Made by a program: the position numbers and the translations under genes. A DNA stretch of 58,476 nt from Victivallales bacterium (GTDB lineage Bacteria > Verrucomicrobiota > Lentisphaeria > Oligosphaerales > Oligosphaeraceae), in assembly GCA_017535315.1 (NCBI GenBank), contig JAFXUD010000032.1, positions 1 to 58,476 of the forward strand. Reading direction: 5' to 3'. Below, one piece after another: positions 1-58,476 of this stretch. Within the stretch, counting starts at the first letter, position 1. Each line of letters begins with the position of its first letter. The notes below the pieces were generated by a model. The model saw only the letters and a list, made by a program, of their open reading frames with translations. It was not told where the DNA came from and made no database searches.

Positions 1-10
1 CATAAAAGCG

Positions 11-62
11 TATTTGAGCATTGTCGCACATGCGTGCGAACGCTTCGCTCAATGCTCAAATA
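11..62. repeat. Inverted repeat with nested hairpin
   Basis: Thirteen bases at 11-23 (TATTTGAGCATTG) are repeated as the exact reverse complement at 50-62. The loop itself contains a second palindrome, TCGCAC (24-29) against GTGCGA (34-39). It could be a transcription terminator of a gene left of the window or an end of a mobile element; no T-run decides this. No gene is visible in 1-289. Confidence 0.5.
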
Positions 63-223
63 CTATTTATTCCATGACCGACATTGACAGAGTCCTGGGA
101 AAAGCCGGAGGTTTTCATGCCGTGGCTTCGAAAAGGAAAATTCCTTTCCAATTTCACGGCTTAGGCAACTTTATTTGAATCCACATATAGTGTGCCATTG
201 GCTCTGAAACCTGAAAATTTCAA

Positions 224-266
224 GGTGGCTCTCAAGCGTGAAAAGGGTGGCTCTCAAGCGTGAAAA
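224..266 (+). repeat. 22-bp direct duplication upstream of the HTH gene
   Basis: The string GGTGGCTCTCAAGCGTGAAAA occurs at 224 and again at 246, an exact 22-bp tandem step. It ends 10 bp before the AAAGGAGG ribosome binding site (276-283) of the gene at 290. It may be a duplicated operator or a replication slip. Confidence 0.6.
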
Positions 267-289
267 TATTCAGATAAAGGAGGCTCTGG

Positions 290-685
290 ATGAGACGCAA
301 AATTGAGAGACTCGAGAACGGCAACCTGCGGGTGACAGTGGGGTTCTGCTTCCGCAACCGCAGCAACAGCCGCAAGATCGTGTCGGGCGACGGAGAGGAC
401 GTCCAGATGGCGACCTCCGACACGCTGATGCTGGCGATTGCCAGGGGGCGGCGGTGGCAGCGGTACATCGACGAAGGGCGGTTCAAGAACGGCACGGAAC
501 TGGCCCATGCCATCGGGCGGGAGCCGGGCAAGGTGGCCTGGACGATGCGGTTGGCGATTCTCGCGCCCGACATCATCCACCGGATTCTCTCGGGCAACAT
601 CCCCCAGAACCTCACGCTGGAGAGGCTGCGAGTGCCGATTCCAGATCTCTGGGAAGAACAGCGCGCGATGCTGTTCGGAGAATAA
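290..685 (+). CDS. Mobile-element-associated HTH protein
   Basis: This 131-aa basic protein starts at an ATG six bases after an AAAGGAGG ribosome binding site. The middle (about residues 52-95) reads RGRRWQRYIDEGRFKNGTEL, followed by a helix-turn-helix-like segment and LAPDIIHRILSG. The C-terminus is LWEEQRAMLFGE. This layout (short beta-rich N-terminus, RWQ..I..G, HTH, LAPDI..IL.G, then a W-rich tail) is known from small proteins encoded beside site-specific recombinases and in integrated elements of many bacteria. Their exact role is not established; DNA binding is likely. No recombinase lies beside it here, so it appears orphaned. A second copy of its 3' end lies at 2750-2809, which suggests duplication or insertion in this block. 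Confidence 0.6.
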   Translation: MRRKIERLENGNLRVTVGFCFRNRSNSRKIVSGDGEDVQMATSDTLMLAIARGRRWQRYIDEGRFKNGTELAHAIGREPGKVAWTMRLAILAPDIIHRILSGNIPQNLTLERLRVPIPDLWEEQRAMLFGE

Positions 686-700
686 TCAGGTCGGATCGCA

Positions 701-731
701 GGCCGTCGGACAGTGATGTTCGGCGGCCTAT
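701..731 (+). terminator. Terminator of the HTH gene
   Basis: GGCCGTCG (701-708) pairs with CGGCGGCC (721-728) across a 12-base loop and is followed by a short T-rich stretch. It lies 15 bp after the stop of the HTH gene. A homologous hairpin follows the truncated copy at 2821-2854. Confidence 0.6.
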
Positions 732-813
732 TTGCTACAAGTCCAGTGCAACTTGAATGGTCATCCAGCTTTACATCACCAGCCGCATATCCCGAACATC
801 GCAACGTTGTGGG

Positions 814-1170
814 CTATTCCTCTGGGCAGGGATCAGGAAGTCCGAGATATTTAAAGTATAGATGCCCCCAGTCGCTCATGGCGTCAATCATCGAGGCACT
901 TGACTGCCCAAGTTCCGTCAGCGAGTACTCTGTCTTTGGCGGAATCACGGGGAAAAGCTGTCGGTTCACCACACCATCGGCCTCCATTTCGCGCAGCTGC
1001 TGGCTGAGCATTTTCGCGGTCGCCTGCGGAATGGCCTTCTGGAGTTCGCTGAAGCGCATGACACCCGCCCTCTTCAGATGCCAGACGATGATCGCCTTGT
1101 ATTTTCCGCCGAGCACCCCGAGGGTTGCCTCGACAGAGCAGTGCCATTTCATTGCCTTTTGCTTGTCCAT
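814..1170 (-). CDS. HxlR-family transcriptional regulator
   Basis: The 118-aa protein is a complete HxlR-type winged-helix regulator. It has the family's early Cys (C11, in KWHCSVEATLGVLGGKYKA), then the recognition helix region RFSELQKAIPQATAKMLSQQ, then L.EME.DGVVNRQ and the wing segment PKTEYSLTELG. HxlR proteins bind DNA as dimers and often sense electrophiles or oxidants through cysteines. The gene is divergent from a flavodoxin/flavin-reductase pair, so control of that pair is the natural inference. The minus-strand promoter at 1229-1256 fits its start. The ribosome binding site before the ATG is weak. Confidence 0.88.
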   Translation of the reverse strand: MDKQKAMKWHCSVEATLGVLGGKYKAIIVWHLKRAGVMRFSELQKAIPQATAKMLSQQLREMEADGVVNRQLFPVIPPKTEYSLTELGQSSASMIDAMSDWGHLYFKYLGLPDPCPEE

Positions 1171-1228
1171 GTCTTTATGTTCCCGTTGAAGCCCAAGGTA
1201 ATTGCCTTTCTAATTTGAATCAAAATAT

Positions 1229-1256
1229 AATATACTGTTCTAAACGTTTTTTTCAA
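1229..1256 (-). promoter_or_regulatory. Promoter for the HxlR gene
   Basis: On the minus strand TTGAAA (1251-1256) and TATATT (1229-1234) are separated by 16 bases. The same -10 hexamer and spacing recur before tRNA-Pro, btuB and queF. The divergent intergenic region also carries AT-rich AGTATA half-sites around 1268-1302 that could be HxlR operators. Confidence 0.6.
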
Positions 1257-1329
1257 ACCAGACAGTAATATACTTACTTTTTAGTATATATAATACATGA
1301 TTGTAACTATAATTTTTTTATAAACTTAC

Positions 1330-1357
1330 TTGATGTTTTGCAAATAGTGGTTAAATT
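1330..1357 (+). promoter_or_regulatory. Candidate promoter for the flavodoxin operon
   Basis: TTGATG (1330-1335) and TAAATT (1352-1357) are 16 bases apart, 81 bp upstream of the flavodoxin start. The -10 is a weaker match to the local consensus. Confidence 0.4.
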
Positions 1358-1438
1358 AATACGCGAAACGAAATATCGAGCCATTTTCTACTTGCTTTGG
1401 AAGGCGGGCCATTCCCGTTCATCGCATGGAGGTAAACC

Positions 1439-2095
1439 ATGAAAGCCATCATCATCGCCACATCCATCGTCACCGTCCTGCTTGTCGCGCTTGCAGGGTG
1501 CAGATTGTTTTCCAGACGTCGCGAACCTGCCACAATTGCCTTCGCAGGCATAGTGCCCGGCAAGGCGGCTGTGGTCTATTATTCGCAGTCCAAAGTCCAG
1601 AACACGGCTCTTGTCGCCAAATGGATACAGAAGCATGTCGGAGGCGAGCTGGTTGCCATCGAGCCTGTGGAACCTTATCCTGAGGCATATTCGCAGACTT
1701 TGAAAGTTGCCGACAAGGAACATGCGGACGGCGTTGAAAGGGAAATCAAGCCTGTTTCCATTCCAGAAGACTGCGAGGTGGTCTTTATCGGCTCGCCAAT
1801 CTGGTACGGCACATTTGCGCCGCCTGTCGCCACATTCCTCAAGGGCAATCCGCTATCAGGCAGGACCGTCGTGCCGTTCTGCACGCATGGCGGTGGCGGC
1901 GCGGGGCATTTCGAACAGGATGTGAGGGTCGCCTGTCCCGAGGCCAAGGTGCTGCCAGGTTTTGCCGCACGCGGCTCCAACCAGATTGAGCGTCGTCTGG
2001 GCAGCGGGGTGGAGGCACACCATACTGAGAACGACGTGGTCGCCTGGCTCAACGGGATTTTTGGCGGTGATGGACTTGGCCATCTTCCGCAGTAA
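1439..2095 (+). CDS. Flavodoxin-family lipoprotein
   Basis: The 218-aa protein starts after a GGAGGT site at 1428-1433. It begins with a lipoprotein signal peptide (hydrophobic residues 4-18, lipobox LAGC with C21). The mature part is a flavodoxin-like fold: the FMN phosphate loop region is AVVYYSQSKVQNTALVAKW, the second loop is IGSPIWYGTFAPPVATFL, and the third is FCTHGGGGAGHF. Long-chain flavodoxin relatives of this type are stand-alone FMN oxidoreductases. A lipid-anchored, extracytoplasmic version is less usual. It is followed after 30 bp by a flavin reductase, so the two probably form a redox pair under HxlR control. The substrate cannot be deduced. Confidence 0.8.
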   Translation: MKAIIIATSIVTVLLVALAGCRLFSRRREPATIAFAGIVPGKAAVVYYSQSKVQNTALVAKWIQKHVGGELVAIEPVEPYPEAYSQTLKVADKEHADGVEREIKPVSIPEDCEVVFIGSPIWYGTFAPPVATFLKGNPLSGRTVVPFCTHGGGGAGHFEQDVRVACPEAKVLPGFAARGSNQIERRLGSGVEAHHTENDVVAWLNGIFGGDGLGHLPQ

Positions 2096-2125
2096 CAGAA
2101 AGCAAACTACAAGGAGCAATTGAAA

Positions 2126-2698
2126 ATGAAGAAGAATCTTGGAGTGGTCCAGGCGGTCTTTCCGATGCCGGTGCTGATGGTCGCCGCATACGATGAGGCG
2201 GGAAAGGTCAATGTCATGAACGCCGCCTGGGGGATGATCTGCAATTCGGACCGCATCGCGCTGTTCATCGACGAGGATCATAAGACCACGCAGAACCTGC
2301 TGAAAAGCAAGGCGTTCACCGTGAGCCTCGCAGACCGCGCACACATGGACGTGGCCGATTTCTTCGGCATCGCGTCGGGGAACAAGATGCCCGACAAGTT
2401 CGAGCGGACTGGCTACACCGCGACCAGAAGCGCCTTCGTGAACGCCCCTGTCATCGAAGAATTCCCCGTGGTGATGGAATGCGAACTGGCCGAGGTCGTG
2501 CAGAACGACAGCTTCTACTGCATTGTCGGCAAGATCGTGAACACGGCGGTCGAGGAGGCCGTTCTCGACGAGAAGGGGAAAGTGGCCCCCGACAGGCTGG
2601 AAGCACTGGTTTTCGACCAGTTCCAGCACGGCTACTATGTCGTGGGCGAGAAGGTCGGCAAGGCCTGGAATGCCGGAGCCGCACTCATGAAGAAATGA
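2126..2698 (+). CDS. Flavin reductase (flavoredoxin) family protein
   Basis: The 190-aa protein belongs to the FMN-binding split-barrel flavin reductase/flavoredoxin family. Diagnostic stretches are PMPVLMVAAYDEAGKVNVMN near the N-terminus, the core SLADRAHMDVADFFGIASG, and FPVVMECELAEVVQNDSFYC. Two ATGs are available at 2120 and 2126. The AAGGAG site at 2111-2116 is only 3 bases from the first but 9 from the second, so 2126 is chosen. It should use NAD(P)H or a protein partner to reduce flavin, perhaps feeding the flavodoxin upstream; direct coupling is inference. The stop is followed by the remnant HTH copy. Confidence 0.82.
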   Translation: MKKNLGVVQAVFPMPVLMVAAYDEAGKVNVMNAAWGMICNSDRIALFIDEDHKTTQNLLKSKAFTVSLADRAHMDVADFFGIASGNKMPDKFERTGYTATRSAFVNAPVIEEFPVVMECELAEVVQNDSFYCIVGKIVNTAVEEAVLDEKGKVAPDRLEALVFDQFQHGYYVVGEKVGKAWNAGAALMKK

Positions 2699-2749
2699 AC
2701 CATTAAAGGAGTTTGCTCAGGCAAGGGCAATCAACCAGCCGAATGTTTC

Positions 2750-2809
2750 CGTGCGCCGCTCCTTGGCCTCTGGGAAGAACAGCGCACGATGCTGCTGGAG
2801 AACGAATAG
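2750..2809 (+). pseudogene. Truncated 3' end of a second HTH-protein gene
   Basis: One reading frame here gives RAPLLGLWEEQRTMLLENE followed by TAG, closely matching the C-terminus RVPIPDLWEEQRAMLFGE of the gene at 290-685. The similarity continues past the stop into the terminator. Nothing upstream of 2750 resembles the rest of the gene, so this is a remnant. Confidence 0.65.
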
Positions 2810-2820
2810 GTCGAACACGG

Positions 2821-2854
2821 GCCGCCGGATGTGATATTCGGCGGCTCAATTTTT
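2821..2854 (+). terminator. Terminator after the remnant HTH copy
   Basis: GCCGCCG (2821-2827) pairs with CGGCGGC (2839-2845), followed by TTTTT. It is homologous to the hairpin at 701-731 and could end transcription of the flavodoxin/flavin-reductase operon. Confidence 0.65.
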
Positions 2855-3627
2855 GCCCCCAACCGCCGATTTGTAAAAGACCGCGTTTTACATCTCATAT
2901 CTCTAATTTGAGGTTTGAAATCTTCTCCGACTGCACCTCAAAATCATCGGCTGTTCTTCTGCGGAGAAGATTTTTATCGCCTTTCTCTTGATATCCATGC
3001 AACGCTATTCAAGAAAAAAGCGGAGAATAGCGGCGTCTTGAGGCGGAAAATGTCGAGTTAGGGGAAAAGTCGGCGGTCTTTTCAAACGGAGAAAATCGGC
3101 GGGAAAACGTCTGGAGAAGCGTCCGAAACGGCCTTTTCTCCCTTCTCCGCAGGGGAATCACTGGAAACGGAGAATCCGCACAAGTGCCGCAGTTTGAGGA
3201 GGTTGGCAGAAACGAAACAGCCCGCCAATGGGTAAGCCATTGACGGGCTATGGGAAAAACGATGGTCGAGGTGGCGGGGATTTTTACAAATCATTCTCAC
3301 CTGCTAAGCGGAAGTCCTACCCCTAAATCGACCTGTTTTCACGATTCTATTTTAGTTCCAACTCACTGTATTTCAAGATGTAGCAGTATTTCCAAGTGTT
3401 ATTAAATCCTGATTCCACCATCCCCCGTCAAGAGAATGATGAAGTCGAAAAACACGGCTTCAAGATGATCATTGTGGAGAAACAGTCCAAATTACAGCAA
3501 ATGCAGAGGTTCTCCAATGTTTACGCATCTATAATTCTTAAAAATCGTCAAATCGAATGGTTTTTCGTCCAAAATATGCTACATTATGGACGGAAACAAG
3601 ATTGAGTGGACGAAAAGGAAACGCATC
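2855..3627. other. Intergenic stretch with one hairpin, no gene recognised
   Basis: No convincing gene is seen in about 770 bases. The one clear structure is an inverted repeat at 3219-3249: AGCCCGCCAATGG faces CCATTGACGGGCT with one bulge, a strong hairpin without a T-run. A 69-codon open frame at 3396-3605 has no ribosome binding site and no recognisable content. The region is probably decayed accessory DNA between the redox cassette and the Fic gene. Confidence 0.5.
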
Positions 3628-4689
3628 ATGAGAACCTTCGACTACGAAAAACTGGCCGAACTCCATTGGGACAACGAGGAGCTCAGGCACGTCGCGAAAA
3701 TCCACGAATACAAGGGACGGCTTACTGCGTTTGCCGACCGCAATTCGAAAGAGGCATTGCGTCTGGTGGAAATCGCGAAGATACAGAGCACGGAATCCTC
3801 CAATCGGCTGGAGGGGATTGTCACGACCTCGACAAGACTGCGGCAGCTTGTTCAGCAGAAAACTGTCCCGCGCAGCAGAAGCGAGCGCGAAATCGTGGGA
3901 TACAGGGATGTCCTGAACACCATCCACGAGAGCCACGAATACATTCCCATCAGGCCGTCGTACATCCTGCAGCTGCACCGTGACCTGATGAAGCCTGCAG
4001 GCCTTTCATACGGCGGGCATTTCAAGAATGTCCAGAACTACATCAGCGAGACGAGGGAGGACGGGACTGTCGTGACCAGATTCACCCCTGTTGCGCCATA
4101 CGAGACGGAGAGCGCCATTGAGGCGATATGCGCCAGCTACAGGCGAACCCTGGCAATGGAGACTGTCGATCCGCTAATTCTGATTCCCGTCTTCGTCTGC
4201 GACTTCCTGTGCATCCATCCCTTCAACGACGGCAACGGCAGGATGAGCCGTCTGCTGACTCTGCTGATGCTCTACCAGAATGGATACGATGTCGGGAAGT
4301 ACGTCAGCATAGAAGCGCAGATTGCCAAAGCCAAAGACGCTTATTATGATGCGCTCCAGGCCGTCAGTGAAGGCTGGCAGGTCGGACGGAACGACGTGAA
4401 GCCCTTCATCAGATATATGCTCCAGGTCATATTGTCCTGCTATGTTGAGTTTGAGTCGCGAGCCGACATTATCGGGGGAGCTGACCACTCCGCGTATGAT
4501 GTCGTTCTCGCGTATGTCAAGTCCAAGGTCGGGCGTTTCCGCGGCACTGACGCCATTGAGGCCTGTTCGTCCGCTGGACGTTCCGCCGTTCTGGCTAGCC
4601 TGAAGAAACTGGCGGAGGAAGGTGTCATACGAAAGGAAGGCGTTGGCCGAGCCACCTTCTATGTCCGCAATGACGATTCAGCGGATTAA
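3628..4689 (+). CDS. Fic family protein (AMPylase-type)
   Basis: The 353-aa protein carries the Fic catalytic motif HPFNDGNGR beginning at H197, complete for a nucleotidyl (usually AMP) transferase. An N-terminal Fic_N-type region contains SNRLEG at residues 58-63, matching the inhibitory-helix consensus [S/T]xxxE[G/N], so this is an N-terminally self-inhibited (class II) Fic protein that needs no separate antitoxin. The C-terminus (about 285-350) is a winged-helix domain ending RKEGVGRATFYVRN. The ATG at 3628 follows AAGGAA by 7 bases; an in-frame ATG at 3586 has no ribosome binding site. Chromosomal Fic-HTH proteins are widespread and their targets are mostly unknown. Confidence 0.9.
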   Translation: MRTFDYEKLAELHWDNEELRHVAKIHEYKGRLTAFADRNSKEALRLVEIAKIQSTESSNRLEGIVTTSTRLRQLVQQKTVPRSRSEREIVGYRDVLNTIHESHEYIPIRPSYILQLHRDLMKPAGLSYGGHFKNVQNYISETREDGTVVTRFTPVAPYETESAIEAICASYRRTLAMETVDPLILIPVFVCDFLCIHPFNDGNGRMSRLLTLLMLYQNGYDVGKYVSIEAQIAKAKDAYYDALQAVSEGWQVGRNDVKPFIRYMLQVILSCYVEFESRADIIGGADHSAYDVVLAYVKSKVGRFRGTDAIEACSSAGRSAVLASLKKLAEEGVIRKEGVGRATFYVRNDDSAD

Positions 4690-4879
4690 TCGTTGATTTG
4701 CGAAAACGTCCTGTTCTCCTGGAATGGATCCGACATCCTACGTCAAATGAGATGATTGTTTGTCCAAATAACGAATCGGGAAGCACTTTGCAAAACGCCT
4801 GCTCATTCGATGCCCAATTGGAGTCTGCGGAGTTCTTTGGCTAGTGATTCCCCAAAAGATTTTTCAGGAGATCAAGGTA

Positions 4880-6184
4880 ATGAAACATTCAATAGAAAAA
4901 AGAGATGAGGCCATTCAACTCAGAAGATCGGGAAAGACTGCAAGGGAAATATCATCCCAGACAGGAATCGGCATGACAACCTTGAAGGAATGGTTCAGGG
5001 AGGAAGAGATAAATCGCCTTCCCAAGGGGAAGTGGCGTACAGAGGAAGAACAAAAAGCCATCGTCAACGAGTATCTTGAAAGCCATTCACCGAAGGCAAT
5101 CAAGGAAAAGTACGGAATCGGCAAGACGACATTGTACCGTTGGAAGAAGAATCGCACAGTTGTCGCCAGAACTCATTCCGGATTGAAATACACCGCGGCG
5201 GACATCCAGAAGATGAAACGGCAGATCAAAAGCGACACGGTTTACAGGCAAATAGTCGAGGCCTGCAATTGCCTGCCCTCGTCGCCGATGAAAGAGCGTG
5301 TCCTTGAAATTGAACGGCTGAAGGACCGCTTCACAATCTATTCCCTTTGCAAGGTTCTTAAAGTCTCACACGAATCATACTATCGCATTTCCGCATCGTT
5401 GCGAGAAGAAAGCAAAACGCAATTTGAAATCAACGACCAGAATCTGATTCCGCGCATCCACTACGAGTTCAAGGAAAGCGGTGAACGCTTTGCCGCGCCG
5501 ATGATCGCCCTCAAGTTGAAGGAAAAGGGAATCATCGTCTCCAAAGAGCATGTCCGCAGGCTGATGAAACAGGAGGGTCTGGTCAGCAAGCAATTCAGGC
5601 CTCGCTGCCATGGGAACACGACATGCAGGAAATACAATTACAGACGCAACAGGCTGAGACGCAACTTTACACAGTCAAAGCCAAATGCTTTCTGGGTCAG
5701 CGACATCACCTACGCCCGCGTCAACAAGGAGTTCTATGCCATCTGCACGATTCTCGACCTCTTCTCCCGAAAAACAGTTGGCTGGGGAATAGCGTCGGAG
5801 AACAACTGCGAACTGGTGTCCAGAACGTTCCAGCAGGCATTTGAAGATCGCGGACATCCGGAAGGACTGACATTCCACAGCGACCAGGGGGCACAATACA
5901 CTGCGTATGATTTCAGAAAACTGCTGAGGGACCTGAACGTGCGCCAGTCATTGTCAAATCCGGGGACTCCCCATGACAACGCGGTCGCGGAATCCTTCTT
6001 CAGCACCTTCAAGCGCGAGGAACTGTCCCATAACTGCTACCATAGCCTTGAGGAACTTGAAAAGACCGTGGCGGATTATATCGACTTCTACAACCATAAA
6101 CGCCCGCACCGAAAACTGAAATTGCGGACTCCCGACCAATGTGAACTGGAATATTCAAGGCGGGAGGCGAAAGATGCTGAATGA
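4880..6184 (+). CDS. IS3-family transposase, single fused ORF
   Basis: The 434-aa protein has two helix-turn-helix segments at the N-terminus (about 8-35 and 48-85), an IS3 OrfB-type HTH_21 region, and an integrase core with D275 (WVSDIT), D335 (FHSDQG) and E371 (NAVAESFF). The second and third acidic residues are 35 apart, the DD(35)E spacing of IS3. In IS3 elements OrfA and OrfB are normally joined by a -1 frameshift; here both parts are in one open frame. The start is the ATG at 4880 after CAGGAG; a GTG at 4844 is in frame but less likely. I could not identify terminal inverted repeats, so the element limits are not assigned. It ends 73 bp from the 3' end of tRNA-Pro. Confidence 0.92.
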   Translation: MKHSIEKRDEAIQLRRSGKTAREISSQTGIGMTTLKEWFREEEINRLPKGKWRTEEEQKAIVNEYLESHSPKAIKEKYGIGKTTLYRWKKNRTVVARTHSGLKYTAADIQKMKRQIKSDTVYRQIVEACNCLPSSPMKERVLEIERLKDRFTIYSLCKVLKVSHESYYRISASLREESKTQFEINDQNLIPRIHYEFKESGERFAAPMIALKLKEKGIIVSKEHVRRLMKQEGLVSKQFRPRCHGNTTCRKYNYRRNRLRRNFTQSKPNAFWVSDITYARVNKEFYAICTILDLFSRKTVGWGIASENNCELVSRTFQQAFEDRGHPEGLTFHSDQGAQYTAYDFRKLLRDLNVRQSLSNPGTPHDNAVAESFFSTFKREELSHNCYHSLEELEKTVADYIDFYNHKRPHRKLKLRTPDQCELEYSRREAKDAE

Positions 6185-6196
6185 TGGGGTGATACC

Positions 6197-6244
6197 AAAA
6201 AGCGACTTTCGGGAAGGGACCGCAAGGTCTGTACCGAAAGTCGC
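6197..6244 (-). terminator. Rho-independent terminator of tRNA-Pro
   Basis: An 11-bp perfect stem (6202-6212 with 6234-6244) has an inner GACC/GGTC pairing. Read on the minus strand it is followed by TTTTTGG. It lies 12 bp beyond the tRNA 3' end. Confidence 0.85.
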
Positions 6245-6256
6245 AGCAATTGCAGC

Positions 6257-6335
6257 TGGTCGGGGCGGAGAGATTCGAACTCTCGACCTACTGCTCCCAA
6301 AGCAGTCGCGCTAAACCAGGCTGCGCTACGCCCCG
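6257..6335 (-). tRNA. tRNA-Pro (anticodon TGG)
   Basis: On the minus strand the gene starts CGGGGCG and ends CGCCCCG, a perfect 7-bp acceptor stem. It has D-arm GCGC..GCGC, an anticodon stem-loop ACTGC-TTTGGGA-GCAGT with anticodon TGG, a 5-base variable loop and a T-arm GAGAG-TTCGAAT-CTCTC. The discriminator A and CCA are encoded at 6260-6257. The tRNA 3' end faces the accessory block at 1-6.2 kb, a typical arrangement for integration at a tRNA, though no duplicated att sequence was identified. Confidence 0.97.
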
Positions 6336-6344
6336 TTTTTTACT

Positions 6345-6372
6345 AATATAAGCAGGAGGGGGAAAAATACAA
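6345..6372 (-). promoter_or_regulatory. Promoter of tRNA-Pro
   Basis: On the minus strand TTGTAT (6367-6372) and TATATT (6345-6350) are separated by 16 bases and place the start a few bases before the mature tRNA 5' end. Confidence 0.75.
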
Positions 6373-6484
6373 GTCCATCAGGTTGAAAAAGAGTGAAATC
6401 TTGGGAATGGGGGTAACATGTCACCACAGATTGAAGGCGTAATAGAAAAACACTAATAAGACCCGATGAGATGAAAAGGAGAAT

Positions 6485-7348
6485 TTACAAACCTTGTGTT
6501 TCAAGGAGCGTTTTTTTCAACAGTTCCACAAATTGAGGGATGCGAGGGCCTGGGACAACGGCACACTGATCGGTGATGATGGAGATGTGGTTGTCGCGGA
6601 CGGCAGGCAGATCTGGGAGCGTTCGTCTCCAATCTGCAATGGCGGCCTCAATCTGCGATTCGTCCAAATCGTGCCGCAACTCGATGATGCGGTCGGGATT
6701 CAGTTGAATGATGCTTTCTGCATTGAGAGTGGGAAAGGCGGCGATGGCCTTTTCGGGTACCAGTTCACAGCCGAGGGATTCAACCAGTCTGCTGAAATAT
6801 CCATCGTTTGATGCAACCGTGAGACTCTGGATTCCGCTACCGACATCGCGCCATATTACCATCAGGATGCGCTGTTTCGATACAGTCGGCTTACTTGGTG
6901 CCAATGCTTTCAGCGTATTGTCTTTTAGGGCCTTCCCCTCTGCGTTACGTCCAAGGGCATTGCCGATGATCTCGAAGGAATCGAGCACCTCATCAAGGGT
7001 GTTTCCATCAACGTAGAGGACAGGGAGGTCTAGTGCCTCCAGACGGTGTCCGATGTCGGCGCCGCTACGCTGGAGGACGACACAAGTTGGCTTCAAGGCG
7101 ACAACGCCTTCGATATCAGGGTCAATGAGGCCTCCAACTTTTGGCAAAGAAACGACTTCGGGTGGGTAGGTGCAGAATTTGGATACACCTACCACGTTTT
7201 TGCCGAGGCCTATGGCAAACAGCGTTTCAGTAGTGGCAGGTGCAAAGGAGACAATCCTGCTATTATCGAAACGCTGTTGCCCATCCTGTCGGGGGGAACA
7301 TCCCCACAACAGGAAAACAAGCACACTAATGAAAATAAAAAGCCTCAT
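6485..7348 (-). CDS. btuF: Cobalamin ABC-transporter substrate-binding lipoprotein (BtuF-like)
   Basis: The 287-aa protein has a lipoprotein signal (LLWGC, C17) and the periplasmic binding-protein fold of the BtuF/FhuD class. It opens with RIVSFAPATTETLFAIGLG and contains VGVSKFCTYPPEV and IEGVVALKPTCVV, all standard for B12/iron-chelate binders. It would capture cobalamin at the inner membrane and pass it to a BtuCD permease. The ATG overlaps the stop codon of the receptor gene upstream (TAATG), and both lie behind a cobalamin riboswitch, which makes B12 the favoured ligand. No ATPase gene is nearby; a BtuC-type permease is at 15.4-16.4 kb. Confidence 0.88.
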   Translation of the reverse strand: MRLFIFISVLVFLLWGCSPRQDGQQRFDNSRIVSFAPATTETLFAIGLGKNVVGVSKFCTYPPEVVSLPKVGGLIDPDIEGVVALKPTCVVLQRSGADIGHRLEALDLPVLYVDGNTLDEVLDSFEIIGNALGRNAEGKALKDNTLKALAPSKPTVSKQRILMVIWRDVGSGIQSLTVASNDGYFSRLVESLGCELVPEKAIAAFPTLNAESIIQLNPDRIIELRHDLDESQIEAAIADWRRTLPDLPAVRDNHISIITDQCAVVPGPRIPQFVELLKKTLLETQGL

Positions 7349-9330
7349 TAGAATGTGAAGACTGCTCCGATGTAGTAGCAGCGTCCGTAGGTGTTGTAGC
7401 GTGTACCGTAGTCATCGGAGAGGGTGTAGTTGGTGTTCAATAGGTTTTCGATGCGTCCGTAAATCTGCAAATTATCAAGGATTTTGTATGAGATAGCAGT
7501 ATGGAGCAGCATGTAGTCGCCAAGCTTTGAGCGGGTCACATAATCTGCATTCATCTGATTCCAGCGTGTTCCCGTCCATGCACCACCGAGATTGATGGCC
7601 AGTTTTTTGTTTTCTAAAGGATACCATGTGGCGTTGAGGGTGGCCTTATGACTTGGGATATAGGCGATGAGATGTTTGTTCACTGTTGCCTGGCGGTCGC
7701 GTGCATGTTGATAAGTGTAGGCGAGTTTCAAGGAGAACTGTTCAACAGGTTTGAACTCAGTATATGCCTCCGCACCTAAAATGGCGACACCGCTGATCTG
7801 GCCGTAGGTTGTACCATCATCTGTTGCGGCTGAGACAATGTAATTCTGCACGCGGTTCTCAAAGTAGGTGGCTCCGACGAGCATCTTTTTCTCCCAGATT
7901 TCCTGGTCAAATCCAATTTCCCAGGTTTTGTTGGTCTCTGGTTTGAGGTCGGGGTTGCCGCCTAGGAATCCCCATCCATTTGGGGGCGCATAGAGCTCAT
8001 AAACGCTGGGGGAACGGTAACCCTTGCCCATGCTTGCGCGGAGGGTGGTGCCCGTTTGTTCCAGATAGTATTTGGCGGAGGCGTCGCCTGTCCATTCGTC
8101 ACCGAATTCAGAGTGGTCGGTGTATCGTCCATTAAGGGCAATGAAGAGGTTTTGTACAGGTTCCACTTGGTAGCCCACAAAACCAGCCGTGGTGTAGTGG
8201 GAGCGTTTCAAGGTACTCTTGTGCGTTGTGATGTTCTCGGCACACTCATCGATGTATTCAATACCAGCGGTGAGAGTGTTCCAGTCGTTGATATGGTAGG
8301 TTGCTTGACCGTTCAGAAACTGTGTATCGCCCGTATAACGATAGAGTGTCTCGGTGTTTTTACGGTTGCGGTATGCCCTGTCGGAGCGTGTGAAGGCATA
8401 TGCCAAGCTAAGGTCTAACTTGCCATCGAAGAGCTCCTTCCCGATGAGCTTGCCCGATGCGATATTGCGCCGCACCCAGATATTGTCATCGTCTGGCACT
8501 ACGATGGTATCCCCTGTAAACCAGTCGTCGTAGGTATAACCTGCATCGTATTCCTCATCGATATCCTGGAAGACACTGTTGAGTTCCAGACGCCATTCGG
8601 GGGTAAACTGGATGCCGATTCCGCCTGTATATGACATACTGCGATAAACGTCGTTGTCGTCGTTGACGTTACCATATTGATCAGATGCGACAACCGAGAT
8701 GCCGCGCTCTGCGTCTCTACCGATTCCCAGTTTGAAATCGACGATGTCGTATTTGCCGAAAATGAGGGCGCTAGTGTTGAAGCGTTCATGACTGCCTGCT
8801 TCCAGTGCGATGCGCCCGTGTATGCCATCCTCCGTGGGACGTTTTGTGATGATGTTGATGACACCCCCCATGGCTGAGGACCCCTGCAGACTGGTTGCCC
8901 CTTTCACGATTTCGATACGGTCGATGTCATATATGGATAGATTTCCAAGGATGGGGAAGGATTCCGTGGAGGAGTTGTCCATGTAGGGGATGCCGTCCAC
9001 CAGAACTTTTGCGTGGTAGGAATCCATGCCTCGAATGGATATCTGGGCGTTTGAATCATAGGGGCCGTAGGATTTCAGCGTAATGCTAACATCGTCACGC
9101 AGAGCCTCCATCACACTTTGAAAACGGCTATCTTCCAGATCTGAACTGGTGATGAGGTTGAATGATTGGGCTAGTTGCGCAGTCGGCACGACAACGCGAG
9201 TGGCCGTGACCGTGAGGGGGGGGAGTTCTGCAGCAGACTGCTCAGACGCATTTTCGACTTTCGCCTCCTGGGCGAACAGGGTTGCCGCCGACGCCATCGT
9301 CAGGGCAAGGATTGGATTCAGTTTCTTCAT
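7348..9330 (-). CDS. btuB: TonB-dependent outer-membrane receptor, BtuB-like
   Basis: The 660-aa protein starts at the ATG at 9330, preceded by GAGGAG, with signal peptide MKKLNPILALTMASAATLFA. An in-frame frame extends up to 9510 but runs through the riboswitch leader and is not used. Next come a TonB-box-like LTVTATR, a plug domain (SIRGMDSYHAKVLVDGIPY; VKGATSLQGSSAMGGVINII) and a beta-barrel ending in aromatic F (YIGAVFTF). Like BtuB it is small for a TonB receptor. Control by the cobalamin riboswitch directly upstream argues for cobalamin transport across the outer membrane. The stop codon overlaps the btuF start. Confidence 0.92.
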   Translation of the reverse strand: MKKLNPILALTMASAATLFAQEAKVENASEQSAAELPPLTVTATRVVVPTAQLAQSFNLITSSDLEDSRFQSVMEALRDDVSITLKSYGPYDSNAQISIRGMDSYHAKVLVDGIPYMDNSSTESFPILGNLSIYDIDRIEIVKGATSLQGSSAMGGVINIITKRPTEDGIHGRIALEAGSHERFNTSALIFGKYDIVDFKLGIGRDAERGISVVASDQYGNVNDDNDVYRSMSYTGGIGIQFTPEWRLELNSVFQDIDEEYDAGYTYDDWFTGDTIVVPDDDNIWVRRNIASGKLIGKELFDGKLDLSLAYAFTRSDRAYRNRKNTETLYRYTGDTQFLNGQATYHINDWNTLTAGIEYIDECAENITTHKSTLKRSHYTTAGFVGYQVEPVQNLFIALNGRYTDHSEFGDEWTGDASAKYYLEQTGTTLRASMGKGYRSPSVYELYAPPNGWGFLGGNPDLKPETNKTWEIGFDQEIWEKKMLVGATYFENRVQNYIVSAATDDGTTYGQISGVAILGAEAYTEFKPVEQFSLKLAYTYQHARDRQATVNKHLIAYIPSHKATLNATWYPLENKKLAINLGGAWTGTRWNQMNADYVTRSKLGDYMLLHTAISYKILDNLQIYGRIENLLNTNYTLSDDYGTRYNTYGRCYYIGAVFTF

Positions 9331-9463
9331 CGCTTTCTCCTCGATGTTATTCCAAATATTGTCCCCCTTGACGCTATTCAGTCCAAGGGCTGGATTTGCT
9401 GTCACTTTGGACAATAATTTGGAATTAGCTGTAATCCGAGCCGCCCAGAACCGCGGAAATAGA

Positions 9464-9493
9464 AACGGCGTCTTACAAATGCAAGACGCCGTT
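9464..9493 (-). terminator. Hairpin in the btuB leader
   Basis: AACGGCGTCTT (9464-9474) pairs perfectly with AAGACGCCGTT (9483-9493) around an 8-base loop. On the minus strand it lies between the riboswitch and btuB and is followed by TCTATTT. It is likely the terminator arm of the riboswitch expression platform; the weak T-run leaves other mechanisms open. Confidence 0.65.
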
Positions 9494-9549
9494 GTTTCCG
9501 CCCTATTCAAGGCAGAATGCAGGTGCGGTCAGTCCCAAATCGCGAGGAC

Positions 9550-9715
9550 GGCCGTTCTGTACAGAGTATCCTGGCTACGCGGATTCAAACCTTGGGGCGG
9601 CCTTCCCAGACGCAATACGTCCAGTGACCATAGTGCCCTTTGTATCCGCACACAGTTGCGCGACAGTTCCAGATTCTCACTGGATTCCTCTGTGCTTCAT
9701 CTTGCGAAGCTCAGA
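9550..9715 (-). promoter_or_regulatory. Cobalamin (B12) riboswitch
   Basis: The minus-strand sequence contains GAATCCAGTGAGAATCTGGA then ACTGTCGCGCAACTGT, followed by TCTGGGAAGGCCGCCCC and the B12-box segment GTAGCCAGGATACTCTGTAC. These match, in order, the conserved core of class I cobalamin aptamers (for example the E. coli btuB leader, which shares the GAATCCAGTG.GAATCTGGA string). Ligand binding should shut off the downstream btuB-btuF operon. Confidence 0.95.
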
Positions 9716-9730
9716 TTGTATGATACAAAT

Positions 9731-9758
9731 AATATACAACCCAAAAGGGGCATTACAA
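9731..9758 (-). promoter_or_regulatory. Promoter of the btuB-btuF operon
   Basis: TTGTAA (9753-9758) and TATATT (9731-9736) on the minus strand are 16 bases apart, placing the transcript start just before the riboswitch. Confidence 0.75.
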
Positions 9759-9779
9759 GATAAAGAGTATTTTTTACAT

Positions 9780-11039
9780 TCATTTTGGGGGTATAGAGCG
9801 TTTCAAATAGTTTAGCGTTCTAAGTGGGTAATTTCGATAGACTAGGTCGTCTCGCGAGGTGAACCCCATTCCCTCCCAAAAGATATTGCCGCCAGTATTG
9901 TGGACGAACGCCAGAAGGGCAACCTTGCTGATGCCGCAATCCCGCAACGCATCCGTCGCCATTCCAACCAATGCTCGCGCGATGCCCATGCGCCTGCAAT
10001 CGGGGCGGATGGCCAGGTGGTAGATGAAACCGCGCCGCCCGTCATGCCCTGCCAGAATGACGCCCACGATGTTGTTATCTTGGTTTGCGACGAAGCAGGT
10101 TTGCGGGTTTCGCAGAAGATAGCGTGTGATGCCCTCGCGTGAATCATCAACGTCGTTCAGTCCGATTCCATCACAGGAAGTCCATAGTGCATATACGGCG
10201 TCATAGTCGTCAGGAAGCATCGTCCTGAATGTGACCTGGGCCTTGTCAGGCAAAGAAGACGGTTCCTTTTCCATGCTGCTGGATTCCTCCGCCAGTTTCT
10301 CCGCGATTTTCAGGGCCAGCTCGAAATTGGCGTATTCGTGGTTGGCCTTGCCAAGTTCTGCGGTGTCGTATCCGTCCTTCTCCAGAACATCCCCCGTCTG
10401 GAGGAAGGAATATAGCTCCAAACCATAGAAGTCGCAGACTGCCTGGAGGCCAGCAAGTTCCATATCGACGGCGATGCAGCCTTCGGCGACACGCTTGGCG
10501 TAAAGCCCCTGCGTTTCGCGGAAAAAGGCGTCTGTCGTCCAGCAGCGTCCAGTCACAACGGGTGCGCCTGCTTCCTTCAGCCATGCGGCGACCTTGGCGG
10601 CGTTTCGCATCGTGATGTAGTCCGATTTTGGGGCGTAGTGATAGGACATGCCCTCATCCCGATAGGCCTCTGTCGGGACAACGATTCTCCCGTGCGTTGC
10701 CTTATGGCAGAGGGAGCCTGCGGAGCCAAAAGTGATGTAATGGCGTGCGCCGACAAGCCAGTTGGATTCCTCGATGTGCCCTCCAGCCAGTGACGCTCCC
10801 TGTCCTGACAGGTAGATGGCAATGGTTGTGCCATGCAGATCGAAGCCGTAAATGGGGATGTTGCCGTTGCAGGCGGTTATCTCCGCAAGTTTTCGGCAGT
10901 CAAAACGCTCCAGAAGGGCTTCCAGTATGTTTTGGGAGAAAGTGACAATGCAGATGTCGCATTGATGTTTCTGGGGGCCGTAGAATGCCTCGCGTGAGGT
11001 GATGGAAGGAGTTTTGTCGTCGAAGGAGTCGGTTATCAT
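9780..11039 (-). CDS. Nucleoside phosphorylase-like / GNAT acetyltransferase fusion
   Basis: This 419-aa protein joins two enzyme folds. Residues about 25-250 are a PNP/UDP-phosphorylase domain: YITFGSAGSL, the substrate region TGRCWTTDAFFRET, and the ribose-binding VDMELAGLQAV. Residues about 270-415 are a GNAT N-acetyltransferase: VTFRTMLPDDYDAVYALW, the acetyl-CoA loop RPDCRRMGIARALV, and NTGGNIFWEGMGF. A Ser/Glu-rich linker (AEESSSMEKEPSS) separates them. Each half looks complete. The phosphorylase half would cleave a nucleoside; the acetyl acceptor of the GNAT half is unknown. No strong ribosome binding site precedes the ATG. I know of no named family with exactly this order. Confidence 0.85.
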   Translation of the reverse strand: MITDSFDDKTPSITSREAFYGPQKHQCDICIVTFSQNILEALLERFDCRKLAEITACNGNIPIYGFDLHGTTIAIYLSGQGASLAGGHIEESNWLVGARHYITFGSAGSLCHKATHGRIVVPTEAYRDEGMSYHYAPKSDYITMRNAAKVAAWLKEAGAPVVTGRCWTTDAFFRETQGLYAKRVAEGCIAVDMELAGLQAVCDFYGLELYSFLQTGDVLEKDGYDTAELGKANHEYANFELALKIAEKLAEESSSMEKEPSSLPDKAQVTFRTMLPDDYDAVYALWTSCDGIGLNDVDDSREGITRYLLRNPQTCFVANQDNNIVGVILAGHDGRRGFIYHLAIRPDCRRMGIARALVGMATDALRDCGISKVALLAFVHNTGGNIFWEGMGFTSRDDLVYRNYPLRTLNYLKRSIPPK

Positions 11040-11259
11040 CGTTGGTAATTTGGGGGGTGTTTCCTCAGAAGTAATGTAGTTGAGGATTCAGATAACTCAA
11101 TCCGCATTTGTGAAAAAAACACTTTGTGGAGCAAACAAGACGTTTTTTCACCGATTTAGGTTTGCTTTATGGATTTGGGAATATATTATTATAGCAAAAA
11201 TATCCAGGCGGATGCCTGGAGGCAGCTTGATTATTCACCAAATTGGAGGAATTGATTTC

Positions 11260-12759
11260 ATGGCAACAAAGGAGACAAGCAAGGCCGCTGCTAAAATTGT
11301 CCGCATGGGATTCATCGGCTATGGCATTCAGGGACGCACGGTTCTGGTGCCGCGTTTCATCAAGCAGGATAATGTCATTGTGAAATCGGTATGCGATTGC
11401 GACAGGATCCGTCGGGAGGCTGCCGTGAAGTTTGTCAATGACTATTATCGTGAGAACAAGAAAGCACGGCTGGCCAAATGCAAGGCTGTTGCCGATTTCC
11501 GCGACATTATCAACGACAAGGAAATTGACGCGGTCTGCATCGCCACGCCAGACCATTGGCATGCCTATATTGCTTGCGCAGCCATGAAGGCGGGGAAGGA
11601 TGTCTATTGCGAGAAGCCGCTCACCTATTCAGTGGAGGAGGCGGTGCTGGTCATGAAGGCGCAGAAAAAGTTCAAACGGGTGTTTCAGACGGGGGCCATG
11701 CAGCGTTCCTGGCGCGAGTTCAGGACCGCCTGCATGATTGTTCGCAATGGTCTTATCGGGAAAGTCAAGTACGTTGATTGCAATTACGGAAACGCCTCTG
11801 CACAGGACAACAGCGAGATTGCCAACTTCCCCGCAAACCTGGGCGGGCCTTCCCATCCGCATCGCTTCTTCTGCCAGTGGAATGGGGCGGAGAAGAAGGC
11901 TCAGGATGTCGCGACGGAATCCGCTCCGAATCCAGATGTGGATTGGGACATGTGGCTGGGACCAGCCCCCTGGTCTCCCTATTCGGACCAGTGCGCTCCA
12001 CGGGGCATCAACAAATATTATCCGATGTTCTGGCGCTTTGACGACAACTACGGCACTGGCTTCAATGGCGACTGGGGCGCGCACCATCTGGACATCGCGC
12101 AGTGGGGGCTTGACCTTGACAAGTCGGGCCCCGTGAAGGTTGTCTGCTCAGAGGAGCCTTATTCCGTGAATCCGCTTCATGGCGGACGCCGCCAGTTTGG
12201 CATGAAGTTCATCCTGGAGGATGGAACCATCATCTTCCACAATCCATTCGGTCCGTGGGGCACGGTTTTCTATGGCACCAAGGGAATCGTCGCCGTCAAC
12301 CGCGGACGGATAGCCGTGTGGCAGGGCAGGGGAGTGAAGCCGACGCCGCAAATCCGCAAGGAACTGGGTGACGCTTCATTCAGCAAGATGAAGAAAATTG
12401 TGTCGTCGATCGGCGAGGACTATGGTTTTGACCCATCACAGAAGAGCGATGATCGGCTTGCCAGTTGCCTTGACACCCTGGACAGCTATTTCAAACTTGA
12501 GGAGGCTCCTCTCCAACTTTACAAGAGCAAACAACAGGAACAGAACTTCATCGACTGCTGTATTTCGCGCAAGCCCACGATTTCGCCAGCCGAAACAGGC
12601 GCCCGTGCTTCCATCCTTTGCCAGCTCTGCAACATTAGCTACGTCTATGACGCCAGTTTCGACTGGGATCCCGTGAAATGCACATTCGCCAACGGAACTG
12701 GCGACCCAGCCTGGCTCAAACGACCTTATTACCGAAATGGTTGGGATATTAAGCTATAA
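11260..12759 (+). CDS. Gfo/Idh/MocA family oxidoreductase
   Basis: The 499-aa protein starts at an ATG after GGAGGA (11245-11250); the open frame extends upstream to 11080 without a ribosome binding site. The Rossmann fold starts MGFIGYGIQGRTVLVPRF; the family motif is CEKPLTYSVEEAV, followed by GAMQRSWREFRTA. The long C-terminal domain includes the sugar-dehydrogenase-type stretch NYGTGFNGDWGAHHLDIAQW, with the GxHHLD pattern of the active-site His. These enzymes oxidise or rearrange sugars or cyclitols with NAD(P). Its length and GDWGAHHLD resemble the long Gfo/Idh/MocA enzymes abundant in PVC bacteria, which usually have a Tat signal; this one has none. It heads a sugar cluster with a glycosidase and D-lyxose isomerase. 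Confidence 0.88.
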   Translation: MATKETSKAAAKIVRMGFIGYGIQGRTVLVPRFIKQDNVIVKSVCDCDRIRREAAVKFVNDYYRENKKARLAKCKAVADFRDIINDKEIDAVCIATPDHWHAYIACAAMKAGKDVYCEKPLTYSVEEAVLVMKAQKKFKRVFQTGAMQRSWREFRTACMIVRNGLIGKVKYVDCNYGNASAQDNSEIANFPANLGGPSHPHRFFCQWNGAEKKAQDVATESAPNPDVDWDMWLGPAPWSPYSDQCAPRGINKYYPMFWRFDDNYGTGFNGDWGAHHLDIAQWGLDLDKSGPVKVVCSEEPYSVNPLHGGRRQFGMKFILEDGTIIFHNPFGPWGTVFYGTKGIVAVNRGRIAVWQGRGVKPTPQIRKELGDASFSKMKKIVSSIGEDYGFDPSQKSDDRLASCLDTLDSYFKLEEAPLQLYKSKQQEQNFIDCCISRKPTISPAETGARASILCQLCNISYVYDASFDWDPVKCTFANGTGDPAWLKRPYYRNGWDIKL

Positions 12760-12840
12760 GACATCGCTATATCCCCATGGGTTGGTTACTGAGATTGCGA
12801 ACGGTAATGCACAAAGTGTGTAGAATCCTGTAACGCAATA

Positions 12841-12965
12841 TAAGTACTCAAACGCAACAAATATATAAGTACTCAAACGCAACAAATATATAAGTACTCA
12901 AACGCAACAAATATATAAGTACTCAAACGCAACAAATATATAAGTACTCAAACGCAACAAATCGT
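12841..12965 (+). repeat. 25-bp tandem repeat, five copies
   Basis: TAAGTACTCAAACGCAACAA starts at 12841, 12866, 12891, 12916 and 12941, an exact 25-bp period with AATATA joins. Copies are essentially identical. The period is not a multiple of three and no gene covers it. The array fills the gap between the oxidoreductase and the glycosidase, 70 bp before the latter; each unit holds a TATATAA string that could act as a -10 element. Confidence 0.95.
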
Positions 12966-13034
12966 CGATTGCAAACAACTTACCAAATCTAGCGTTTCGA
13001 AAATAGTTGAACAGAGAAATATGGAGTGTGACAA

Positions 13035-14471
13035 ATGAATTTTGGACTTCCCAAAATAGGCAAAGTGACGCCTGTTCATTCGCGGGCGGTGAAGAACTCA
13101 CTTTTTGGTGTTGGCTTCGAGAAACTGGACAGGAATGTCTTTGACCCTGAAAAGGCGTATGACAAGGTTGCTGCACTAGGCGTGAAGAAGATACGCTTGC
13201 AGTCGGGCTGGCAGCGCACGGAGACGGAAAAGGGCCATTACCACTTCGAGTGGCTGGATTCCATCGTGGACAACCTGATTTCACGCGGCCTGGAACCATG
13301 GATTTGCCTCTGCTATGGCAATTCGCTTTATACCAAGGAGGCGCAGACGAGTTTCGGCGCGGTCGGTTATGGTCCCATGCGTACGAAAAAGGAGCGCGAC
13401 GCCTGGGTGAAGTATGTCACGGCCTGCGTAAAGCGCTATGCGGACCGTGTGGAATGGTTTGAAATTTGGAACGAGCCCGAATGGTGCTGGCGGCCAGTCG
13501 TCAGCGGCAAAGAGTATGGGGAGTTTTCGATTCTGACTGCAAAGGCCATCCGCAAGGCCGCGCCTAAGGCAAAAATCATGGGGGCCTGCATCTGCGGCTT
13601 CCACCCCGAGTGGATATACAACTGCTTCGGGACGGGGTGCCTCGACTACTACGATGCTGTTACCTATCACTGCTACATGCCCGACGACGACTGGTGTGCT
13701 GGGCAGGTGCGTTTCCTCAAGGCGGTCATCGAACAGTACCGTCCTGGGTTGCCTATCATCCAGGGCGAGACGGGCTGCCAGTCCCGCGAGGGTGGCGCGG
13801 GCGCCATGAAAATTATGGCTTGGAGTGAGGATAAGCAGGCTCGCTATCTAGCACGCTCCGCTTTCCTCCACCTCAGTCTTGGGGCACTTTTCACGAGCTA
13901 TTTCTCCAGCCTCGATATGATCGAGGCTCTCCATGGCACCGTCGGTGATGTCGCCACCTACCTTGATTATGGATACTTCGGCCTGCTGCGGGCCGATTTT
14001 GATGAAAATGGACGCGCCTCAGGCATATACACGCCGAAGCCATCCTACTACACCTACCAGACCATCGCATCCGTCTTCCGCGATTCTCCAGAAGTCTGCG
14101 ACCTTCCCATCAAGAGCACCGACAGATACAGGCAGCCAAATCCGCGTCTGTGCCTCATCGACGAAGACTACCTCTACATGCAGAAGTCAATCGGCTTCCG
14201 CCGCAAGAACGGTTCCTGCGCCCTGGTCTATTGGCATCCCTCCCAACTGATTCGCGAAACATACGAATCCTCTCTCAGTCTTGAAACCTATCTACCTGGC
14301 AAGGTGCATATCATCGATCTCCTCACTGGAGACGTCTATGACATCCCTGACGAGCGTATCGAAGACCATAAAGGTGCGCGTCTCTTCCGAAACATTCCCC
14401 TTGCCGACTATCCCATCGCTTTGACATTCGGCGAGTTCTTTACTTTTAAATCCAAGAAGACGAAACAATGA
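13035..14471 (+). CDS. Glycoside hydrolase, clan GH-A-like (beta/alpha)8 barrel
   Basis: The 478-aa protein has no signal peptide, so it should be cytoplasmic. The barrel shows VKKIRLQSGWQRTE, then WFEIWNEPEW with the clan-A acid/base Glu at E147 (NEP), and IIQGETGCQS with the likely nucleophile E245 after a beta-strand. This layout resembles GH39 and neighbouring families, but the exact family and substrate are not decidable by eye. A GGAG site precedes the ATG. Its stop overlaps the start of the D-lyxose isomerase gene by 4 bp (ATGA), so the two are translationally coupled. A role in releasing a sugar that is then isomerised is plausible. Confidence 0.82.
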   Translation: MNFGLPKIGKVTPVHSRAVKNSLFGVGFEKLDRNVFDPEKAYDKVAALGVKKIRLQSGWQRTETEKGHYHFEWLDSIVDNLISRGLEPWICLCYGNSLYTKEAQTSFGAVGYGPMRTKKERDAWVKYVTACVKRYADRVEWFEIWNEPEWCWRPVVSGKEYGEFSILTAKAIRKAAPKAKIMGACICGFHPEWIYNCFGTGCLDYYDAVTYHCYMPDDDWCAGQVRFLKAVIEQYRPGLPIIQGETGCQSREGGAGAMKIMAWSEDKQARYLARSAFLHLSLGALFTSYFSSLDMIEALHGTVGDVATYLDYGYFGLLRADFDENGRASGIYTPKPSYYTYQTIASVFRDSPEVCDLPIKSTDRYRQPNPRLCLIDEDYLYMQKSIGFRRKNGSCALVYWHPSQLIRETYESSLSLETYLPGKVHIIDLLTGDVYDIPDERIEDHKGARLFRNIPLADYPIALTFGEFFTFKSKKTKQ

Positions 14472-15157
14472 AACGTTCTGAAATCAACCGTGTCATTGAC
14501 GAGGCGCGCGAATTCTGGGGTAGTCTAGGGTTTCTTCTGCCACCGTATGCAGTATGGGATTTGGATGCATGGCGGGCCTGCTGTGATGACTGGACCGAGA
14601 TTTTCGATTTGGGCATCGGCTGGGATGTCACCTCATTTGGCGAAGAGGATTTCCTGAAATGTGGACTGCTTCTTTACACACTGCGCAACGGCAAGCTGGG
14701 TTCTGTGCAATACCCCAAGCCGTATGCTGAAAAGATTATGATGGTGCGCGAGGGGCAGGTCACCCCACGGCATTTCCACTGGCACAAGCGCGAGGACATC
14801 ATCAACCGAGGCGGCGGCAACTTGGTCATCGAACTGTTCCGTGCTGATCCGTCCGCCAACAGGGTGTGCGGAGGCCCCTTCAGCATTAGCGTGAATGGCA
14901 TACGCCGTCAGATGAACTCGGGGGAAAAGCTGATTCTAACCCCAGGCGAAAGCGTTGCCCTTGAACCCATCCACGCCCATAAGTTCTATGGCGAGCCTGG
15001 TTCGGGGCCGTCGATGATCGGCGAAGTTTCCATGGTGAACGACGATGTCAACGACAACTGCTTCGTCGATGGCGCCATCCGCTTCGTGCCTGTTATCGAA
15101 GACGAGCCTCCACGCTATCTCCTTGCCTGCGAATATCGACAGTTCTTGAAGGGATAA
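14468..15157 (+). CDS. D-lyxose ketol-isomerase family protein
   Basis: The 229-aa protein matches the D-lyxose isomerase (Lyx_isomer) cupin family in length and motifs. PRHFHWHKREDIINRGGG supplies metal-binding His and Glu (H102, H104 or H106, E109), and PIHAHKFYGEPG supplies the later His. The known reaction is interconversion of D-lyxose with D-xylulose and D-mannose with D-fructose, using Mn2+. The 4-bp overlap with the upstream glycosidase gene indicates a common operon and pathway. Confidence 0.88.
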   Translation: MKRSEINRVIDEAREFWGSLGFLLPPYAVWDLDAWRACCDDWTEIFDLGIGWDVTSFGEEDFLKCGLLLYTLRNGKLGSVQYPKPYAEKIMMVREGQVTPRHFHWHKREDIINRGGGNLVIELFRADPSANRVCGGPFSISVNGIRRQMNSGEKLILTPGESVALEPIHAHKFYGEPGSGPSMIGEVSMVNDDVNDNCFVDGAIRFVPVIEDEPPRYLLACEYRQFLKG

Positions 15158-15176
15158 TAGCCCCTAATCACACTAT

Positions 15177-15382
15177 GTAATAATTCAGAAGGAGGGGCAC
15201 ACAGCCATGGTTTGCCAGATTTTCTGCGCCGTACCGCTTCGCTATGCTACGCGGCACGGCGCAAAGGAACTTGGTGTATCGCATGTCCGTGGGTTTCGCT
15301 CGCACCAAAGGTGCTCGCTTCACCCACGGCTATGTTCTTGCTGCCGCTACGCGGCTTACCCTTATGAACACTAACCACTTAC
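15177..15382. mobile_element. Degenerate GTAA-ended palindromic element (MITE copy)
   Basis: The element starts GTAATAATTCAGAAGG and ends near TTAC at 15382. It carries the same three internal hairpins as the copy at 43241-43439: TGCGCCGT.../...ACGGCGCA, CCGTGGGT.../...ACCCACGG, and GCCGCTACGCGGC. Flanking octamers (CACACTAT and CACTCTCT) match at 6 of 8 positions, weak support for an old target duplication. Its right end contains the stop codon of the BtuC-like gene. Confidence 0.75.
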
Positions 15383-16357
15383 CACTCTCTTCTTGAATAG
15401 TAACCAAAGGAAGAAGGGGGCGCCGAGGAGGGCGGTGATGATGCCGACAGGCATTTCGGAGGGGGCGATGATGGTTCGTCCGAAGGTATCGCACAGGACG
15501 AGAAAGGCACCGCCGAAAAGCAGGGAGGCGGGCAGAAGGAGGCGGTGCGGGGCGCCTACAAGACGTCGGCAGATGTGCGGGCAGACCATGCCGACAAAGC
15601 CGATTGGACCGCAGAAGGCTGCCACGGAGCCGACCATCAGGGAGACCGCCATGAATACGGCGAGAAAGCAACGGCGGATATTGACGCCGCGCGTGGCCGC
15701 GAAATCGTCACCCACCGACAGGGTGTCCAGCTCGCGTTGATGCATGAAAAGGACGATGGCGGAGACCAGGCAGAACGGGAGCATGGCGCACAGTTCGCGA
15801 TAGCCCGTGATGGCCAGGTTGCCGACCATCCAGCGGACCACTCTGAACAAATCCGCCTCCCTTCCGATGTACTGCATGAACATGATGAGGCTTGAGAAGA
15901 GGAAGCTGACGGCCACGCCCGCCAACAGAGTGGTTTCCGTGGTGCGCCGTCCTCTGAAGCGGCTGATGGTGAAGACCAGCAGCGCAGAGAGCAGGGCACC
16001 AGCGAAGGCGAAGAGGCTGAGTGTGCTCTGGCCGATGAATGTCATGGCCAGTCCCAGGCGCGCTGCGATGGCGACACCCAGGGAGGCCCCCCCCGAAACC
16101 CCCAGCGTGTAGGGGGTGGCGAGGTTGTTGCGGAAGAGAGTCTGGAAACAGGCTCCGCCCAGGGAGAGCGAAGCCCCCGCCAGAAACGCCGTCAGCACAC
16201 GAGGTACGCGCAGCCGCCAGAAGATGCCATAGCCAGTTGAGCCGCTTTCCAGCATATCCGACAGCTTGAGCAGGCTGGACGAACCGAAAAACGGCGCGAC
16301 GGCAAGCACCAGCAGGGCTGCGGCAAATAGGATGGATATGCGATAGGCGGGCTTCAT
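15371..16357 (-). CDS. FecCD/BtuC-family ABC transporter permease
   Basis: The 328-aa protein has about ten hydrophobic segments and the FecCD signature pieces RLRVPRVLTAFLAGASLSLG, NNLATPYTLGVSGGASLG, and GPIGFVGMVCPHICRRLVG, with FGGAFLVLCDTFGRTI near the C-terminus. It is the membrane half of a cobalamin/siderophore importer. It starts 3 bp after the stop of the giant upstream gene, with no clear ribosome binding site of its own, so translation is probably coupled. No ATPase follows. It could partner the BtuF at 6.5 kb. Its last residues V-S-G and the TAG stop lie in the end of the palindromic element. Confidence 0.88.
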   Translation of the reverse strand: MKPAYRISILFAAALLVLAVAPFFGSSSLLKLSDMLESGSTGYGIFWRLRVPRVLTAFLAGASLSLGGACFQTLFRNNLATPYTLGVSGGASLGVAIAARLGLAMTFIGQSTLSLFAFAGALLSALLVFTISRFRGRRTTETTLLAGVAVSFLFSSLIMFMQYIGREADLFRVVRWMVGNLAITGYRELCAMLPFCLVSAIVLFMHQRELDTLSVGDDFAATRGVNIRRCFLAVFMAVSLMVGSVAAFCGPIGFVGMVCPHICRRLVGAPHRLLLPASLLFGGAFLVLCDTFGRTIIAPSEMPVGIITALLGAPFFLWLLFKKRVVSG

Positions 16358-16360
16358 CAA

Positions 16361-19300
16361 TCAGGGCTTCAGGATGGTGAACTGTCCATCGGCGGTTGAG
16401 ACGGCGATGGTGTAGCCCTTGTCCGCAGGAATGGCGCGGATGTCGGTGATGATTGCCCCGAAGTTGTGGTTTGCGATGATGGTGCCGCCCTCGTCGATGA
16501 CGACCAGTGTACCGTTCTCAGTGCCGAAAACGCCCGAGCAGTCAGGCAGGGCACGGCAGATGAGCACAGGCGAGGCGAGGCTCTTGCTCCAGAGCAGCTT
16601 GCCGTTGCAGTCGAAACGGTATGCGAAGCCGTTGAGGGAGACGGCCAGCAGGTCCTCCTTCTTGACTGTGTCTGAGCGTTTGACAGGGACAGTGCGCATC
16701 ACCTCGTCGCCCGTGGCGAAGGAGGCGATGAGGTTGCCAAGCGGACGGCCTGTGACCAGTGGGCGGTAGAAGCAGATGAGCCCCTTGTCCTCGCCGACGA
16801 CGAAGGTGCTGTCCTTCTCGCCAGAAAGCACGCCCGCGACGCCCTTGTTGCCACGCGCGAAGTAAGCGCCCCACATCTTGCGGCCCTGGTAGTCCAGCAC
16901 CGTGGCGTAGTAATAGCGTGTGCCACAGAGGATTTCCATCTTGCCGTCGCCGTTGATGTCGGCAACCTCCAGCGCGCGCGTCGGGTGGACGACCTCGAAG
17001 TTCCAGATTTCATTGCCCTTGGTGTCAAGGGCATAGACCGTCCAGTTGTCGCAGCCTGCCAGGATGGTCAGTTTCCCGTTCTGCTCCAGGTCGGCGACTC
17101 GTACGAGTGTGCAGACGGCACGGAGGCGGTAGAAGGGGAATTGGTGCGACCAGAGCAACTTGCCGTCGGTCTTGTAGGCCTTGAGGGTGGTGTCTTCACA
17201 GGCGAGAAGTAGTTCCATGACGTCGTCGCCGTCGATGTCGGCGGCTGCGATGTCGTTGATTTTGGACCCGACGTTGATGGAGGCGACGATGTTGGCCTTG
17301 CTGTCGCAGATGAAGAGCTCGCCCGTTTTGGTCGAGAGGGCAGTGAATTGCTTGTCCTTTTCCGTGAAGGGCATGACGCAGGTGATATGCGACTTCATCC
17401 GCTCCTTGATCGCTGCGGATGTGGGCAGGCCGATGACGCGGATTTCGTTGATGTAGATGGCGGAATCCTCCTGCGGTACGTATTTCAGACGCAGAGCCTT
17501 GATAGGCTTGTGGGTGAGCTCGATGGGCATGGAGATGGGCTCGCCGAAGTCCTTGTGCTTTTCGCCCGTCGCGTCATAACTGCCCGCCTTCTTGAAGTGC
17601 TTGCCGTCTTCGGAGACGTATGCGGTGATGAGGCCTGGCCTGAACTTCACGCCCTTGCGGTTCTGGGTGGCCCACCACATCAGGTTTTCGACCTTGTTGA
17701 CTTGCTGCGGCTCGTCGAAGGTGATGGTGATTTCAGGCTCCTTCCCAACCGCGTACATGGTGGAGTCTTGTGTTCCTTTTCCCCTGCCATCCGTCAGGTT
17801 TTGCAATCCGTTCGGGTGGTTGGGAAGCCCTAGGGAATTGACGGATTTGCGTTGGGCGTTTTTCGCGTCTGGCAAATCGTTCGGGCGGGCGGGAGCGAAG
17901 ATGTTGTCGATGTCAGGCGCGTCTCCCGAAAGGGTGAACTTGATGGTGTCCTGGTATTCGGGTGCAGTCAGCCAGAGGTTGCCTTGTTCTTTGGAGAGCA
18001 TGCTGAATGGACCGTAGAACTGTTGTGTATGCAGAGCCTTCAGGAGTTTGCCTGGAATCGCCTTTGCAACGGATGCGGCTGGTTTCGGTGGCTCCGCCAG
18101 CTTGGCGCTGCTCTTCTTGGTGTCGCACTTCAGCAGACCGCCTGCGTTGAAATCAATGGCGTAGAGGGTTTTGCCCGTGTCAACGGAAAAGCCTTTGGTG
18201 GTGCGCTTAAAGCCCCAGGGTACGACATCGCCCTCGGCACTGCCGTGGAGCAACGCACCCATCGTGAGCGTTGTCCCCTTCTTGAACGTATCGTCGATGT
18301 TCTGGTCGAGAACATGCGCCAGCGGTTTTGCGAACTTGTAGCTTTCCCAGCCTTCGCCCAGACTTCTGTTCTCCTTGATGGTGAGTTGGGTGTTGTCCCA
18401 GCACTGGATACGGAGGGATGGACCCTGCTGGGTCAGCTGCATTCCGTCGTTTCTGGGGGCGTATTCGCCCAGTCCGTTCCAGCGCTGGCGCACTTGGAAG
18501 GAGGCTGCCTTCTTGACCAACAGTTCATCGACAACCACCATGGCGTTTTCCTTCTTGAGCCAGAAGAAGAAGCGCGTCCAGTCGGAGGGGCCGAAACCGT
18601 TGGCGCGGGAGAAGGCCCAGCAGAGGTCGTCGTTTTCGCCGCTGGTGAGCAGCTCCATGTAGTCGGGAAGGCTGAATGCCTCTCCGTTGGCAAGGAGCAA
18701 CAAGGAGTTGTGGAATTTCTGCTGCGGCTTGGGGTAGGAGTTCTCCATGAGCCATTCGCGGTTCATATAGGTGAGGCGAAGAACGCTGTTGGCGTCCTCA
18801 TGACGGTGGCCGCCGTTGTTCACGCCATCCACAAGTGCATAGAAGCCATTGGGTTCCAATGCGCTACGATATGCCATCTTGTCATAGCATTTCTCAATTG
18901 GCGGGACGGGCATCGGGCACTGCATGGTGTCGTAGTACATCTGGTCCAACGGATTGATTAACAACCCGACGATCTCTTTGCCAGCAGCTGCATTGAAAAC
19001 ACCGTTGGATTCGGCTTGCTTGTCCCAGTACTCGCCATTGAACTCGCCGATGTTGGAAACGGGTTGCTCGGTCTCGGTCGGTGCCAAGGGATTCACGGGT
19101 TGCCCGATACGCTGGTACTTGAGGTGAAGAAGCAGCCCAGCCAGTGGCTCCCTGGTGGCCGCGTATGCCTTGCGGAGGAAGGGGAGGTCGGAACCGCTGG
19201 AGGACCAGGCCCCGTCGTCGCCGTAGGGAGCCTGCGTCCAGAGGTTGTCCATCGTCTGCCCGCAGACGTAGATGCCCTGGCGGACGCTACTTCCCTTGGC

Positions 19301-21073
19301 GTTATAAGTGTTGGTGAAGAAGGTGTCGTCAGGCATGACAAGCGAGTAGATGGTGCAGTGGTTCCAGGTGAGCCATTGGTAGCTGTCGCAGTCGTCGAAC
19401 ACTTTGGCAGCGGGAATCTGCCTCATGAAGTTGTGCTTGATGATGGCCAGCCAGTCCTTCGGCGTTGCCATCTTGGGATAGTATTTGGAGAAGTAGAGGC
19501 CGCCCATCATCGTGCCCATCGAGCAGAAGGTCAGGTGGTTGGAGGTGACGCCATTTCCCGTGGTGCCACCAGCCGCCTCGGGAACAATCTGCATGTTCAG
19601 CCAGGCGAGGATGGTTTGCGTGACGTCGAGCCTGTCCTGCTCGGTGAGCGTGGGGTCGTGCTCGATCAAGTCCCAGCCCGCGATGGCATAGACGGACGGG
19701 AAGTCGCTGTCGAACCCCCACGGTCCGCCATATTTACGCGGGTCGGCCACGGCACTTTTGCGGTAGAGGCGGCAGGTCTCAACGTAGAGCCTTGCATCCA
19801 ACGGGTTTTGCCACGTGAGGTAGCGCTTGCCGATGGTGGCAAGGTAGCCGCCCAGGCTGGTGTGGTTGCCGTTGTCGAGGATTTGCTGCGCTTTTGCCAG
19901 TCCGTCTTCCACGTGGGATTTGTTGAACTTCTCGACAATGATGTTCTTGGGGAGCTTCATCTCATAGAGACGCTGGATGGCGACGGTGCCGCCTGTCTCC
20001 TTGACGGAGGATTTGAGGTGCTTCAGGAAGGCGGCGACTGCCTTGTCGAGCCCTGCTTCGTCGCTGGCTTCCAGGGCAATCACGTCCGCTCCTTTTTTGA
20101 AGGGTTCGAAGACGGTGCGAACGACGTGGCCGCCTGCGCCTGGCCACCTCTTGTCGGCGATGATGGCACAGCGCGCGTAGATGGTGAGCATTGCGGGGTT
20201 GTCAAAGATGTTGCCAAGCATGATGGCAGTGCGGGAGGGGACGCGCTCTTTCAGGGTGCCAGGAATCAGCTTGGGCTGCTTGTCCTCCTTGGCGAAGGGT
20301 GCGAAGGCAGCGGCTAACTTGTTGGCTGCCTTGCGTCCTGCTTCGGTGTCGGGGTAGATGATGTCGAACTGCGGAATGCCGTTTTTGAACAGCACTGTTT
20401 CCGTTGGCAGGTCGGTGACCTTCTTGACATTCTCCCAGTTCTCCTTTAGCCTGGAAAAACCGATTTCCTGTGACTCCTTTGTTTGCATGGCGTTCTCCGT
20501 TCTGAATGATTTGATGGTTAATATGATGGTGTTGTTTGTTGCCATTGTACCAAGGTAGAGCCTGAACGTGGAGATTTTGTCGGGTTCGTTCCCGCTTAGA
20601 ATATCTTTTTCCGACTTTGCCGCGCCGTGCATGCCTGTGGTCATGATCAAGGTGTTGTCCTTTAGGTCGTAGAGGCTTGAGGCTTTGCGCAGGAGGTAGC
20701 TCCACGGCGTCACTTTCTCATCTTTGTTGAATCCCCGCACATAGAAGGCAACGTATGGCGACGGCGACTGAAAATCCGCCTGCAACAGTAGGGACTTGTC
20801 AACGAGCGAAATGGGCTTCCGAAGGCTGAGTCCCACTTCTAGATACATGTTTCTGTTGGGATCTTTGTTGACAGCTGGCGTCGTCCCCTGTATGACCAGC
20901 TGGAGCCGCCCATCCTTTTCCACAAACTCCGCCTTGCAGCCAGACTGGTACGAAATGGCGATGGTCTCCTTATTAAGCAGTTCTTCCGCAAAAAGCACAC
21001 AGGCAATGAACTGGCTGACTATCAAAACATAACGCATCGTGGTCAATCCTCTATTCTTCTTGTTTATGCCCAT
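16361..21073 (-). CDS. Giant secreted heparinase II/III-like protein with beta-propeller (paralogue 1)
   Basis: The 1570-aa protein begins with a signal peptide (hydrophobic YVLIVSQFIACVLFA). I chose the ATG at 21073 because AGGAGG lies 7 bases upstream; an ATG at 21037 would give a shorter signal peptide. Order: beta-sandwich-like region (about 40-190), a substrate-domain-like segment, an alpha-toroid (about 375-675, with WGFDSDFPSV and SYQWLTWNHCT), a heparinase II/III-like sheet domain with GGHRHEDANSVLRL near residue 754, an F5/8-type discoidin domain (about 1105-1210), and a C-terminal FG-GAP/PQQ-like propeller (about 1230-1570; DIDGDDVMELL, DINGDGKMEILCG). It probably cleaves uronate-rich polysaccharide outside the cytoplasm; lyase activity is inferred from fold only. 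Confidence 0.78.
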   Translation of the reverse strand: MGINKKNRGLTTMRYVLIVSQFIACVLFAEELLNKETIAISYQSGCKAEFVEKDGRLQLVIQGTTPAVNKDPNRNMYLEVGLSLRKPISLVDKSLLLQADFQSPSPYVAFYVRGFNKDEKVTPWSYLLRKASSLYDLKDNTLIMTTGMHGAAKSEKDILSGNEPDKISTFRLYLGTMATNNTIILTIKSFRTENAMQTKESQEIGFSRLKENWENVKKVTDLPTETVLFKNGIPQFDIIYPDTEAGRKAANKLAAAFAPFAKEDKQPKLIPGTLKERVPSRTAIMLGNIFDNPAMLTIYARCAIIADKRWPGAGGHVVRTVFEPFKKGADVIALEASDEAGLDKAVAAFLKHLKSSVKETGGTVAIQRLYEMKLPKNIIVEKFNKSHVEDGLAKAQQILDNGNHTSLGGYLATIGKRYLTWQNPLDARLYVETCRLYRKSAVADPRKYGGPWGFDSDFPSVYAIAGWDLIEHDPTLTEQDRLDVTQTILAWLNMQIVPEAAGGTTGNGVTSNHLTFCSMGTMMGGLYFSKYYPKMATPKDWLAIIKHNFMRQIPAAKVFDDCDSYQWLTWNHCTIYSLVMPDDTFFTNTYNAKGSSVRQGIYVCGQTMDNLWTQAPYGDDGAWSSSGSDLPFLRKAYAATREPLAGLLLHLKYQRIGQPVNPLAPTETEQPVSNIGEFNGEYWDKQAESNGVFNAAAGKEIVGLLINPLDQMYYDTMQCPMPVPPIEKCYDKMAYRSALEPNGFYALVDGVNNGGHRHEDANSVLRLTYMNREWLMENSYPKPQQKFHNSLLLLANGEAFSLPDYMELLTSGENDDLCWAFSRANGFGPSDWTRFFFWLKKENAMVVVDELLVKKAASFQVRQRWNGLGEYAPRNDGMQLTQQGPSLRIQCWDNTQLTIKENRSLGEGWESYKFAKPLAHVLDQNIDDTFKKGTTLTMGALLHGSAEGDVVPWGFKRTTKGFSVDTGKTLYAIDFNAGGLLKCDTKKSSAKLAEPPKPAASVAKAIPGKLLKALHTQQFYGPFSMLSKEQGNLWLTAPEYQDTIKFTLSGDAPDIDNIFAPARPNDLPDAKNAQRKSVNSLGLPNHPNGLQNLTDGRGKGTQDSTMYAVGKEPEITITFDEPQQVNKVENLMWWATQNRKGVKFRPGLITAYVSEDGKHFKKAGSYDATGEKHKDFGEPISMPIELTHKPIKALRLKYVPQEDSAIYINEIRVIGLPTSAAIKERMKSHITCVMPFTEKDKQFTALSTKTGELFICDSKANIVASINVGSKINDIAAADIDGDDVMELLLACEDTTLKAYKTDGKLLWSHQFPFYRLRAVCTLVRVADLEQNGKLTILAGCDNWTVYALDTKGNEIWNFEVVHPTRALEVADINGDGKMEILCGTRYYYATVLDYQGRKMWGAYFARGNKGVAGVLSGEKDSTFVVGEDKGLICFYRPLVTGRPLGNLIASFATGDEVMRTVPVKRSDTVKKEDLLAVSLNGFAYRFDCNGKLLWSKSLASPVLICRALPDCSGVFGTENGTLVVIDEGGTIIANHNFGAIITDIRAIPADKGYTIAVSTADGQFTILKP

Positions 21074-21774
21074 TAGATTTCCTCCTGGAGTTGCTCTATC
21101 GCTGTCAACCAATCATCAAATAAAGGACACCGCTGGCGCATTGTATCAATGCCTATTTCCTGGGCAATTGAAATGCCAGTAGTAGTTTTCCCGTATTGTC
21201 CAGACGTCCATTGATCAAGCCGTTTAGATGGAGCTGTTTCAGGACCATTGTTAATTTCTTCTGGACTTCCACATTCTTGAAGGACTGCATCAATTGTACA
21301 AACAGGGATATGAAGATGTTTGCTCATAACTGATGTGTCACAAAACAACAAAGCTTCAAACTCATGGACTGCCGTAAAAGGGAAATAACGATTTTGTGAG
21401 TGTGTTTCTGGATATGAATGCTGAATAGAATCCATAGCTGCCTGATTGAGGATTCTTGCTATGTCACGTGGCGAATGTTGCTCATTGATTGTATCAAGAG
21501 ATGGCCATTCTTTCAGACCATAATAATCAACAAAACTAGCAACGATAATATCCCGCCGTTGTTTTAAAAAGTTTACAACTTGTTTGGCAACTCTTGGGAA
21601 ACGGATGTCACCGCCTGCATAGACTGTTCCAGAATGTTTGTCAATGCGCGTACGTACTTTTGGAGAGGTGACAAATATTCCACGTAAGGCCCAGTAGGGC
21701 GCAAGAACATTCTTGACAAATAGGTTTTCAGTCGGACCTTCAACAACAACTTCAACAGTAAGATTCTTATTCAT
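21073..21774 (-). CDS. DUF4276 TOPRIM-like protein of a putative defence pair
   Basis: The 233-aa protein has the DUF4276 pattern: EVVVEGPTENLFVKNVLAPY at the N-terminus, then GGDIRFPRVAKQVVNFL, VASFVDYYGLKEWPS, and VHEFEALLFCD. The Glu of EGPTE and the Asp of VDYYG fit a TOPRIM-type metal site, known from OLD-like nucleases; catalysis is inferred. The ATG at 21774 follows GGAGGGA and overlaps the end of the AAA ATPase gene by 8 bp, so the two are coupled. Its last codons contain the ribosome binding site of the giant enzyme gene, whose ATG overlaps this stop (TAATG). The pair is visibly more AT-rich than its flanks, suggesting transfer. Confidence 0.83.
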   Translation of the reverse strand: MNKNLTVEVVVEGPTENLFVKNVLAPYWALRGIFVTSPKVRTRIDKHSGTVYAGGDIRFPRVAKQVVNFLKQRRDIIVASFVDYYGLKEWPSLDTINEQHSPRDIARILNQAAMDSIQHSYPETHSQNRYFPFTAVHEFEALLFCDTSVMSKHLHIPVCTIDAVLQECGSPEEINNGPETAPSKRLDQWTSGQYGKTTTGISIAQEIGIDTMRQRCPLFDDWLTAIEQLQEEI

Positions 21775-22891
21775 AGATTGTCCCTCCATGAATAATATCA
21801 TGAGACCAGAGTTCTCCAACTGAATAATCCTCAAGCCAAACTTTGTAATCCTCTTCTTTCAAATGTTCAAGAGTTGTTGTTCCTTGTTGGCGCTTTGCAA
21901 CGATGATGTCATCGATTGAAAAATTGTCTAACAACATTGGAGATTGAGTCGCAATGATGACCTGTGTCCGCTTTGCTGCCAAAATGATCAATTCTGCAAG
22001 AATATGAATTGCTTCTGGATGCAGGCCCAATTCTGGTTCATCGATGACAATCGTTGTCGGTGGATTAGGTTGCAACAAAGCAGTTGCCAGGCAAATAAAG
22101 CGAATAGAGCCATCTGAAAAATGATATGGTTGCATAGGATAGCTGGTGCCTTTTTGCTTCCAAGTCAATTTAACTTTTTGAGCCTCACCCATTGGAATAA
22201 TATCAAGGGAAAAGTCATCGAAAAAAGGAATGACCAATTTTACAGCATTTCTGATTTTTTCGTAATAATCCGTGTAATTATCGCGTAAGTTCAACAAGAA
22301 TGGAGCGATATTGCCTCCATCATCACGTAAAACCATACAATCTTCAACTATTTCAGAACGGCGCATTGGCGCAGTGGAGCTGGAATCGTGAAAATGATAA
22401 ACCATCCACTTGGATATGGCGTCATAGACGAAAAAACCGACCCCATTCCATTGACCATCACTAGAGCATTCATTCTTCTGTTCTGCAAGTCTGCTTTCCA
22501 AGGATGGACTTCCGTATGATCTCCAGTTAAAATCTTTATATTTTCTTTCCTCTGTCAGCAACATGTCTTCGGAGATAGTTGGGGACATCGTGAAACGATA
22601 GAAATTTGAGCCAGAAGAATTGATGCTATTGGATGTGAACTCAAATCCTATATTGATAACAGGGGTTTCCTTTAGTCCAAGATACGGGAAAGCATCTGCT
22701 CCACCATTCATTTTGATAAAATGCTGAAAAGCTCCCTTAGACATGGCAAGCAACATTTTGAAAATCTGAATGAAATTACTCTTGCCTGCACCATTGGCCC
22801 CAATAATGACATTGAGTGCGTTGAGCTCAAAGCCCTTAAGCTCTTTCAGGGATTTGAAGCCATCAACAAAAATGCGTTTTATTGTTCCCAT
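21767..22891 (-). CDS. AAA_21-type ATPase partnered with the DUF4276 protein
   Basis: The 374-aa protein is an ABC/SMC-like P-loop ATPase of the AAA_21 group. Walker A is GANGAGKS at residues 31-38, the signature-like stretch is FSDGSIRFICLATALL, Walker B is TIVIDEPELGLHPEA, and the H-loop region is VIIATQSPMLLDNF. There is no long coiled coil, so it is not a full SMC. Two-gene operons of such an ATPase with a TOPRIM or DUF4276 partner recur in defence islands (compare OLD, Gabija, PARIS and Abi systems); which named system this is cannot be settled here. The ATG at 22891 is preferred over an upstream TTG at 22906; neither has a clear ribosome binding site. Confidence 0.83.
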   Translation of the reverse strand: MGTIKRIFVDGFKSLKELKGFELNALNVIIGANGAGKSNFIQIFKMLLAMSKGAFQHFIKMNGGADAFPYLGLKETPVINIGFEFTSNSINSSGSNFYRFTMSPTISEDMLLTEERKYKDFNWRSYGSPSLESRLAEQKNECSSDGQWNGVGFFVYDAISKWMVYHFHDSSSTAPMRRSEIVEDCMVLRDDGGNIAPFLLNLRDNYTDYYEKIRNAVKLVIPFFDDFSLDIIPMGEAQKVKLTWKQKGTSYPMQPYHFSDGSIRFICLATALLQPNPPTTIVIDEPELGLHPEAIHILAELIILAAKRTQVIIATQSPMLLDNFSIDDIIVAKRQQGTTTLEHLKEEDYKVWLEDYSVGELWSHDIIHGGTIYE

Positions 22892-22980
22892 AAAGGTTAA
22901 TTTCAAAAACTATTGGGCAAAGGACGAATTAACAAAAGACGATTATGTTTGAAAATTCAATCTGATGATATGTTAACTTG

Positions 22981-23195
22981 ATTCCAAGTAGCATACAAAA
23001 AGAATAATCCAATAACGCTATGTTTCCCAAGAGGGCCGAAGACCGCGAAGCTGACAACGCTCGGAGTAAACGCCAGAAAACGCTGACAAGCACCCGCAGG
23101 AGGCATAGCCTGCGGAAGACATTCCCAGCGAAATCCCGCACACATCTCGTGCGCAACAAAAAACGTGCCATTATCGACCTACATAGGGAATAGAG
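22981..23195. repeat. Dispersed palindromic repeat, family B
   Basis: This stretch shares segments with 52235-52400. In particular GTGCGCAACAAAAAACGTGCC here corresponds to GGCGCAACAAAAAACTTGCC there, each followed by a similar CATT.CGA.CTAC..GGGAA tail. Short palindromes (ACCCGCAGGAGGCATAGCCTGCGG) occur within it. It is non-coding. The rest of 22892-23370 holds nothing recognisable. Confidence 0.55.
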
Positions 23196-23369
23196 CATCC
23201 AATAAATAATCTACCTAACAATAAGTTGAAGTCAAATAGGAATGCTTCAAAATCTTCCACAAATTTATGGTCCATAATTGCTTTTTGCATAGATTTAGCA
23301 AACAAGAAGAGTTTTTATGCCACAAGAAACGATAGCCTAAAAGGCGATATCTCGTCGTCGTTACATCCG

Positions 23370-23757
23370 TTGTGGCATTGCAAGGGGGATGGGGAGTGGG
23401 CAGGGTTTTCGACGGCGGCGCCGTCGCCACTCCCTTTCTGTGGCAATGTATGGGCGTTGGGGAGGGGGCAAGGGGGCCGACGGCGAGGACGCCGTCGCCA
23501 CTCCCTTTCTGTGGCATTGCAAAGGCGCTGGGGAGTGGGCAGGGTTTTCGACGGCGAGGACGCCGTCGCCACTCCCTTTCTGTGGCAATGCAAAGGCGCT
23601 GGGGAGTGGGCAGGGTTTTCGACAACGAGACGTCGTCGCCACTCCCTTTCTGTGGCAATGCAAGGGTGTTTGGGAGTGGGCAGGGTTTTCGACGGCGAGG
23701 ACGTCGTCGCCACACCCTTTCTGTGGCAATGCAAACGCCGTCGCCACACCCCTCCTG
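23370..23757. repeat. 71-bp tandem repeat array
   Basis: TTTCTGTGGCA.TG recurs at 23435, 23506, 23577, 23647 and 23718, steps of 71, 71, 70 and 71 bp. Every unit contains GACGGCGAGGACGCCGTC, a 7-bp stem with a 4-base loop, next to GGGAGTGGGCAGGGTTTTCG. The array ends exactly at the stop codon of the giant gene to its right. Open frames on both strands within it are repeat artefacts. It may act as a chain of terminators or an mRNA-stabilising 3' end. Confidence 0.92.
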
Positions 23758-26700
23758 TCATGGCGCGATGAGGAAAAGTTTGCCTTCTTCGGTGGCTACG
23801 AGGAGCTGAGCGGTGTCGGGGCGGCGCAGGAGGATGTTGACGCAGGAGCCGAGGTTGGTGGTTTTGATGGTCTCGCCCTTGGCGTTGAGAGTCAAGAGAC
23901 GGCCATCACGCAGGCCGACATGAAGGAAGGTCTGCGGCGTGGTGGTGGCGGCAACAGCCATGATGGGGGAGCCGAGGTCGCGGCTCCAGCGTAGAGAACC
24001 ATCGCCGTTCCACGCATAGATGAACTGCGAGTAACTGCCCGCGATGGCCTCGTCTTTGCCGTCGGCTTCGGGCGTGCCCGCGTCCAGGTCGGCGGTGAGG
24101 ACGGAATGAACCTCCTCGCCCGTGTTGAACTCCATCAGCCTATTGCCCTTGCTGTTCATCATATAGGCGAAGCCATTGCCGCTGCCAGCAATGACACCTC
24201 GTGTCTTGTCCCCGTCGAAATTGCCCGTGGCGATAGCCCAGCAGATAGGACCGAAGCTAGAGCGCCAGATCCGTTGCCCCTTGCCGTTGAGCACAGGCAT
24301 CGTGTAGTAGTGAGTGCCGCAGATGACCTCGTCCAATCCATCGCCATCCAGGTCGGCGACGGCTCCCGAACGTGACGGATGGACTGCCTCGTAGTGCCAG
24401 AGGAACTTGCCTGTGCGGTCGAAGGCGTAGAATCGCCAGTTGTTTCCGCCGACGACCACTTCGGGGAAACCGTCGCCGTCCAGTTCGCCCGTGAAAATCA
24501 CGTTGGCACTGGGGAAGACGCGGTAGTGGTCGAGAGAATAGCTCCAAACCGTCTTCAACTCGGGGGTAAGGACGGTGACGACGCCGTTTTCAAGGGCAAC
24601 AGCAATCTCGTCGTTGCCGTCCTTATCCAAATCAGCGCATACCATGGCATTGACGCGTGAAGATAGGTTCTGCTTCGCGATTTGCGTTCCATTCGCGTCT
24701 AGGATGAAGAGGTCGCCATATCGAGTACCGACAGCCTCGAACAGCTTGCTATTTGCCTTGCCAGAGGCAATGCTGCTGATCTGCTGCGGGATTTCCTTTC
24801 TGCCCATGGTGCTGTCGCCTTCGAGGGCGACTTCGGCGAGGTAGATGGAGGAACCCTTCTTGGGGATGAAGGTAAGGCGTACTCCCTTGCATTGGATATC
24901 ATCCACCTTGATTTGGCAGATGGCAGGCTTTCCCCAGTTGGGGAGCTTGCGCTCCTCAACGTATTCGCCCACCTTCACCGCATCGTTGAACGTGCCGTCT
25001 GCACTTGCTTCAACAATCGCCTTTTCAAGGAGATAGGAGGTCTTCTTGCTGGAGGTGGTTGAATGCCATATGGCGAAATGCGCATTGGTGAGAGTGGCGG
25101 ATGAGTTGAACTTGAAGGTCAGGACAACCGTTTCGTCAACGGGGTACATCGTGTTTTGACCTGCGTGGAAGATATTGCCGTCGAGCAGGTTTTCAGGCAC
25201 ATTGTTGCCGCCCGTGAGGACATTCGGGCCTGGTTTCTCAGGAGAGGAGAACATAGTGCAGAAGTCAGGGATGGTCTGTATTCCCTGTTGGTTTGGCGTG
25301 AGGTACTGTGTGTTGGTTGTGGCCGCAAACTTCCAGAGGGTACTCTGGGCAGGTAGAGGTGCAGTCTCTGCCTGCTCTTTTTGGGGCGGACGGCACTTCA
25401 GGGCAAGAGCTTTCTCCTTGGCGGCCCATTCGGGAACGTACTTGGCGGCGGGCCTGCCAGGCTTGGTGCCCACAGGCTGCACGCTTGGACGCTCACTATA
25501 GGATTTGCGGAACTCCTTACCTGAGGCGATGTTTACGGCTCCCTTCATCTCCTTAGTGAAGAGACCGTTTAGCTTGAGGCTATCCAGTGCAATGGCCAGC
25601 GGACCGTTGCCGTCGTCGAGGAGGACACCGTTCTGTCCATCCAGCACGGCGAGCTTCCAGGTGGGCTCTTCGCCCTCTTTGCGCCCGTGGAAGACAGTGG
25701 CGAACGTATAGGATTCACCCGCCTTCAGCGGAACATTCGCCAAGGCCGACATCGAGCGCACGATTGACGCGGCGAAGGGGTAGCCGTTCCAGTTTGCGCT
25801 TCCAAGTTCCCTATCATTCAGCAGTGAGAGATGTGGGCCTCTGGCAATCTGAATGCGCATGGATGGACCCCGCTGAGTGAGAAGGAGACCGTCTTCGTCC
25901 AGCAATGGCTCGCCAATGCCGTGCCAGTTCATCTTGAACTGATAGTCGGCATCCTGCAATGCCGTGAGCACGTCCAGGACAAGCACCGCCTTCTGCTTCT
26001 TGAGCCAGACAAGGGCGCGGCGCCAGTCGCTTTTCACATACTGTCTGAAGGTGGTGACGACGCACGCATAGTCATCGTCCTCCTCTGCGGCCAGGAGCTC
26101 GACGTAGGGGAGCACCTTGCCCGACTCGCCGTTGGCAAGGACGGCGATGGAGTTGTGGTACTTGAGAGGGGCCTTGAAGTAGTCGTTGTCGGCCAGCCAG
26201 ATGCGTCCGAACTGAGTGATACGCGGGATGCTGTTGCCGTCCTCGTGCTTGTGGGTACCCGTGGAGATGCCGTCCAGCAGGAGATAGAAGGCCTCCTTGT
26301 CGAGCTTTTCGCGGAAGGTGACCTTATCGACGCAGTTTTCGAGAAGGGGGCACCAGGTGTTCTTGTTGGGTGGGAACGTGTCGTAGAACGCTTCGCAAAC
26401 GGGCCAGGTCATCAGACCATCGTATTTCGTGGGGACGGGTGCGTCATCGAGCGGCGGCTGCGTGAAGCCCCCAATCGGAGTATTGCCTTTCCTGTATGGG
26501 CTTTTGCGTTTTGCATTGGCAGCCCAGCGGGCGATCTCGTTACCTGTGGCGAGAGCAATGATGTCCAGGCAGACCTGTTCGGATTCCCAGCAGAGCCAAG
26601 TGCCTGTGTCGCCGTAAGGGACCTGGATGGTGAAGTTGTCCATGCTCTGTAGGCAGAAGTCGGCTATTTTTTCCGCCACGCCTGATGTGAAGATGGAATC

Positions 26701-29007
26701 ATCGGGGCGTGCCATGGCGTATTGGAGGGTGTGTCCAAGGGTAAGCCATTGGTAGCCGTCGCAGTCCTCCATTGGCTTCGGATGCCTGGACTGCTCGCGG
26801 AAAACCGCGTCCGCGCGTTTGAGGAATGCCTTTGCCTCAATGCATTCAGGGTAGTTTGCCTCCAGCCAGACGGCGCAACGGAGAGCACCCAGGGAGGGGA
26901 AGGTGCCGTGGTTGTGGGTGACTTTGCCTCTGTGGCCGCCGTCGCAACTTGGGATGACGATGTCTTTCATCCATTTCAGCATGGCGTTCTTGACAAAAAC
27001 GCGCTCCTCGTCGGTCAGGGACGGTTCCTCTTCGATCAGGTCCCATGAGGAGAGAACGGTTACGGATGGGAAGTCGCTGTCAAAGCCCCAGATGCCGAAG
27101 ATGTCATGGGTGTTTTCCGAGTGGTGAAGGTAGAGCTTCCACAGCTCGACATAGAGCTTTGCCACCTTGGGGTCGTTGCTCATCATATAGACCAGCCCCA
27201 GACCTGAAAGCTGCCCCGCTATGGAGCAGTGGACGCCGTTCTTCAGGATGTCTTTTCCGCTTTCAATACCGTTGGCGATGTATTTGTCGTCCTTTTTAGC
27301 AATATAGCCCTTGTAGCGACTTGCTATGTGCGCGTTCGGCTTCAACTCATGGATGATAGGCAGAACCAGTGAACTACCTTTCGGCTGTGTGGAGATGTGC
27401 TTGGCAAGAGCGTTTGCCGCCGCCTCCAGGCCAGTGTCGTCGGAAGCCTCTGCCAGGACGATGTTGTGGTTGCCGCCGTGGGGATTGTGCGCGATATGGA
27501 GGAAATAGTGACCGTCTTTGCCCGCGCCAGGGAAGTACCAGTCCGCATACGAGAACTTGCGGGCATAGAGAAGCCGCATGGCAGGGTTACTCTGCATATT
27601 GCCAAGCATGATGGCATTGCAGTCGGGGGTACTGTCGGCCAGCGTGCCAGGCTTGCAGGGTACGTCGGTGCCTGTGGCGGCTTTTAAAGCCTCCGCCACC
27701 TTTTGGGCTGCGGCCAGGCCAGCCGCTGAATCTGGGTGCAGGATGACTGAACTCGGCTTGCCATCCTTGACCAAAACCGTCTCTTGAAGCCGTTTTGGGT
27801 AGGTGTCGGCGAGATGTGCGGAGACGCCTGGTTTGGCCAGACGCAGATTGCGGAAGCAAGCTCCCACCTTTTCGACGGGAGGACAGGCCCCGATAATCAG
27901 CTCGATTCGTCCTGCATGGTCCAATGGCTTGCCATCGACTACCTTGGGCTCGAAGGACAAGCCCTGCTCGTTGATTGCTCGCTGAAATACGAAAGTGGTC
28001 CACTCCTTTTTCAGCGGGCTTGTCCAGGTGACGAAACTCCAGGAGGGAGTGGAACTGCCCACATTGTAAACACGGACATAGAAGCCCTTGGTGTCTTGCG
28101 GCAAGTCCGAGCGAACATCGATGGCCAGCGCACCATTCTCAAGGTTCAGCGGCTCCTTGAAGGTCACAATGATATTGTGGTACTGGTTTCGTTCAAAATC
28201 GGGGACAAGGGGAGCGGAGATGGAGACCACCTTGTCGTCCCCATCCTCGACAAGAGCCATGGTTGTGGGGTGATATTTGTCTGAAATGCGCGATGACTTG
28301 ACACCATCAAGGCTGTCCAGCGGGTGGATTAGGCCCTCGAAGGGGGCAGGCGGAAGATTTTTCAGAGAGAGAGTCTTCTTGGCCGCCTGGGGAACTGGTT
28401 GAGCAGGGGAGGGCGGGGGAGTAATCGCGGGAACCAGGCGGAGGTTGTCAACCAGATAGCTCTGCTTTTTCCCGAAAAGCGACGAGCCAGAGCCGAAGTG
28501 GAGGAGAACCGTGGTGACATTGTCTGCCTTTTTACCGTCTGTAAAATCGGGTTCCCATTTCAGCGTGCGCGGTTCCGCGTAGCCTCGCTGGACACGGACA
28601 GTCGTCCACTCCTTCTTGACAGGTCTTTCCCAGGTGAGGAAGCTCCAGGAGGGCTTGTAGGTATTCTTATTATGGCAACGGACATAGAAGCCCTGTGCAG
28701 TGTCGGGGGTGGTGGTTTTAACGTCGAGTAGCAGTGCCTTCCCCTCCAGGTCGATGGGCTCTGGGAGGTGGATGCGCAGTCCACCATAGTGGTTTTTCTT
28801 TTTATCTTCGCCGTTTGTGATGTCGATTTTGAGGCACGCCTTCCCCTCTGTCTGCCCTTCCTGAACGAGGCTAATCTGTTGCTTTTTTGCATAGTCCTTA
28901 TCCACAGAGAGGCGGTCCAGCGTGTCAAAGGAGTGGAGAAGGCTGGTTTCCTGGGCGACGAGACCCAGAGAGAGAAAGAGCGCAAGTGTCAGCAGTCTTT
29001 GATACAT
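23758..29007 (-). CDS. Giant secreted heparinase II/III-like protein with beta-propeller (paralogue 2)
   Basis: The 1749-aa protein has a clean signal peptide (MYQRLLTLALFLSLGLVAQ) after CAGGAG. It is a paralogue of the protein at 16361-21073 with the same domain order, plus a duplicated N-terminal carbohydrate-binding-like module: residues about 22-195 and 215-395 both run SF/SLD..., GFYVR, PSWSF.TW..P.KKEWTT. The alpha-toroid (about 570-870) again has WGFDSDFPSV, and the heparinase-like sheet has GTHKHEDGNS near residue 919. A discoidin-like segment (about 1235-1395) precedes an FG-GAP/PQQ propeller (about 1425-1749; DLDKDGNDEIAVAL, DLDGDGLDEVICG). The likely target is an extracellular polysaccharide. 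The family is a judgement from fold-level motifs. Confidence 0.78.
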   Translation of the reverse strand: MYQRLLTLALFLSLGLVAQETSLLHSFDTLDRLSVDKDYAKKQQISLVQEGQTEGKACLKIDITNGEDKKKNHYGGLRIHLPEPIDLEGKALLLDVKTTTPDTAQGFYVRCHNKNTYKPSWSFLTWERPVKKEWTTVRVQRGYAEPRTLKWEPDFTDGKKADNVTTVLLHFGSGSSLFGKKQSYLVDNLRLVPAITPPPSPAQPVPQAAKKTLSLKNLPPAPFEGLIHPLDSLDGVKSSRISDKYHPTTMALVEDGDDKVVSISAPLVPDFERNQYHNIIVTFKEPLNLENGALAIDVRSDLPQDTKGFYVRVYNVGSSTPSWSFVTWTSPLKKEWTTFVFQRAINEQGLSFEPKVVDGKPLDHAGRIELIIGACPPVEKVGACFRNLRLAKPGVSAHLADTYPKRLQETVLVKDGKPSSVILHPDSAAGLAAAQKVAEALKAATGTDVPCKPGTLADSTPDCNAIMLGNMQSNPAMRLLYARKFSYADWYFPGAGKDGHYFLHIAHNPHGGNHNIVLAEASDDTGLEAAANALAKHISTQPKGSSLVLPIIHELKPNAHIASRYKGYIAKKDDKYIANGIESGKDILKNGVHCSIAGQLSGLGLVYMMSNDPKVAKLYVELWKLYLHHSENTHDIFGIWGFDSDFPSVTVLSSWDLIEEEPSLTDEERVFVKNAMLKWMKDIVIPSCDGGHRGKVTHNHGTFPSLGALRCAVWLEANYPECIEAKAFLKRADAVFREQSRHPKPMEDCDGYQWLTLGHTLQYAMARPDDSIFTSGVAEKIADFCLQSMDNFTIQVPYGDTGTWLCWESEQVCLDIIALATGNEIARWAANAKRKSPYRKGNTPIGGFTQPPLDDAPVPTKYDGLMTWPVCEAFYDTFPPNKNTWCPLLENCVDKVTFREKLDKEAFYLLLDGISTGTHKHEDGNSIPRITQFGRIWLADNDYFKAPLKYHNSIAVLANGESGKVLPYVELLAAEEDDDYACVVTTFRQYVKSDWRRALVWLKKQKAVLVLDVLTALQDADYQFKMNWHGIGEPLLDEDGLLLTQRGPSMRIQIARGPHLSLLNDRELGSANWNGYPFAASIVRSMSALANVPLKAGESYTFATVFHGRKEGEEPTWKLAVLDGQNGVLLDDGNGPLAIALDSLKLNGLFTKEMKGAVNIASGKEFRKSYSERPSVQPVGTKPGRPAAKYVPEWAAKEKALALKCRPPQKEQAETAPLPAQSTLWKFAATTNTQYLTPNQQGIQTIPDFCTMFSSPEKPGPNVLTGGNNVPENLLDGNIFHAGQNTMYPVDETVVLTFKFNSSATLTNAHFAIWHSTTSSKKTSYLLEKAIVEASADGTFNDAVKVGEYVEERKLPNWGKPAICQIKVDDIQCKGVRLTFIPKKGSSIYLAEVALEGDSTMGRKEIPQQISSIASGKANSKLFEAVGTRYGDLFILDANGTQIAKQNLSSRVNAMVCADLDKDGNDEIAVALENGVVTVLTPELKTVWSYSLDHYRVFPSANVIFTGELDGDGFPEVVVGGNNWRFYAFDRTGKFLWHYEAVHPSRSGAVADLDGDGLDEVICGTHYYTMPVLNGKGQRIWRSSFGPICWAIATGNFDGDKTRGVIAGSGNGFAYMMNSKGNRLMEFNTGEEVHSVLTADLDAGTPEADGKDEAIAGSYSQFIYAWNGDGSLRWSRDLGSPIMAVAATTTPQTFLHVGLRDGRLLTLNAKGETIKTTNLGSCVNILLRRPDTAQLLVATEEGKLFLIAP

Positions 29008-29021
29008 GGTTGGCTCCTGTA

Positions 29022-29136
29022 GTAATTAGCAATTAGCAATTGAAAATAGGAAATTGCTAATTGGAAATTTGAAATTTGAAATTGGAAATACTAATTACTA
29101 AATTGCTAATAGCTAATAGCTAATTGCTAATTGCAT
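29022..29136. repeat. AT-rich ATTAGCAATT simple repeat
   Basis: About 115 bases consist of variants of AATTAGCAATT and GAAATTTGAAATT, many self-complementary. They fill the gap between the GH36-like gene and the giant gene and may form a hairpin series; no unit is exact enough to call a clean tandem array. Confidence 0.75.
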
Positions 29137-29141
29137 GAAAA

Positions 29142-31586
29142 TTACTTCTCCAGCTTGCAGCAGAGGGGGAAACCGAGCGGGTGCTGTGGGGGCAGGAGGG
29201 TGGGGAATTCGATGGGATTCTGGGCGGGAGCCGCTTCGCGTGAAGGGGCCTCGTAGCCGCTGGCCCAGATGTCAAGCTGGTCGAGCGAGGCACCGTTCAA
29301 CTCAATATTGAAGAAGGCCTCTCCGCCTTCTGGGGCAGGGACGCAGAAGAAGCGGCGACCGTCCTTCGGGGAGGCGTCGGGGTTTTTGCGTTCGCCGCAG
29401 CCAGGCTTGTTTGGCATGAGTTCTGCCACGGGCATGGCATAGCAGGCGCCCATGGCTCCCTGGTAGCGAGAGGAGTACATCTTCAGCGTGGCGTTCCGCT
29501 CCAAATCACCGTTGAGGCAGATGTTGATCTCCAGGTTGCGCATTCGATAGGGTGAGCGCAGCTTGAAGAAGAGGCGGTTGCCGTCCTGGCTGACGGCCCC
29601 GAATTCTAATGCGTGAATCTGGTAGGTCTCGCAGACCATCGGGCGGATAGACTCCGAGATTGTCAACGAGGCAGGGTAGCGGGCTTCAATGGCGCCATTG
29701 GCAGTTTCGAAAAGCTGCACAGGCGTCGTGGTTTCTGTCGTGTTGGCATCAGACCGCACGATGAGAAGCTTGACTTCGTGCGGGAGGAAGGCGACCTTGT
29801 GCGGAAGCTGCTGGAAGGTGGGGTAGAACTGGAGGGCGGTGGCCTCCTGGTAGTCGCAGAGCTTTGCGTAGTCCAGCTCAATTTCCTGTGGGAAGGGCAG
29901 CGGGTTGCGCAGGGTACACCACGTGGAATCCGCACCTGGTTGGATGAAACCGTAGATTTCGCCGTGGCCAGGGTTGCCGAGCACCATGTGTCCGCGTCGC
30001 ACGAAGATGTGTTTTTTGTAGGTGCGGGCGAACGCCATTGCATGGCGCATGGTGGCGGCTTGCCAATCCTCAAGGGCTTCGGGCTGAAGCATCCATGTGA
30101 GGTAGGTGGAGCCGCGCATGATGGAATGCATGACCAGGTCGCTCCAGACGGCTGGCGTCTCCGTGAACGGGTTGCGCAGTGCATGCGGGAACTCGTGGTT
30201 GTCGAAGCAGTCCAGGGGTATCTGGCTTCTGTCGCGCACAAGCGAGCAGTAGTACATCAAGTCGCGGTGAGTGATGGCGGAGTTGCGCTGGTCTTTGGCG
30301 GGGAGCGAGGAGTATTCGGAGTCGCCTGAATCTGCCAGGAAGAGATGGTTGCCGTATTTCAGCCACCATGGCGAGGCCCATTGCCCGCAGCCATACCGCG
30401 TGACGATGGCGGGATTCGCCTGCCTGACGCGCATCTGGATGCGATTCATTACGTTGATGGAGGCCTCGCGGACATGGTCGCGCGTGGGGTATTTCTCTTT
30501 GAAATCAGGCGATGTTGCGCACTCGTTGTCCCAGTCGATCTTGAAGTGACGCGCCTTGAACTCGGGGCCTGCCAGCTCGGTGAAGCGGTCGCCTAACAGT
30601 TTTTCCAACTGTGGCTGCATGAGTACGGCGTAGTTGGGACCACAGTAGGCTGCGCTTTCACCTCCGCCGATTTTAATGCCAAGCGATTGCAGGTATTCAG
30701 GGGCAATGCCCATGGGGCCGTTGTGGGCTATCCAGAGGGAGAGGCCGCTGCCGTGTTTGTTTGCCTCCGCCGTGAGGGCTTTGAGCCCCTCGTCGCCGCC
30801 GAAAGTGTCTTTTGCGTGGAAAATGGTTTGCCTGTTCTGCCAGCCAGCATCAAGCGTGTAGAGGTCGGGCGTGAGGCCTAGACGGCTGAAGGCGTTGATG
30901 AAGCTGGTGTAGTTCTCCGTGGAGACATCATATTCGAAGTTGCCCTTGTAAGGGTCAGACCAGAAGGAGCAGAAGCAGAATAGCGGTGCCTGAAGGGGCG
31001 GGTTGCGCATCAAGTCGATGTAGTCGGCGAAGGCCTTGGAGGCATCGTCTGCCCAGCCGAAGACGACTGGCGCGGTGGCAAGGCGGCCATCTTGCCAGAC
31101 GGGGTGTTGCACGAGGGAAATCTCGTCAGGCGCAAGCAATTTGTTGAAGGCGGCCTGGTGTTCAATGGCTGTGAAGAAGCGTCTGCCGATGATGGGGTAA
31201 CCGCAGCCAGGCATGATGCCGCCTCCTTCCTCCTCGGCTCCCGCGCGTCCTTTGACCGCCCAGGTCTGCATGTAGCCGCAAACGCGCAGGGTTTCGTCAT
31301 CCAGCTTCTGGTGGTCCATCTCCACGTAGTCAGGTGTTGGGAGTTCCTTGTCAGTGGTGATTTCTGCTGTCTTGCGCACAAAGAAGCCGTTGCACTCCAC
31401 GGTGACCTTGAAATGCATGTCGCCAGCCGTGAAGCATTGTGCCAGGCCATCGGGCTTTCCAACAGGCTCGGGAATGAATGGCGTGCCGTGGAGGACCACG
31501 CAGACGCCTGGCCAGGCGAGACGGATGGTTTCGGCACCGCGAGTCAGAAGAAGGATATTATCTTGGATTTGTGCTTTGATGTCCAT
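29142..31586 (-). CDS. GH36-like alpha-galactosidase family protein
   Basis: The 814-aa protein has no signal peptide. The N-terminal half is beta-rich. The central barrel carries YTLDAGWQNRQ (near residue 247) and HFKIDWDNEC (near residue 350), whose KxD Asp is the catalytic nucleophile in clan GH-D enzymes (GH27, GH31, GH36). Further barrel motifs are YGCGQWASPWW and LADSGDSEYSS. The C-terminal beta-sandwich follows FVRRGHMVLGN. Length suits GH36, but assignment to alpha-galactosidase proper is not certain. It lies 31 bp downstream of a 2-hydroxyacid dehydrogenase gene in the same direction. Confidence 0.75.
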   Translation of the reverse strand: MDIKAQIQDNILLLTRGAETIRLAWPGVCVVLHGTPFIPEPVGKPDGLAQCFTAGDMHFKVTVECNGFFVRKTAEITTDKELPTPDYVEMDHQKLDDETLRVCGYMQTWAVKGRAGAEEEGGGIMPGCGYPIIGRRFFTAIEHQAAFNKLLAPDEISLVQHPVWQDGRLATAPVVFGWADDASKAFADYIDLMRNPPLQAPLFCFCSFWSDPYKGNFEYDVSTENYTSFINAFSRLGLTPDLYTLDAGWQNRQTIFHAKDTFGGDEGLKALTAEANKHGSGLSLWIAHNGPMGIAPEYLQSLGIKIGGGESAAYCGPNYAVLMQPQLEKLLGDRFTELAGPEFKARHFKIDWDNECATSPDFKEKYPTRDHVREASINVMNRIQMRVRQANPAIVTRYGCGQWASPWWLKYGNHLFLADSGDSEYSSLPAKDQRNSAITHRDLMYYCSLVRDRSQIPLDCFDNHEFPHALRNPFTETPAVWSDLVMHSIMRGSTYLTWMLQPEALEDWQAATMRHAMAFARTYKKHIFVRRGHMVLGNPGHGEIYGFIQPGADSTWCTLRNPLPFPQEIELDYAKLCDYQEATALQFYPTFQQLPHKVAFLPHEVKLLIVRSDANTTETTTPVQLFETANGAIEARYPASLTISESIRPMVCETYQIHALEFGAVSQDGNRLFFKLRSPYRMRNLEINICLNGDLERNATLKMYSSRYQGAMGACYAMPVAELMPNKPGCGERKNPDASPKDGRRFFCVPAPEGGEAFFNIELNGASLDQLDIWASGYEAPSREAAPAQNPIEFPTLLPPQHPLGFPLCCKLEK

Positions 31587-31617
31587 GGAGTGTGGTATAT
31601 TAAGTATTTGATGGAGT

Positions 31618-32637
31618 TTATGCTTTTTTCTTGCCGAGGCCTTCGACAGTCATTTTGCCGAGGCGGTCACGGGTGATTTCTCCGAGGCACTTTTCGCCGA
31701 GTTCGGCGCGGTGGAACTCGTCCAGCAGGAAGGTGAGGAAGGTCTTGCGGCCAGGGAAACCAGCATTGTGGGGTGTCATGATGAGGTTGGGCAGGTCGTA
31801 GAGCGGGGAATCCTCGGAGAGTGGCTCCTGGTAGAAGACGTCCAGGTAGGCATAGAGCCTACGTTTGGCAAGTTCTGCGATGAGCGGCTCTTCGCAGATG
31901 AGGCCAGCGCGTCCGCAGTTCAAAATGGCGGCTCCGTCTTTCATCATTGCAAGTTCCTTTTCGCCGATGCGATGCAGGGTTTCAGGGGTGACTCCGACGA
32001 GGCAGTGTACGACATCCGACTGCGCCAGAACCTCTTCCAGTGTGGCTTTCGTACCGCCTGCCGCTGCCAGTTCTTCCTGGCTGGCGTGCCCCGAGCAGAT
32101 GAGAATTCGTTTTGGCTCGAAGACGCTGATCTGGCGGAGAAAGTGCTTGGTGACGTCACCATAGCCCCAGCAGCCGATGGTCATCTCGTGGAGGTCCTGC
32201 ATGGCGAAGTGATCTTTCCAGTTCATCCTGTCACCATGGCGGATGCAGGTGGCGTGGAAGAAGTTGCGGGAGTGCAGGAGGGTCATGAGCGTGCACCATT
32301 CGGCGACGGAGCGCGACATCATCCAGTTGGCGGCGAAGACCCTCACGCCGTGGTCGTACAGCTCGGGCGAGCTGACGGCTGCCGCCGAACCTGCGCAGTG
32401 ACCCAGTATCTTCATGTTCGGGAACTTGCTGAATATCTCCTCGGTGCAGCGCGGCGACCCCCAAGAGGTGACGACGATATCCACGCTTTCATCGTATGGC
32501 AAATCCGCGATGGTCAGTTTTGGCTGCTGGATGAAGGAAAGCTCATAGCCATACTCTTTCAACTTCTTTTCAACCTCTTCGCACCAGAAGGTTTGCTGGA
32601 ACGCGGCCATGGTTGTGACAACGACAATTTTCTTCAT
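31618..32637 (-). CDS. D-isomer-specific 2-hydroxyacid dehydrogenase family protein
   Basis: The 339-aa protein shows the D-2-hydroxyacid dehydrogenase pattern: catalytic Arg in ILNCGRAGLICEEPL, Glu in YLDVFYQEPLSEDSP, and His in LIMTPHNAG. The nucleotide-binding loop reads GCWGYGDVTK, where the third Gly of GxGxxG is Thr. This is a departure that may change cofactor fit. It likely acts on a sugar acid or keto acid; the substrate is unknown. A promoter candidate lies 43 bp upstream. Confidence 0.85.
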   Translation of the reverse strand: MKKIVVVTTMAAFQQTFWCEEVEKKLKEYGYELSFIQQPKLTIADLPYDESVDIVVTSWGSPRCTEEIFSKFPNMKILGHCAGSAAAVSSPELYDHGVRVFAANWMMSRSVAEWCTLMTLLHSRNFFHATCIRHGDRMNWKDHFAMQDLHEMTIGCWGYGDVTKHFLRQISVFEPKRILICSGHASQEELAAAGGTKATLEEVLAQSDVVHCLVGVTPETLHRIGEKELAMMKDGAAILNCGRAGLICEEPLIAELAKRRLYAYLDVFYQEPLSEDSPLYDLPNLIMTPHNAGFPGRKTFLTFLLDEFHRAELGEKCLGEITRDRLGKMTVEGLGKKKA

Positions 32638-32679
32638 GGGTAAAATTCCTTATCCTTTAGTAACAAACATTATAACAAC

Positions 32680-32707
32680 AATATATCACATTATCATTTT
32701 ATCACAC
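32680..32707 (-). promoter_or_regulatory. Promoter of the dehydrogenase / GH36-like operon
   Basis: On the minus strand GTGTGA (32702-32707) and TATATT (32680-32685) are 16 bases apart. The -35 is one base off the TTGTGA seen before serC. Confidence 0.5.
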
Positions 32708-32751
32708 AGAATAGTATTATTCAAGTATCTTGTTTAGAAAAAGATTGAAGA

Positions 32752-32778
32752 GACTTGAGGGACATGAGGGACATGAGG
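32752..32778 (+). repeat. 9-bp repeat GACTTGAGG / GACATGAGG, three copies
   Basis: Three contiguous 9-bp units (GACTTGAGG, GACATGAGG, GACATGAGG) belong to the same family as the 12-copy array at 36751-36858. Confidence 0.8.
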
Positions 32779-32801
32779 GACTTAACGAGTGAAGCCTAGG
32801 C

Positions 32802-34169
32802 CTACAGATGTGGCATGACGTCTTTGGGCATGGCGGGCTCGTATTTACCACCAGTACGCTCTAGGTGTTCACGCTTTGCGGCGGCGAGAAGCTCTGGATG
32901 CTGCATCAGCCTCACGGCTGCCAGTGCCATCGCTTTGCCAGCATAGAGCATGGCACGGCGTGCGAAGCCGTTCTTGCCCTGCGAGACAACTTGCCAACTG
33001 TGGTTAGGCGTGCCAGGAATCCAGCATCCAACATGCATCTGGACGGTGGGGCAATTCCAACTGACGTCGCCTGTGTCTGTGGAGCCGAAATGCGGCGCAA
33101 CGTGGTCGGGAAGCGGGAGGATTTTGTCTGGATATAGTGGCATGTCGGGCGTGCGGTCTATGAGTATCTTTGCCAATTCATTGGCGAATGCGATGTCCTT
33201 GTCGTCTGGCCGTGGCAGCTGCACGTCGAGCATCGCCTGGTGGAGCGTCCGCTGGAGCGTTGGAATCGTGATGAGATTTGAGCTTGCTGAGCGGAAATCA
33301 CTGGTGAAAGTGGTTTCGGTGGCAAGTGCGGCACCCTGTGCGCACAAATCAACCCTGCGGCATAGGGCGTTCAAATCGGCATTGTCCTTTGCGCGCATCA
33401 TGTACATGACCTCCGCATGGGGCTGGACGATGTTCGGGGCATCGCCCCCTGAATCCGTAATTGCGTAGTGGACGCGATGGTCATACGGAATGTGCTCGCG
33501 CAGGAAGTTGACGGCGACATTCATCAGTTCCACGGCATCAAGTGCGCTTCGACCTAGGTGCGGGGCTGCGCCAGCATGGGATGCCCTCCCGTCGAATTTA
33601 TACAGGATGTTGCAGCAGGCGAGGGAAGGGCGTGTGCGCACCGCCCAGAAGCGCTCAGGATGTCCGCCGAATGTGGCATCCAGTGAGTTGAAGGCACCTT
33701 CTCGCGCCATGAACGCCTTGCCGCTGCCTCCCTCTTCGCCTGGGCAACCGAGGACCTTCACCGTGCCTTTTGCGCCGCTTGAAAGCAGATATGCTTTTAC
33801 AGCCAGCGCGGCGGCAACCGCATCGCCAGCGTAAATGTGGTGTCCGCAACCATGACCGTTTTCAATTCCTTCCAGCTTAACTGGCAGTGGTTTCAATGCT
33901 TGTTGGCTGATGCCTGGCAAAGCGTCGAATTCGGCGATGAAACCGATTTCAGGGTGACCTGAGCCAAAGGACGCGATGAAAGCCGTCGGGAGCCCTGCGA
34001 CACCGACTTCGACAGTGAATCCCTCTGAACGCAGGAACGAGATGAGAGCCTCCGATGATTTATACTCCCTGAAGGCCGTTTCTGGATTGTCCCAGATGGT
34101 GTCTGCAAGCTTGTTTATTTTATCGCTGGCTGCATCAATAGCGGTGAGGAATGAGTTTTCTTCTGGCAT
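32802..34169 (-). CDS. M20 family amidohydrolase, AbgB-like
   Basis: The 455-aa protein starts at the ATG at 34169, six bases after AGGAG; the frame opens at 34199 without a site. The metallopeptidase core has GFIAEFDALPG, then NGHGCGHHIYAGDAV and CPGEEGGSGKAFM, giving the Asp, His and Glu ligands of M20 enzymes, plus KFDGRASHAGAAPHLGRSAL in the lid domain. The family includes p-aminobenzoyl-glutamate hydrolase subunit B and other N-acyl amino-acid or amide hydrolases; the closest look is AbgB. The substrate is uncertain. Confidence 0.88.
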   Translation of the reverse strand: MPEENSFLTAIDAASDKINKLADTIWDNPETAFREYKSSEALISFLRSEGFTVEVGVAGLPTAFIASFGSGHPEIGFIAEFDALPGISQQALKPLPVKLEGIENGHGCGHHIYAGDAVAAALAVKAYLLSSGAKGTVKVLGCPGEEGGSGKAFMAREGAFNSLDATFGGHPERFWAVRTRPSLACCNILYKFDGRASHAGAAPHLGRSALDAVELMNVAVNFLREHIPYDHRVHYAITDSGGDAPNIVQPHAEVMYMMRAKDNADLNALCRRVDLCAQGAALATETTFTSDFRSASSNLITIPTLQRTLHQAMLDVQLPRPDDKDIAFANELAKILIDRTPDMPLYPDKILPLPDHVAPHFGSTDTGDVSWNCPTVQMHVGCWIPGTPNHSWQVVSQGKNGFARRAMLYAGKAMALAAVRLMQHPELLAAAKREHLERTGGKYEPAMPKDVMPHL

Positions 34170-34234
34170 GTGTGCTCCTGTTTCTGGATGTGACTGCAAA
34201 ATGCGAGGAGGATGGGATAGCGATTAAGCTATAA

Positions 34235-34284
34235 GAGGTAATTTCAAAACTAGCGCATTTTGATGATAGTTTTGAAATTACCTC
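34235..34284. mobile_element. 50-bp MITE with 4-bp target duplication
   Basis: An 18-bp perfect terminal inverted repeat (GAGGTAATTTCAAAACTA and its complement) encloses 14 bases. Both ends are flanked by ATAA (34231-34234 and 34285-34288). The same termini bound the longer element at 36542-36694. It lies between the divergent M20 gene and serC. Confidence 0.85.
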
Positions 34285-34368
34285 ATAAGATAATCCATCA
34301 ATGTCAGATTTCATCTGGCAAGAATAAAAAAGCCGAGAAGAATAATGGACAATTTGCGACAATTCAAT

Positions 34369-34397
34369 TTGTGATTATGAGCATCATGCATTATATT
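34369..34397 (+). promoter_or_regulatory. Promoter of serC
   Basis: TTGTGA (34369-34374) and TATATT (34392-34397) are 17 bases apart, 70 bp before the serC start. Confidence 0.7.
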
Positions 34398-34466
34398 CAT
34401 TATGGTAAAAAAACAAAGAAGAGGCGTTAAAGCCTCCATTACCTCTCAAAAACATAAGGACAGAAA

Positions 34467-35561
34467 ATGGCGAACGAAGTTTACAATTTCAATGCGGGAC
34501 CAGCCGTGTTGCCGAAAGAAGTGATGATCAAGGCGCAGGAGGAGTTTGTCAACTACCATGGCTGTGGATACGGCGTGGTGGAGGAGAGCCATCGTGCGCC
34601 TCTGTTTGATGAAATCATCCAGTCCGCCGAGGCGAATCTCCGCAAGCTGATGGACATCAGCGACGACTATGAGGTCCTTTTCCTGCAGGGTGGCGCCAGC
34701 CTTCAGTTTGCCATGATTCCCATGAACTTGGCGATTCCTGGCAAAAAGATTGGCTTCTGCGACACAGGCGAATGGTCGCACAAGGCCCTGAAGGAGGCCA
34801 AGATTCTGGGCAATGATATCGATATGATTTACGATGGTTCCGCCAATGGGTTCAAGACCATCGGCAATGCGGCCAGCTGGAAGGTTGATCCGCAGGACGC
34901 ATACGTGCATATCTGCGTCAACAACACCATCTTCGGTACAGAATACCAGAGCTATCCAGAAACAGGTGACATTCCTCTGATTGCAGACATGTCCAGCGAC
35001 ATCATGTCCCGTACATTTGACATGAACAAGTTTGCCCTGGTTTTTGCTGGTGCGCAGAAGAACATGGGGCCTGCGGGCGTCACGCTGGTTGTCATTCGCA
35101 AGGATTTGGCGGAGCGCTGCCCCGAGACAGTTCCCACCATGCTCCGCTTCAGCACGCACATCAAGGCTAAGTCGCTCTTCAATACCCCCAATACCTTTGG
35201 CATCTACATTATCCGCCTGGTTTCCGAGTGGATGCTGGCGCAGGGCGGTGTGCCCGCCATCCAGAAGAAGAACGAGGAGAAGGCAGCCAAGCTGTATGCG
35301 GCCATTGACAATTCGGGCTTCTTCCGCGGCACCTGCGACAAGGCTGATCGCTCCAAGATGAACGTCTGCTTCCGCATCGGTGATGGCAATGAAGAGCTTG
35401 AGAAGAAGTTTGTTGCCGAGGCAAAGGCGGCAGGTCTGGTTGGTCTGAAAGGCCATCGCGCCGTTGGCGGGCTCCGTGCCAGCATCTACAACGCCATGCC
35501 GCTCTCTGGCGTGGAGACCCTGATTTCCTTCATGAACGAGTTCGCCAGAAAGAACGGGTGA
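34467..35561 (+). CDS. serC: Phosphoserine aminotransferase
   Basis: The 364-aa protein is full length for SerC. It starts with NFNAGPAVLP, has the phosphate-binding LFLQGGASLQFAMIPMNL, and the PLP-binding lysine K198 in FAGAQKNMGPAG. It ends with GLRASIYNAMPLSGV, all family hallmarks. It makes O-phosphoserine from 3-phosphohydroxypyruvate and glutamate, and in some bacteria also serves pyridoxal-phosphate synthesis. An AAGGA site precedes the ATG. The convergent neighbour is a pyridoxal kinase, so both relate to PLP. Confidence 0.97.
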   Translation: MANEVYNFNAGPAVLPKEVMIKAQEEFVNYHGCGYGVVEESHRAPLFDEIIQSAEANLRKLMDISDDYEVLFLQGGASLQFAMIPMNLAIPGKKIGFCDTGEWSHKALKEAKILGNDIDMIYDGSANGFKTIGNAASWKVDPQDAYVHICVNNTIFGTEYQSYPETGDIPLIADMSSDIMSRTFDMNKFALVFAGAQKNMGPAGVTLVVIRKDLAERCPETVPTMLRFSTHIKAKSLFNTPNTFGIYIIRLVSEWMLAQGGVPAIQKKNEEKAAKLYAAIDNSGFFRGTCDKADRSKMNVCFRIGDGNEELEKKFVAEAKAAGLVGLKGHRAVGGLRASIYNAMPLSGVETLISFMNEFARKNG

Positions 35562-35589
35562 CCCCCCTGAACCTAAAATAAAGCCTAAA

Positions 35590-35685
35590 GGGACGGGAGG
35601 GACGGGAGAGACGGGAGGGACAGAGTACAAGAAGTTCTTCTTTATTTTGTCCCTCCCGTCTCTCCCGTCCCTCCTGTCCTTTTTT
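35590..35685. terminator. Bidirectional terminator built from 9-bp units
   Basis: The left arm (35590-35621) is GGGACGGGAGGGACGGGAG with further GACGGGAGG units. The right arm (35649-35679) is its near-perfect complement and is followed by TTTTTT. It sits between convergent serC and pdxK and can end both transcripts. The 9-bp unit is related to the GACTTGAGG repeats nearby. Confidence 0.9.
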
Positions 35686-35704
35686 AGTCAAGAGCAGCTT
35701 TGGC

Positions 35705-36526
35705 TCACGATTGCAGTCTGCTGACAAGTGTAGGCAAGGCCAGTTCAAAGGAGACACCGTACCAATGGTCGGAGGGTGTTTGTTGCAGGCTCAGGCAGAC
35801 GATGTCTGCTGCCAGCGAGGTGGCTTCAAGAATGTTTTTTCCACGCAAAATGGCTCCTGTGAAAACGGAGGCGAAGACGTCACCTGTGCCAGGAGACGAG
35901 CGGGAGAGGCGTTGGTTGAATCTGTAATGGATTTCCTGCCCGTTGTAAATGGCGACTCCCAGCTTGTCTGGTTCAAATGAAACGCCTGTCAGGATAACAT
36001 TGGCGGCTCCCAGGCTGTGCAGATTGTGCAGCAGTTCCTCAATATAGTCCTGGCCATAGTTTTCCAGGCGAGGTTTTTGTCCAAGTAGTAGAGCGGCTTC
36101 CGTCAGATTAGGGAGAATGAAATCGGCTCCATCGCAGAGTCTGCGCAATTTCATTGGGAAATCCTCTTCAAAACCTGCATAGAGCAGGCCATCGTCTCCC
36201 ATGACAGGGTCCACGATGCGGAGCGCACCAGGTTGTGCGCATGATTTCATGATTTCAAGAATCGGGTTAATCTGCTTTTCGCAGACATAGCCAGTATAGA
36301 AGGCATCAAAGCAGATGCCATTGTCTAACCAGCTCTTCATGATGGCAGGCATGTCATCGGTCAAATCCCTGAACGTGATGTTCTTGAATCCGCCTGTGTG
36401 CGCGGAAAGCACTGCCGAAGGTAAAACGACTGTCTCTATGCCGCAGGCGGAGATGATGGGCAGGGCGACAGTCAGGGAGCATTGGCCGTAGCAGGAGATG
36501 TCTTGGATGGTAAGTAGCTTTTTCAT
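35705..36526 (-). CDS. pdxY: Pyridoxal/pyridoxamine kinase
   Basis: The 273-aa protein belongs to the ribokinase-like pyridoxal kinase group. It opens TIQDISCYGQCSLTVALPI, has VLSAHTGGF near the substrate site, the VDPVMGDDG loop, LPNLTEAALLLG, and the anion hole/catalytic motif SPGTGDVFASVF with the catalytic Asp. It phosphorylates pyridoxal, pyridoxamine or pyridoxine in the PLP salvage pathway. PdxK and PdxY cannot be told apart here, so the symbol is provisional. Its ribosome binding site (AGAGG, 36534-36538) lies at the edge of the MITE just upstream. Confidence 0.9.
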   Translation of the reverse strand: MKKLLTIQDISCYGQCSLTVALPIISACGIETVVLPSAVLSAHTGGFKNITFRDLTDDMPAIMKSWLDNGICFDAFYTGYVCEKQINPILEIMKSCAQPGALRIVDPVMGDDGLLYAGFEEDFPMKLRRLCDGADFILPNLTEAALLLGQKPRLENYGQDYIEELLHNLHSLGAANVILTGVSFEPDKLGVAIYNGQEIHYRFNQRLSRSSPGTGDVFASVFTGAILRGKNILEATSLAADIVCLSLQQTPSDHWYGVSFELALPTLVSRLQS

Positions 36527-36541
36527 ATAATTGCCTCTATA

Positions 36542-36694
36542 GAGGTAATTTCAAAACTGGCGCGAAATGCGCGTCGATATGAACACATTGGCGTTGGCGA
36601 CGCCTCTCGCCGCACGAAAGTGCGGCTTCGAGCCGTCGCCTTAGCCACTGCGCCCATCTCTTAGCGCATTTCGCGCCAGTTTTGAAATTACCTC
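36542..36694. mobile_element. 153-bp MITE with 31-bp perfect terminal repeats
   Basis: The termini begin GAGGTAATTTCAAAACT and are perfect inverted repeats over 31 bp. The flanks are TATA on both sides (36538-36541 and 36695-36698), a 4-bp duplication. The inside holds CCGCAC/GTGCGG and other hairpins but no coding sequence. It shares ends with the 50-bp element at 34235-34284, so both were probably mobilised by the same, unseen transposase. Confidence 0.9.
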
Positions 36695-36750
36695 TATAGA
36701 AACGAGGCAAAGAAGCCGATATTTGCATGATTAGTGCAAACAAGAAAAGG

Positions 36751-36858
36751 GACTTGAGGGACTTGAGGGACTTGAGGGACTTGAGGGACTTGAGGGACTT
36801 GAGGGACTTGAGGGACTTGAGGAACTTGAGGGACTTGAGGGACTTGAGGGACTTGAGG
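36751..36858 (+). repeat. 9-bp tandem repeat GACTTGAGG, twelve copies
   Basis: Twelve contiguous 9-bp units run from 36751 to 36858, one of them GAACTTGAG at 36823. Read on the minus strand it would encode a VPQ repeat, but that frame has no gene context. It lies 72 bp upstream of the -35 of the Gfo/Idh/MocA gene at 37021. Confidence 0.95.
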
Positions 36859-36929
36859 GACGGGAAAAATCTCTTCTGCTAATCTTGGCGGGATGCGTTT
36901 GGAGCTAGAAGGAAAAAACGGTGTTTGAG

Positions 36930-36957
36930 TTGATTTGCATGGATATTCGGTTATATT
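36930..36957 (+). promoter_or_regulatory. Promoter of the Gfo/Idh/MocA gene
   Basis: TTGATT (36930-36935) and TATATT (36952-36957) are 16 bases apart, 64 bp upstream of the ATG. Confidence 0.65.
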
Positions 36958-37020
36958 GGGGGAAAAGGGCAGAGAAAGCTTTTGGAGGGGGCAAAATAAA
37001 GCTAAAACTAGGAGTTTGCC

Positions 37021-38028
37021 ATGAAGAAAATAGGTTTGATGGGATGTGGCACGGTTGCCGATTACGGACATATTCCTGTGCTGCAATCAACGGATGGATT
37101 GGAGCTGCACGCGGTTTTTGAACCCAATCCAGAGCGTCTGCGCCAGATGCAGGAGAAGCATGGTATCGCATTGGGATTCACGGATGAAAAGGCGTTCTTT
37201 GAAAGCGGTATCGACGCGATCAGCATAACCTCGCCTGCGCCATGCCACTTGGCAAACATCCGCTCTGCCTGCAAATATGGCAAGCATGTCCTCTGCGAGA
37301 AGCCCCTTGGCATGAGCGTGGAGGAATGCACCGAGATAATTGAACTAGCGAAAAAGGCAAACGTCATGCTTTTTACAGGCTTCGACTATCGTTTCAGCCC
37401 TGCATCCCTCAAAATCTACGAACTGATTCGCGAAGGGGCTATCGGCGAACTGAAATCGTTGCGCCTGATCTACATTTGGAACTGCCACGGCAAAGGCAGT
37501 TTTGACGAAAACGGCAAGTGGGTGGAGAATGAGCGTCGCAAAGGACGTATGCTGGAAGGCGGCCCGATGGTTGACTGCGGCGTTCACCAGATTGACCTGG
37601 CGCGCTTCTGGACGGGGAGCGAGGTCGTCTCATGGTCGGAGGCGGGCGCCTGGGTTGACGAGTACGAAGCGCCAGACCACATGTACCTGCACATGGAGCA
37701 TGCCAATGGCGCGCATTCCATGGTGGAAATGAGCTACTCGTACTGCCATACCTGTCAGAACCCTATCAATCTGTTCACATACGATTTGATTGGCACAAAG
37801 GGAATCATCCGTTATGATCGTGGCGCAAAGCTGTTTGAGATGCGCAATGACAAAGGTCTTTTTACATTTGATTACTCGCCCGAAAAGAACTTTAAAGCAT
37901 TATACGTCCACTATCGCGATGCCCTTGAGCAGGGTGGTTCCGAGCTGCTGCCGACTGGCGTGGACGGATTGATGGCTGTCAAGATTTCTCGTCAGGCGGT
38001 TGATCGATTGATGGCAAATCGGCATTAA
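37021..38028 (+). CDS. Gfo/Idh/MocA family oxidoreductase
   Basis: The 335-aa protein has a Rossmann start KKIGLMGCGTVADYGHIPVL, SITSPAPCHLANIRSACKYG, and the conserved CEKPLGMSVEECTEII. Residues DYRFSPASLKIYELIREGAI and GGPMVDCGVHQIDLARFWTG give the C-terminal domain with the active-site His. It should be a cytoplasmic NAD(P)-dependent sugar or sugar-derivative dehydrogenase. It is not closely similar to the longer family member at 11260. A small membrane protein gene follows after 35 bp. Confidence 0.9.
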   Translation: MKKIGLMGCGTVADYGHIPVLQSTDGLELHAVFEPNPERLRQMQEKHGIALGFTDEKAFFESGIDAISITSPAPCHLANIRSACKYGKHVLCEKPLGMSVEECTEIIELAKKANVMLFTGFDYRFSPASLKIYELIREGAIGELKSLRLIYIWNCHGKGSFDENGKWVENERRKGRMLEGGPMVDCGVHQIDLARFWTGSEVVSWSEAGAWVDEYEAPDHMYLHMEHANGAHSMVEMSYSYCHTCQNPINLFTYDLIGTKGIIRYDRGAKLFEMRNDKGLFTFDYSPEKNFKALYVHYRDALEQGGSELLPTGVDGLMAVKISRQAVDRLMANRH

Positions 38029-38063
38029 ATAGAATAAAAAGGCAATAACAACAGGAGTGACGT

Positions 38064-38384
38064 ATGGGCATGAAATCGTTGGCAATCAAGGGAATGTTGG
38101 TAAAAATCATTGGCGGTGGCCTGGGGTTTGCCGTGCTTCACGCCATTTTGTTCTGGGTTTCCTATTTCCAGTGTGGCGGTTCCCACGATTCTCTGAAGGG
38201 CATCTGGCAGGGGATTTCCAAATCGGGTAGCATCTGGGCTTCCCTTGTGAAATGGCTTGGTTTCCCGCTGGCCACGCTTGATGCGTCTGGTGCGGCTTTT
38301 GTGATTGTAATGGTTGTGAACTCGCTTCTTTGGGGAGTTGTCATTGGTATCGTCTTCGGATTTGTCTTTCGGAAAAAAATCTGA
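38064..38384 (+). CDS. Small two-helix membrane protein, unknown function
   Basis: The 106-aa protein has an AGGAG site six bases before the ATG. Two clear hydrophobic segments are visible, GGGLGFAVLHAILFWVSYF (about 17-35) and AAFVIVMVVNSLLWGVVIGI (about 77-96), followed by a positively charged FRKKI tail. No family is recognised. The spacing suggests cotranscription with the genes on both sides. Confidence 0.7.
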   Translation: MGMKSLAIKGMLVKIIGGGLGFAVLHAILFWVSYFQCGGSHDSLKGIWQGISKSGSIWASLVKWLGFPLATLDASGAAFVIVMVVNSLLWGVVIGIVFGFVFRKKI

Positions 38385-38413
38385 ACATGGGCTGGAGGAG
38401 AGGGGAGTAAAAG

Positions 38414-39010
38414 ATGGAAGAGCGACTGGAAAGACAACTGGCGTTTTCGCTGGAGATAGACAAGGAAAAGAGTATTTTCAGGCAGACAAGCCTGTCGGGG
38501 CATGGACGCAAGGAAAATGATGCGGAGCATGCCTGGCATATGGCCATCATGGCATATCTTCTGCGCGAATACGCCAATGAGAAGGTTGATATCGCAAAGG
38601 TCATGCTGATGTGCCTGATTCATGACATCGTGGAAATCGATGCAGGCGATACGTACGCATACGACGAGAAGAGTCTGCAAAGCCAAAAGGAGAGGGAGGA
38701 GGCAGCCAAGGAGCAGATTTTCTCCCTCCTCCCTGATGATCAGAAACAGGAGTTGACTGCGCTGTTTGACGAATTTGAAGAGTTTCAAACTCCTGAGGCA
38801 AAATATGCCCATGCGATGGACAATCTTCAACCAATTCTTTTAAACAACAGCAATGGTGGAAGCGACTGGAAGGAACATGGCGTCTCAGCAGAGAAGGTGT
38901 ACGCTCGTCAATGCAAAACGCGATTGGGCTCGGAAAAACTCTTCGAAGTGATTGACCGCATCATTCAGGAGAATATACAGAAAGGGAGTTTGAAGGAAAA
39001 GCAGGAATAG
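38414..39010 (+). CDS. HD-domain phosphohydrolase, YfbR/HDDC2-like
   Basis: The 198-aa protein contains the HD metal-binding set: NDAEHAWHMAIM (H39), CLIHDIVEIDAGD (H70, D71), and a later Asp in YAHAMDNLQPIL. The motif spacing is that of the YfbR/HDDC2 group of 5'-deoxynucleotidases, which dephosphorylate deoxynucleoside monophosphates. The exact substrate is inferred. A GGGGAG site precedes the ATG. The gene converges on the SNF2 helicase gene with only 2 bp between the two stop codons. Confidence 0.88.
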   Translation: MEERLERQLAFSLEIDKEKSIFRQTSLSGHGRKENDAEHAWHMAIMAYLLREYANEKVDIAKVMLMCLIHDIVEIDAGDTYAYDEKSLQSQKEREEAAKEQIFSLLPDDQKQELTALFDEFEEFQTPEAKYAHAMDNLQPILLNNSNGGSDWKEHGVSAEKVYARQCKTRLGSEKLFEVIDRIIQENIQKGSLKEKQE

Positions 39011-39012
39011 GC

Positions 39013-42000
39013 TTATCTTTTGAGGAGGTTCTCCAAATCCTTGCGGGAAAAAGCAGATGGAGAACCTGTATCTTGGTCTATGACGGCGGAAGCCAGTTCG
39101 CGTTTGGCGTTTTGAAGCAGAATCACCTTCTCCTCGACGGTGTTTTTCGTCACGAGGCGATAGGCCATGACGGGATTTCGCTGTCCGATGCGATAAGCTC
39201 GGTCGATGGCCTGCGCCTCTGCGGCAGGGTTCCACCAGGGATCCATGATGAACACATAATCTGCCGCCGTCAAGTTCAGGCCGACGCCGCCTGCTTTTAG
39301 TGAGATGAGGAAGACCTTCTTTGTCTCGTCGTTTTGAAAACGTTCCACGACAGAAGCGCGGTCCTTTGTCTCGCCATCCAGGTAGCAGAAGTCCCATCCC
39401 GCTTCCTCCAACCTTGCCTGGATGATTTTCAAAAACGAGGTGAACTGTGAAAAGACCAGCGCCTTATGGCCTGCAAGGATGATGGTTTCCAGCCTGGTTG
39501 CCAGCAGTTCCAGCTTTGGCGAAGGCTCGTTGGCACGTTGCGGTTTCAGCAAGCCTGGATGGCAGGCGGCCTGCCTAAGTTTGGTGAGGGCTGCCAGTAT
39601 CAGCATGGAGGAGCCAGTCTTTTCGTCTGAGAGCTGCTTCTGATAGTAATGGAGAAGATCGTCGTACTCCTCCTGTTCCTCTGGCAGCATCTCGCAGAAG
39701 AGCAGCTGTTCCGACTTGGGGGGCAGGTCCTTGGCAACTTCAGCCTTCGTCCGTCGGAGGATAAAGGGACGGACGCCTTTTCTGATGCGGTTGATGACGG
39801 AGTTTTCGCTTGTGTTGCCTGGCGACGGAGCCAGGCAGAGGCTGGATCGCCCAAACAACCCTGGATTGAGAAAATCGAGCTGGCTGTAGAGTTCACCCAA
39901 GTTGTTTTCGATGGGAGTGCCCGTCATGGCAATTCTGTAGGATGCATGGATGCATCGTGCCGCCTGGGCCGTGGCGCTGTCGTGGTTTTTGATGGCCTGC
40001 GATTCATCCAGGACGCAGTAATCGAACATGACTTTGGCAAGTTTGGTTGCATCGTTCCGCAGTGTGCCGTATGTGGTGAGCACCAGGTCGTATTGTGAGA
40101 GCAGAGTAGGGGAGCAACTGCGCTCTGTGCCCAAATGAACGAGAAGCCGCATCCACGGAGCGAATCTTGCCGCCTCCACTTGCCAGTTGAAAATAAGGGA
40201 ACGCGGGAGGACAATCAGAGAAGGTCTGCGTTGCGGCAGTCTTGAGCGTTCGGCCAGCACCGCCAGTACCTGGATAGTTTTGCCGAGGCCCATGTCGTCC
40301 GCCAGGCAAGCACCAAGGCCAGCCTTTTGCATGTTCAGAAGCCAGCCGAATCCGATGGCCTGATAGTGGCGCAGAGTGGCCTTAAAACCATCGGGGGGAG
40401 AAACGGGATTGGGAGTACCCAGGGACTCAAATCTTCGAAGGGCTTCGCCATATTTGCCAGTTGCCTCTGATGCGCGGTCGCCCAGAATGGCGGCGACCAT
40501 GGCGGCTTGCTCCATGCGGAAACGCAGCTTGTCATCCTGCACATCGCCCAGTTCCGTTAGAGCGGTGAAGTTGGAGAGCCACTCCAGAGGGAGCAGACCA
40601 TAGGTGCCGTCATCCAGTCGCACTGCCTTTTCTCCTTTGGAAAAGGCGTTCAGCAATACGGGTAGTCCAACCGTTACGCCTTCATACGCCACTCCCCCAT
40701 CCACTTCAAACCAATCGACGCCAGATTTGACAACTGGCTGCTTGGTAATGGGTTTGCGGTAGGTTTTGCCTTCTGCCGTGACAATCCAGTCTTCCTGGAC
40801 AAGCGTCCTAACCACCTCGTCCAGTTGGGATGGATGTAGTTTCCAGCCAGGTTCCTCAATATAGGCTTTTTCGTTATAGCGAAAGCCAAGGGAGAGTAGG
40901 CGTGCGTGGAGGCGTTCCTCTTCCAGTGCGTCGCGTCGTATGATGCAATGCCCCTGTATAAGCCTGTCCCCGCCGTCGTCTGGGCAGGATACGCCATTGT
41001 ACAGGAATGTCAGGTCTGCGTGGAGCTGTTCGTGTTCGCGGTATTTGAACTTCGCTGTGCGGACGAAGAGTTCGCCGACGGGTTTGGCCTCCAGGTTTTT
41101 CAAGGCAATTCCAGGCGGAAAATCCTCCGTGTCGATGTCTGTTTCCGCCGCAAGGGTTCTGGCCAGGGAGAGGGCTTCTGGAAATGTGATGTGGAGAGAC
41201 GGCTTGTTCACAAATCGTGCCTCCAACAGGGAACCTGCACGTCGTGCGTCTGCATACAACAATGTGCCGCGTGCCAGTGCAACCGCCACAAGTTTGCCTT
41301 CCTGCGAGGAGTTCCCTTGCAATAGCATCTGCACCTCTGAAAAGGGGATATGTTCGCCGCCATGAAGCAATTCTGCCTGGACGAGATAGGTGGAGAGGGG
41401 AGAGCCAGGCTGGGGGATGAAGCGGATTATGGAATCAGCGGGCAGCCCCTCGTCAATGACGAGAGGGCGCATGACCAGCGAGCCGCTGCTATTGTCCATC
41501 CAACGGAGAACAGGGCATTTGGACAGTTTTTCGATGAGCGAGGCATCGCCCAGGGGAAAACGATAGCGGTTCGGCTCGTCTTCTGGCTTGTGGCATGGGG
41601 AGAGCAAACGCAGTAGGTCGGCATCCAGCGTGGATGGAAGAGCAGTGTCGGCTTCCACTATGAATGGCTTGGAGGCTGGCGGTTTTTCACCGCCATTGTT
41701 TTTGGGGCGCCATCGAAGGTCGATAATTAGAGTGTTGTCATTCGGCGTATGCTTATCGGCGCGAATGACATACAGTATCTCCAGGTTGAGCGTGTCATCG
41801 ACTGGATGCGAAGGGGCGGTGGTTTTGGGAGGGGAACGGAAAACTTGCCCGTAGTCGAGAATCCTTCCTTCCTCCTGGGTGATTCTACTACGCGCAGGAC
41901 GTTGTTTTTCAAAAAGTTCGTAGCGGGGGTCTTCTTGAGGAATCGAAGGTTTACTGGCAACCTGGAGTTTCCTTGGAACATTCTTCTGGAGGGATTTTCC

Positions 42001-42267
42001 CAGGTCTTCAAACTTGTCGGCTGTCAGTAATGTGGCCCAGATGTGTTTGCAGAGTTGCCCCGACGCAAATGCGGCGCAGGAACATGAGGGGACAAGAAAA
42101 CGTCCCTTCAACTCTAGGCTGCATTCCGTGTCATCGTCTTCTGGAAACGAACAGGATATTCGATCAAATGCCCCCCAATTGCGAACGGCATGAAGAAGCG
42201 TGCCGCTTGAGCGGGTTTCCTCCGTGAAATTGCTCTCGAATTTCTCGCTGGGTAACATCTCGGACAT
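39013..42267 (-). CDS. SWIM zinc-finger SNF2-family helicase
   Basis: The 1084-aa protein has an N-terminal SWIM zinc finger (PSCSCAAFASGQLCKHIWA, about 58-77), a long bacterial SNF2-associated middle region, and a C-terminal SNF2 ATPase. Motif I is DDMGLGKTIQVLAVLAE (near residue 660), motif II is VLDESQAIKN (DESQ where relatives usually have DEAQ), motif III is AMTGTPIENN, and motif VI is DRAYRIGQRNPVMAYRLV. These are double-stranded-DNA translocases that remodel protein-DNA complexes. It follows a Cas4/AddB-like nuclease gene by 11 bp, so both likely act together in repair or defence. No clear ribosome binding site is present. Confidence 0.92.
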   Translation of the reverse strand: MSEMLPSEKFESNFTEETRSSGTLLHAVRNWGAFDRISCSFPEDDDTECSLELKGRFLVPSCSCAAFASGQLCKHIWATLLTADKFEDLGKSLQKNVPRKLQVASKPSIPQEDPRYELFEKQRPARSRITQEEGRILDYGQVFRSPPKTTAPSHPVDDTLNLEILYVIRADKHTPNDNTLIIDLRWRPKNNGGEKPPASKPFIVEADTALPSTLDADLLRLLSPCHKPEDEPNRYRFPLGDASLIEKLSKCPVLRWMDNSSGSLVMRPLVIDEGLPADSIIRFIPQPGSPLSTYLVQAELLHGGEHIPFSEVQMLLQGNSSQEGKLVAVALARGTLLYADARRAGSLLEARFVNKPSLHITFPEALSLARTLAAETDIDTEDFPPGIALKNLEAKPVGELFVRTAKFKYREHEQLHADLTFLYNGVSCPDDGGDRLIQGHCIIRRDALEEERLHARLLSLGFRYNEKAYIEEPGWKLHPSQLDEVVRTLVQEDWIVTAEGKTYRKPITKQPVVKSGVDWFEVDGGVAYEGVTVGLPVLLNAFSKGEKAVRLDDGTYGLLPLEWLSNFTALTELGDVQDDKLRFRMEQAAMVAAILGDRASEATGKYGEALRRFESLGTPNPVSPPDGFKATLRHYQAIGFGWLLNMQKAGLGACLADDMGLGKTIQVLAVLAERSRLPQRRPSLIVLPRSLIFNWQVEAARFAPWMRLLVHLGTERSCSPTLLSQYDLVLTTYGTLRNDATKLAKVMFDYCVLDESQAIKNHDSATAQAARCIHASYRIAMTGTPIENNLGELYSQLDFLNPGLFGRSSLCLAPSPGNTSENSVINRIRKGVRPFILRRTKAEVAKDLPPKSEQLLFCEMLPEEQEEYDDLLHYYQKQLSDEKTGSSMLILAALTKLRQAACHPGLLKPQRANEPSPKLELLATRLETIILAGHKALVFSQFTSFLKIIQARLEEAGWDFCYLDGETKDRASVVERFQNDETKKVFLISLKAGGVGLNLTAADYVFIMDPWWNPAAEAQAIDRAYRIGQRNPVMAYRLVTKNTVEEKVILLQNAKRELASAVIDQDTGSPSAFSRKDLENLLKR

Positions 42268-42278
42268 GAGAGCGTCAG

Positions 42279-43223
42279 TTACTGTATGGCTGGGCAGACC
42301 CGCAGGAATGGGCAGGTGGAGCAGGTGTACTCGGAGGGATTGCAGGGGAAGTTCTCTTCGTCCGCCAAGTTTTTCTCCGTGTCCTGGAGTTTTCCCTTCA
42401 TGGCATTGAAGCTGACCTTGATTTGGTTCGTCACACCGTCAATGAGGGTCTGGTCTATCTGGTAGTCGGAGCGTCTGCCTCCATCATTAAGAAAAACGCC
42501 ATGGATGGCGATTCTGTCAATGGGGAAATGCAGGGTTTTAATGGCATAGAGCGCATAGCAGGCGAGTTGGAGGCGCAGTTGCGCAGGATGCTCCTTGCCT
42601 GTTTTCCAGTCGATGATGTGCAGGATGGAATCTGAATCAGTGTATGCGAAGTCAGGGCAGGCCCAGACCTTGATGTCGTCAAGCATGAAGAAGAGGTTTT
42701 CGTCAACGGGCTGCCATTGATTGCATGGCGTGGCAAGGATATCCTTGAGCACAGGCGTGTGCATGAAGGCGTCAAGGGCGGACATGACGCGCTCCTTGAT
42801 GGCATCGGTCTGTTCGCGGGGGAGTTTTTTGCACTCGCCGTAGTTTTCGCCATCGCCATAGTAGAGTTCGAAGAGATTGGTCTTCTTGGATGGGCGTGCT
42901 ACCCATTCCTTGTTGATGGTCTCCAGCCACCCTGAACGAAGAAGGAGCGTCGCATGTTCCTGAAGGGCGGGCAACGTTGGTGCTGTTCCCGTCGCCATAT
43001 ATTTCAGCAGGGCGTCCTTGATGGTGTCGTGTACAATGGTTCCCGCCCAGAGAATCATCGGCTTCACATTGCGCAAGATATGGAGAAGCTTTGCCTTGTC
43101 GTCGGCATCGGCTTTCCAGCCCCCCCAGTAGCCGTAGTATTTGTAGTAGTAGGCCCGCTGGCAACTTTGAAACAGGGAGGCCCTTGAGATGGACCATGTC
43201 AAATCGTTGGTAATTTCCGCCAT
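42279..43223 (-). CDS. PD-(D/E)XK nuclease with Fe-S cluster motif (Cas4/AddB-like)
   Basis: The 314-aa protein is a RecB-type nuclease: SISRASLFQSCQRAYYYKYYG at the N-terminus, the metal site CPDFAYTDSDSILHIIDWKTGK (Asp, then D-x-K), and a downstream QLRLQLACYALY helix with the conserved Gln. The N-terminal Cys of FQSCQ and three C-terminal cysteines in YTCSTCPFLRVCPA match the four-Cys 4Fe-4S arrangement of Cas4 and AddB. It is single-domain, without a helicase; the adjacent SNF2 helicase could serve. AGGA in the target duplication of the upstream element provides its ribosome binding site. Confidence 0.88.
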   Translation of the reverse strand: MAEITNDLTWSISRASLFQSCQRAYYYKYYGYWGGWKADADDKAKLLHILRNVKPMILWAGTIVHDTIKDALLKYMATGTAPTLPALQEHATLLLRSGWLETINKEWVARPSKKTNLFELYYGDGENYGECKKLPREQTDAIKERVMSALDAFMHTPVLKDILATPCNQWQPVDENLFFMLDDIKVWACPDFAYTDSDSILHIIDWKTGKEHPAQLRLQLACYALYAIKTLHFPIDRIAIHGVFLNDGGRRSDYQIDQTLIDGVTNQIKVSFNAMKGKLQDTEKNLADEENFPCNPSEYTCSTCPFLRVCPAIQ

Positions 43224-43240
43224 GATTATGATTCCTGTTT

Positions 43241-43439
43241 GTAACTATTCAGAAGAGGAGCAAATTGGCACTGGTTGCCAGATTTTTCTGCGCCGTGCCA
43301 CTCCGCTGCGCTACGCGGTACAGCGCAAAGGAATTGTGAGTATTGCCTGTCCGTGGGTTTCGCTCGCGCCAGAGGCGCTCGCTCCACCCACGGCTAGGCT
43401 CTTGCCGCCGCTACGCGGCTTACCCTTTTGAATAGTTAC
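43241..43439. mobile_element. GTAA-ended palindromic MITE with 8-bp target duplication (IS66-like)
   Basis: The element starts GTAACTATTCAGAAG and ends CTTTTGAATAGTTAC, 15-bp inverted repeats with one mismatch. TCCTGTTT lies immediately outside both ends (43233-43240 and 43440-43447). GTAA termini and 8-bp duplications are the known hallmarks of IS66-family transposition. Inside are three strong hairpins and no coding sequence. It separates rlmN from the nuclease gene; removing it and one octamer gives an rlmN stop two bases before the nuclease ATG. Confidence 0.92.
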
Positions 43440-44515
43440 TCCTGTTTTTTCTTTGTATCAGCCTCTGGTTGGTGTTTTTCCTCGCCCTTTCGGGCGACGA
43501 GCTGTCCGCATGCCGCCTTGATTTTGTCACCTTTTCGCAGGCGGATGGTGGCCTGGATGCCGTATGAAGTGAGGGTGTCCAGGAACTTGTGGCATTGTTC
43601 CTTTGCAGGTGCTTTCCAGGTAGTCGAACTGCTGTTAAGGGGAATCAGATTGACCTTGGCGTGTGTCAAACGCGCCAGTTTGGCCAGATCCCTTGCGTTG
43701 GTTTCGGATGAGTTGATTCCGTCGATGAGGACGTATTCAAAGGTGATCATGCGCCCAGTGGCCTCGTTGTAGGCAGCGCACGCTTCCAGAATTTGGCGAA
43801 TGGGGTGCCGATTCTTTTCGGGGATGAGTTGCGCACGGATTCTGTCATTGGGGGCATGCAGAGAAAGGGCCAGGTTCCATGGACGTTTCTGGTCGGCCAG
43901 GCGGCGGATGCCGTTTGGGATGCCGCTGGTTGAAACGGTGATATTTCGTGCACTGATGCTAAGCCCATTTTCTGCGCTGCATAAAAAGTTCAATGCTGGT
44001 ATGAGGTTGTCCAGATTGAACATGGGTTCGCCTGTGCCCATGACGACCACGTTATCGACACGCTTGCCGAGTTCATGGGAGGCAAGGATGACCTGGTCGA
44101 TGATTTCAATGGTTTTCAAGTTGCGCACGAATCCAAGACGTCCGCTTTCACAGAATGCACAGCGCACAGGGCAGCCAACCTGCGTGCTGATACAGACGGT
44201 GCTGCGTTCGGGGGCACGTATCAGAACGGTCTCGACTTTGGTACCGTCAAAGAGTTCAGAGGCCCATTTGACAGTGCCGTCTTCGGCATGAAGCGTGGTG
44301 GCGGGATTCAGGGAAGACGGGGCGAAATCCTGCGCCAGTTCTTCACGTAGGCTTTTGGGTACATTCGCCATGTCATCGAAGGTGACGGCCAGTTTGCTGA
44401 AGAACCAGTCGTGTATCTGCTGGAATCTGAATTGCGGCTGGTTGTGGGCCTTGAGCCATTCGGAAAGCTCACGTTCGTCAAGCTCGCGTATTGATTTTTT
44501 GTTTGTGGCTGGCAT
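43436..44515 (-). CDS. rlmN: 23S rRNA (adenine-2503-C2)-methyltransferase RlmN
   Basis: The 359-aa radical-SAM enzyme has the cluster motif C115-x3-C119-x2-C122 (VGCPVRCAFC), VVMGTGEPMFNLDNL, NLALSLHAPNDRIRAQLIPE and VLIDGINSSETNARDLA. The methyl-accepting Cys336 is in IKAACGQLVARKG. It methylates A2503 of 23S rRNA (and A37 of some tRNAs). Its TAA stop is formed by the GTAA end of the inserted palindromic element; the reconstructed ancestral C-terminus would be one residue longer (QES instead of QE). It belongs to the glycosyltransferase-rlmN-nuclease-SNF2 minus-strand unit. Confidence 0.95.
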   Translation of the reverse strand: MPATNKKSIRELDERELSEWLKAHNQPQFRFQQIHDWFFSKLAVTFDDMANVPKSLREELAQDFAPSSLNPATTLHAEDGTVKWASELFDGTKVETVLIRAPERSTVCISTQVGCPVRCAFCESGRLGFVRNLKTIEIIDQVILASHELGKRVDNVVVMGTGEPMFNLDNLIPALNFLCSAENGLSISARNITVSTSGIPNGIRRLADQKRPWNLALSLHAPNDRIRAQLIPEKNRHPIRQILEACAAYNEATGRMITFEYVLIDGINSSETNARDLAKLARLTHAKVNLIPLNSSSTTWKAPAKEQCHKFLDTLTSYGIQATIRLRKGDKIKAACGQLVARKGEEKHQPEADTKKKQE

Positions 44516-44587
44516 AAAACTGAAAATGAAAAAGATTTAGGGCGTCCTGAATATATGGAATGATATCGAGTTGAAAAATGATTTCTT

Positions 44588-44920
44588 GTAACTATACAGA
44601 TGGGGCATCTCAGGAGGGGGATAATCCACTTTGTTTTCTGCGCCTTGCCGCTCCGCTGCGCTACGCGGCACGGCGCAAAGGAACTGGGGGTATCGCCTGC
44701 CCGTGGGTTTCGCTCGCGCCAGAGGCGCTCGCTTCACCCACGGCTATGTTCTTGTCGCCGCTAACGCGGCTCTTTCTGCGCCTTGCCGCTCCGCTGCGCT
44801 ACGCGGCACGGCGCAAAGGATGAGTAGGTGCCCGTGGGTTTCGCTCGCGCCAGAGGCGCTCGCTTCATCCACGGCTATGTTCTTTCCGCCGCTACGCGGC
44901 TTTCCATTCGAAATAATTAC
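44588..44920. mobile_element. GTAA-ended palindromic MITE with internally duplicated core
   Basis: The element starts GTAACTATACAGATG and ends CGAAATAATTAC. Flanking octamers GATTTCTT (44580-44587) and GATTACTT (44921-44928) match at 7 of 8 positions. The hairpin core (starting CGCCTTGCCGCTCCGC) is present twice, at 44641 and 44779, a 138-bp internal duplication. It lies between the glycosyltransferase gene and rlmN, next to the glycosyltransferase stop codon. Confidence 0.88.
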
Positions 44921-44922
44921 GA

Positions 44923-46701
44923 TTACTTTTTCAATTCGCCTCGGTAGAGTTTAAGTTCGGGGAGTCCCTGGTAGGTTTTTTGCGCAGGAACAGTTTCCGC
45001 ATGAAACTCAAGAAGGGGGCGTGTGCCCTGAATCGCAATGCTGACATTGCGGTGTGTTCCAAGAGGAGCGTGCCTGCTGAGGGAGGTCCATTCTCGCTTG
45101 GTGTCTGCTGGCAGGAATGGACTGAGAAGGAAAACCACCTTTTCCTGGTCGGGAAGTTCTGTAGCAAGGTCGCTTATCTGACGGATGGGAGCCTGCATAT
45201 AGAAGGTTTCGACCAAAGTGGCATTGCGCTGTTTGCCGTTTGAGAGCACCATGTAGATTTTGGAGATGTTTTCCTTTTCCATGCTTTTTTTCAATGGGAC
45301 TGGATGCAAATAGCCGAAGGCACTTGAAGCGAGCATTGGGATATCCTCTGCGTGACAGGCGAGGGTCATCCCGTTTATCTCACGGTCCATATTATAGCAG
45401 TGCCTGAAGACCGAGAGGGTGCTGACACCAAGGATGGCCCATACGAAAATCGACAGCAGAAGCATAGTGCGGAAGGAACGGGACTCCTTTTTGTTGAAAA
45501 GCAGAATGGCTGTTGTAATGGCGGATGACAAGGCGCAAATAAGGCAGAAGATGCTGTTGGTCTGGCTGAAGTCGTCAAAATGCACGATATTGACGAATGT
45601 GGCGGCCCAGAAAAAACAAAGAACGCATGCAACCAGGAAGCAAAGGCGGTTGCTGATAGTGAGAAGCCAGCCGAAGAAATCTTTGTAGCGCCTGATGACG
45701 ATTTCAGAATAGACGCCAATCAGCACTGCCATTGGACCGAAGACGGGAAGCAAGTGGAGCGGAGAACCTCCAGGCATCAGCCAAAAGATGACGGCATTGG
45801 TTACGACTATGGCGCGGAGAAAGCGGCATGCGTATGTTTCGTTTTCGAATTGTCGTAGTGCAAGGCAGAAAGGCGCCCAAGCGAGAAAAGTCCAGGGGAA
45901 GAGGTAGCAGAGTATTTTGGGCAACATGCTGACGAGATGTCGGCAGTAACTTCCAAAACTTTCTGGCGACCTGACGACGGACAGGGCGTTCCAGGGCATG
46001 AAGGGCTGCTCTGGAATGTAGTATATCCAGAGCGAAAGGCAGAGTGCCAGCAGAAAACAGAGAAAAAGGTGAGGTCTGGACTGGAGAAAGTCAACGCTTC
46101 GCAATCGGTGTCCCATGAAGAAATAGGGCGCATAGAAGATAATGACGGCCTTGACGCCAGTGCCGAAGGAGGCCAGCAGCACCAGAAGCAGCGCCAGTCC
46201 CCAGGCAAGCCACCAGCGATGCGCCTTCCAGCCCTGAAGATAGGTGATGTACCATGCCAGCGAGAGAAGCGCGGAAACCACCATGTCGTTGTGCGCCGTC
46301 AATGCCGTGCGAAAGCTCAGGACGCTTGTTAGGGTGACAGCGGTGGCTATTAGCCCTGCATATGACGACTGCACCTTTCTTGCCATGATTCCACTGGAAA
46401 TGGCCAAAACAAAAAGCGACAGCACAGATGGCAGGCGAAAGGTGAAGAGATTGGGCTGCCTGAAAAACGAACAAATTACGGCACACCATGAATACAAGGG
46501 GAAGCCAGGAACGTGGTGGCCGTAGATAAGGGTCCTGAAAATGGAGTGCCCCGCCGCGAAATCCTGCGCGAAAGCACCGAGCAGGGCTTCGTCGCTGAAA
46601 CGGATTTCGCTTATCCCAAGTCCCAGAAGATAAACCGTGGCAGTTGTCACAAGCAGCAAAAACATGCTGCGCCAAGTTGGCTTTGTGTCAATGATTATCA
46701 T
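44923..46701 (-). CDS. GT39/ArnT-like membrane glycosyltransferase
   Basis: The 592-aa protein has about ten or more membrane segments in its first 430 residues and a soluble C-terminal part. The N-terminal loop IRFSDEALLGAFAQDF contains the Asp-Glu pair expected in lipid-phosphate-sugar-dependent (GT-C, PMT/ArnT) transferases; HHVPGFPLYSW and FRLPSVLSLFV follow as in that family. It would transfer a sugar from a polyprenyl carrier on the periplasmic side. The TAA stop lies in the target-duplication octamer next to the palindromic element; the alternative octamer would let the frame run 15 residues further. The ribosome binding site is weak. Confidence 0.82.
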   Translation of the reverse strand: MIIIDTKPTWRSMFLLLVTTATVYLLGLGISEIRFSDEALLGAFAQDFAAGHSIFRTLIYGHHVPGFPLYSWCAVICSFFRQPNLFTFRLPSVLSLFVLAISSGIMARKVQSSYAGLIATAVTLTSVLSFRTALTAHNDMVVSALLSLAWYITYLQGWKAHRWWLAWGLALLLVLLASFGTGVKAVIIFYAPYFFMGHRLRSVDFLQSRPHLFLCFLLALCLSLWIYYIPEQPFMPWNALSVVRSPESFGSYCRHLVSMLPKILCYLFPWTFLAWAPFCLALRQFENETYACRFLRAIVVTNAVIFWLMPGGSPLHLLPVFGPMAVLIGVYSEIVIRRYKDFFGWLLTISNRLCFLVACVLCFFWAATFVNIVHFDDFSQTNSIFCLICALSSAITTAILLFNKKESRSFRTMLLLSIFVWAILGVSTLSVFRHCYNMDREINGMTLACHAEDIPMLASSAFGYLHPVPLKKSMEKENISKIYMVLSNGKQRNATLVETFYMQAPIRQISDLATELPDQEKVVFLLSPFLPADTKREWTSLSRHAPLGTHRNVSIAIQGTRPLLEFHAETVPAQKTYQGLPELKLYRGELKK

Positions 46702-46729
46702 ACCACGGTCTGTTATTGGATAGGGAACA

Positions 46730-46754
46730 GGCGGGACAGCAGTACTGTCCCGCC
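46730..46754 (-). terminator. Hairpin downstream of the PmoA-family gene
   Basis: GGCGGGACAG (46730-46739) pairs perfectly with CTGTCCCGCC (46745-46754) around 5 bases. It lies between the stop of the gene at 46839 and the glycosyltransferase start, with no strong T-run; it may attenuate rather than end transcription. Confidence 0.6.
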
Positions 46755-46838
46755 TTCATTGGGATTTTGGGGAAGCGAAGACGCCTCCCAATCGATGAGT
46801 GATTGCAAGGTGGATTCGTCTATCTTGTAATCTGTTTG

Positions 46839-48020
46839 TTATGCCTCGACGACGGCGGTTGCCGCAGCGGGGTTGATGTAGTCGTGATAGCGGTTGCCGA
46901 CGGTTGCCTCGGCGGTGCTGCCGCTGTGGATGAAGACACGGTACTGGAAGACGAAGAGGGAATCCTTCTTGATGGTGTAGGAGCCGTCTTTGCTCTTGTC
47001 GTTGTAGAAGTAGGAGGTGCCGAAGGGGTTGGCGGTCATAAGGCCGTAGTTACGGACGTGCCAGTAGGTCGGGAAACGGAAGTTGCTTGGATTGTCCATG
47101 ATGGTGATGCCCGCGATGGAGCCATCGGCCACAGGGCCGTAATAGTCGCACCATTCGGCGCGTTTGCCCCAGGTCTCGTTTTCGCCGACGGCGCCGTAGG
47201 AGTTGACGATGGTGCCCTTGTTGGTGGCATCCATGGAGGAGGCGACGCGGATGGAGCAGATGCCGCCTTCCTTGGTGTCACCGAAGGTGACGTCGCCCTC
47301 GGTTGCCTTGAAGGCGACCTTCAGGTCAACAGCCTGTTCATTGTCATTCAGCAGGTAGAAGGTATAGGTACGGGTCTCTTCCATGACCTTGATGCCGTCT
47401 TTGGAAAGCCAGTCAAGCTGCATGAGGATTTTGCCGCGTACGGGGCCAGCCTCAACGATTTCGCAGGATTTGCAGAGGATGGAGCCGTGGCCGTTCCAGC
47501 TTTCGGACCAGTTGTCATCATGCTCGATGCCATTGACGGAGAGGTCGCCCCACGCCGTCCAGAAGCTCTTCTGGTGGTGGTGGTCCCTGGTTTCGCCAGG
47601 AAGGTCGAGAATCAGCGGGTAGGTGCGCGTGACGTTGGCGCCGCTGGGGCCGATGACGGGGTGCAGGAATGGGCGGGTCCAGGCATCGCCGTAGTGCAGG
47701 GTCGTGAAGAGTTTGCCGTGGGCGAAGATATCAATGCAATCGGGGTCATGTTTCTTGGAGCTATTGTATTTGAGTTCCAGCGCGTTCTCGAAGCTCTTTG
47801 CCTCCCCAAGGGTGTAGGTGGCTTCCGAGTTGGCGGCGAGATTGGCTATGACGAAGATGGCCTGTTTTTTGCCGTCGCATTCGATGACCTGGCAGGGAAT
47901 CTCACCGATTCCGTCGTACAATGCATAGCTTCCTGTGGCGATGTCTGCATCCAAGGCGACTGCGATAGGCGCGTTTTTGCGGTCATGCGCGCCAGCTTTG
48001 ACTGTGATTTTGATGGCCAT
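46839..48020 (-). CDS. PmoA family protein (DUF6807)
   Basis: The 393-aa protein has no signal peptide. It matches the PmoA/DUF6807 group by DLPGETRDHHHQKSFWTAWG, ETRTYTFYLLNDNEQAVDLK, GITIMDNPSNFRFPTYWHVR and NYGLMTANPFG. The name comes from annotation history; a role in methane oxidation is not implied. These proteins are common in Planctomycetes and Lentisphaerota beside sugar dehydrogenases and glycosidases, and their biochemical function is not established. It has the strongest promoter in the window (48102-48131). Confidence 0.78.
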   Translation of the reverse strand: MAIKITVKAGAHDRKNAPIAVALDADIATGSYALYDGIGEIPCQVIECDGKKQAIFVIANLAANSEATYTLGEAKSFENALELKYNSSKKHDPDCIDIFAHGKLFTTLHYGDAWTRPFLHPVIGPSGANVTRTYPLILDLPGETRDHHHQKSFWTAWGDLSVNGIEHDDNWSESWNGHGSILCKSCEIVEAGPVRGKILMQLDWLSKDGIKVMEETRTYTFYLLNDNEQAVDLKVAFKATEGDVTFGDTKEGGICSIRVASSMDATNKGTIVNSYGAVGENETWGKRAEWCDYYGPVADGSIAGITIMDNPSNFRFPTYWHVRNYGLMTANPFGTSYFYNDKSKDGSYTIKKDSLFVFQYRVFIHSGSTAEATVGNRYHDYINPAAATAVVEA

Positions 48021-48101
48021 TGTCTTGTTCCTTCCTAGTGTTTGTGGTCATTTGAAAAGCAAGGGGAGCATTGCCCAGCGTCTCCCAGTTACATTACCTC
48101 T

Positions 48102-48131
48102 ATAATATGCAGTTTTTCCCGCTTATGTCAA
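48102..48131 (-). promoter_or_regulatory. Promoter of the PmoA-family gene
   Basis: On the minus strand TTGACA (48126-48131) and TATTAT (48102-48107) are 18 bases apart, a near-perfect sigma-70-type promoter. The -10 is followed by AGAGGTAAT, resembling the tip of the 4-bp-duplication MITE. Confidence 0.7.
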
Positions 48132-48154
48132 ACGGATTGTGTGGAAAAAAAAGG

Positions 48155-48515
48155 AATTATTTACTTTAGTTGCCGAATAGACTTCACCAACAGAGAAGAG
48201 CCGCGATAGCGGCGGCAGGAGCATAGCCGTGGGTGGAGCGAAGCCGCGATAGCGGCGGCAGGAGCATAGCCGTGGGTGGCGCGAAGCCGCGATAGCGGCG
48301 GCAGGAGCATAGCCGTGGGTGGAGCGAAGCCGCGATAGCGGCGGCAGGAGCATAGCCGTGGGTGGAGCGAAGCCGCGATAGCGGCGAAGCGAAACCCACG
48401 GTCAGATGCCCCCCCAGTCCCTGTGCGCCGTGCCGCGTAGCGCAGCGAAGCGGCAAGGCGCATCCTGGCCATCGGCCAGTGAGGAACAATGTCATCAGGA
48501 AACTCAAGTATATAA
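48155..48515 (-). repeat. Palindromic repeat element with 43-bp tandem array, five copies
   Basis: CCGCGATAGCGGCG starts at 48201, 48244, 48287, 48330 and 48373, an exact 43-bp period. On the minus strand each unit carries CCCACGGCTATG and the GCCGCTATCGCGGC hairpin, the same core found in the GTAA-ended elements. The left end (TTAGTTGCCGAATAGACTTCACC) matches, in reverse, the right end of the element at 54801. The TGCGCCTTGCCGC/GCGGCACGGCGCA hairpin closes the right side. The rest of 48021-48824 holds only the repeat at 48545 and the leader of the next gene. Confidence 0.92.
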
Positions 48516-48544
48516 TTCCCCCCAAAAAAGCAATTGGCAAAAAT

Positions 48545-48660
48545 CGGTGCCCCTACGGGGCTTGAAAAAAGCCTTCCCTCCGTGGGCTTCGCTTGCCCAC
48601 GTCTATACTCTGTCGCTCCTACGGAGCTTTACACTACTTCCTTTTGGGGAACAAAGCGTT
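48545..48660 (+). repeat. Short variant of the CCGTGGG hairpin repeat
   Basis: Three hairpins in a row: GCCCCTACGGGGC, CCGTGGGCTTCGCTTGCCCACG and GCTCCTACGGAGC. The order and the CTATACTCTGTCGC link match the 93-bp units at 51662-52214. Confidence 0.75.
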
Positions 48661-48824
48661 CTTATTAAGACCACTTTTTTTACCAAAACGTATTAGAACC
48701 CAAAAGAACGAAATCTATCGTAATAGTTTGCGGTGACTTGTTAGATAGCGAATATGGAAAAAGCAATTATATTATACGATAATGGTTGAATTGCAAAGAC
48801 CCCATGGCTATTCAGGAGTGAATT

Positions 48825-51623
48825 ATGAAACTGAGGTTTTTTATGATGTGTTTGGGACTGAGTTGTGCTTGTTTGCATTCGGCAGAGGACGCCAATTGGG
48901 AAGCGATGAAGCGTGCGGCGCGTGAGCGTCCGCGGGAGGTCATCTACAATACGGATGGCTGCGATGCCCTTTACTATCCGAATGATTTGGCTGTCACGCC
49001 CGAAAACTTCAAGTCGCGTCGGCTGGTTTTTACGGAGGGGACCGAGGTTGCTTCTCTTCTCTACTGTCCCGTGACGTCGGGATTCTGCCATGTCACGCTC
49101 CCCACCCAGATTGGAGACCAACTGCTGAGGACCATGGATGTGGAGCGTCCCAGTCACAACTGCACGAGCGAGTTGTTTGCCTTGGGCACGGACCCTCTGA
49201 AGCTGGCTGTGGAGTATTCACGCGCGCATAACTTGGAGGCATTTGCCTCTTTCCGCATGAACGATACCCATGACGCCGCTCAACGCGAGGAAAAGCCTTA
49301 TCCGCTGTTTCCTCCATTCAAGAAAGAGCATCCAGAGGTGCTTTTTGGAAGCGAAAAGCAAAGGCCCTCATACTGCAACTGGACTGCGGTGGATTATGCC
49401 CAGCCCATTGTTCGGCAGCGTATTCTTGGGTTGATTGAGGAGACCTGCCAGCGCTATGAGCTGGATGGCGTGGAGTGCGATTTCATGCGGCACGCGCAGC
49501 TTTTCAAGAGCGTCGGCTTGGGAGGAACGGCCTCTGCGGAAGAACTGGCTTTGTTGACGGAGATGATGACGAAACTGCGCGCCATCACCGAAGCGGAAGG
49601 ATACAAACGGAAACGCCCCATCCTGATTGCGGTGCGCGTTCCCGATTCGGTGGAATACTGCCGCGCTATCGGCATTGATTTGGAGACATGGCTCCAGAAG
49701 GGACTGGTGGATTTGCTCATCACTACCAGCTATTTCCAGTTGAACCATTGGAACTATTCTGCGGCATTGGCCCACAAATACGGCGTCAAGTTCTATGCGT
49801 CTCTGGATGAATCGCGCATTCGCGAATATCTACCAGCCTATGGCAACCGCAATTCGCAAGCCTGCTATGCGGCACGTGCACTGGCGGCCCGACGCGCTGG
49901 AGCCGATGGCATCTACCTTTTCAACTGCGAGCGCAGCAGACTGACTGCCTGCGGGATTGGCAGCATTGAAGCATTGGCGTTCAAAAACAAAGTCTATTAC
50001 GCGACTGTCCGCGGATCGGGCGGCTATCGTCCTGGCGGGTATCTGCGAAATGGCGAGAGCTATCGCAATATGACCAGTATCGAACCCAAAGAACCCGCCG
50101 CTTTGGAGGCGAATGGAAAGCTGGATTTCGACATAGAGATAGGCGACGATCTTTCAGACAAGGAGATTGCCGCACGCTGCCTGGAGGTTACCGCGCAGAT
50201 GCGCACCAACCAGCCTCAATTGGATTTCATCCTCACGGTCAATGGCAAAGCCTATCATGCAGACCGAACCGCCGATGATGATATTCTGGAATTCGAGTTG
50301 GACAAGACTTCTTTGCAGCCAGGCATGAATCATTTCCAGATAGCCAATTCCTCTGCGGATTTGCAAAAAGAAGTCCAGATGCGCACGGTACTCAAGGGAG
50401 ACCAGGTGATGGTCTATGGCAAGAACCAGGGGCGTTGGCGCCGTTTCGCCATTTTCAATGGCCAGCAGGAAAGCATTGAGGAGAATGCCTATTGCCTGGA
50501 GGATATTTCAAACGAGATTGGCGGAGCCTTATATCATCCGCTCTTCCCTGTCAAGGGCACGGCCACCCGAGCGCGTTTCAGCATGAAGGTCAAGAAGACA
50601 GAAGAGCCTGACGCAGTGGTCGCCCGAATCGCCGACGGGCAGTTTGTGGAGGTTATCCAGTTCCAGCCCAAGAGCATTTCCCTCAAGTATGCTGGACAGA
50701 GCGTGCCCTTCGTGACCGACGATGCCTTCCATACCTACAACGTTGTCGTCGATAAGGGGAAGCTAACGTTGGAGGCGGATGGACGGACGCTGTTGACGGC
50801 GGAGCTGCCCGCCCGTGCCACCGACAGCCAATATGCGCTGGAGAATGTGGCTCCTGGAATTGGCATCCCCAACTTGCATACGGCTGGTCTGGTAATCGGG
50901 TCGTTGGCAGGCAAAGGAATGGGCTCGGCGCTGTGGAAGGATGTTCAACTGGATGACAGCGGCGTCAGCATCTCCGATTTTGCGGTGAAAATATCCTATA
51001 TGAACGCAGCGGCCGCTCAATTGATTAAACTCAAGGATGAGCCCATCCATTCATCGGGTATGGTGCAGGTTCGCGACGGAGCCTGTAATGCGTCGGATGG
51101 TGTTGTGGGTACCTACCTTCCCGAAGGGTGCCGTGTTTCCGAAGATGGCGGCAGCCTAGTTCTAGAGCATGATTTACGCAACAAGACGCAGCATTTTAAT
51201 ATGCTGTCTGCCTTGAAGAGTGCGGTGGAGCATCGTTTTGTGGCCGCCGAGTGGAAGGTGCAGGCCCTGCGAGATGGGGAAAACGTTGAGCCTTGCTTTC
51301 AGATTGTCATGGCTCCTGCGCGGCCTGATGGAAAGGGTGTCTGGGAGTTTTCGGTCAGGAGTTCCACTAAAGCCATCAGCACATTGATGGGAGTGTTGCC
51401 CGTGAAACGCTTCGACCCCAAGGCGGTCAATCATTTCAAGCTGCTGATCGATACACAGAGCGGCGAAGCCGTTTTGTGGTGCAATGGTCAGTTGGCCATC
51501 AGCGGCACCATTAAGGCGGGTGCAGAACGGGAGAAGCCCTTTTTGCTTGTCGGCGACGCATCGGGAAACATCGCGGGACAGGCTCGCCTCTTTTTCTTGA
51601 ACATAGGGTACGTCGGAGAATAA
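48825..51623 (+). CDS. Secreted GHL10-like TIM-barrel protein, possibly glycosidase
   Basis: The 932-aa protein starts after CAGGAG with a signal peptide (MKLRFFMMCLGLSCACLHS). Residues about 30-400 look like a (beta/alpha)8 barrel of the GHL10/DUF187 type: EAFASFRMNDTHD, ILGLIEETCQRYELDGVECDF with an acidic pair at a strand end, and VDLLITTSYF. A middle beta-rich region is followed by a C-terminal jelly-roll-like segment (about 740-930: NHFKLLIDTQSGEAVLWCNG) of the concanavalin-like type. GHL10 proteins are putative glycoside hydrolases. Substrate and activity are unknown. Confidence 0.7.
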   Translation: MKLRFFMMCLGLSCACLHSAEDANWEAMKRAARERPREVIYNTDGCDALYYPNDLAVTPENFKSRRLVFTEGTEVASLLYCPVTSGFCHVTLPTQIGDQLLRTMDVERPSHNCTSELFALGTDPLKLAVEYSRAHNLEAFASFRMNDTHDAAQREEKPYPLFPPFKKEHPEVLFGSEKQRPSYCNWTAVDYAQPIVRQRILGLIEETCQRYELDGVECDFMRHAQLFKSVGLGGTASAEELALLTEMMTKLRAITEAEGYKRKRPILIAVRVPDSVEYCRAIGIDLETWLQKGLVDLLITTSYFQLNHWNYSAALAHKYGVKFYASLDESRIREYLPAYGNRNSQACYAARALAARRAGADGIYLFNCERSRLTACGIGSIEALAFKNKVYYATVRGSGGYRPGGYLRNGESYRNMTSIEPKEPAALEANGKLDFDIEIGDDLSDKEIAARCLEVTAQMRTNQPQLDFILTVNGKAYHADRTADDDILEFELDKTSLQPGMNHFQIANSSADLQKEVQMRTVLKGDQVMVYGKNQGRWRRFAIFNGQQESIEENAYCLEDISNEIGGALYHPLFPVKGTATRARFSMKVKKTEEPDAVVARIADGQFVEVIQFQPKSISLKYAGQSVPFVTDDAFHTYNVVVDKGKLTLEADGRTLLTAELPARATDSQYALENVAPGIGIPNLHTAGLVIGSLAGKGMGSALWKDVQLDDSGVSISDFAVKISYMNAAAAQLIKLKDEPIHSSGMVQVRDGACNASDGVVGTYLPEGCRVSEDGGSLVLEHDLRNKTQHFNMLSALKSAVEHRFVAAEWKVQALRDGENVEPCFQIVMAPARPDGKGVWEFSVRSSTKAISTLMGVLPVKRFDPKAVNHFKLLIDTQSGEAVLWCNGQLAISGTIKAGAEREKPFLLVGDASGNIAGQARLFFLNIGYVGE

Positions 51624-51661
51624 GGCAAAATCGACGTTGACTAGAAAAAACATTACAAGAG

Positions 51662-52214
51662 GCGACAGAAAAAACGCCGCGTTAGCGGCGACAGAGTATA
51701 GCCGTGGGCAAACGTAGCCGCGCAAGCGGCGAGCGCAGCCCACGGTACGAAGGGTATTTATGATTTCAGCCGCGATAGCGGCGACAGAGTATAGCCGTGG
51801 GCAAGCGTAGCCGCGTAGCGGCGAGCGCAGCCCCCGGTACGAAGGGTATTTATGATTTCAAGCCGCAATAGCGGCGACAGAGTATAGCCGTGGGCAAGTG
51901 AAGACGCGTAGCGTCGAGCGCAGCCCACGGTACGAAGGGTAATTATGATTTCAAGCCGCGTTAGCGGCGACAGAGTATAGCCGTGGGCAAGTGAAGACGC
52001 GTAGCGTCGAGCGCAGCCCCCGGTACGAAGGGTATTTTTGATTTCAGCCGCGATAGCGGCGACAGAGTATAGCCGTGGGCAAGCGTAGCCGCGCAAGCGT
52101 CGAGCGCAGCCCCCCGGTACGAAGGGTATTTATGATTTCAGCCGCGATAGCGGCGACAGAGTATAGCCGTGGGCAAGCGTAGCCGCGCAAGCGGCGAGCG
52201 CAGCCCACGGCCTC
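51662..52214 (-). repeat. 93-bp tandem repeat array, six copies
   Basis: ACAGAGTATAGCCGTGGGC occurs at 51691, 51784, 51877, 51970, 52062 and 52156, steps of 92-94 bp. Each unit holds GCCGCGATAGCGGC, a CCGTGGGC...GCCCACGG (or CCCCCGG) hairpin and a spacer CGGTACGAAGGGTATTTATGATTTCA. Units differ by a few substitutions, some paired across stems (GTAGCCGCGTAGCGGCGAG against GAAGACGCGTAGCGTCGAG). Minus-strand open frames here arise only because 93 is a multiple of three. Confidence 0.95.
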
Positions 52215-52234
52215 CCCCAAAAAATGCATTCAAG

Positions 52235-52400
52235 CCAACGCACGGAGGGTGCTATTTACATAATCGCCCGCAACCACACGGAGTGTGCGCAACGGGCTGA
52301 TGAGATGCCCTCCCACATACCCGCGCCCGAAATCGGGCGCAACAAAAAACTTGCCATTTCCGATCCACCTGGGGAAGATAGCGTTCTACCAAGATGTATT
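52235..52400. repeat. Dispersed palindromic repeat, family B
   Basis: This is the second copy of the family seen at 22981-23195, sharing GGCGCAACAAAAAACTTGCC and the following CATTTCCGATC.ACCTGGGGAA. It includes GCGCCCGAAATCGGGCGC, a perfect hairpin. It abuts the stop of the HAD lipoprotein gene. Confidence 0.6.
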
Positions 52401-52406
52401 AAAGCC

Positions 52407-53429
52407 CTATTTCTTCAAGACGCCATCACCGTAGATCGTCTTCCAGTCATCGCGCATGGAGACGGGTATCCAGCCGTTCTGTTCGCAGGCTTTGAGCAGC
52501 TTGTCGGCTTTTGCGGGGTTGCCGTATTCGCGGGTTGTGTCGTCGCATAGCAACATGAAGCCCAGGGCCTTGTATTTGTTCCCCTGGATAGCGTAGTTCA
52601 CCATGCTTGCATCGGAGAAGGCGTTCCCGAAGGCCAGCACGGGCTGCACGCCAATTTCGCGCGCAATGATGGAGACCTTGTTCATCTGGAGGTTCTTGAT
52701 GAGATTCTTGCCACCCAGCAGAAGGGTGTCGCCCTTGCTGAAAGTATATTCCAAGCCGTCCTTGTCGCCTTGTCCGCTGGCGACGATGGTGCTGTCCGAA
52801 CCGATGACCTGACTTGGCGGAAGGTTCAGCTTCTCTGCCAGCGGACGCACGGTGAGCCTGTCTGTACCGCTGATTACATAGACGGTGAAGCGGTTTTTGA
52901 CGAGGTACTGTACCACCTCGACCATCGGCTTATAGAAGGCGTCACCGCGTTTCAGACCGATGAAGCCAGGCTGGTGTTCCTCCATAAACGTTCGGATGAA
53001 GGCGTCGAACTCGGCGATGGTCAGCCCTTTGTAGGCTTCCGAGACCATGCGCTCGCGGTTGCTGCTTAGCGTCGGGAAAGTTCCGTTTCGCGAGGCCTTT
53101 GCAGCGGCGAGCTGTTCCTCGGTCGCCTTGTAGCTCGGGTCGTCCAGCACACGGTGTTCGAATAGGCACCAGTCGAAATAGGTCGGGTCGGTCTCCAGGA
53201 AGAGCGTGCCGTCCAAATCAAACACGGCAATGCGTTTCTCGACGGGTATGTAATCGGGCGAGCCTTTTGACGTGACGGCTTTGACATAACCGATCAGGGC
53301 CGTCTTTGCAGGCGCGGTATCGTTCCAAAGCGTAAGCGGCTTGCTGACGCAGCCAGTCAGGGAGAACGCTGTTAGGATGATGACGGTCCAGATGTGAATA
53401 TGCCAGCGTTTGAGCAAATCAGTTTTCAT
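52407..53429 (-). CDS. HAD-family phosphatase lipoprotein
   Basis: The 340-aa protein starts at the ATG at 53429, about ten bases after AAAGGA; an upstream in-frame ATG at 53486 lies inside the transporter gene. It has a lipoprotein signal (SLTGC, C27). The haloacid dehalogenase core is complete: motif I AVFDLDGTLFLETDP, motif II VYVISGTDRLTVRP, a Lys-bearing helix, and motif IV LAFGNAFSDASMVNYA. It is a predicted envelope phosphatase; the substrate is unknown. It overlaps the queuosine-precursor transporter gene by 11 bp, so a link to nucleoside or base salvage is possible. Confidence 0.82.
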   Translation of the reverse strand: MKTDLLKRWHIHIWTVIILTAFSLTGCVSKPLTLWNDTAPAKTALIGYVKAVTSKGSPDYIPVEKRIAVFDLDGTLFLETDPTYFDWCLFEHRVLDDPSYKATEEQLAAAKASRNGTFPTLSSNRERMVSEAYKGLTIAEFDAFIRTFMEEHQPGFIGLKRGDAFYKPMVEVVQYLVKNRFTVYVISGTDRLTVRPLAEKLNLPPSQVIGSDSTIVASGQGDKDGLEYTFSKGDTLLLGGKNLIKNLQMNKVSIIAREIGVQPVLAFGNAFSDASMVNYAIQGNKYKALGFMLLCDDTTREYGNPAKADKLLKACEQNGWIPVSMRDDWKTIYGDGVLKK

Positions 53430-54141
53430 GTTGTAGATATCCTTTGGTTGGGTTATTCGCACAGGACGAAGCCTGGGCTTCTCCATGCGCTGTCAGCAGG
53501 TAGAAGAACGGAGTGTCGAGGATGGCGAGCAGGAGCTTGACGAGGTACTGGCCGACGATGATTCCCGCCAGCACAGGCCATTTCTCAGGCGTCCAGAGCC
53601 ATTTGAAACCGATGCCGAACGCGATGCCGATGAAAAGCACGGTGTCGATGATTTGGCTGGTAGCCGTGCTGGCGTTGTTCCAGAGCCAACGGGCCGCCGT
53701 GGTACCACCGTGCTTTTGGAGATACCAGTCGCGGATTTTGTGGAAGAACCAGACATCCCACAGCTGCGAGGCAAAGTAGGCGATGAGGCTTGCCAGGACA
53801 AAGAGCAGGTTCTGTCCCAATACCTTTGAGTAGGCCTCCTGCATCGTCGGGTCCGCCGCTGGCACCCAACCCGCGATAAGGATGAGCGCGGAGGCGAAGA
53901 GCTGCGATGCAAAGCCGTAGAGAACGCTCTTTGAGGCCTCGGCGCGTCCCCAGATTTCGCCAATGACGTCGGTGAAGAGGAAGGTGCAGGCATAGCAGAG
54001 CACCGCGCTTGGCAACACGATTTCCGTGCCAAACAGGGGAAGACCTGTGCGGAACAGCTTTGCCGTCACCACATTGGAGACAATGAGCGCCGTCGTGAAA
54101 AGCGTGTTCAGCAGGATGAGGTTTTCGTTTGTCCTACGCAT
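53419..54141 (-). CDS. Queuosine precursor transporter, YhhQ/DUF165 family
   Basis: The 240-aa protein has six hydrophobic segments and the YhhQ pattern: LFTTALIVSNVVTAKLF, LCYACTFLFTDVIGEIWGR, AYFASQLWDVWFFHKIRDW, and RWLWNNASTATSQIIDTVLF with the characteristic NNxST. YhhQ imports 7-cyano-7-deazaguanine and related bases for queuosine. It lies 15 bp after queF, whose product uses preQ0, which supports this role. Confidence 0.9.
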   Translation of the reverse strand: MRRTNENLILLNTLFTTALIVSNVVTAKLFRTGLPLFGTEIVLPSAVLCYACTFLFTDVIGEIWGRAEASKSVLYGFASQLFASALILIAGWVPAADPTMQEAYSKVLGQNLLFVLASLIAYFASQLWDVWFFHKIRDWYLQKHGGTTAARWLWNNASTATSQIIDTVLFIGIAFGIGFKWLWTPEKWPVLAGIIVGQYLVKLLLAILDTPFFYLLTAHGEAQASSCANNPTKGYLQHEN

Positions 54142-54156
54142 GGCTCCACCTCAGGC

Positions 54157-54642
54157 TTATTTCCACTCGCGGCGGTCGATGGCGGCGAAGAGACGGGACT
54201 TTGCATAGTTTTCATAGCCGCAACCAGGTTTTGCGTAGTTGGCGAATGGGTAGATGGAGATGCCTCCGCGTGGCACGAAGATGCCCATGACCTCCAGGTA
54301 GCGCGGCTCCAGAAGGGCGGTCAGGTCTTTGCGGATGATGTTGCAGCAGTCCTCATGGAAATCCCCGTGGTTGCGGAAGCTGAACAGGTACAGTTTCAGC
54401 GACTTGGACTCGACGAGATATTGGTCGGGAATGTAGGCGATGCGGATTTCGGCGAAGTCGGGCTGTCCCGTCTTCGGGCAAAGCGTGGTGAATTCGGGGC
54501 AGTTGAGCATCACCATGTAGTCGTTTTCAGGGTGCTGGTTGGAAAAACGCTCCAGCAACTTCGGGTTGTAATCGCAGATATACTGCGTCGTCTGGCTTCC
54601 GAGCTGGGTAATCTGCGCCAGCTCTTCCTTGCTTCTGCTCAT
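54157..54642 (-). CDS. queF: NADPH-dependent 7-cyano-7-deazaguanine reductase
   Basis: The 161-aa protein is the short, unimodular QueF type. [20 protein letters not shown] carries the catalytic Cys55 and Asp62, and [21 protein letters not shown] is the QueF signature with Glu78. It reduces the nitrile of preQ0 to preQ1 in queuosine tRNA modification. AGGAGCAC precedes the ATG. The order queF - YhhQ transporter - HAD lipoprotein looks like a salvage operon. Confidence 0.96.
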
Positions 54643-54733
54643 GGTGATGTGCTCCTAGTTTTGTTTATGCAGGCGGAGGGTATTCCGCCAAGACAGGATG
54701 GAATTGCGAACTGTCTGAAGAAAACAGCTAATA

Positions 54734-54761
54734 AATATAATGCACTTTCTCTTGTTTGCAA
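54734..54761 (-). promoter_or_regulatory. Promoter of the queF operon
   Basis: On the minus strand TTGCAA (54756-54761) and TATATT (54734-54739) are 16 bases apart. The leader of about 80 bases to the queF ATG contains two hairpins (ACAG..CTGT and GGCGG..CCGCC) and AAACAAAACTAGGAG, loosely like a preQ1-I tail; a riboswitch is not demonstrable. Confidence 0.65.
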
Positions 54762-54800
54762 CGTGGGAGTGCGTAATTGGCTCGGATGAATTGCTCATAC

Positions 54801-55020
54801 GTAACTATTCAGAAGGGGCATATTGGCACAGACTGCAAGTTTTTATGCGCCGTGCCGCTCCGCTTCGCTATGCGGCACGGCGCACGGGGACTGGGGGTAT
54901 TGTCTGCCCGTGGGTTTCGCTCGCGCCAGAGGCGCTCACTCCACCCACGGCTAAATTCTTGTCGCCGCTTACGCGGCTCTTATCTGTGGGTAAAGTCCAA
55001 TCGGCAACTAAAGTATATAA
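54801..55020. mobile_element. GTAA-ended palindromic element, one altered end
   Basis: It starts GTAACTATTCAGAAGGGGCA and carries the TGCGCCGTGCCGC, CCGTGGGTTTCG and GCCGCTTACGCGGC hairpins. The right end lacks the GAATAGTTAC terminus and instead reads GTAAAGTCCAATCGGCAACT, shared (reversed) with the left border of the 48155-48515 repeat. It may be a rearranged or composite copy. Confidence 0.8.
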
Positions 55021-55043
55021 TTCCCATTATTTGACAGGTTCCC

Positions 55044-55072
55044 TTGCAGTAAGATGATGAATGTGCTATATT
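55044..55072 (+). promoter_or_regulatory. Promoter of the AIDA-repeat protein gene
   Basis: TTGCAG (55044-55049) and TATATT (55067-55072) are 17 bases apart, about 110 bp upstream of the ATG. Confidence 0.7.
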
Positions 55073-55182
55073 TATGCGAACTGGAGAACGCATTCTGGAT
55101 TTAGTCTATCTATAAATCTAGTAAATCTAGCCCCTAGAATTCCTTCCCCTGCATCGCCTATACCACCAACAGGAGAGCAACT

Positions 55183-58100
55183 ATGCAAAATGACCCCGAA
55201 CTCCTGACCGTCACCCACGGCGGCATCCAAACTGTTCCCAGGGCGGATTTCACGGCCTCCCCGCAAATCGTCTATCTCGATTTTGACGGGGCGGTGACCT
55301 CCTACGTCAACGCCGACCTCGGCGTCGCCATCGGCGGCATCACGGTCGAGCCGTCGGGCTTCGGCGACGACGTCACCGCCACCATCGCCGCGTTCCTCAA
55401 CGGCATGTTCGACGACGTCGTCTTCACGACCGAACTCCCGTCCGACGGCGCATTCTCCACCATTTATATTGGCGTCGCCTCCGCCTTCGACGAATACGGC
55501 GACTTCCTCGGCCTCGCCGAGACCATCGATTCGGACAACCGAATCCACGATGACAACGCCTTCGTCCTCCTCGACTCCTCCGCCACCGCCGAACTCGTCG
55601 TTTCTGTCATCGTCCACGAGACGGAGCACATCGTCCACGGCATGGACCACGGCGGCGAGGGGCTCGCACGGTATGCAGATATAATTATAAAAAAAGGACA
55701 GGTCAGTTCTGGTCTGACCATAGAGAACGACAATTTAACTGTCTATAGCGGCGGGACGGCGGTCGGAAATACGGTCAACGGCGGCGGCACTTTGAACGTC
55801 GATGGCGGCGGGACGGCGGTCAGCACCACGGTCAACGAACATGGCGAATTGTGGGTCTTCAGCGGCGGGACGGCGGTCAGCACTACGGTCAACTACTTGG
55901 GCTATTTGAACGTCTCCAGCGGCGGGACGGCGATCGGAACTACGGTCAACTACTTTGGCGATTTGAACGTCTCCAGCGGCGGGACGGCGGTCGGAACAAC
56001 GCTCAACAGCAGGCAAGCCCATTTGTGGGTCTCCAGCGGCGGGACGGCGATCGGCACAACGGTCAACAGCGGAGGCAGCTTGGCCGTCGATAGAGACGGG
56101 ACGGCGATCGGCACAACGGTCAACTCGGGCTTCTTGTTCCTCACCGGAAGGGCGTTCGACACAACTGTCAACCTAGGCGGCCAGTTGTGGGTTCACAGCG
56201 GCGGGACGATAACAGGACAGACAACGTTCAAGGGCAACGCAATGGTTTACGTCTACAGCGGCGGGAAGATAACAGGACGGACGACGTTCGAGGACTGGGC
56301 ATCTTTCTTCGTCAGTGGAGGCGCGATTTTCGACTTCGACATCTCCGACATCTCGCCGTTCGACAACGCCCTTGTGAACAATTTTTATATTGTCATGGGG
56401 CAGCCGTTCTCCTTCACGCTCACGGTCTCCGACTGGCAGGCGAAGGGCGTGTACAGGCTCGCCGACGGCGCGGGGGACTTCGACAAGACCGTCACCGTCG
56501 TGGACACTCTTGGCGCGGAACTCGGGACGCTCACGGTCGGCGGCACATTGAAAAAAGGCAAAGCAGAATACACGCTTGCCAAGAGCGACGACAGCCTCAC
56601 GGTCACGGTCGATGTCAACACTTTCACAGGCGACCTGGACTATGAAAAGAACATCACAGACGAGATACTCGCGAGCGGCGTCAATGTCAACGAAGGCGGC
56701 ATTCTCAATCTCCTGTCTGGCGGCATTGCGGTCAGCACCACGGTCAACGACGGCGGCAATCTCAATGTCCGTTCAGGGGGGACTGCGGTCAGCACCACGG
56801 TCAACTACCTCGGCGAAATGACTGTCTTCGATGGCGGCACGGCGAAGGAGACCACGGTCAACTCAAGGGGCAAAATCTTTGTCGAATCAGGCGGCTCAGT
56901 GGAGAACACCACGGTCAACAGCAGCGGCTGGTTGTATGTCTCTGGCGGCGGGAGTGTGGACGGAACCACCGTCAACCAGATGGGCTCGGCCATCGTCTAT
57001 GCTGACGGCGTCGCGAGCGGCGCCACGGTCAACTACGAAGGATATTTGAGGGTCGATCAGGGCGGCACGGCGCATGACGTCGTGGAGAACGGCGGCGGCG
57101 TGTTCGTGAATGACGACGCGGACGCGACGTTCAAGCCGAACGTCTTCAGCGGGCTGGAGATGACGGCCAACTACACCACCGCCACGGTCCACTCGGGCAC
57201 GACCGCGAACAACACAACGCTGAACGGAAGCGGCGTCAAACTGGAGGTTTACAACGGCGGCACCGCAATCGACACGACCGTCCAGAATGGCTGGCTTGAA
57301 GTCAGAGGCGGCACGGCGGAGAGCGTCGCAGTCGGCTCTGGTGGGTCATTATGGCTCTATCCAGACGCAAGGCTGACGGGGCAGATGACGTTCGAGGAAG
57401 GGGCAGTCGTCATAGCCAATGGCGCGGTAATCGACTTCGACATATCGGCGCAGTCGCCAGACAACGCGCCGCTCGTCAACGACCTGTCGCTAATCAAGGG
57501 GACGCCATCATTCACCATCACGGTCGCGGAATCGCAGGCGGAGGGAAAATATGTCCTCGCGGGCGGCACGGCGAGCTTCGACAAGACGCTCACGGTCTTC
57601 ACAGCCGAAGGAGAAACGCTCGGCACCATCACCGTCGGCGACACCAATGTCTCAATCGGCGAACAGGTCTATTCGCTCGTGGTCAGCGACGGCCAGCTGC
57701 TCTTCACCGTCGGCGAACTCGACACGACGCCGCCCAACGCGCCTCTCGCCACAGCCAGCACGGACAAACCAACCAACCAGAGCGTCACGGTCACGGCGAC
57801 ATTCAGCGACGACAGCGTCAAAAAGGAATACTCTCTGGACAACAATACGTGGAAGACATATCCATCCAAAGGCGTCAAGATGGCCGACAACGGCACGGTC
57901 TGGTTCCGAGGCACGGACGCGGCTGGAAACGTCTCAGATGTCACCAGCTACAAAGTGGCGAACATCGACAAGGTGCCGCCCGCCGCGCCGACGGTCTCCG
58001 CCGACATCACCACGCCTACGAATGGCTTTGTGACGGTCACGCCCGTCTTCAGTGACGATTCGATCCAGCGTCAGGTGTCGCTGGACGGCGGCGTGGAATG

Positions 58101-58476
58101 GGTTGGCAATATCGAACAAATCGTGATGACCGCCAACGGCTGGGTCTATTTCCGAGGCATCGACGCCGCTGGAAACATCTCGGAGACCACTGGCTACGAG
58201 GTGACGAACATCGACATTTTGCCGCCCGACGCGCCTGTAGCCACCGCGAGCACGACGGCCCCGACCAACCAGAGCGTCACGGTCACGGCGACCTTCAGCG
58301 ACGACAGCGTCAAGAAGCAGTACTCGCTAAACAATAAGAAGTGGAACACCTACAAGAAGGGTATCGTGCTCACTGAAAACTGCACGGTCTGGTTCCGCAG
58401 TATGGACGAGGCGGGCAACGTCTCCGAGGTCACCAGCTACGAGGTCACGAACATCGACAAGGAGCCGCCAGCCGAG
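55183..58476 (+). CDS. Giant AIDA-repeat surface protein with HExxH peptidase-like domain (partial, runs off the end)
   Basis: One open frame runs from an ATG after AGGAGAG (55171-55177) to the last base, 1098 residues without a stop. Residues about 1-170 form a domain with IVYLDFDG and VIVHETEHIVHGMDHGGEG; HETEH (145-149) plus H156 resembles a metzincin zinc site (HExxHxxGxxH with one extra residue). From residue 187 there are two blocks of AIDA-type repeats of about 18-20 residues (SGGTAVSTTVNxxGxLxV), each closed by an IFDFDIS..SP..N.P..N segment. From residue 847 there are three 80-residue Ig-like repeats (PPNAP, SVTVTATFSDDS, VWFRGTDAAGNVS). No signal peptide is visible, which is odd for a surface protein; secretion by a C-terminal signal beyond the window is possible. 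Confidence 0.9.
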   Translation, partial: MQNDPELLTVTHGGIQTVPRADFTASPQIVYLDFDGAVTSYVNADLGVAIGGITVEPSGFGDDVTATIAAFLNGMFDDVVFTTELPSDGAFSTIYIGVASAFDEYGDFLGLAETIDSDNRIHDDNAFVLLDSSATAELVVSVIVHETEHIVHGMDHGGEGLARYADIIIKKGQVSSGLTIENDNLTVYSGGTAVGNTVNGGGTLNVDGGGTAVSTTVNEHGELWVFSGGTAVSTTVNYLGYLNVSSGGTAIGTTVNYFGDLNVSSGGTAVGTTLNSRQAHLWVSSGGTAIGTTVNSGGSLAVDRDGTAIGTTVNSGFLFLTGRAFDTTVNLGGQLWVHSGGTITGQTTFKGNAMVYVYSGGKITGRTTFEDWASFFVSGGAIFDFDISDISPFDNALVNNFYIVMGQPFSFTLTVSDWQAKGVYRLADGAGDFDKTVTVVDTLGAELGTLTVGGTLKKGKAEYTLAKSDDSLTVTVDVNTFTGDLDYEKNITDEILASGVNVNEGGILNLLSGGIAVSTTVNDGGNLNVRSGGTAVSTTVNYLGEMTVFDGGTAKETTVNSRGKIFVESGGSVENTTVNSSGWLYVSGGGSVDGTTVNQMGSAIVYADGVASGATVNYEGYLRVDQGGTAHDVVENGGGVFVNDDADATFKPNVFSGLEMTANYTTATVHSGTTANNTTLNGSGVKLEVYNGGTAIDTTVQNGWLEVRGGTAESVAVGSGGSLWLYPDARLTGQMTFEEGAVVIANGAVIDFDISAQSPDNAPLVNDLSLIKGTPSFTITVAESQAEGKYVLAGGTASFDKTLTVFTAEGETLGTITVGDTNVSIGEQVYSLVVSDGQLLFTVGELDTTPPNAPLATASTDKPTNQSVTVTATFSDDSVKKEYSLDNNTWKTYPSKGVKMADNGTVWFRGTDAAGNVSDVTSYKVANIDKVPPAAPTVSADITTPTNGFVTVTPVFSDDSIQRQVSLDGGVEWVGNIEQIVMTANGWVYFRGIDAAGNISETTGYEVTNIDILPPDAPVATASTTAPTNQSVTVTATFSDDSVKKQYSLNNKKWNTYKKGIVLTENCTVWFRSMDEAGNVSEVTSYEVTNIDKEPPAE

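Follow-up and report, generated by a model that had tools for sequence, protein, structure and literature searches.

A 199-bp non-coding element inserted between rlmN and a nuclease gene of a Victivallales bacterium is very probably a non-autonomous MITE of the IS66 family, ISBst12 group. This assignment, drawn from sequence comparison, follows from four observations taken together: termini of the ISBst12 type, an 8-bp target-site duplication, many diverged copies in the same genome, and an empty site in a member of the same genus. The interior of the element folds into three hairpins, and this core also occurs at many positions that lack the ends of the element.

The stretch of DNA analyzed here, called the window, is the 58,476 nucleotides of contig JAFXUD010000032.1, and its host is an uncultured gut-type bacterium. 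The coordinates of the features discussed are collected in Table 1, where family A denotes the element and its relatives with the same ends.

Table 1. Positions of genes and element features in the window
Feature	Positions	Strand	Basis
SNF2-type helicase, after nuclease	39013..42267	-	
PD-(D/E)XK nuclease (PF12705), next gene in run after rlmN	42279..43223	-	
Target-site duplication copy 1, TCCTGTTT	43233..43240	.	Direct sequence reading
Probable IS66/ISBst12-type MITE of family A, 199 bp, non-coding	43241..43439	.	Inverted ends, 8-bp duplication, 55 near-full genome relatives
Terminal inverted repeat GTAACTATTCAGAAG	43241..43255	+	Repeat analysis, family consensus
Core hairpin 3 (TTTGCGCC...GGCGCAG)	43288..43329	-	Consensus structure
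Core hairpin 2 (CCGTGGGT...ACCCACGG)	43351..43393	-	Consensus structure and inverted-repeat search
Core hairpin 1 (GCCGCG...GCGGC)	43407..43419	-	Consensus structure
Terminal inverted repeat GTAACTATTCAAAAG (end also read as CTTTTGAATAGTTAC)	43425..43439	-	
Target-site duplication copy 2, TCCTGTTT	43440..43447	.	Direct sequence reading
rlmN (radical SAM + RlmN_N), 359 aa	43436..44515	-	ORF list, domain match
Second element of family A (333 bp) with a duplicated interior core	44588..44920	.	Between rlmN and upstream gene
Gene preceding rlmN in the run, without a Pfam match	44923..46701	-	G001 orthologue adjoins rlmN
Third family-A copy	15177..15375	.	
Fourth family-A copy, right end truncated	54801..54978	.	

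An element at the junction of rlmN and the nuclease gene

The original prediction placed a 199-bp element with inverted ends and an exact octamer duplication at positions 43224-43460. Direct reading of the sequence bears out the element, its ends and the octamers; the range itself includes flanking DNA, and the element proper spans 43241-43439. Its inverted ends, GTAACTATTC and GAATAGTTAC, are 15 nt long and 93% complementary, and the element is short, non-coding and bounded by terminal inverted repeats, as a MITE should be. The three strong hairpins proposed to lie between the genes are reflected in the predicted fold, which on the plus strand reaches -96.4 kcal/mol compared with -71.5 kcal/mol in shuffled sequences (z -5.5), and which on the operon strand departs from shuffles with z -4.8. 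Rfam covariance models searched against positions 43100-45000 gave no match up to E = 1.

At the occupied locus rlmN ends ...KKKQE*, and its present stop codon, the TAA at 43436-43438, lies within the terminal inverted repeat, so that the tip of the element supplies the stop as had been proposed. Joining the flanks without the element and one octamer gives rlmN ...KKKQES*, then TC, then the nuclease ATG, which reproduces the proposed ancestral junction exactly. Both reading frames remain intact, in agreement with the view that the insertion was almost damage-free. The first copy of the duplication reads AAACAGGA on the operon strand and leaves the nuclease its original upstream 17 nt; the AGGA within it, which precedes the nuclease ATG by about 9 nt (both distances read from the sequence), is a plausible ribosome site. 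A stop codon supplied by the tip was rejected as a special property of the element, since any tip stops one frame in three; 13 of the 53 family-A copies considered could end an open run of 200 nt or more in this way, a count that includes spurious open frames.

The prediction also held that the element splits an operon, a split that is established in the physical sense only: on the operon strand no intrinsic terminator was found within the element, and the upstream region of the nuclease gene is retained. Two terminator-like sites are present in the element, both on the strand opposite to the operon, and a transcription terminator acting on the operon strand was rejected on this ground.

An empty site in a sister species

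A search of related genomes for an empty site, as had been suggested, was successful in G001, a member of the same genus. Here the rlmN and nuclease orthologues (82% and 84% identical, respectively) are adjacent, rlmN ends ...GATAAGAAATAATGG (AAATAATGG) with a stop that overlaps the nuclease start (TAATG), and the family-A profile detects no element anywhere in the locus. The C-terminal tail of rlmN is not conserved in G001, which makes a comparison of the last residue by orthology impossible, and the more distant family members examined keep rlmN and the nuclease apart, so that G001 is the only informative outgroup.

The second family-A element in the window lies at the neighboring junction of this gene run, on the upstream side of rlmN. 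The duplication around it is imperfect (gatttctt/gattactt, 7/8), and the stop codon of the upstream gene falls inside its octamer, 2 bp from the element. In G001 the orthologue of this upstream gene (79% identical) ends about 14 nt before rlmN, and the second element is absent. Either two adjacent junctions in this compact run of genes were entered in the window lineage, or their elements were lost in the other; the intact octamers favor insertion over loss in G001.

A dispersed family that makes 8-bp duplications

The element matches 85 places in its own genome, the weakest by the tips only, and the family-A tip pattern occurs there 119 times compared with 3 for a reversed control. Among the loci fetched from this genome are 55 distinct copies that are close to full length (180-215 bp), and the mean pairwise identity within the family is about 83% (alignment of 60 rows). 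When the ends were paired and the duplication was taken to be 8 bp long, agreement between the flanks was 64%, compared with roughly 27-35% at other lengths from 2 to 12; perfect octamers border 14 of the 68 pairs, which were made automatically and include a few spurious pairings. Family A makes 8-bp duplications, and the copy at rlmN is among those still perfect. The constant duplication length, the many dispersed copies and the empty sites are all features of a MITE family.

Copies of family A are concentrated near gene ends: 31 of 53, as opposed to 12 of 95 points drawn at random from the same loci, lie no more than 60 nt from the end of an open run. The measure is a rough one that uses open runs of 240 nt or more in place of gene calls. 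Such a bias is as expected if harmful insertions get lost. At one further locus (L028, G000:C49:123849-125147) the family-A element is arranged as tandem units of about 103 bp, each starting with a GTAACTATTC-like tip.

A hairpin core shared by several scaffolds

The core hairpin motif YATAGCCGTGGG has 239 occurrences in the genome of the window organism compared with 3 for a control, and is far rarer in relatives. Its settings were examined at 41 loci away from family-A tips, consisting of 40 fetched loci and positions 48150-48535 of the window. At 29 of the 41 the core sits in a second scaffold, B, mostly 240-241 bp long, with ends GGGAATTATATACTT...AAGTATATAATTCCC that are unrelated to those of family A; scaffold B tips occur 165 times in the genome and not once in the control, and an 8-bp duplication is again indicated, with 78% agreement at length 8 and perfect octamers at 9 of the 29 loci. 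The copy at 48150-48535 is a MITE of this second scaffold, with ends GGAATTATTTACTT/AAGTATATAATTCCC, the same hairpin core and an expanded internal repeat. A few loci (L186, L195 and L204) belong to a rarer scaffold, C, with ends GTAATCCCTC.../...GAGGGATTAC, and L186 is flanked by an exact 8-bp duplication, TATCGATC. The core stands alone directly after stop codons at L220 and L221, and two more of the 41 loci (L209 and L212) are diverged family-A copies. Elsewhere in the window, an intergenic stretch at 51664-52230 holds about six hairpin modules in tandem with a period of about 93 bp and is free of transposon ends.

Within family A the core stems are the most conserved columns (98%), followed by the outer 12 bases (94%) and the rest of the interior (84%), and 97% of the predicted core pairs are kept. 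Pairs with changes on both sides number 7 compared with 2.7 in shuffles, and covariation contributes a term of -0.44 to the consensus fold. Covariation was dropped as proof of RNA function because this term is small, and stem conservation alone is claimed. That conservation could be the result of selection on the stems, of conversion among copies, or of descent from few sources.

It is possible, if somewhat doubtful, that a three-hairpin cassette of about 137 bp is carried by several MITEs with unrelated ends and has spread to hundreds of positions, gene ends included, with its stems under selection and the ends acting as exchangeable carriers of a core that is either functional or selfish. 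A stronger version would make the core itself the mobile unit, REP-like, with the GTAAC ends as only one wrapper, and would have it moved or maintained by an enzyme such as a Y1 (RAYT-like) transposase. The excess of core motifs over the 119 family-A tips speaks for it, as do the second and third scaffolds, the solitary cores after stops and the tandem arrays, and the genome contains three Y1 (PF01797) transposase genes (L226-L228, on G000 C47, C58 and C78). At rlmN, however, the inserted unit is bounded exactly by GTAAC tips and an 8-bp duplication, which is the behavior of a DDE transposase and not of a Y1 enzyme, and we consider this version improbable.

Termini and probable IS66 parentage

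The preferred reading, an IS66-type MITE, is supported by elements that carry a transposase. IS66 transposases (PF03050 + DUF6444) that share 68% identity are enclosed by GTAACTATTCAGAAC ends in G002 (Victivallales bacterium RGIG3456, from goat rumen, of the same genus as the window organism) and in G005 (Lentisphaerae bacterium ADurb.Bin082, of the same family). The element in G005 is complete, 2161 bp long with both tips present, and has no recognizable target duplication. The MITE tip, with its GTAA end, is identical to both over 14 bases, after which the relatives read AAC instead of AAG, and the likeness is limited to the ends. No autonomous element was found with the exact MITE tip GTAACTATTCAGAAGG, which continues AAGG. 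Autonomous relatives carry one large DDE transposase plus a small upstream ORF. Paired ends that match each other at no fewer than 11 of 12 bases and resemble GT(A/G)ACTATTCAG were found in 13 of 28 related loci from many phyla, and exact 8-bp duplications flank L160, L169, L170 and L173, as they do family-A copies. The IS66 elements of G008 are of another type, without a GTAACTATTCAGAAC-like tip. ISDge4, a member of the single-ORF ISBst12 group of IS66 whose transposition has been observed, has ends GTGACTACTCAGCA/GTAACTGCTCAGCA and an 8-bp repeat (PMC12898284). The ISBst12-type tips in G002 and G005 refine to the ISBst12 group what had been called IS66-like from ends and duplication.

The search for a full IS66 element with a matching tip, also suggested at the outset, thus failed in the window organism's own assembly and succeeded in G002 and G005. 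That assembly, 95.6% complete, contains no IS66 transposase (PF03050 or a close relative) by profile or protein, and hence no DDE_Tnp_IS66 enzyme able to act in trans on the MITE. Both searches were genome-wide, and their negative outcome extends to longer elements that might start from the lone tips. A transposase in the same genome is needed for present mobility and not for descent; the mobilizer may have been lost, may be unassembled, or may be external to the genome. With no mobilizer detectable in its own genome, to call the element mobile is a statement about its past.

In G003, which belongs to a different genus of the family, four loci (L150-L153) hold another type of MITE whose two ends differ, one being GTAACTATTCAGAAGG and the other GTATCTATTCAGAACCCC. 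Having both tip variants, it is possibly a link between the MITE tips and an IS66 parent.

An 8-bp target duplication is not unique to IS66. The element could therefore derive from some other DDE family that makes one (for example the IS256, ISL3, IS1595 or IS6 types), a reading in keeping with the absence of an IS66 transposase from the genome and rendered very unlikely by the identity of the MITE tip, over 14 bases, to the tips of IS66 elements that carry a transposase in the same genus and family. The last alternative, a native regulatory RNA of the rlmN-nuclease intergenic region with a coincidental octamer repeat, could appeal to the strong fold and conserved stems and is refuted by the copies scattered over the genome and by the unoccupied site in G001, with the family-wide 8-bp duplications and the want of an Rfam match also against it.

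Proposed history and comparison with known systems

On the IS66 reading, an ISBst12-type transposase would once have been present in the lineage and recognized GTAACTATTCAG ends, and the element would have inserted with an 8-bp stagger across the 3' end of rlmN. Its G-TAA tip would shorten rlmN by one codon. The nuclease would regain its own upstream sequence, with the putative AGGA ribosome site, from the duplicated octamer, so that both proteins would survive. The original 2-nt stop/start junction would have given way to about 210 nt of structured spacer. Transcription across the element may continue, and the effect, as judged from the sequence, is probably a loss of translational coupling with altered mRNA folding or stability, and not termination. 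Insertions would persist where they do little harm and copies would pile up at gene ends, a picture into which the second copy, one junction away in the gene run, fits.

Family A resembles the ISBst12 group (e.g. ISDge4, PMC12898284) in its GT(A/G)ACT..TCAG tip type and 8-bp duplication, and differs in that the 199-bp element is about one-tenth the length and lacks any gene. Like the bacterial MITEs Chunjie, ERIC and Correia (PMC10969869), it is short, non-coding and folded, has inverted ends and a duplication, and occurs in many, mostly intergenic copies; unlike them, it has ISBst12-type ends and a folded interior common to other MITE scaffolds. IS66 is unmentioned in that review of bacterial MITEs (PMC10969869). 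With REP/BIME elements (PMC2817692) it has in common GC-rich palindromes, a high copy number, arrangement in tandem and, for some copies, positions directly 3' of genes; the copy at the rlmN junction is set apart by transposon ends and a target duplication.

Implications

The junction shows cleanly how a mini-transposon can enter a tightly packed operon and leave it almost undamaged: the tip serves as a stop codon, the duplication restores the upstream sequence of the next gene, and the empty site is preserved in a sister species. It also documents a MITE family of the IS66/ISBst12 type in Lentisphaerota. As a new MITE family the element is ordinary in kind, and the core that it shares with other scaffolds is modestly surprising and a more interesting lead than the original finding. 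That such a core is common to several scaffolds raises the question of whether it is cargo, a parasite or a useful RNA signal.
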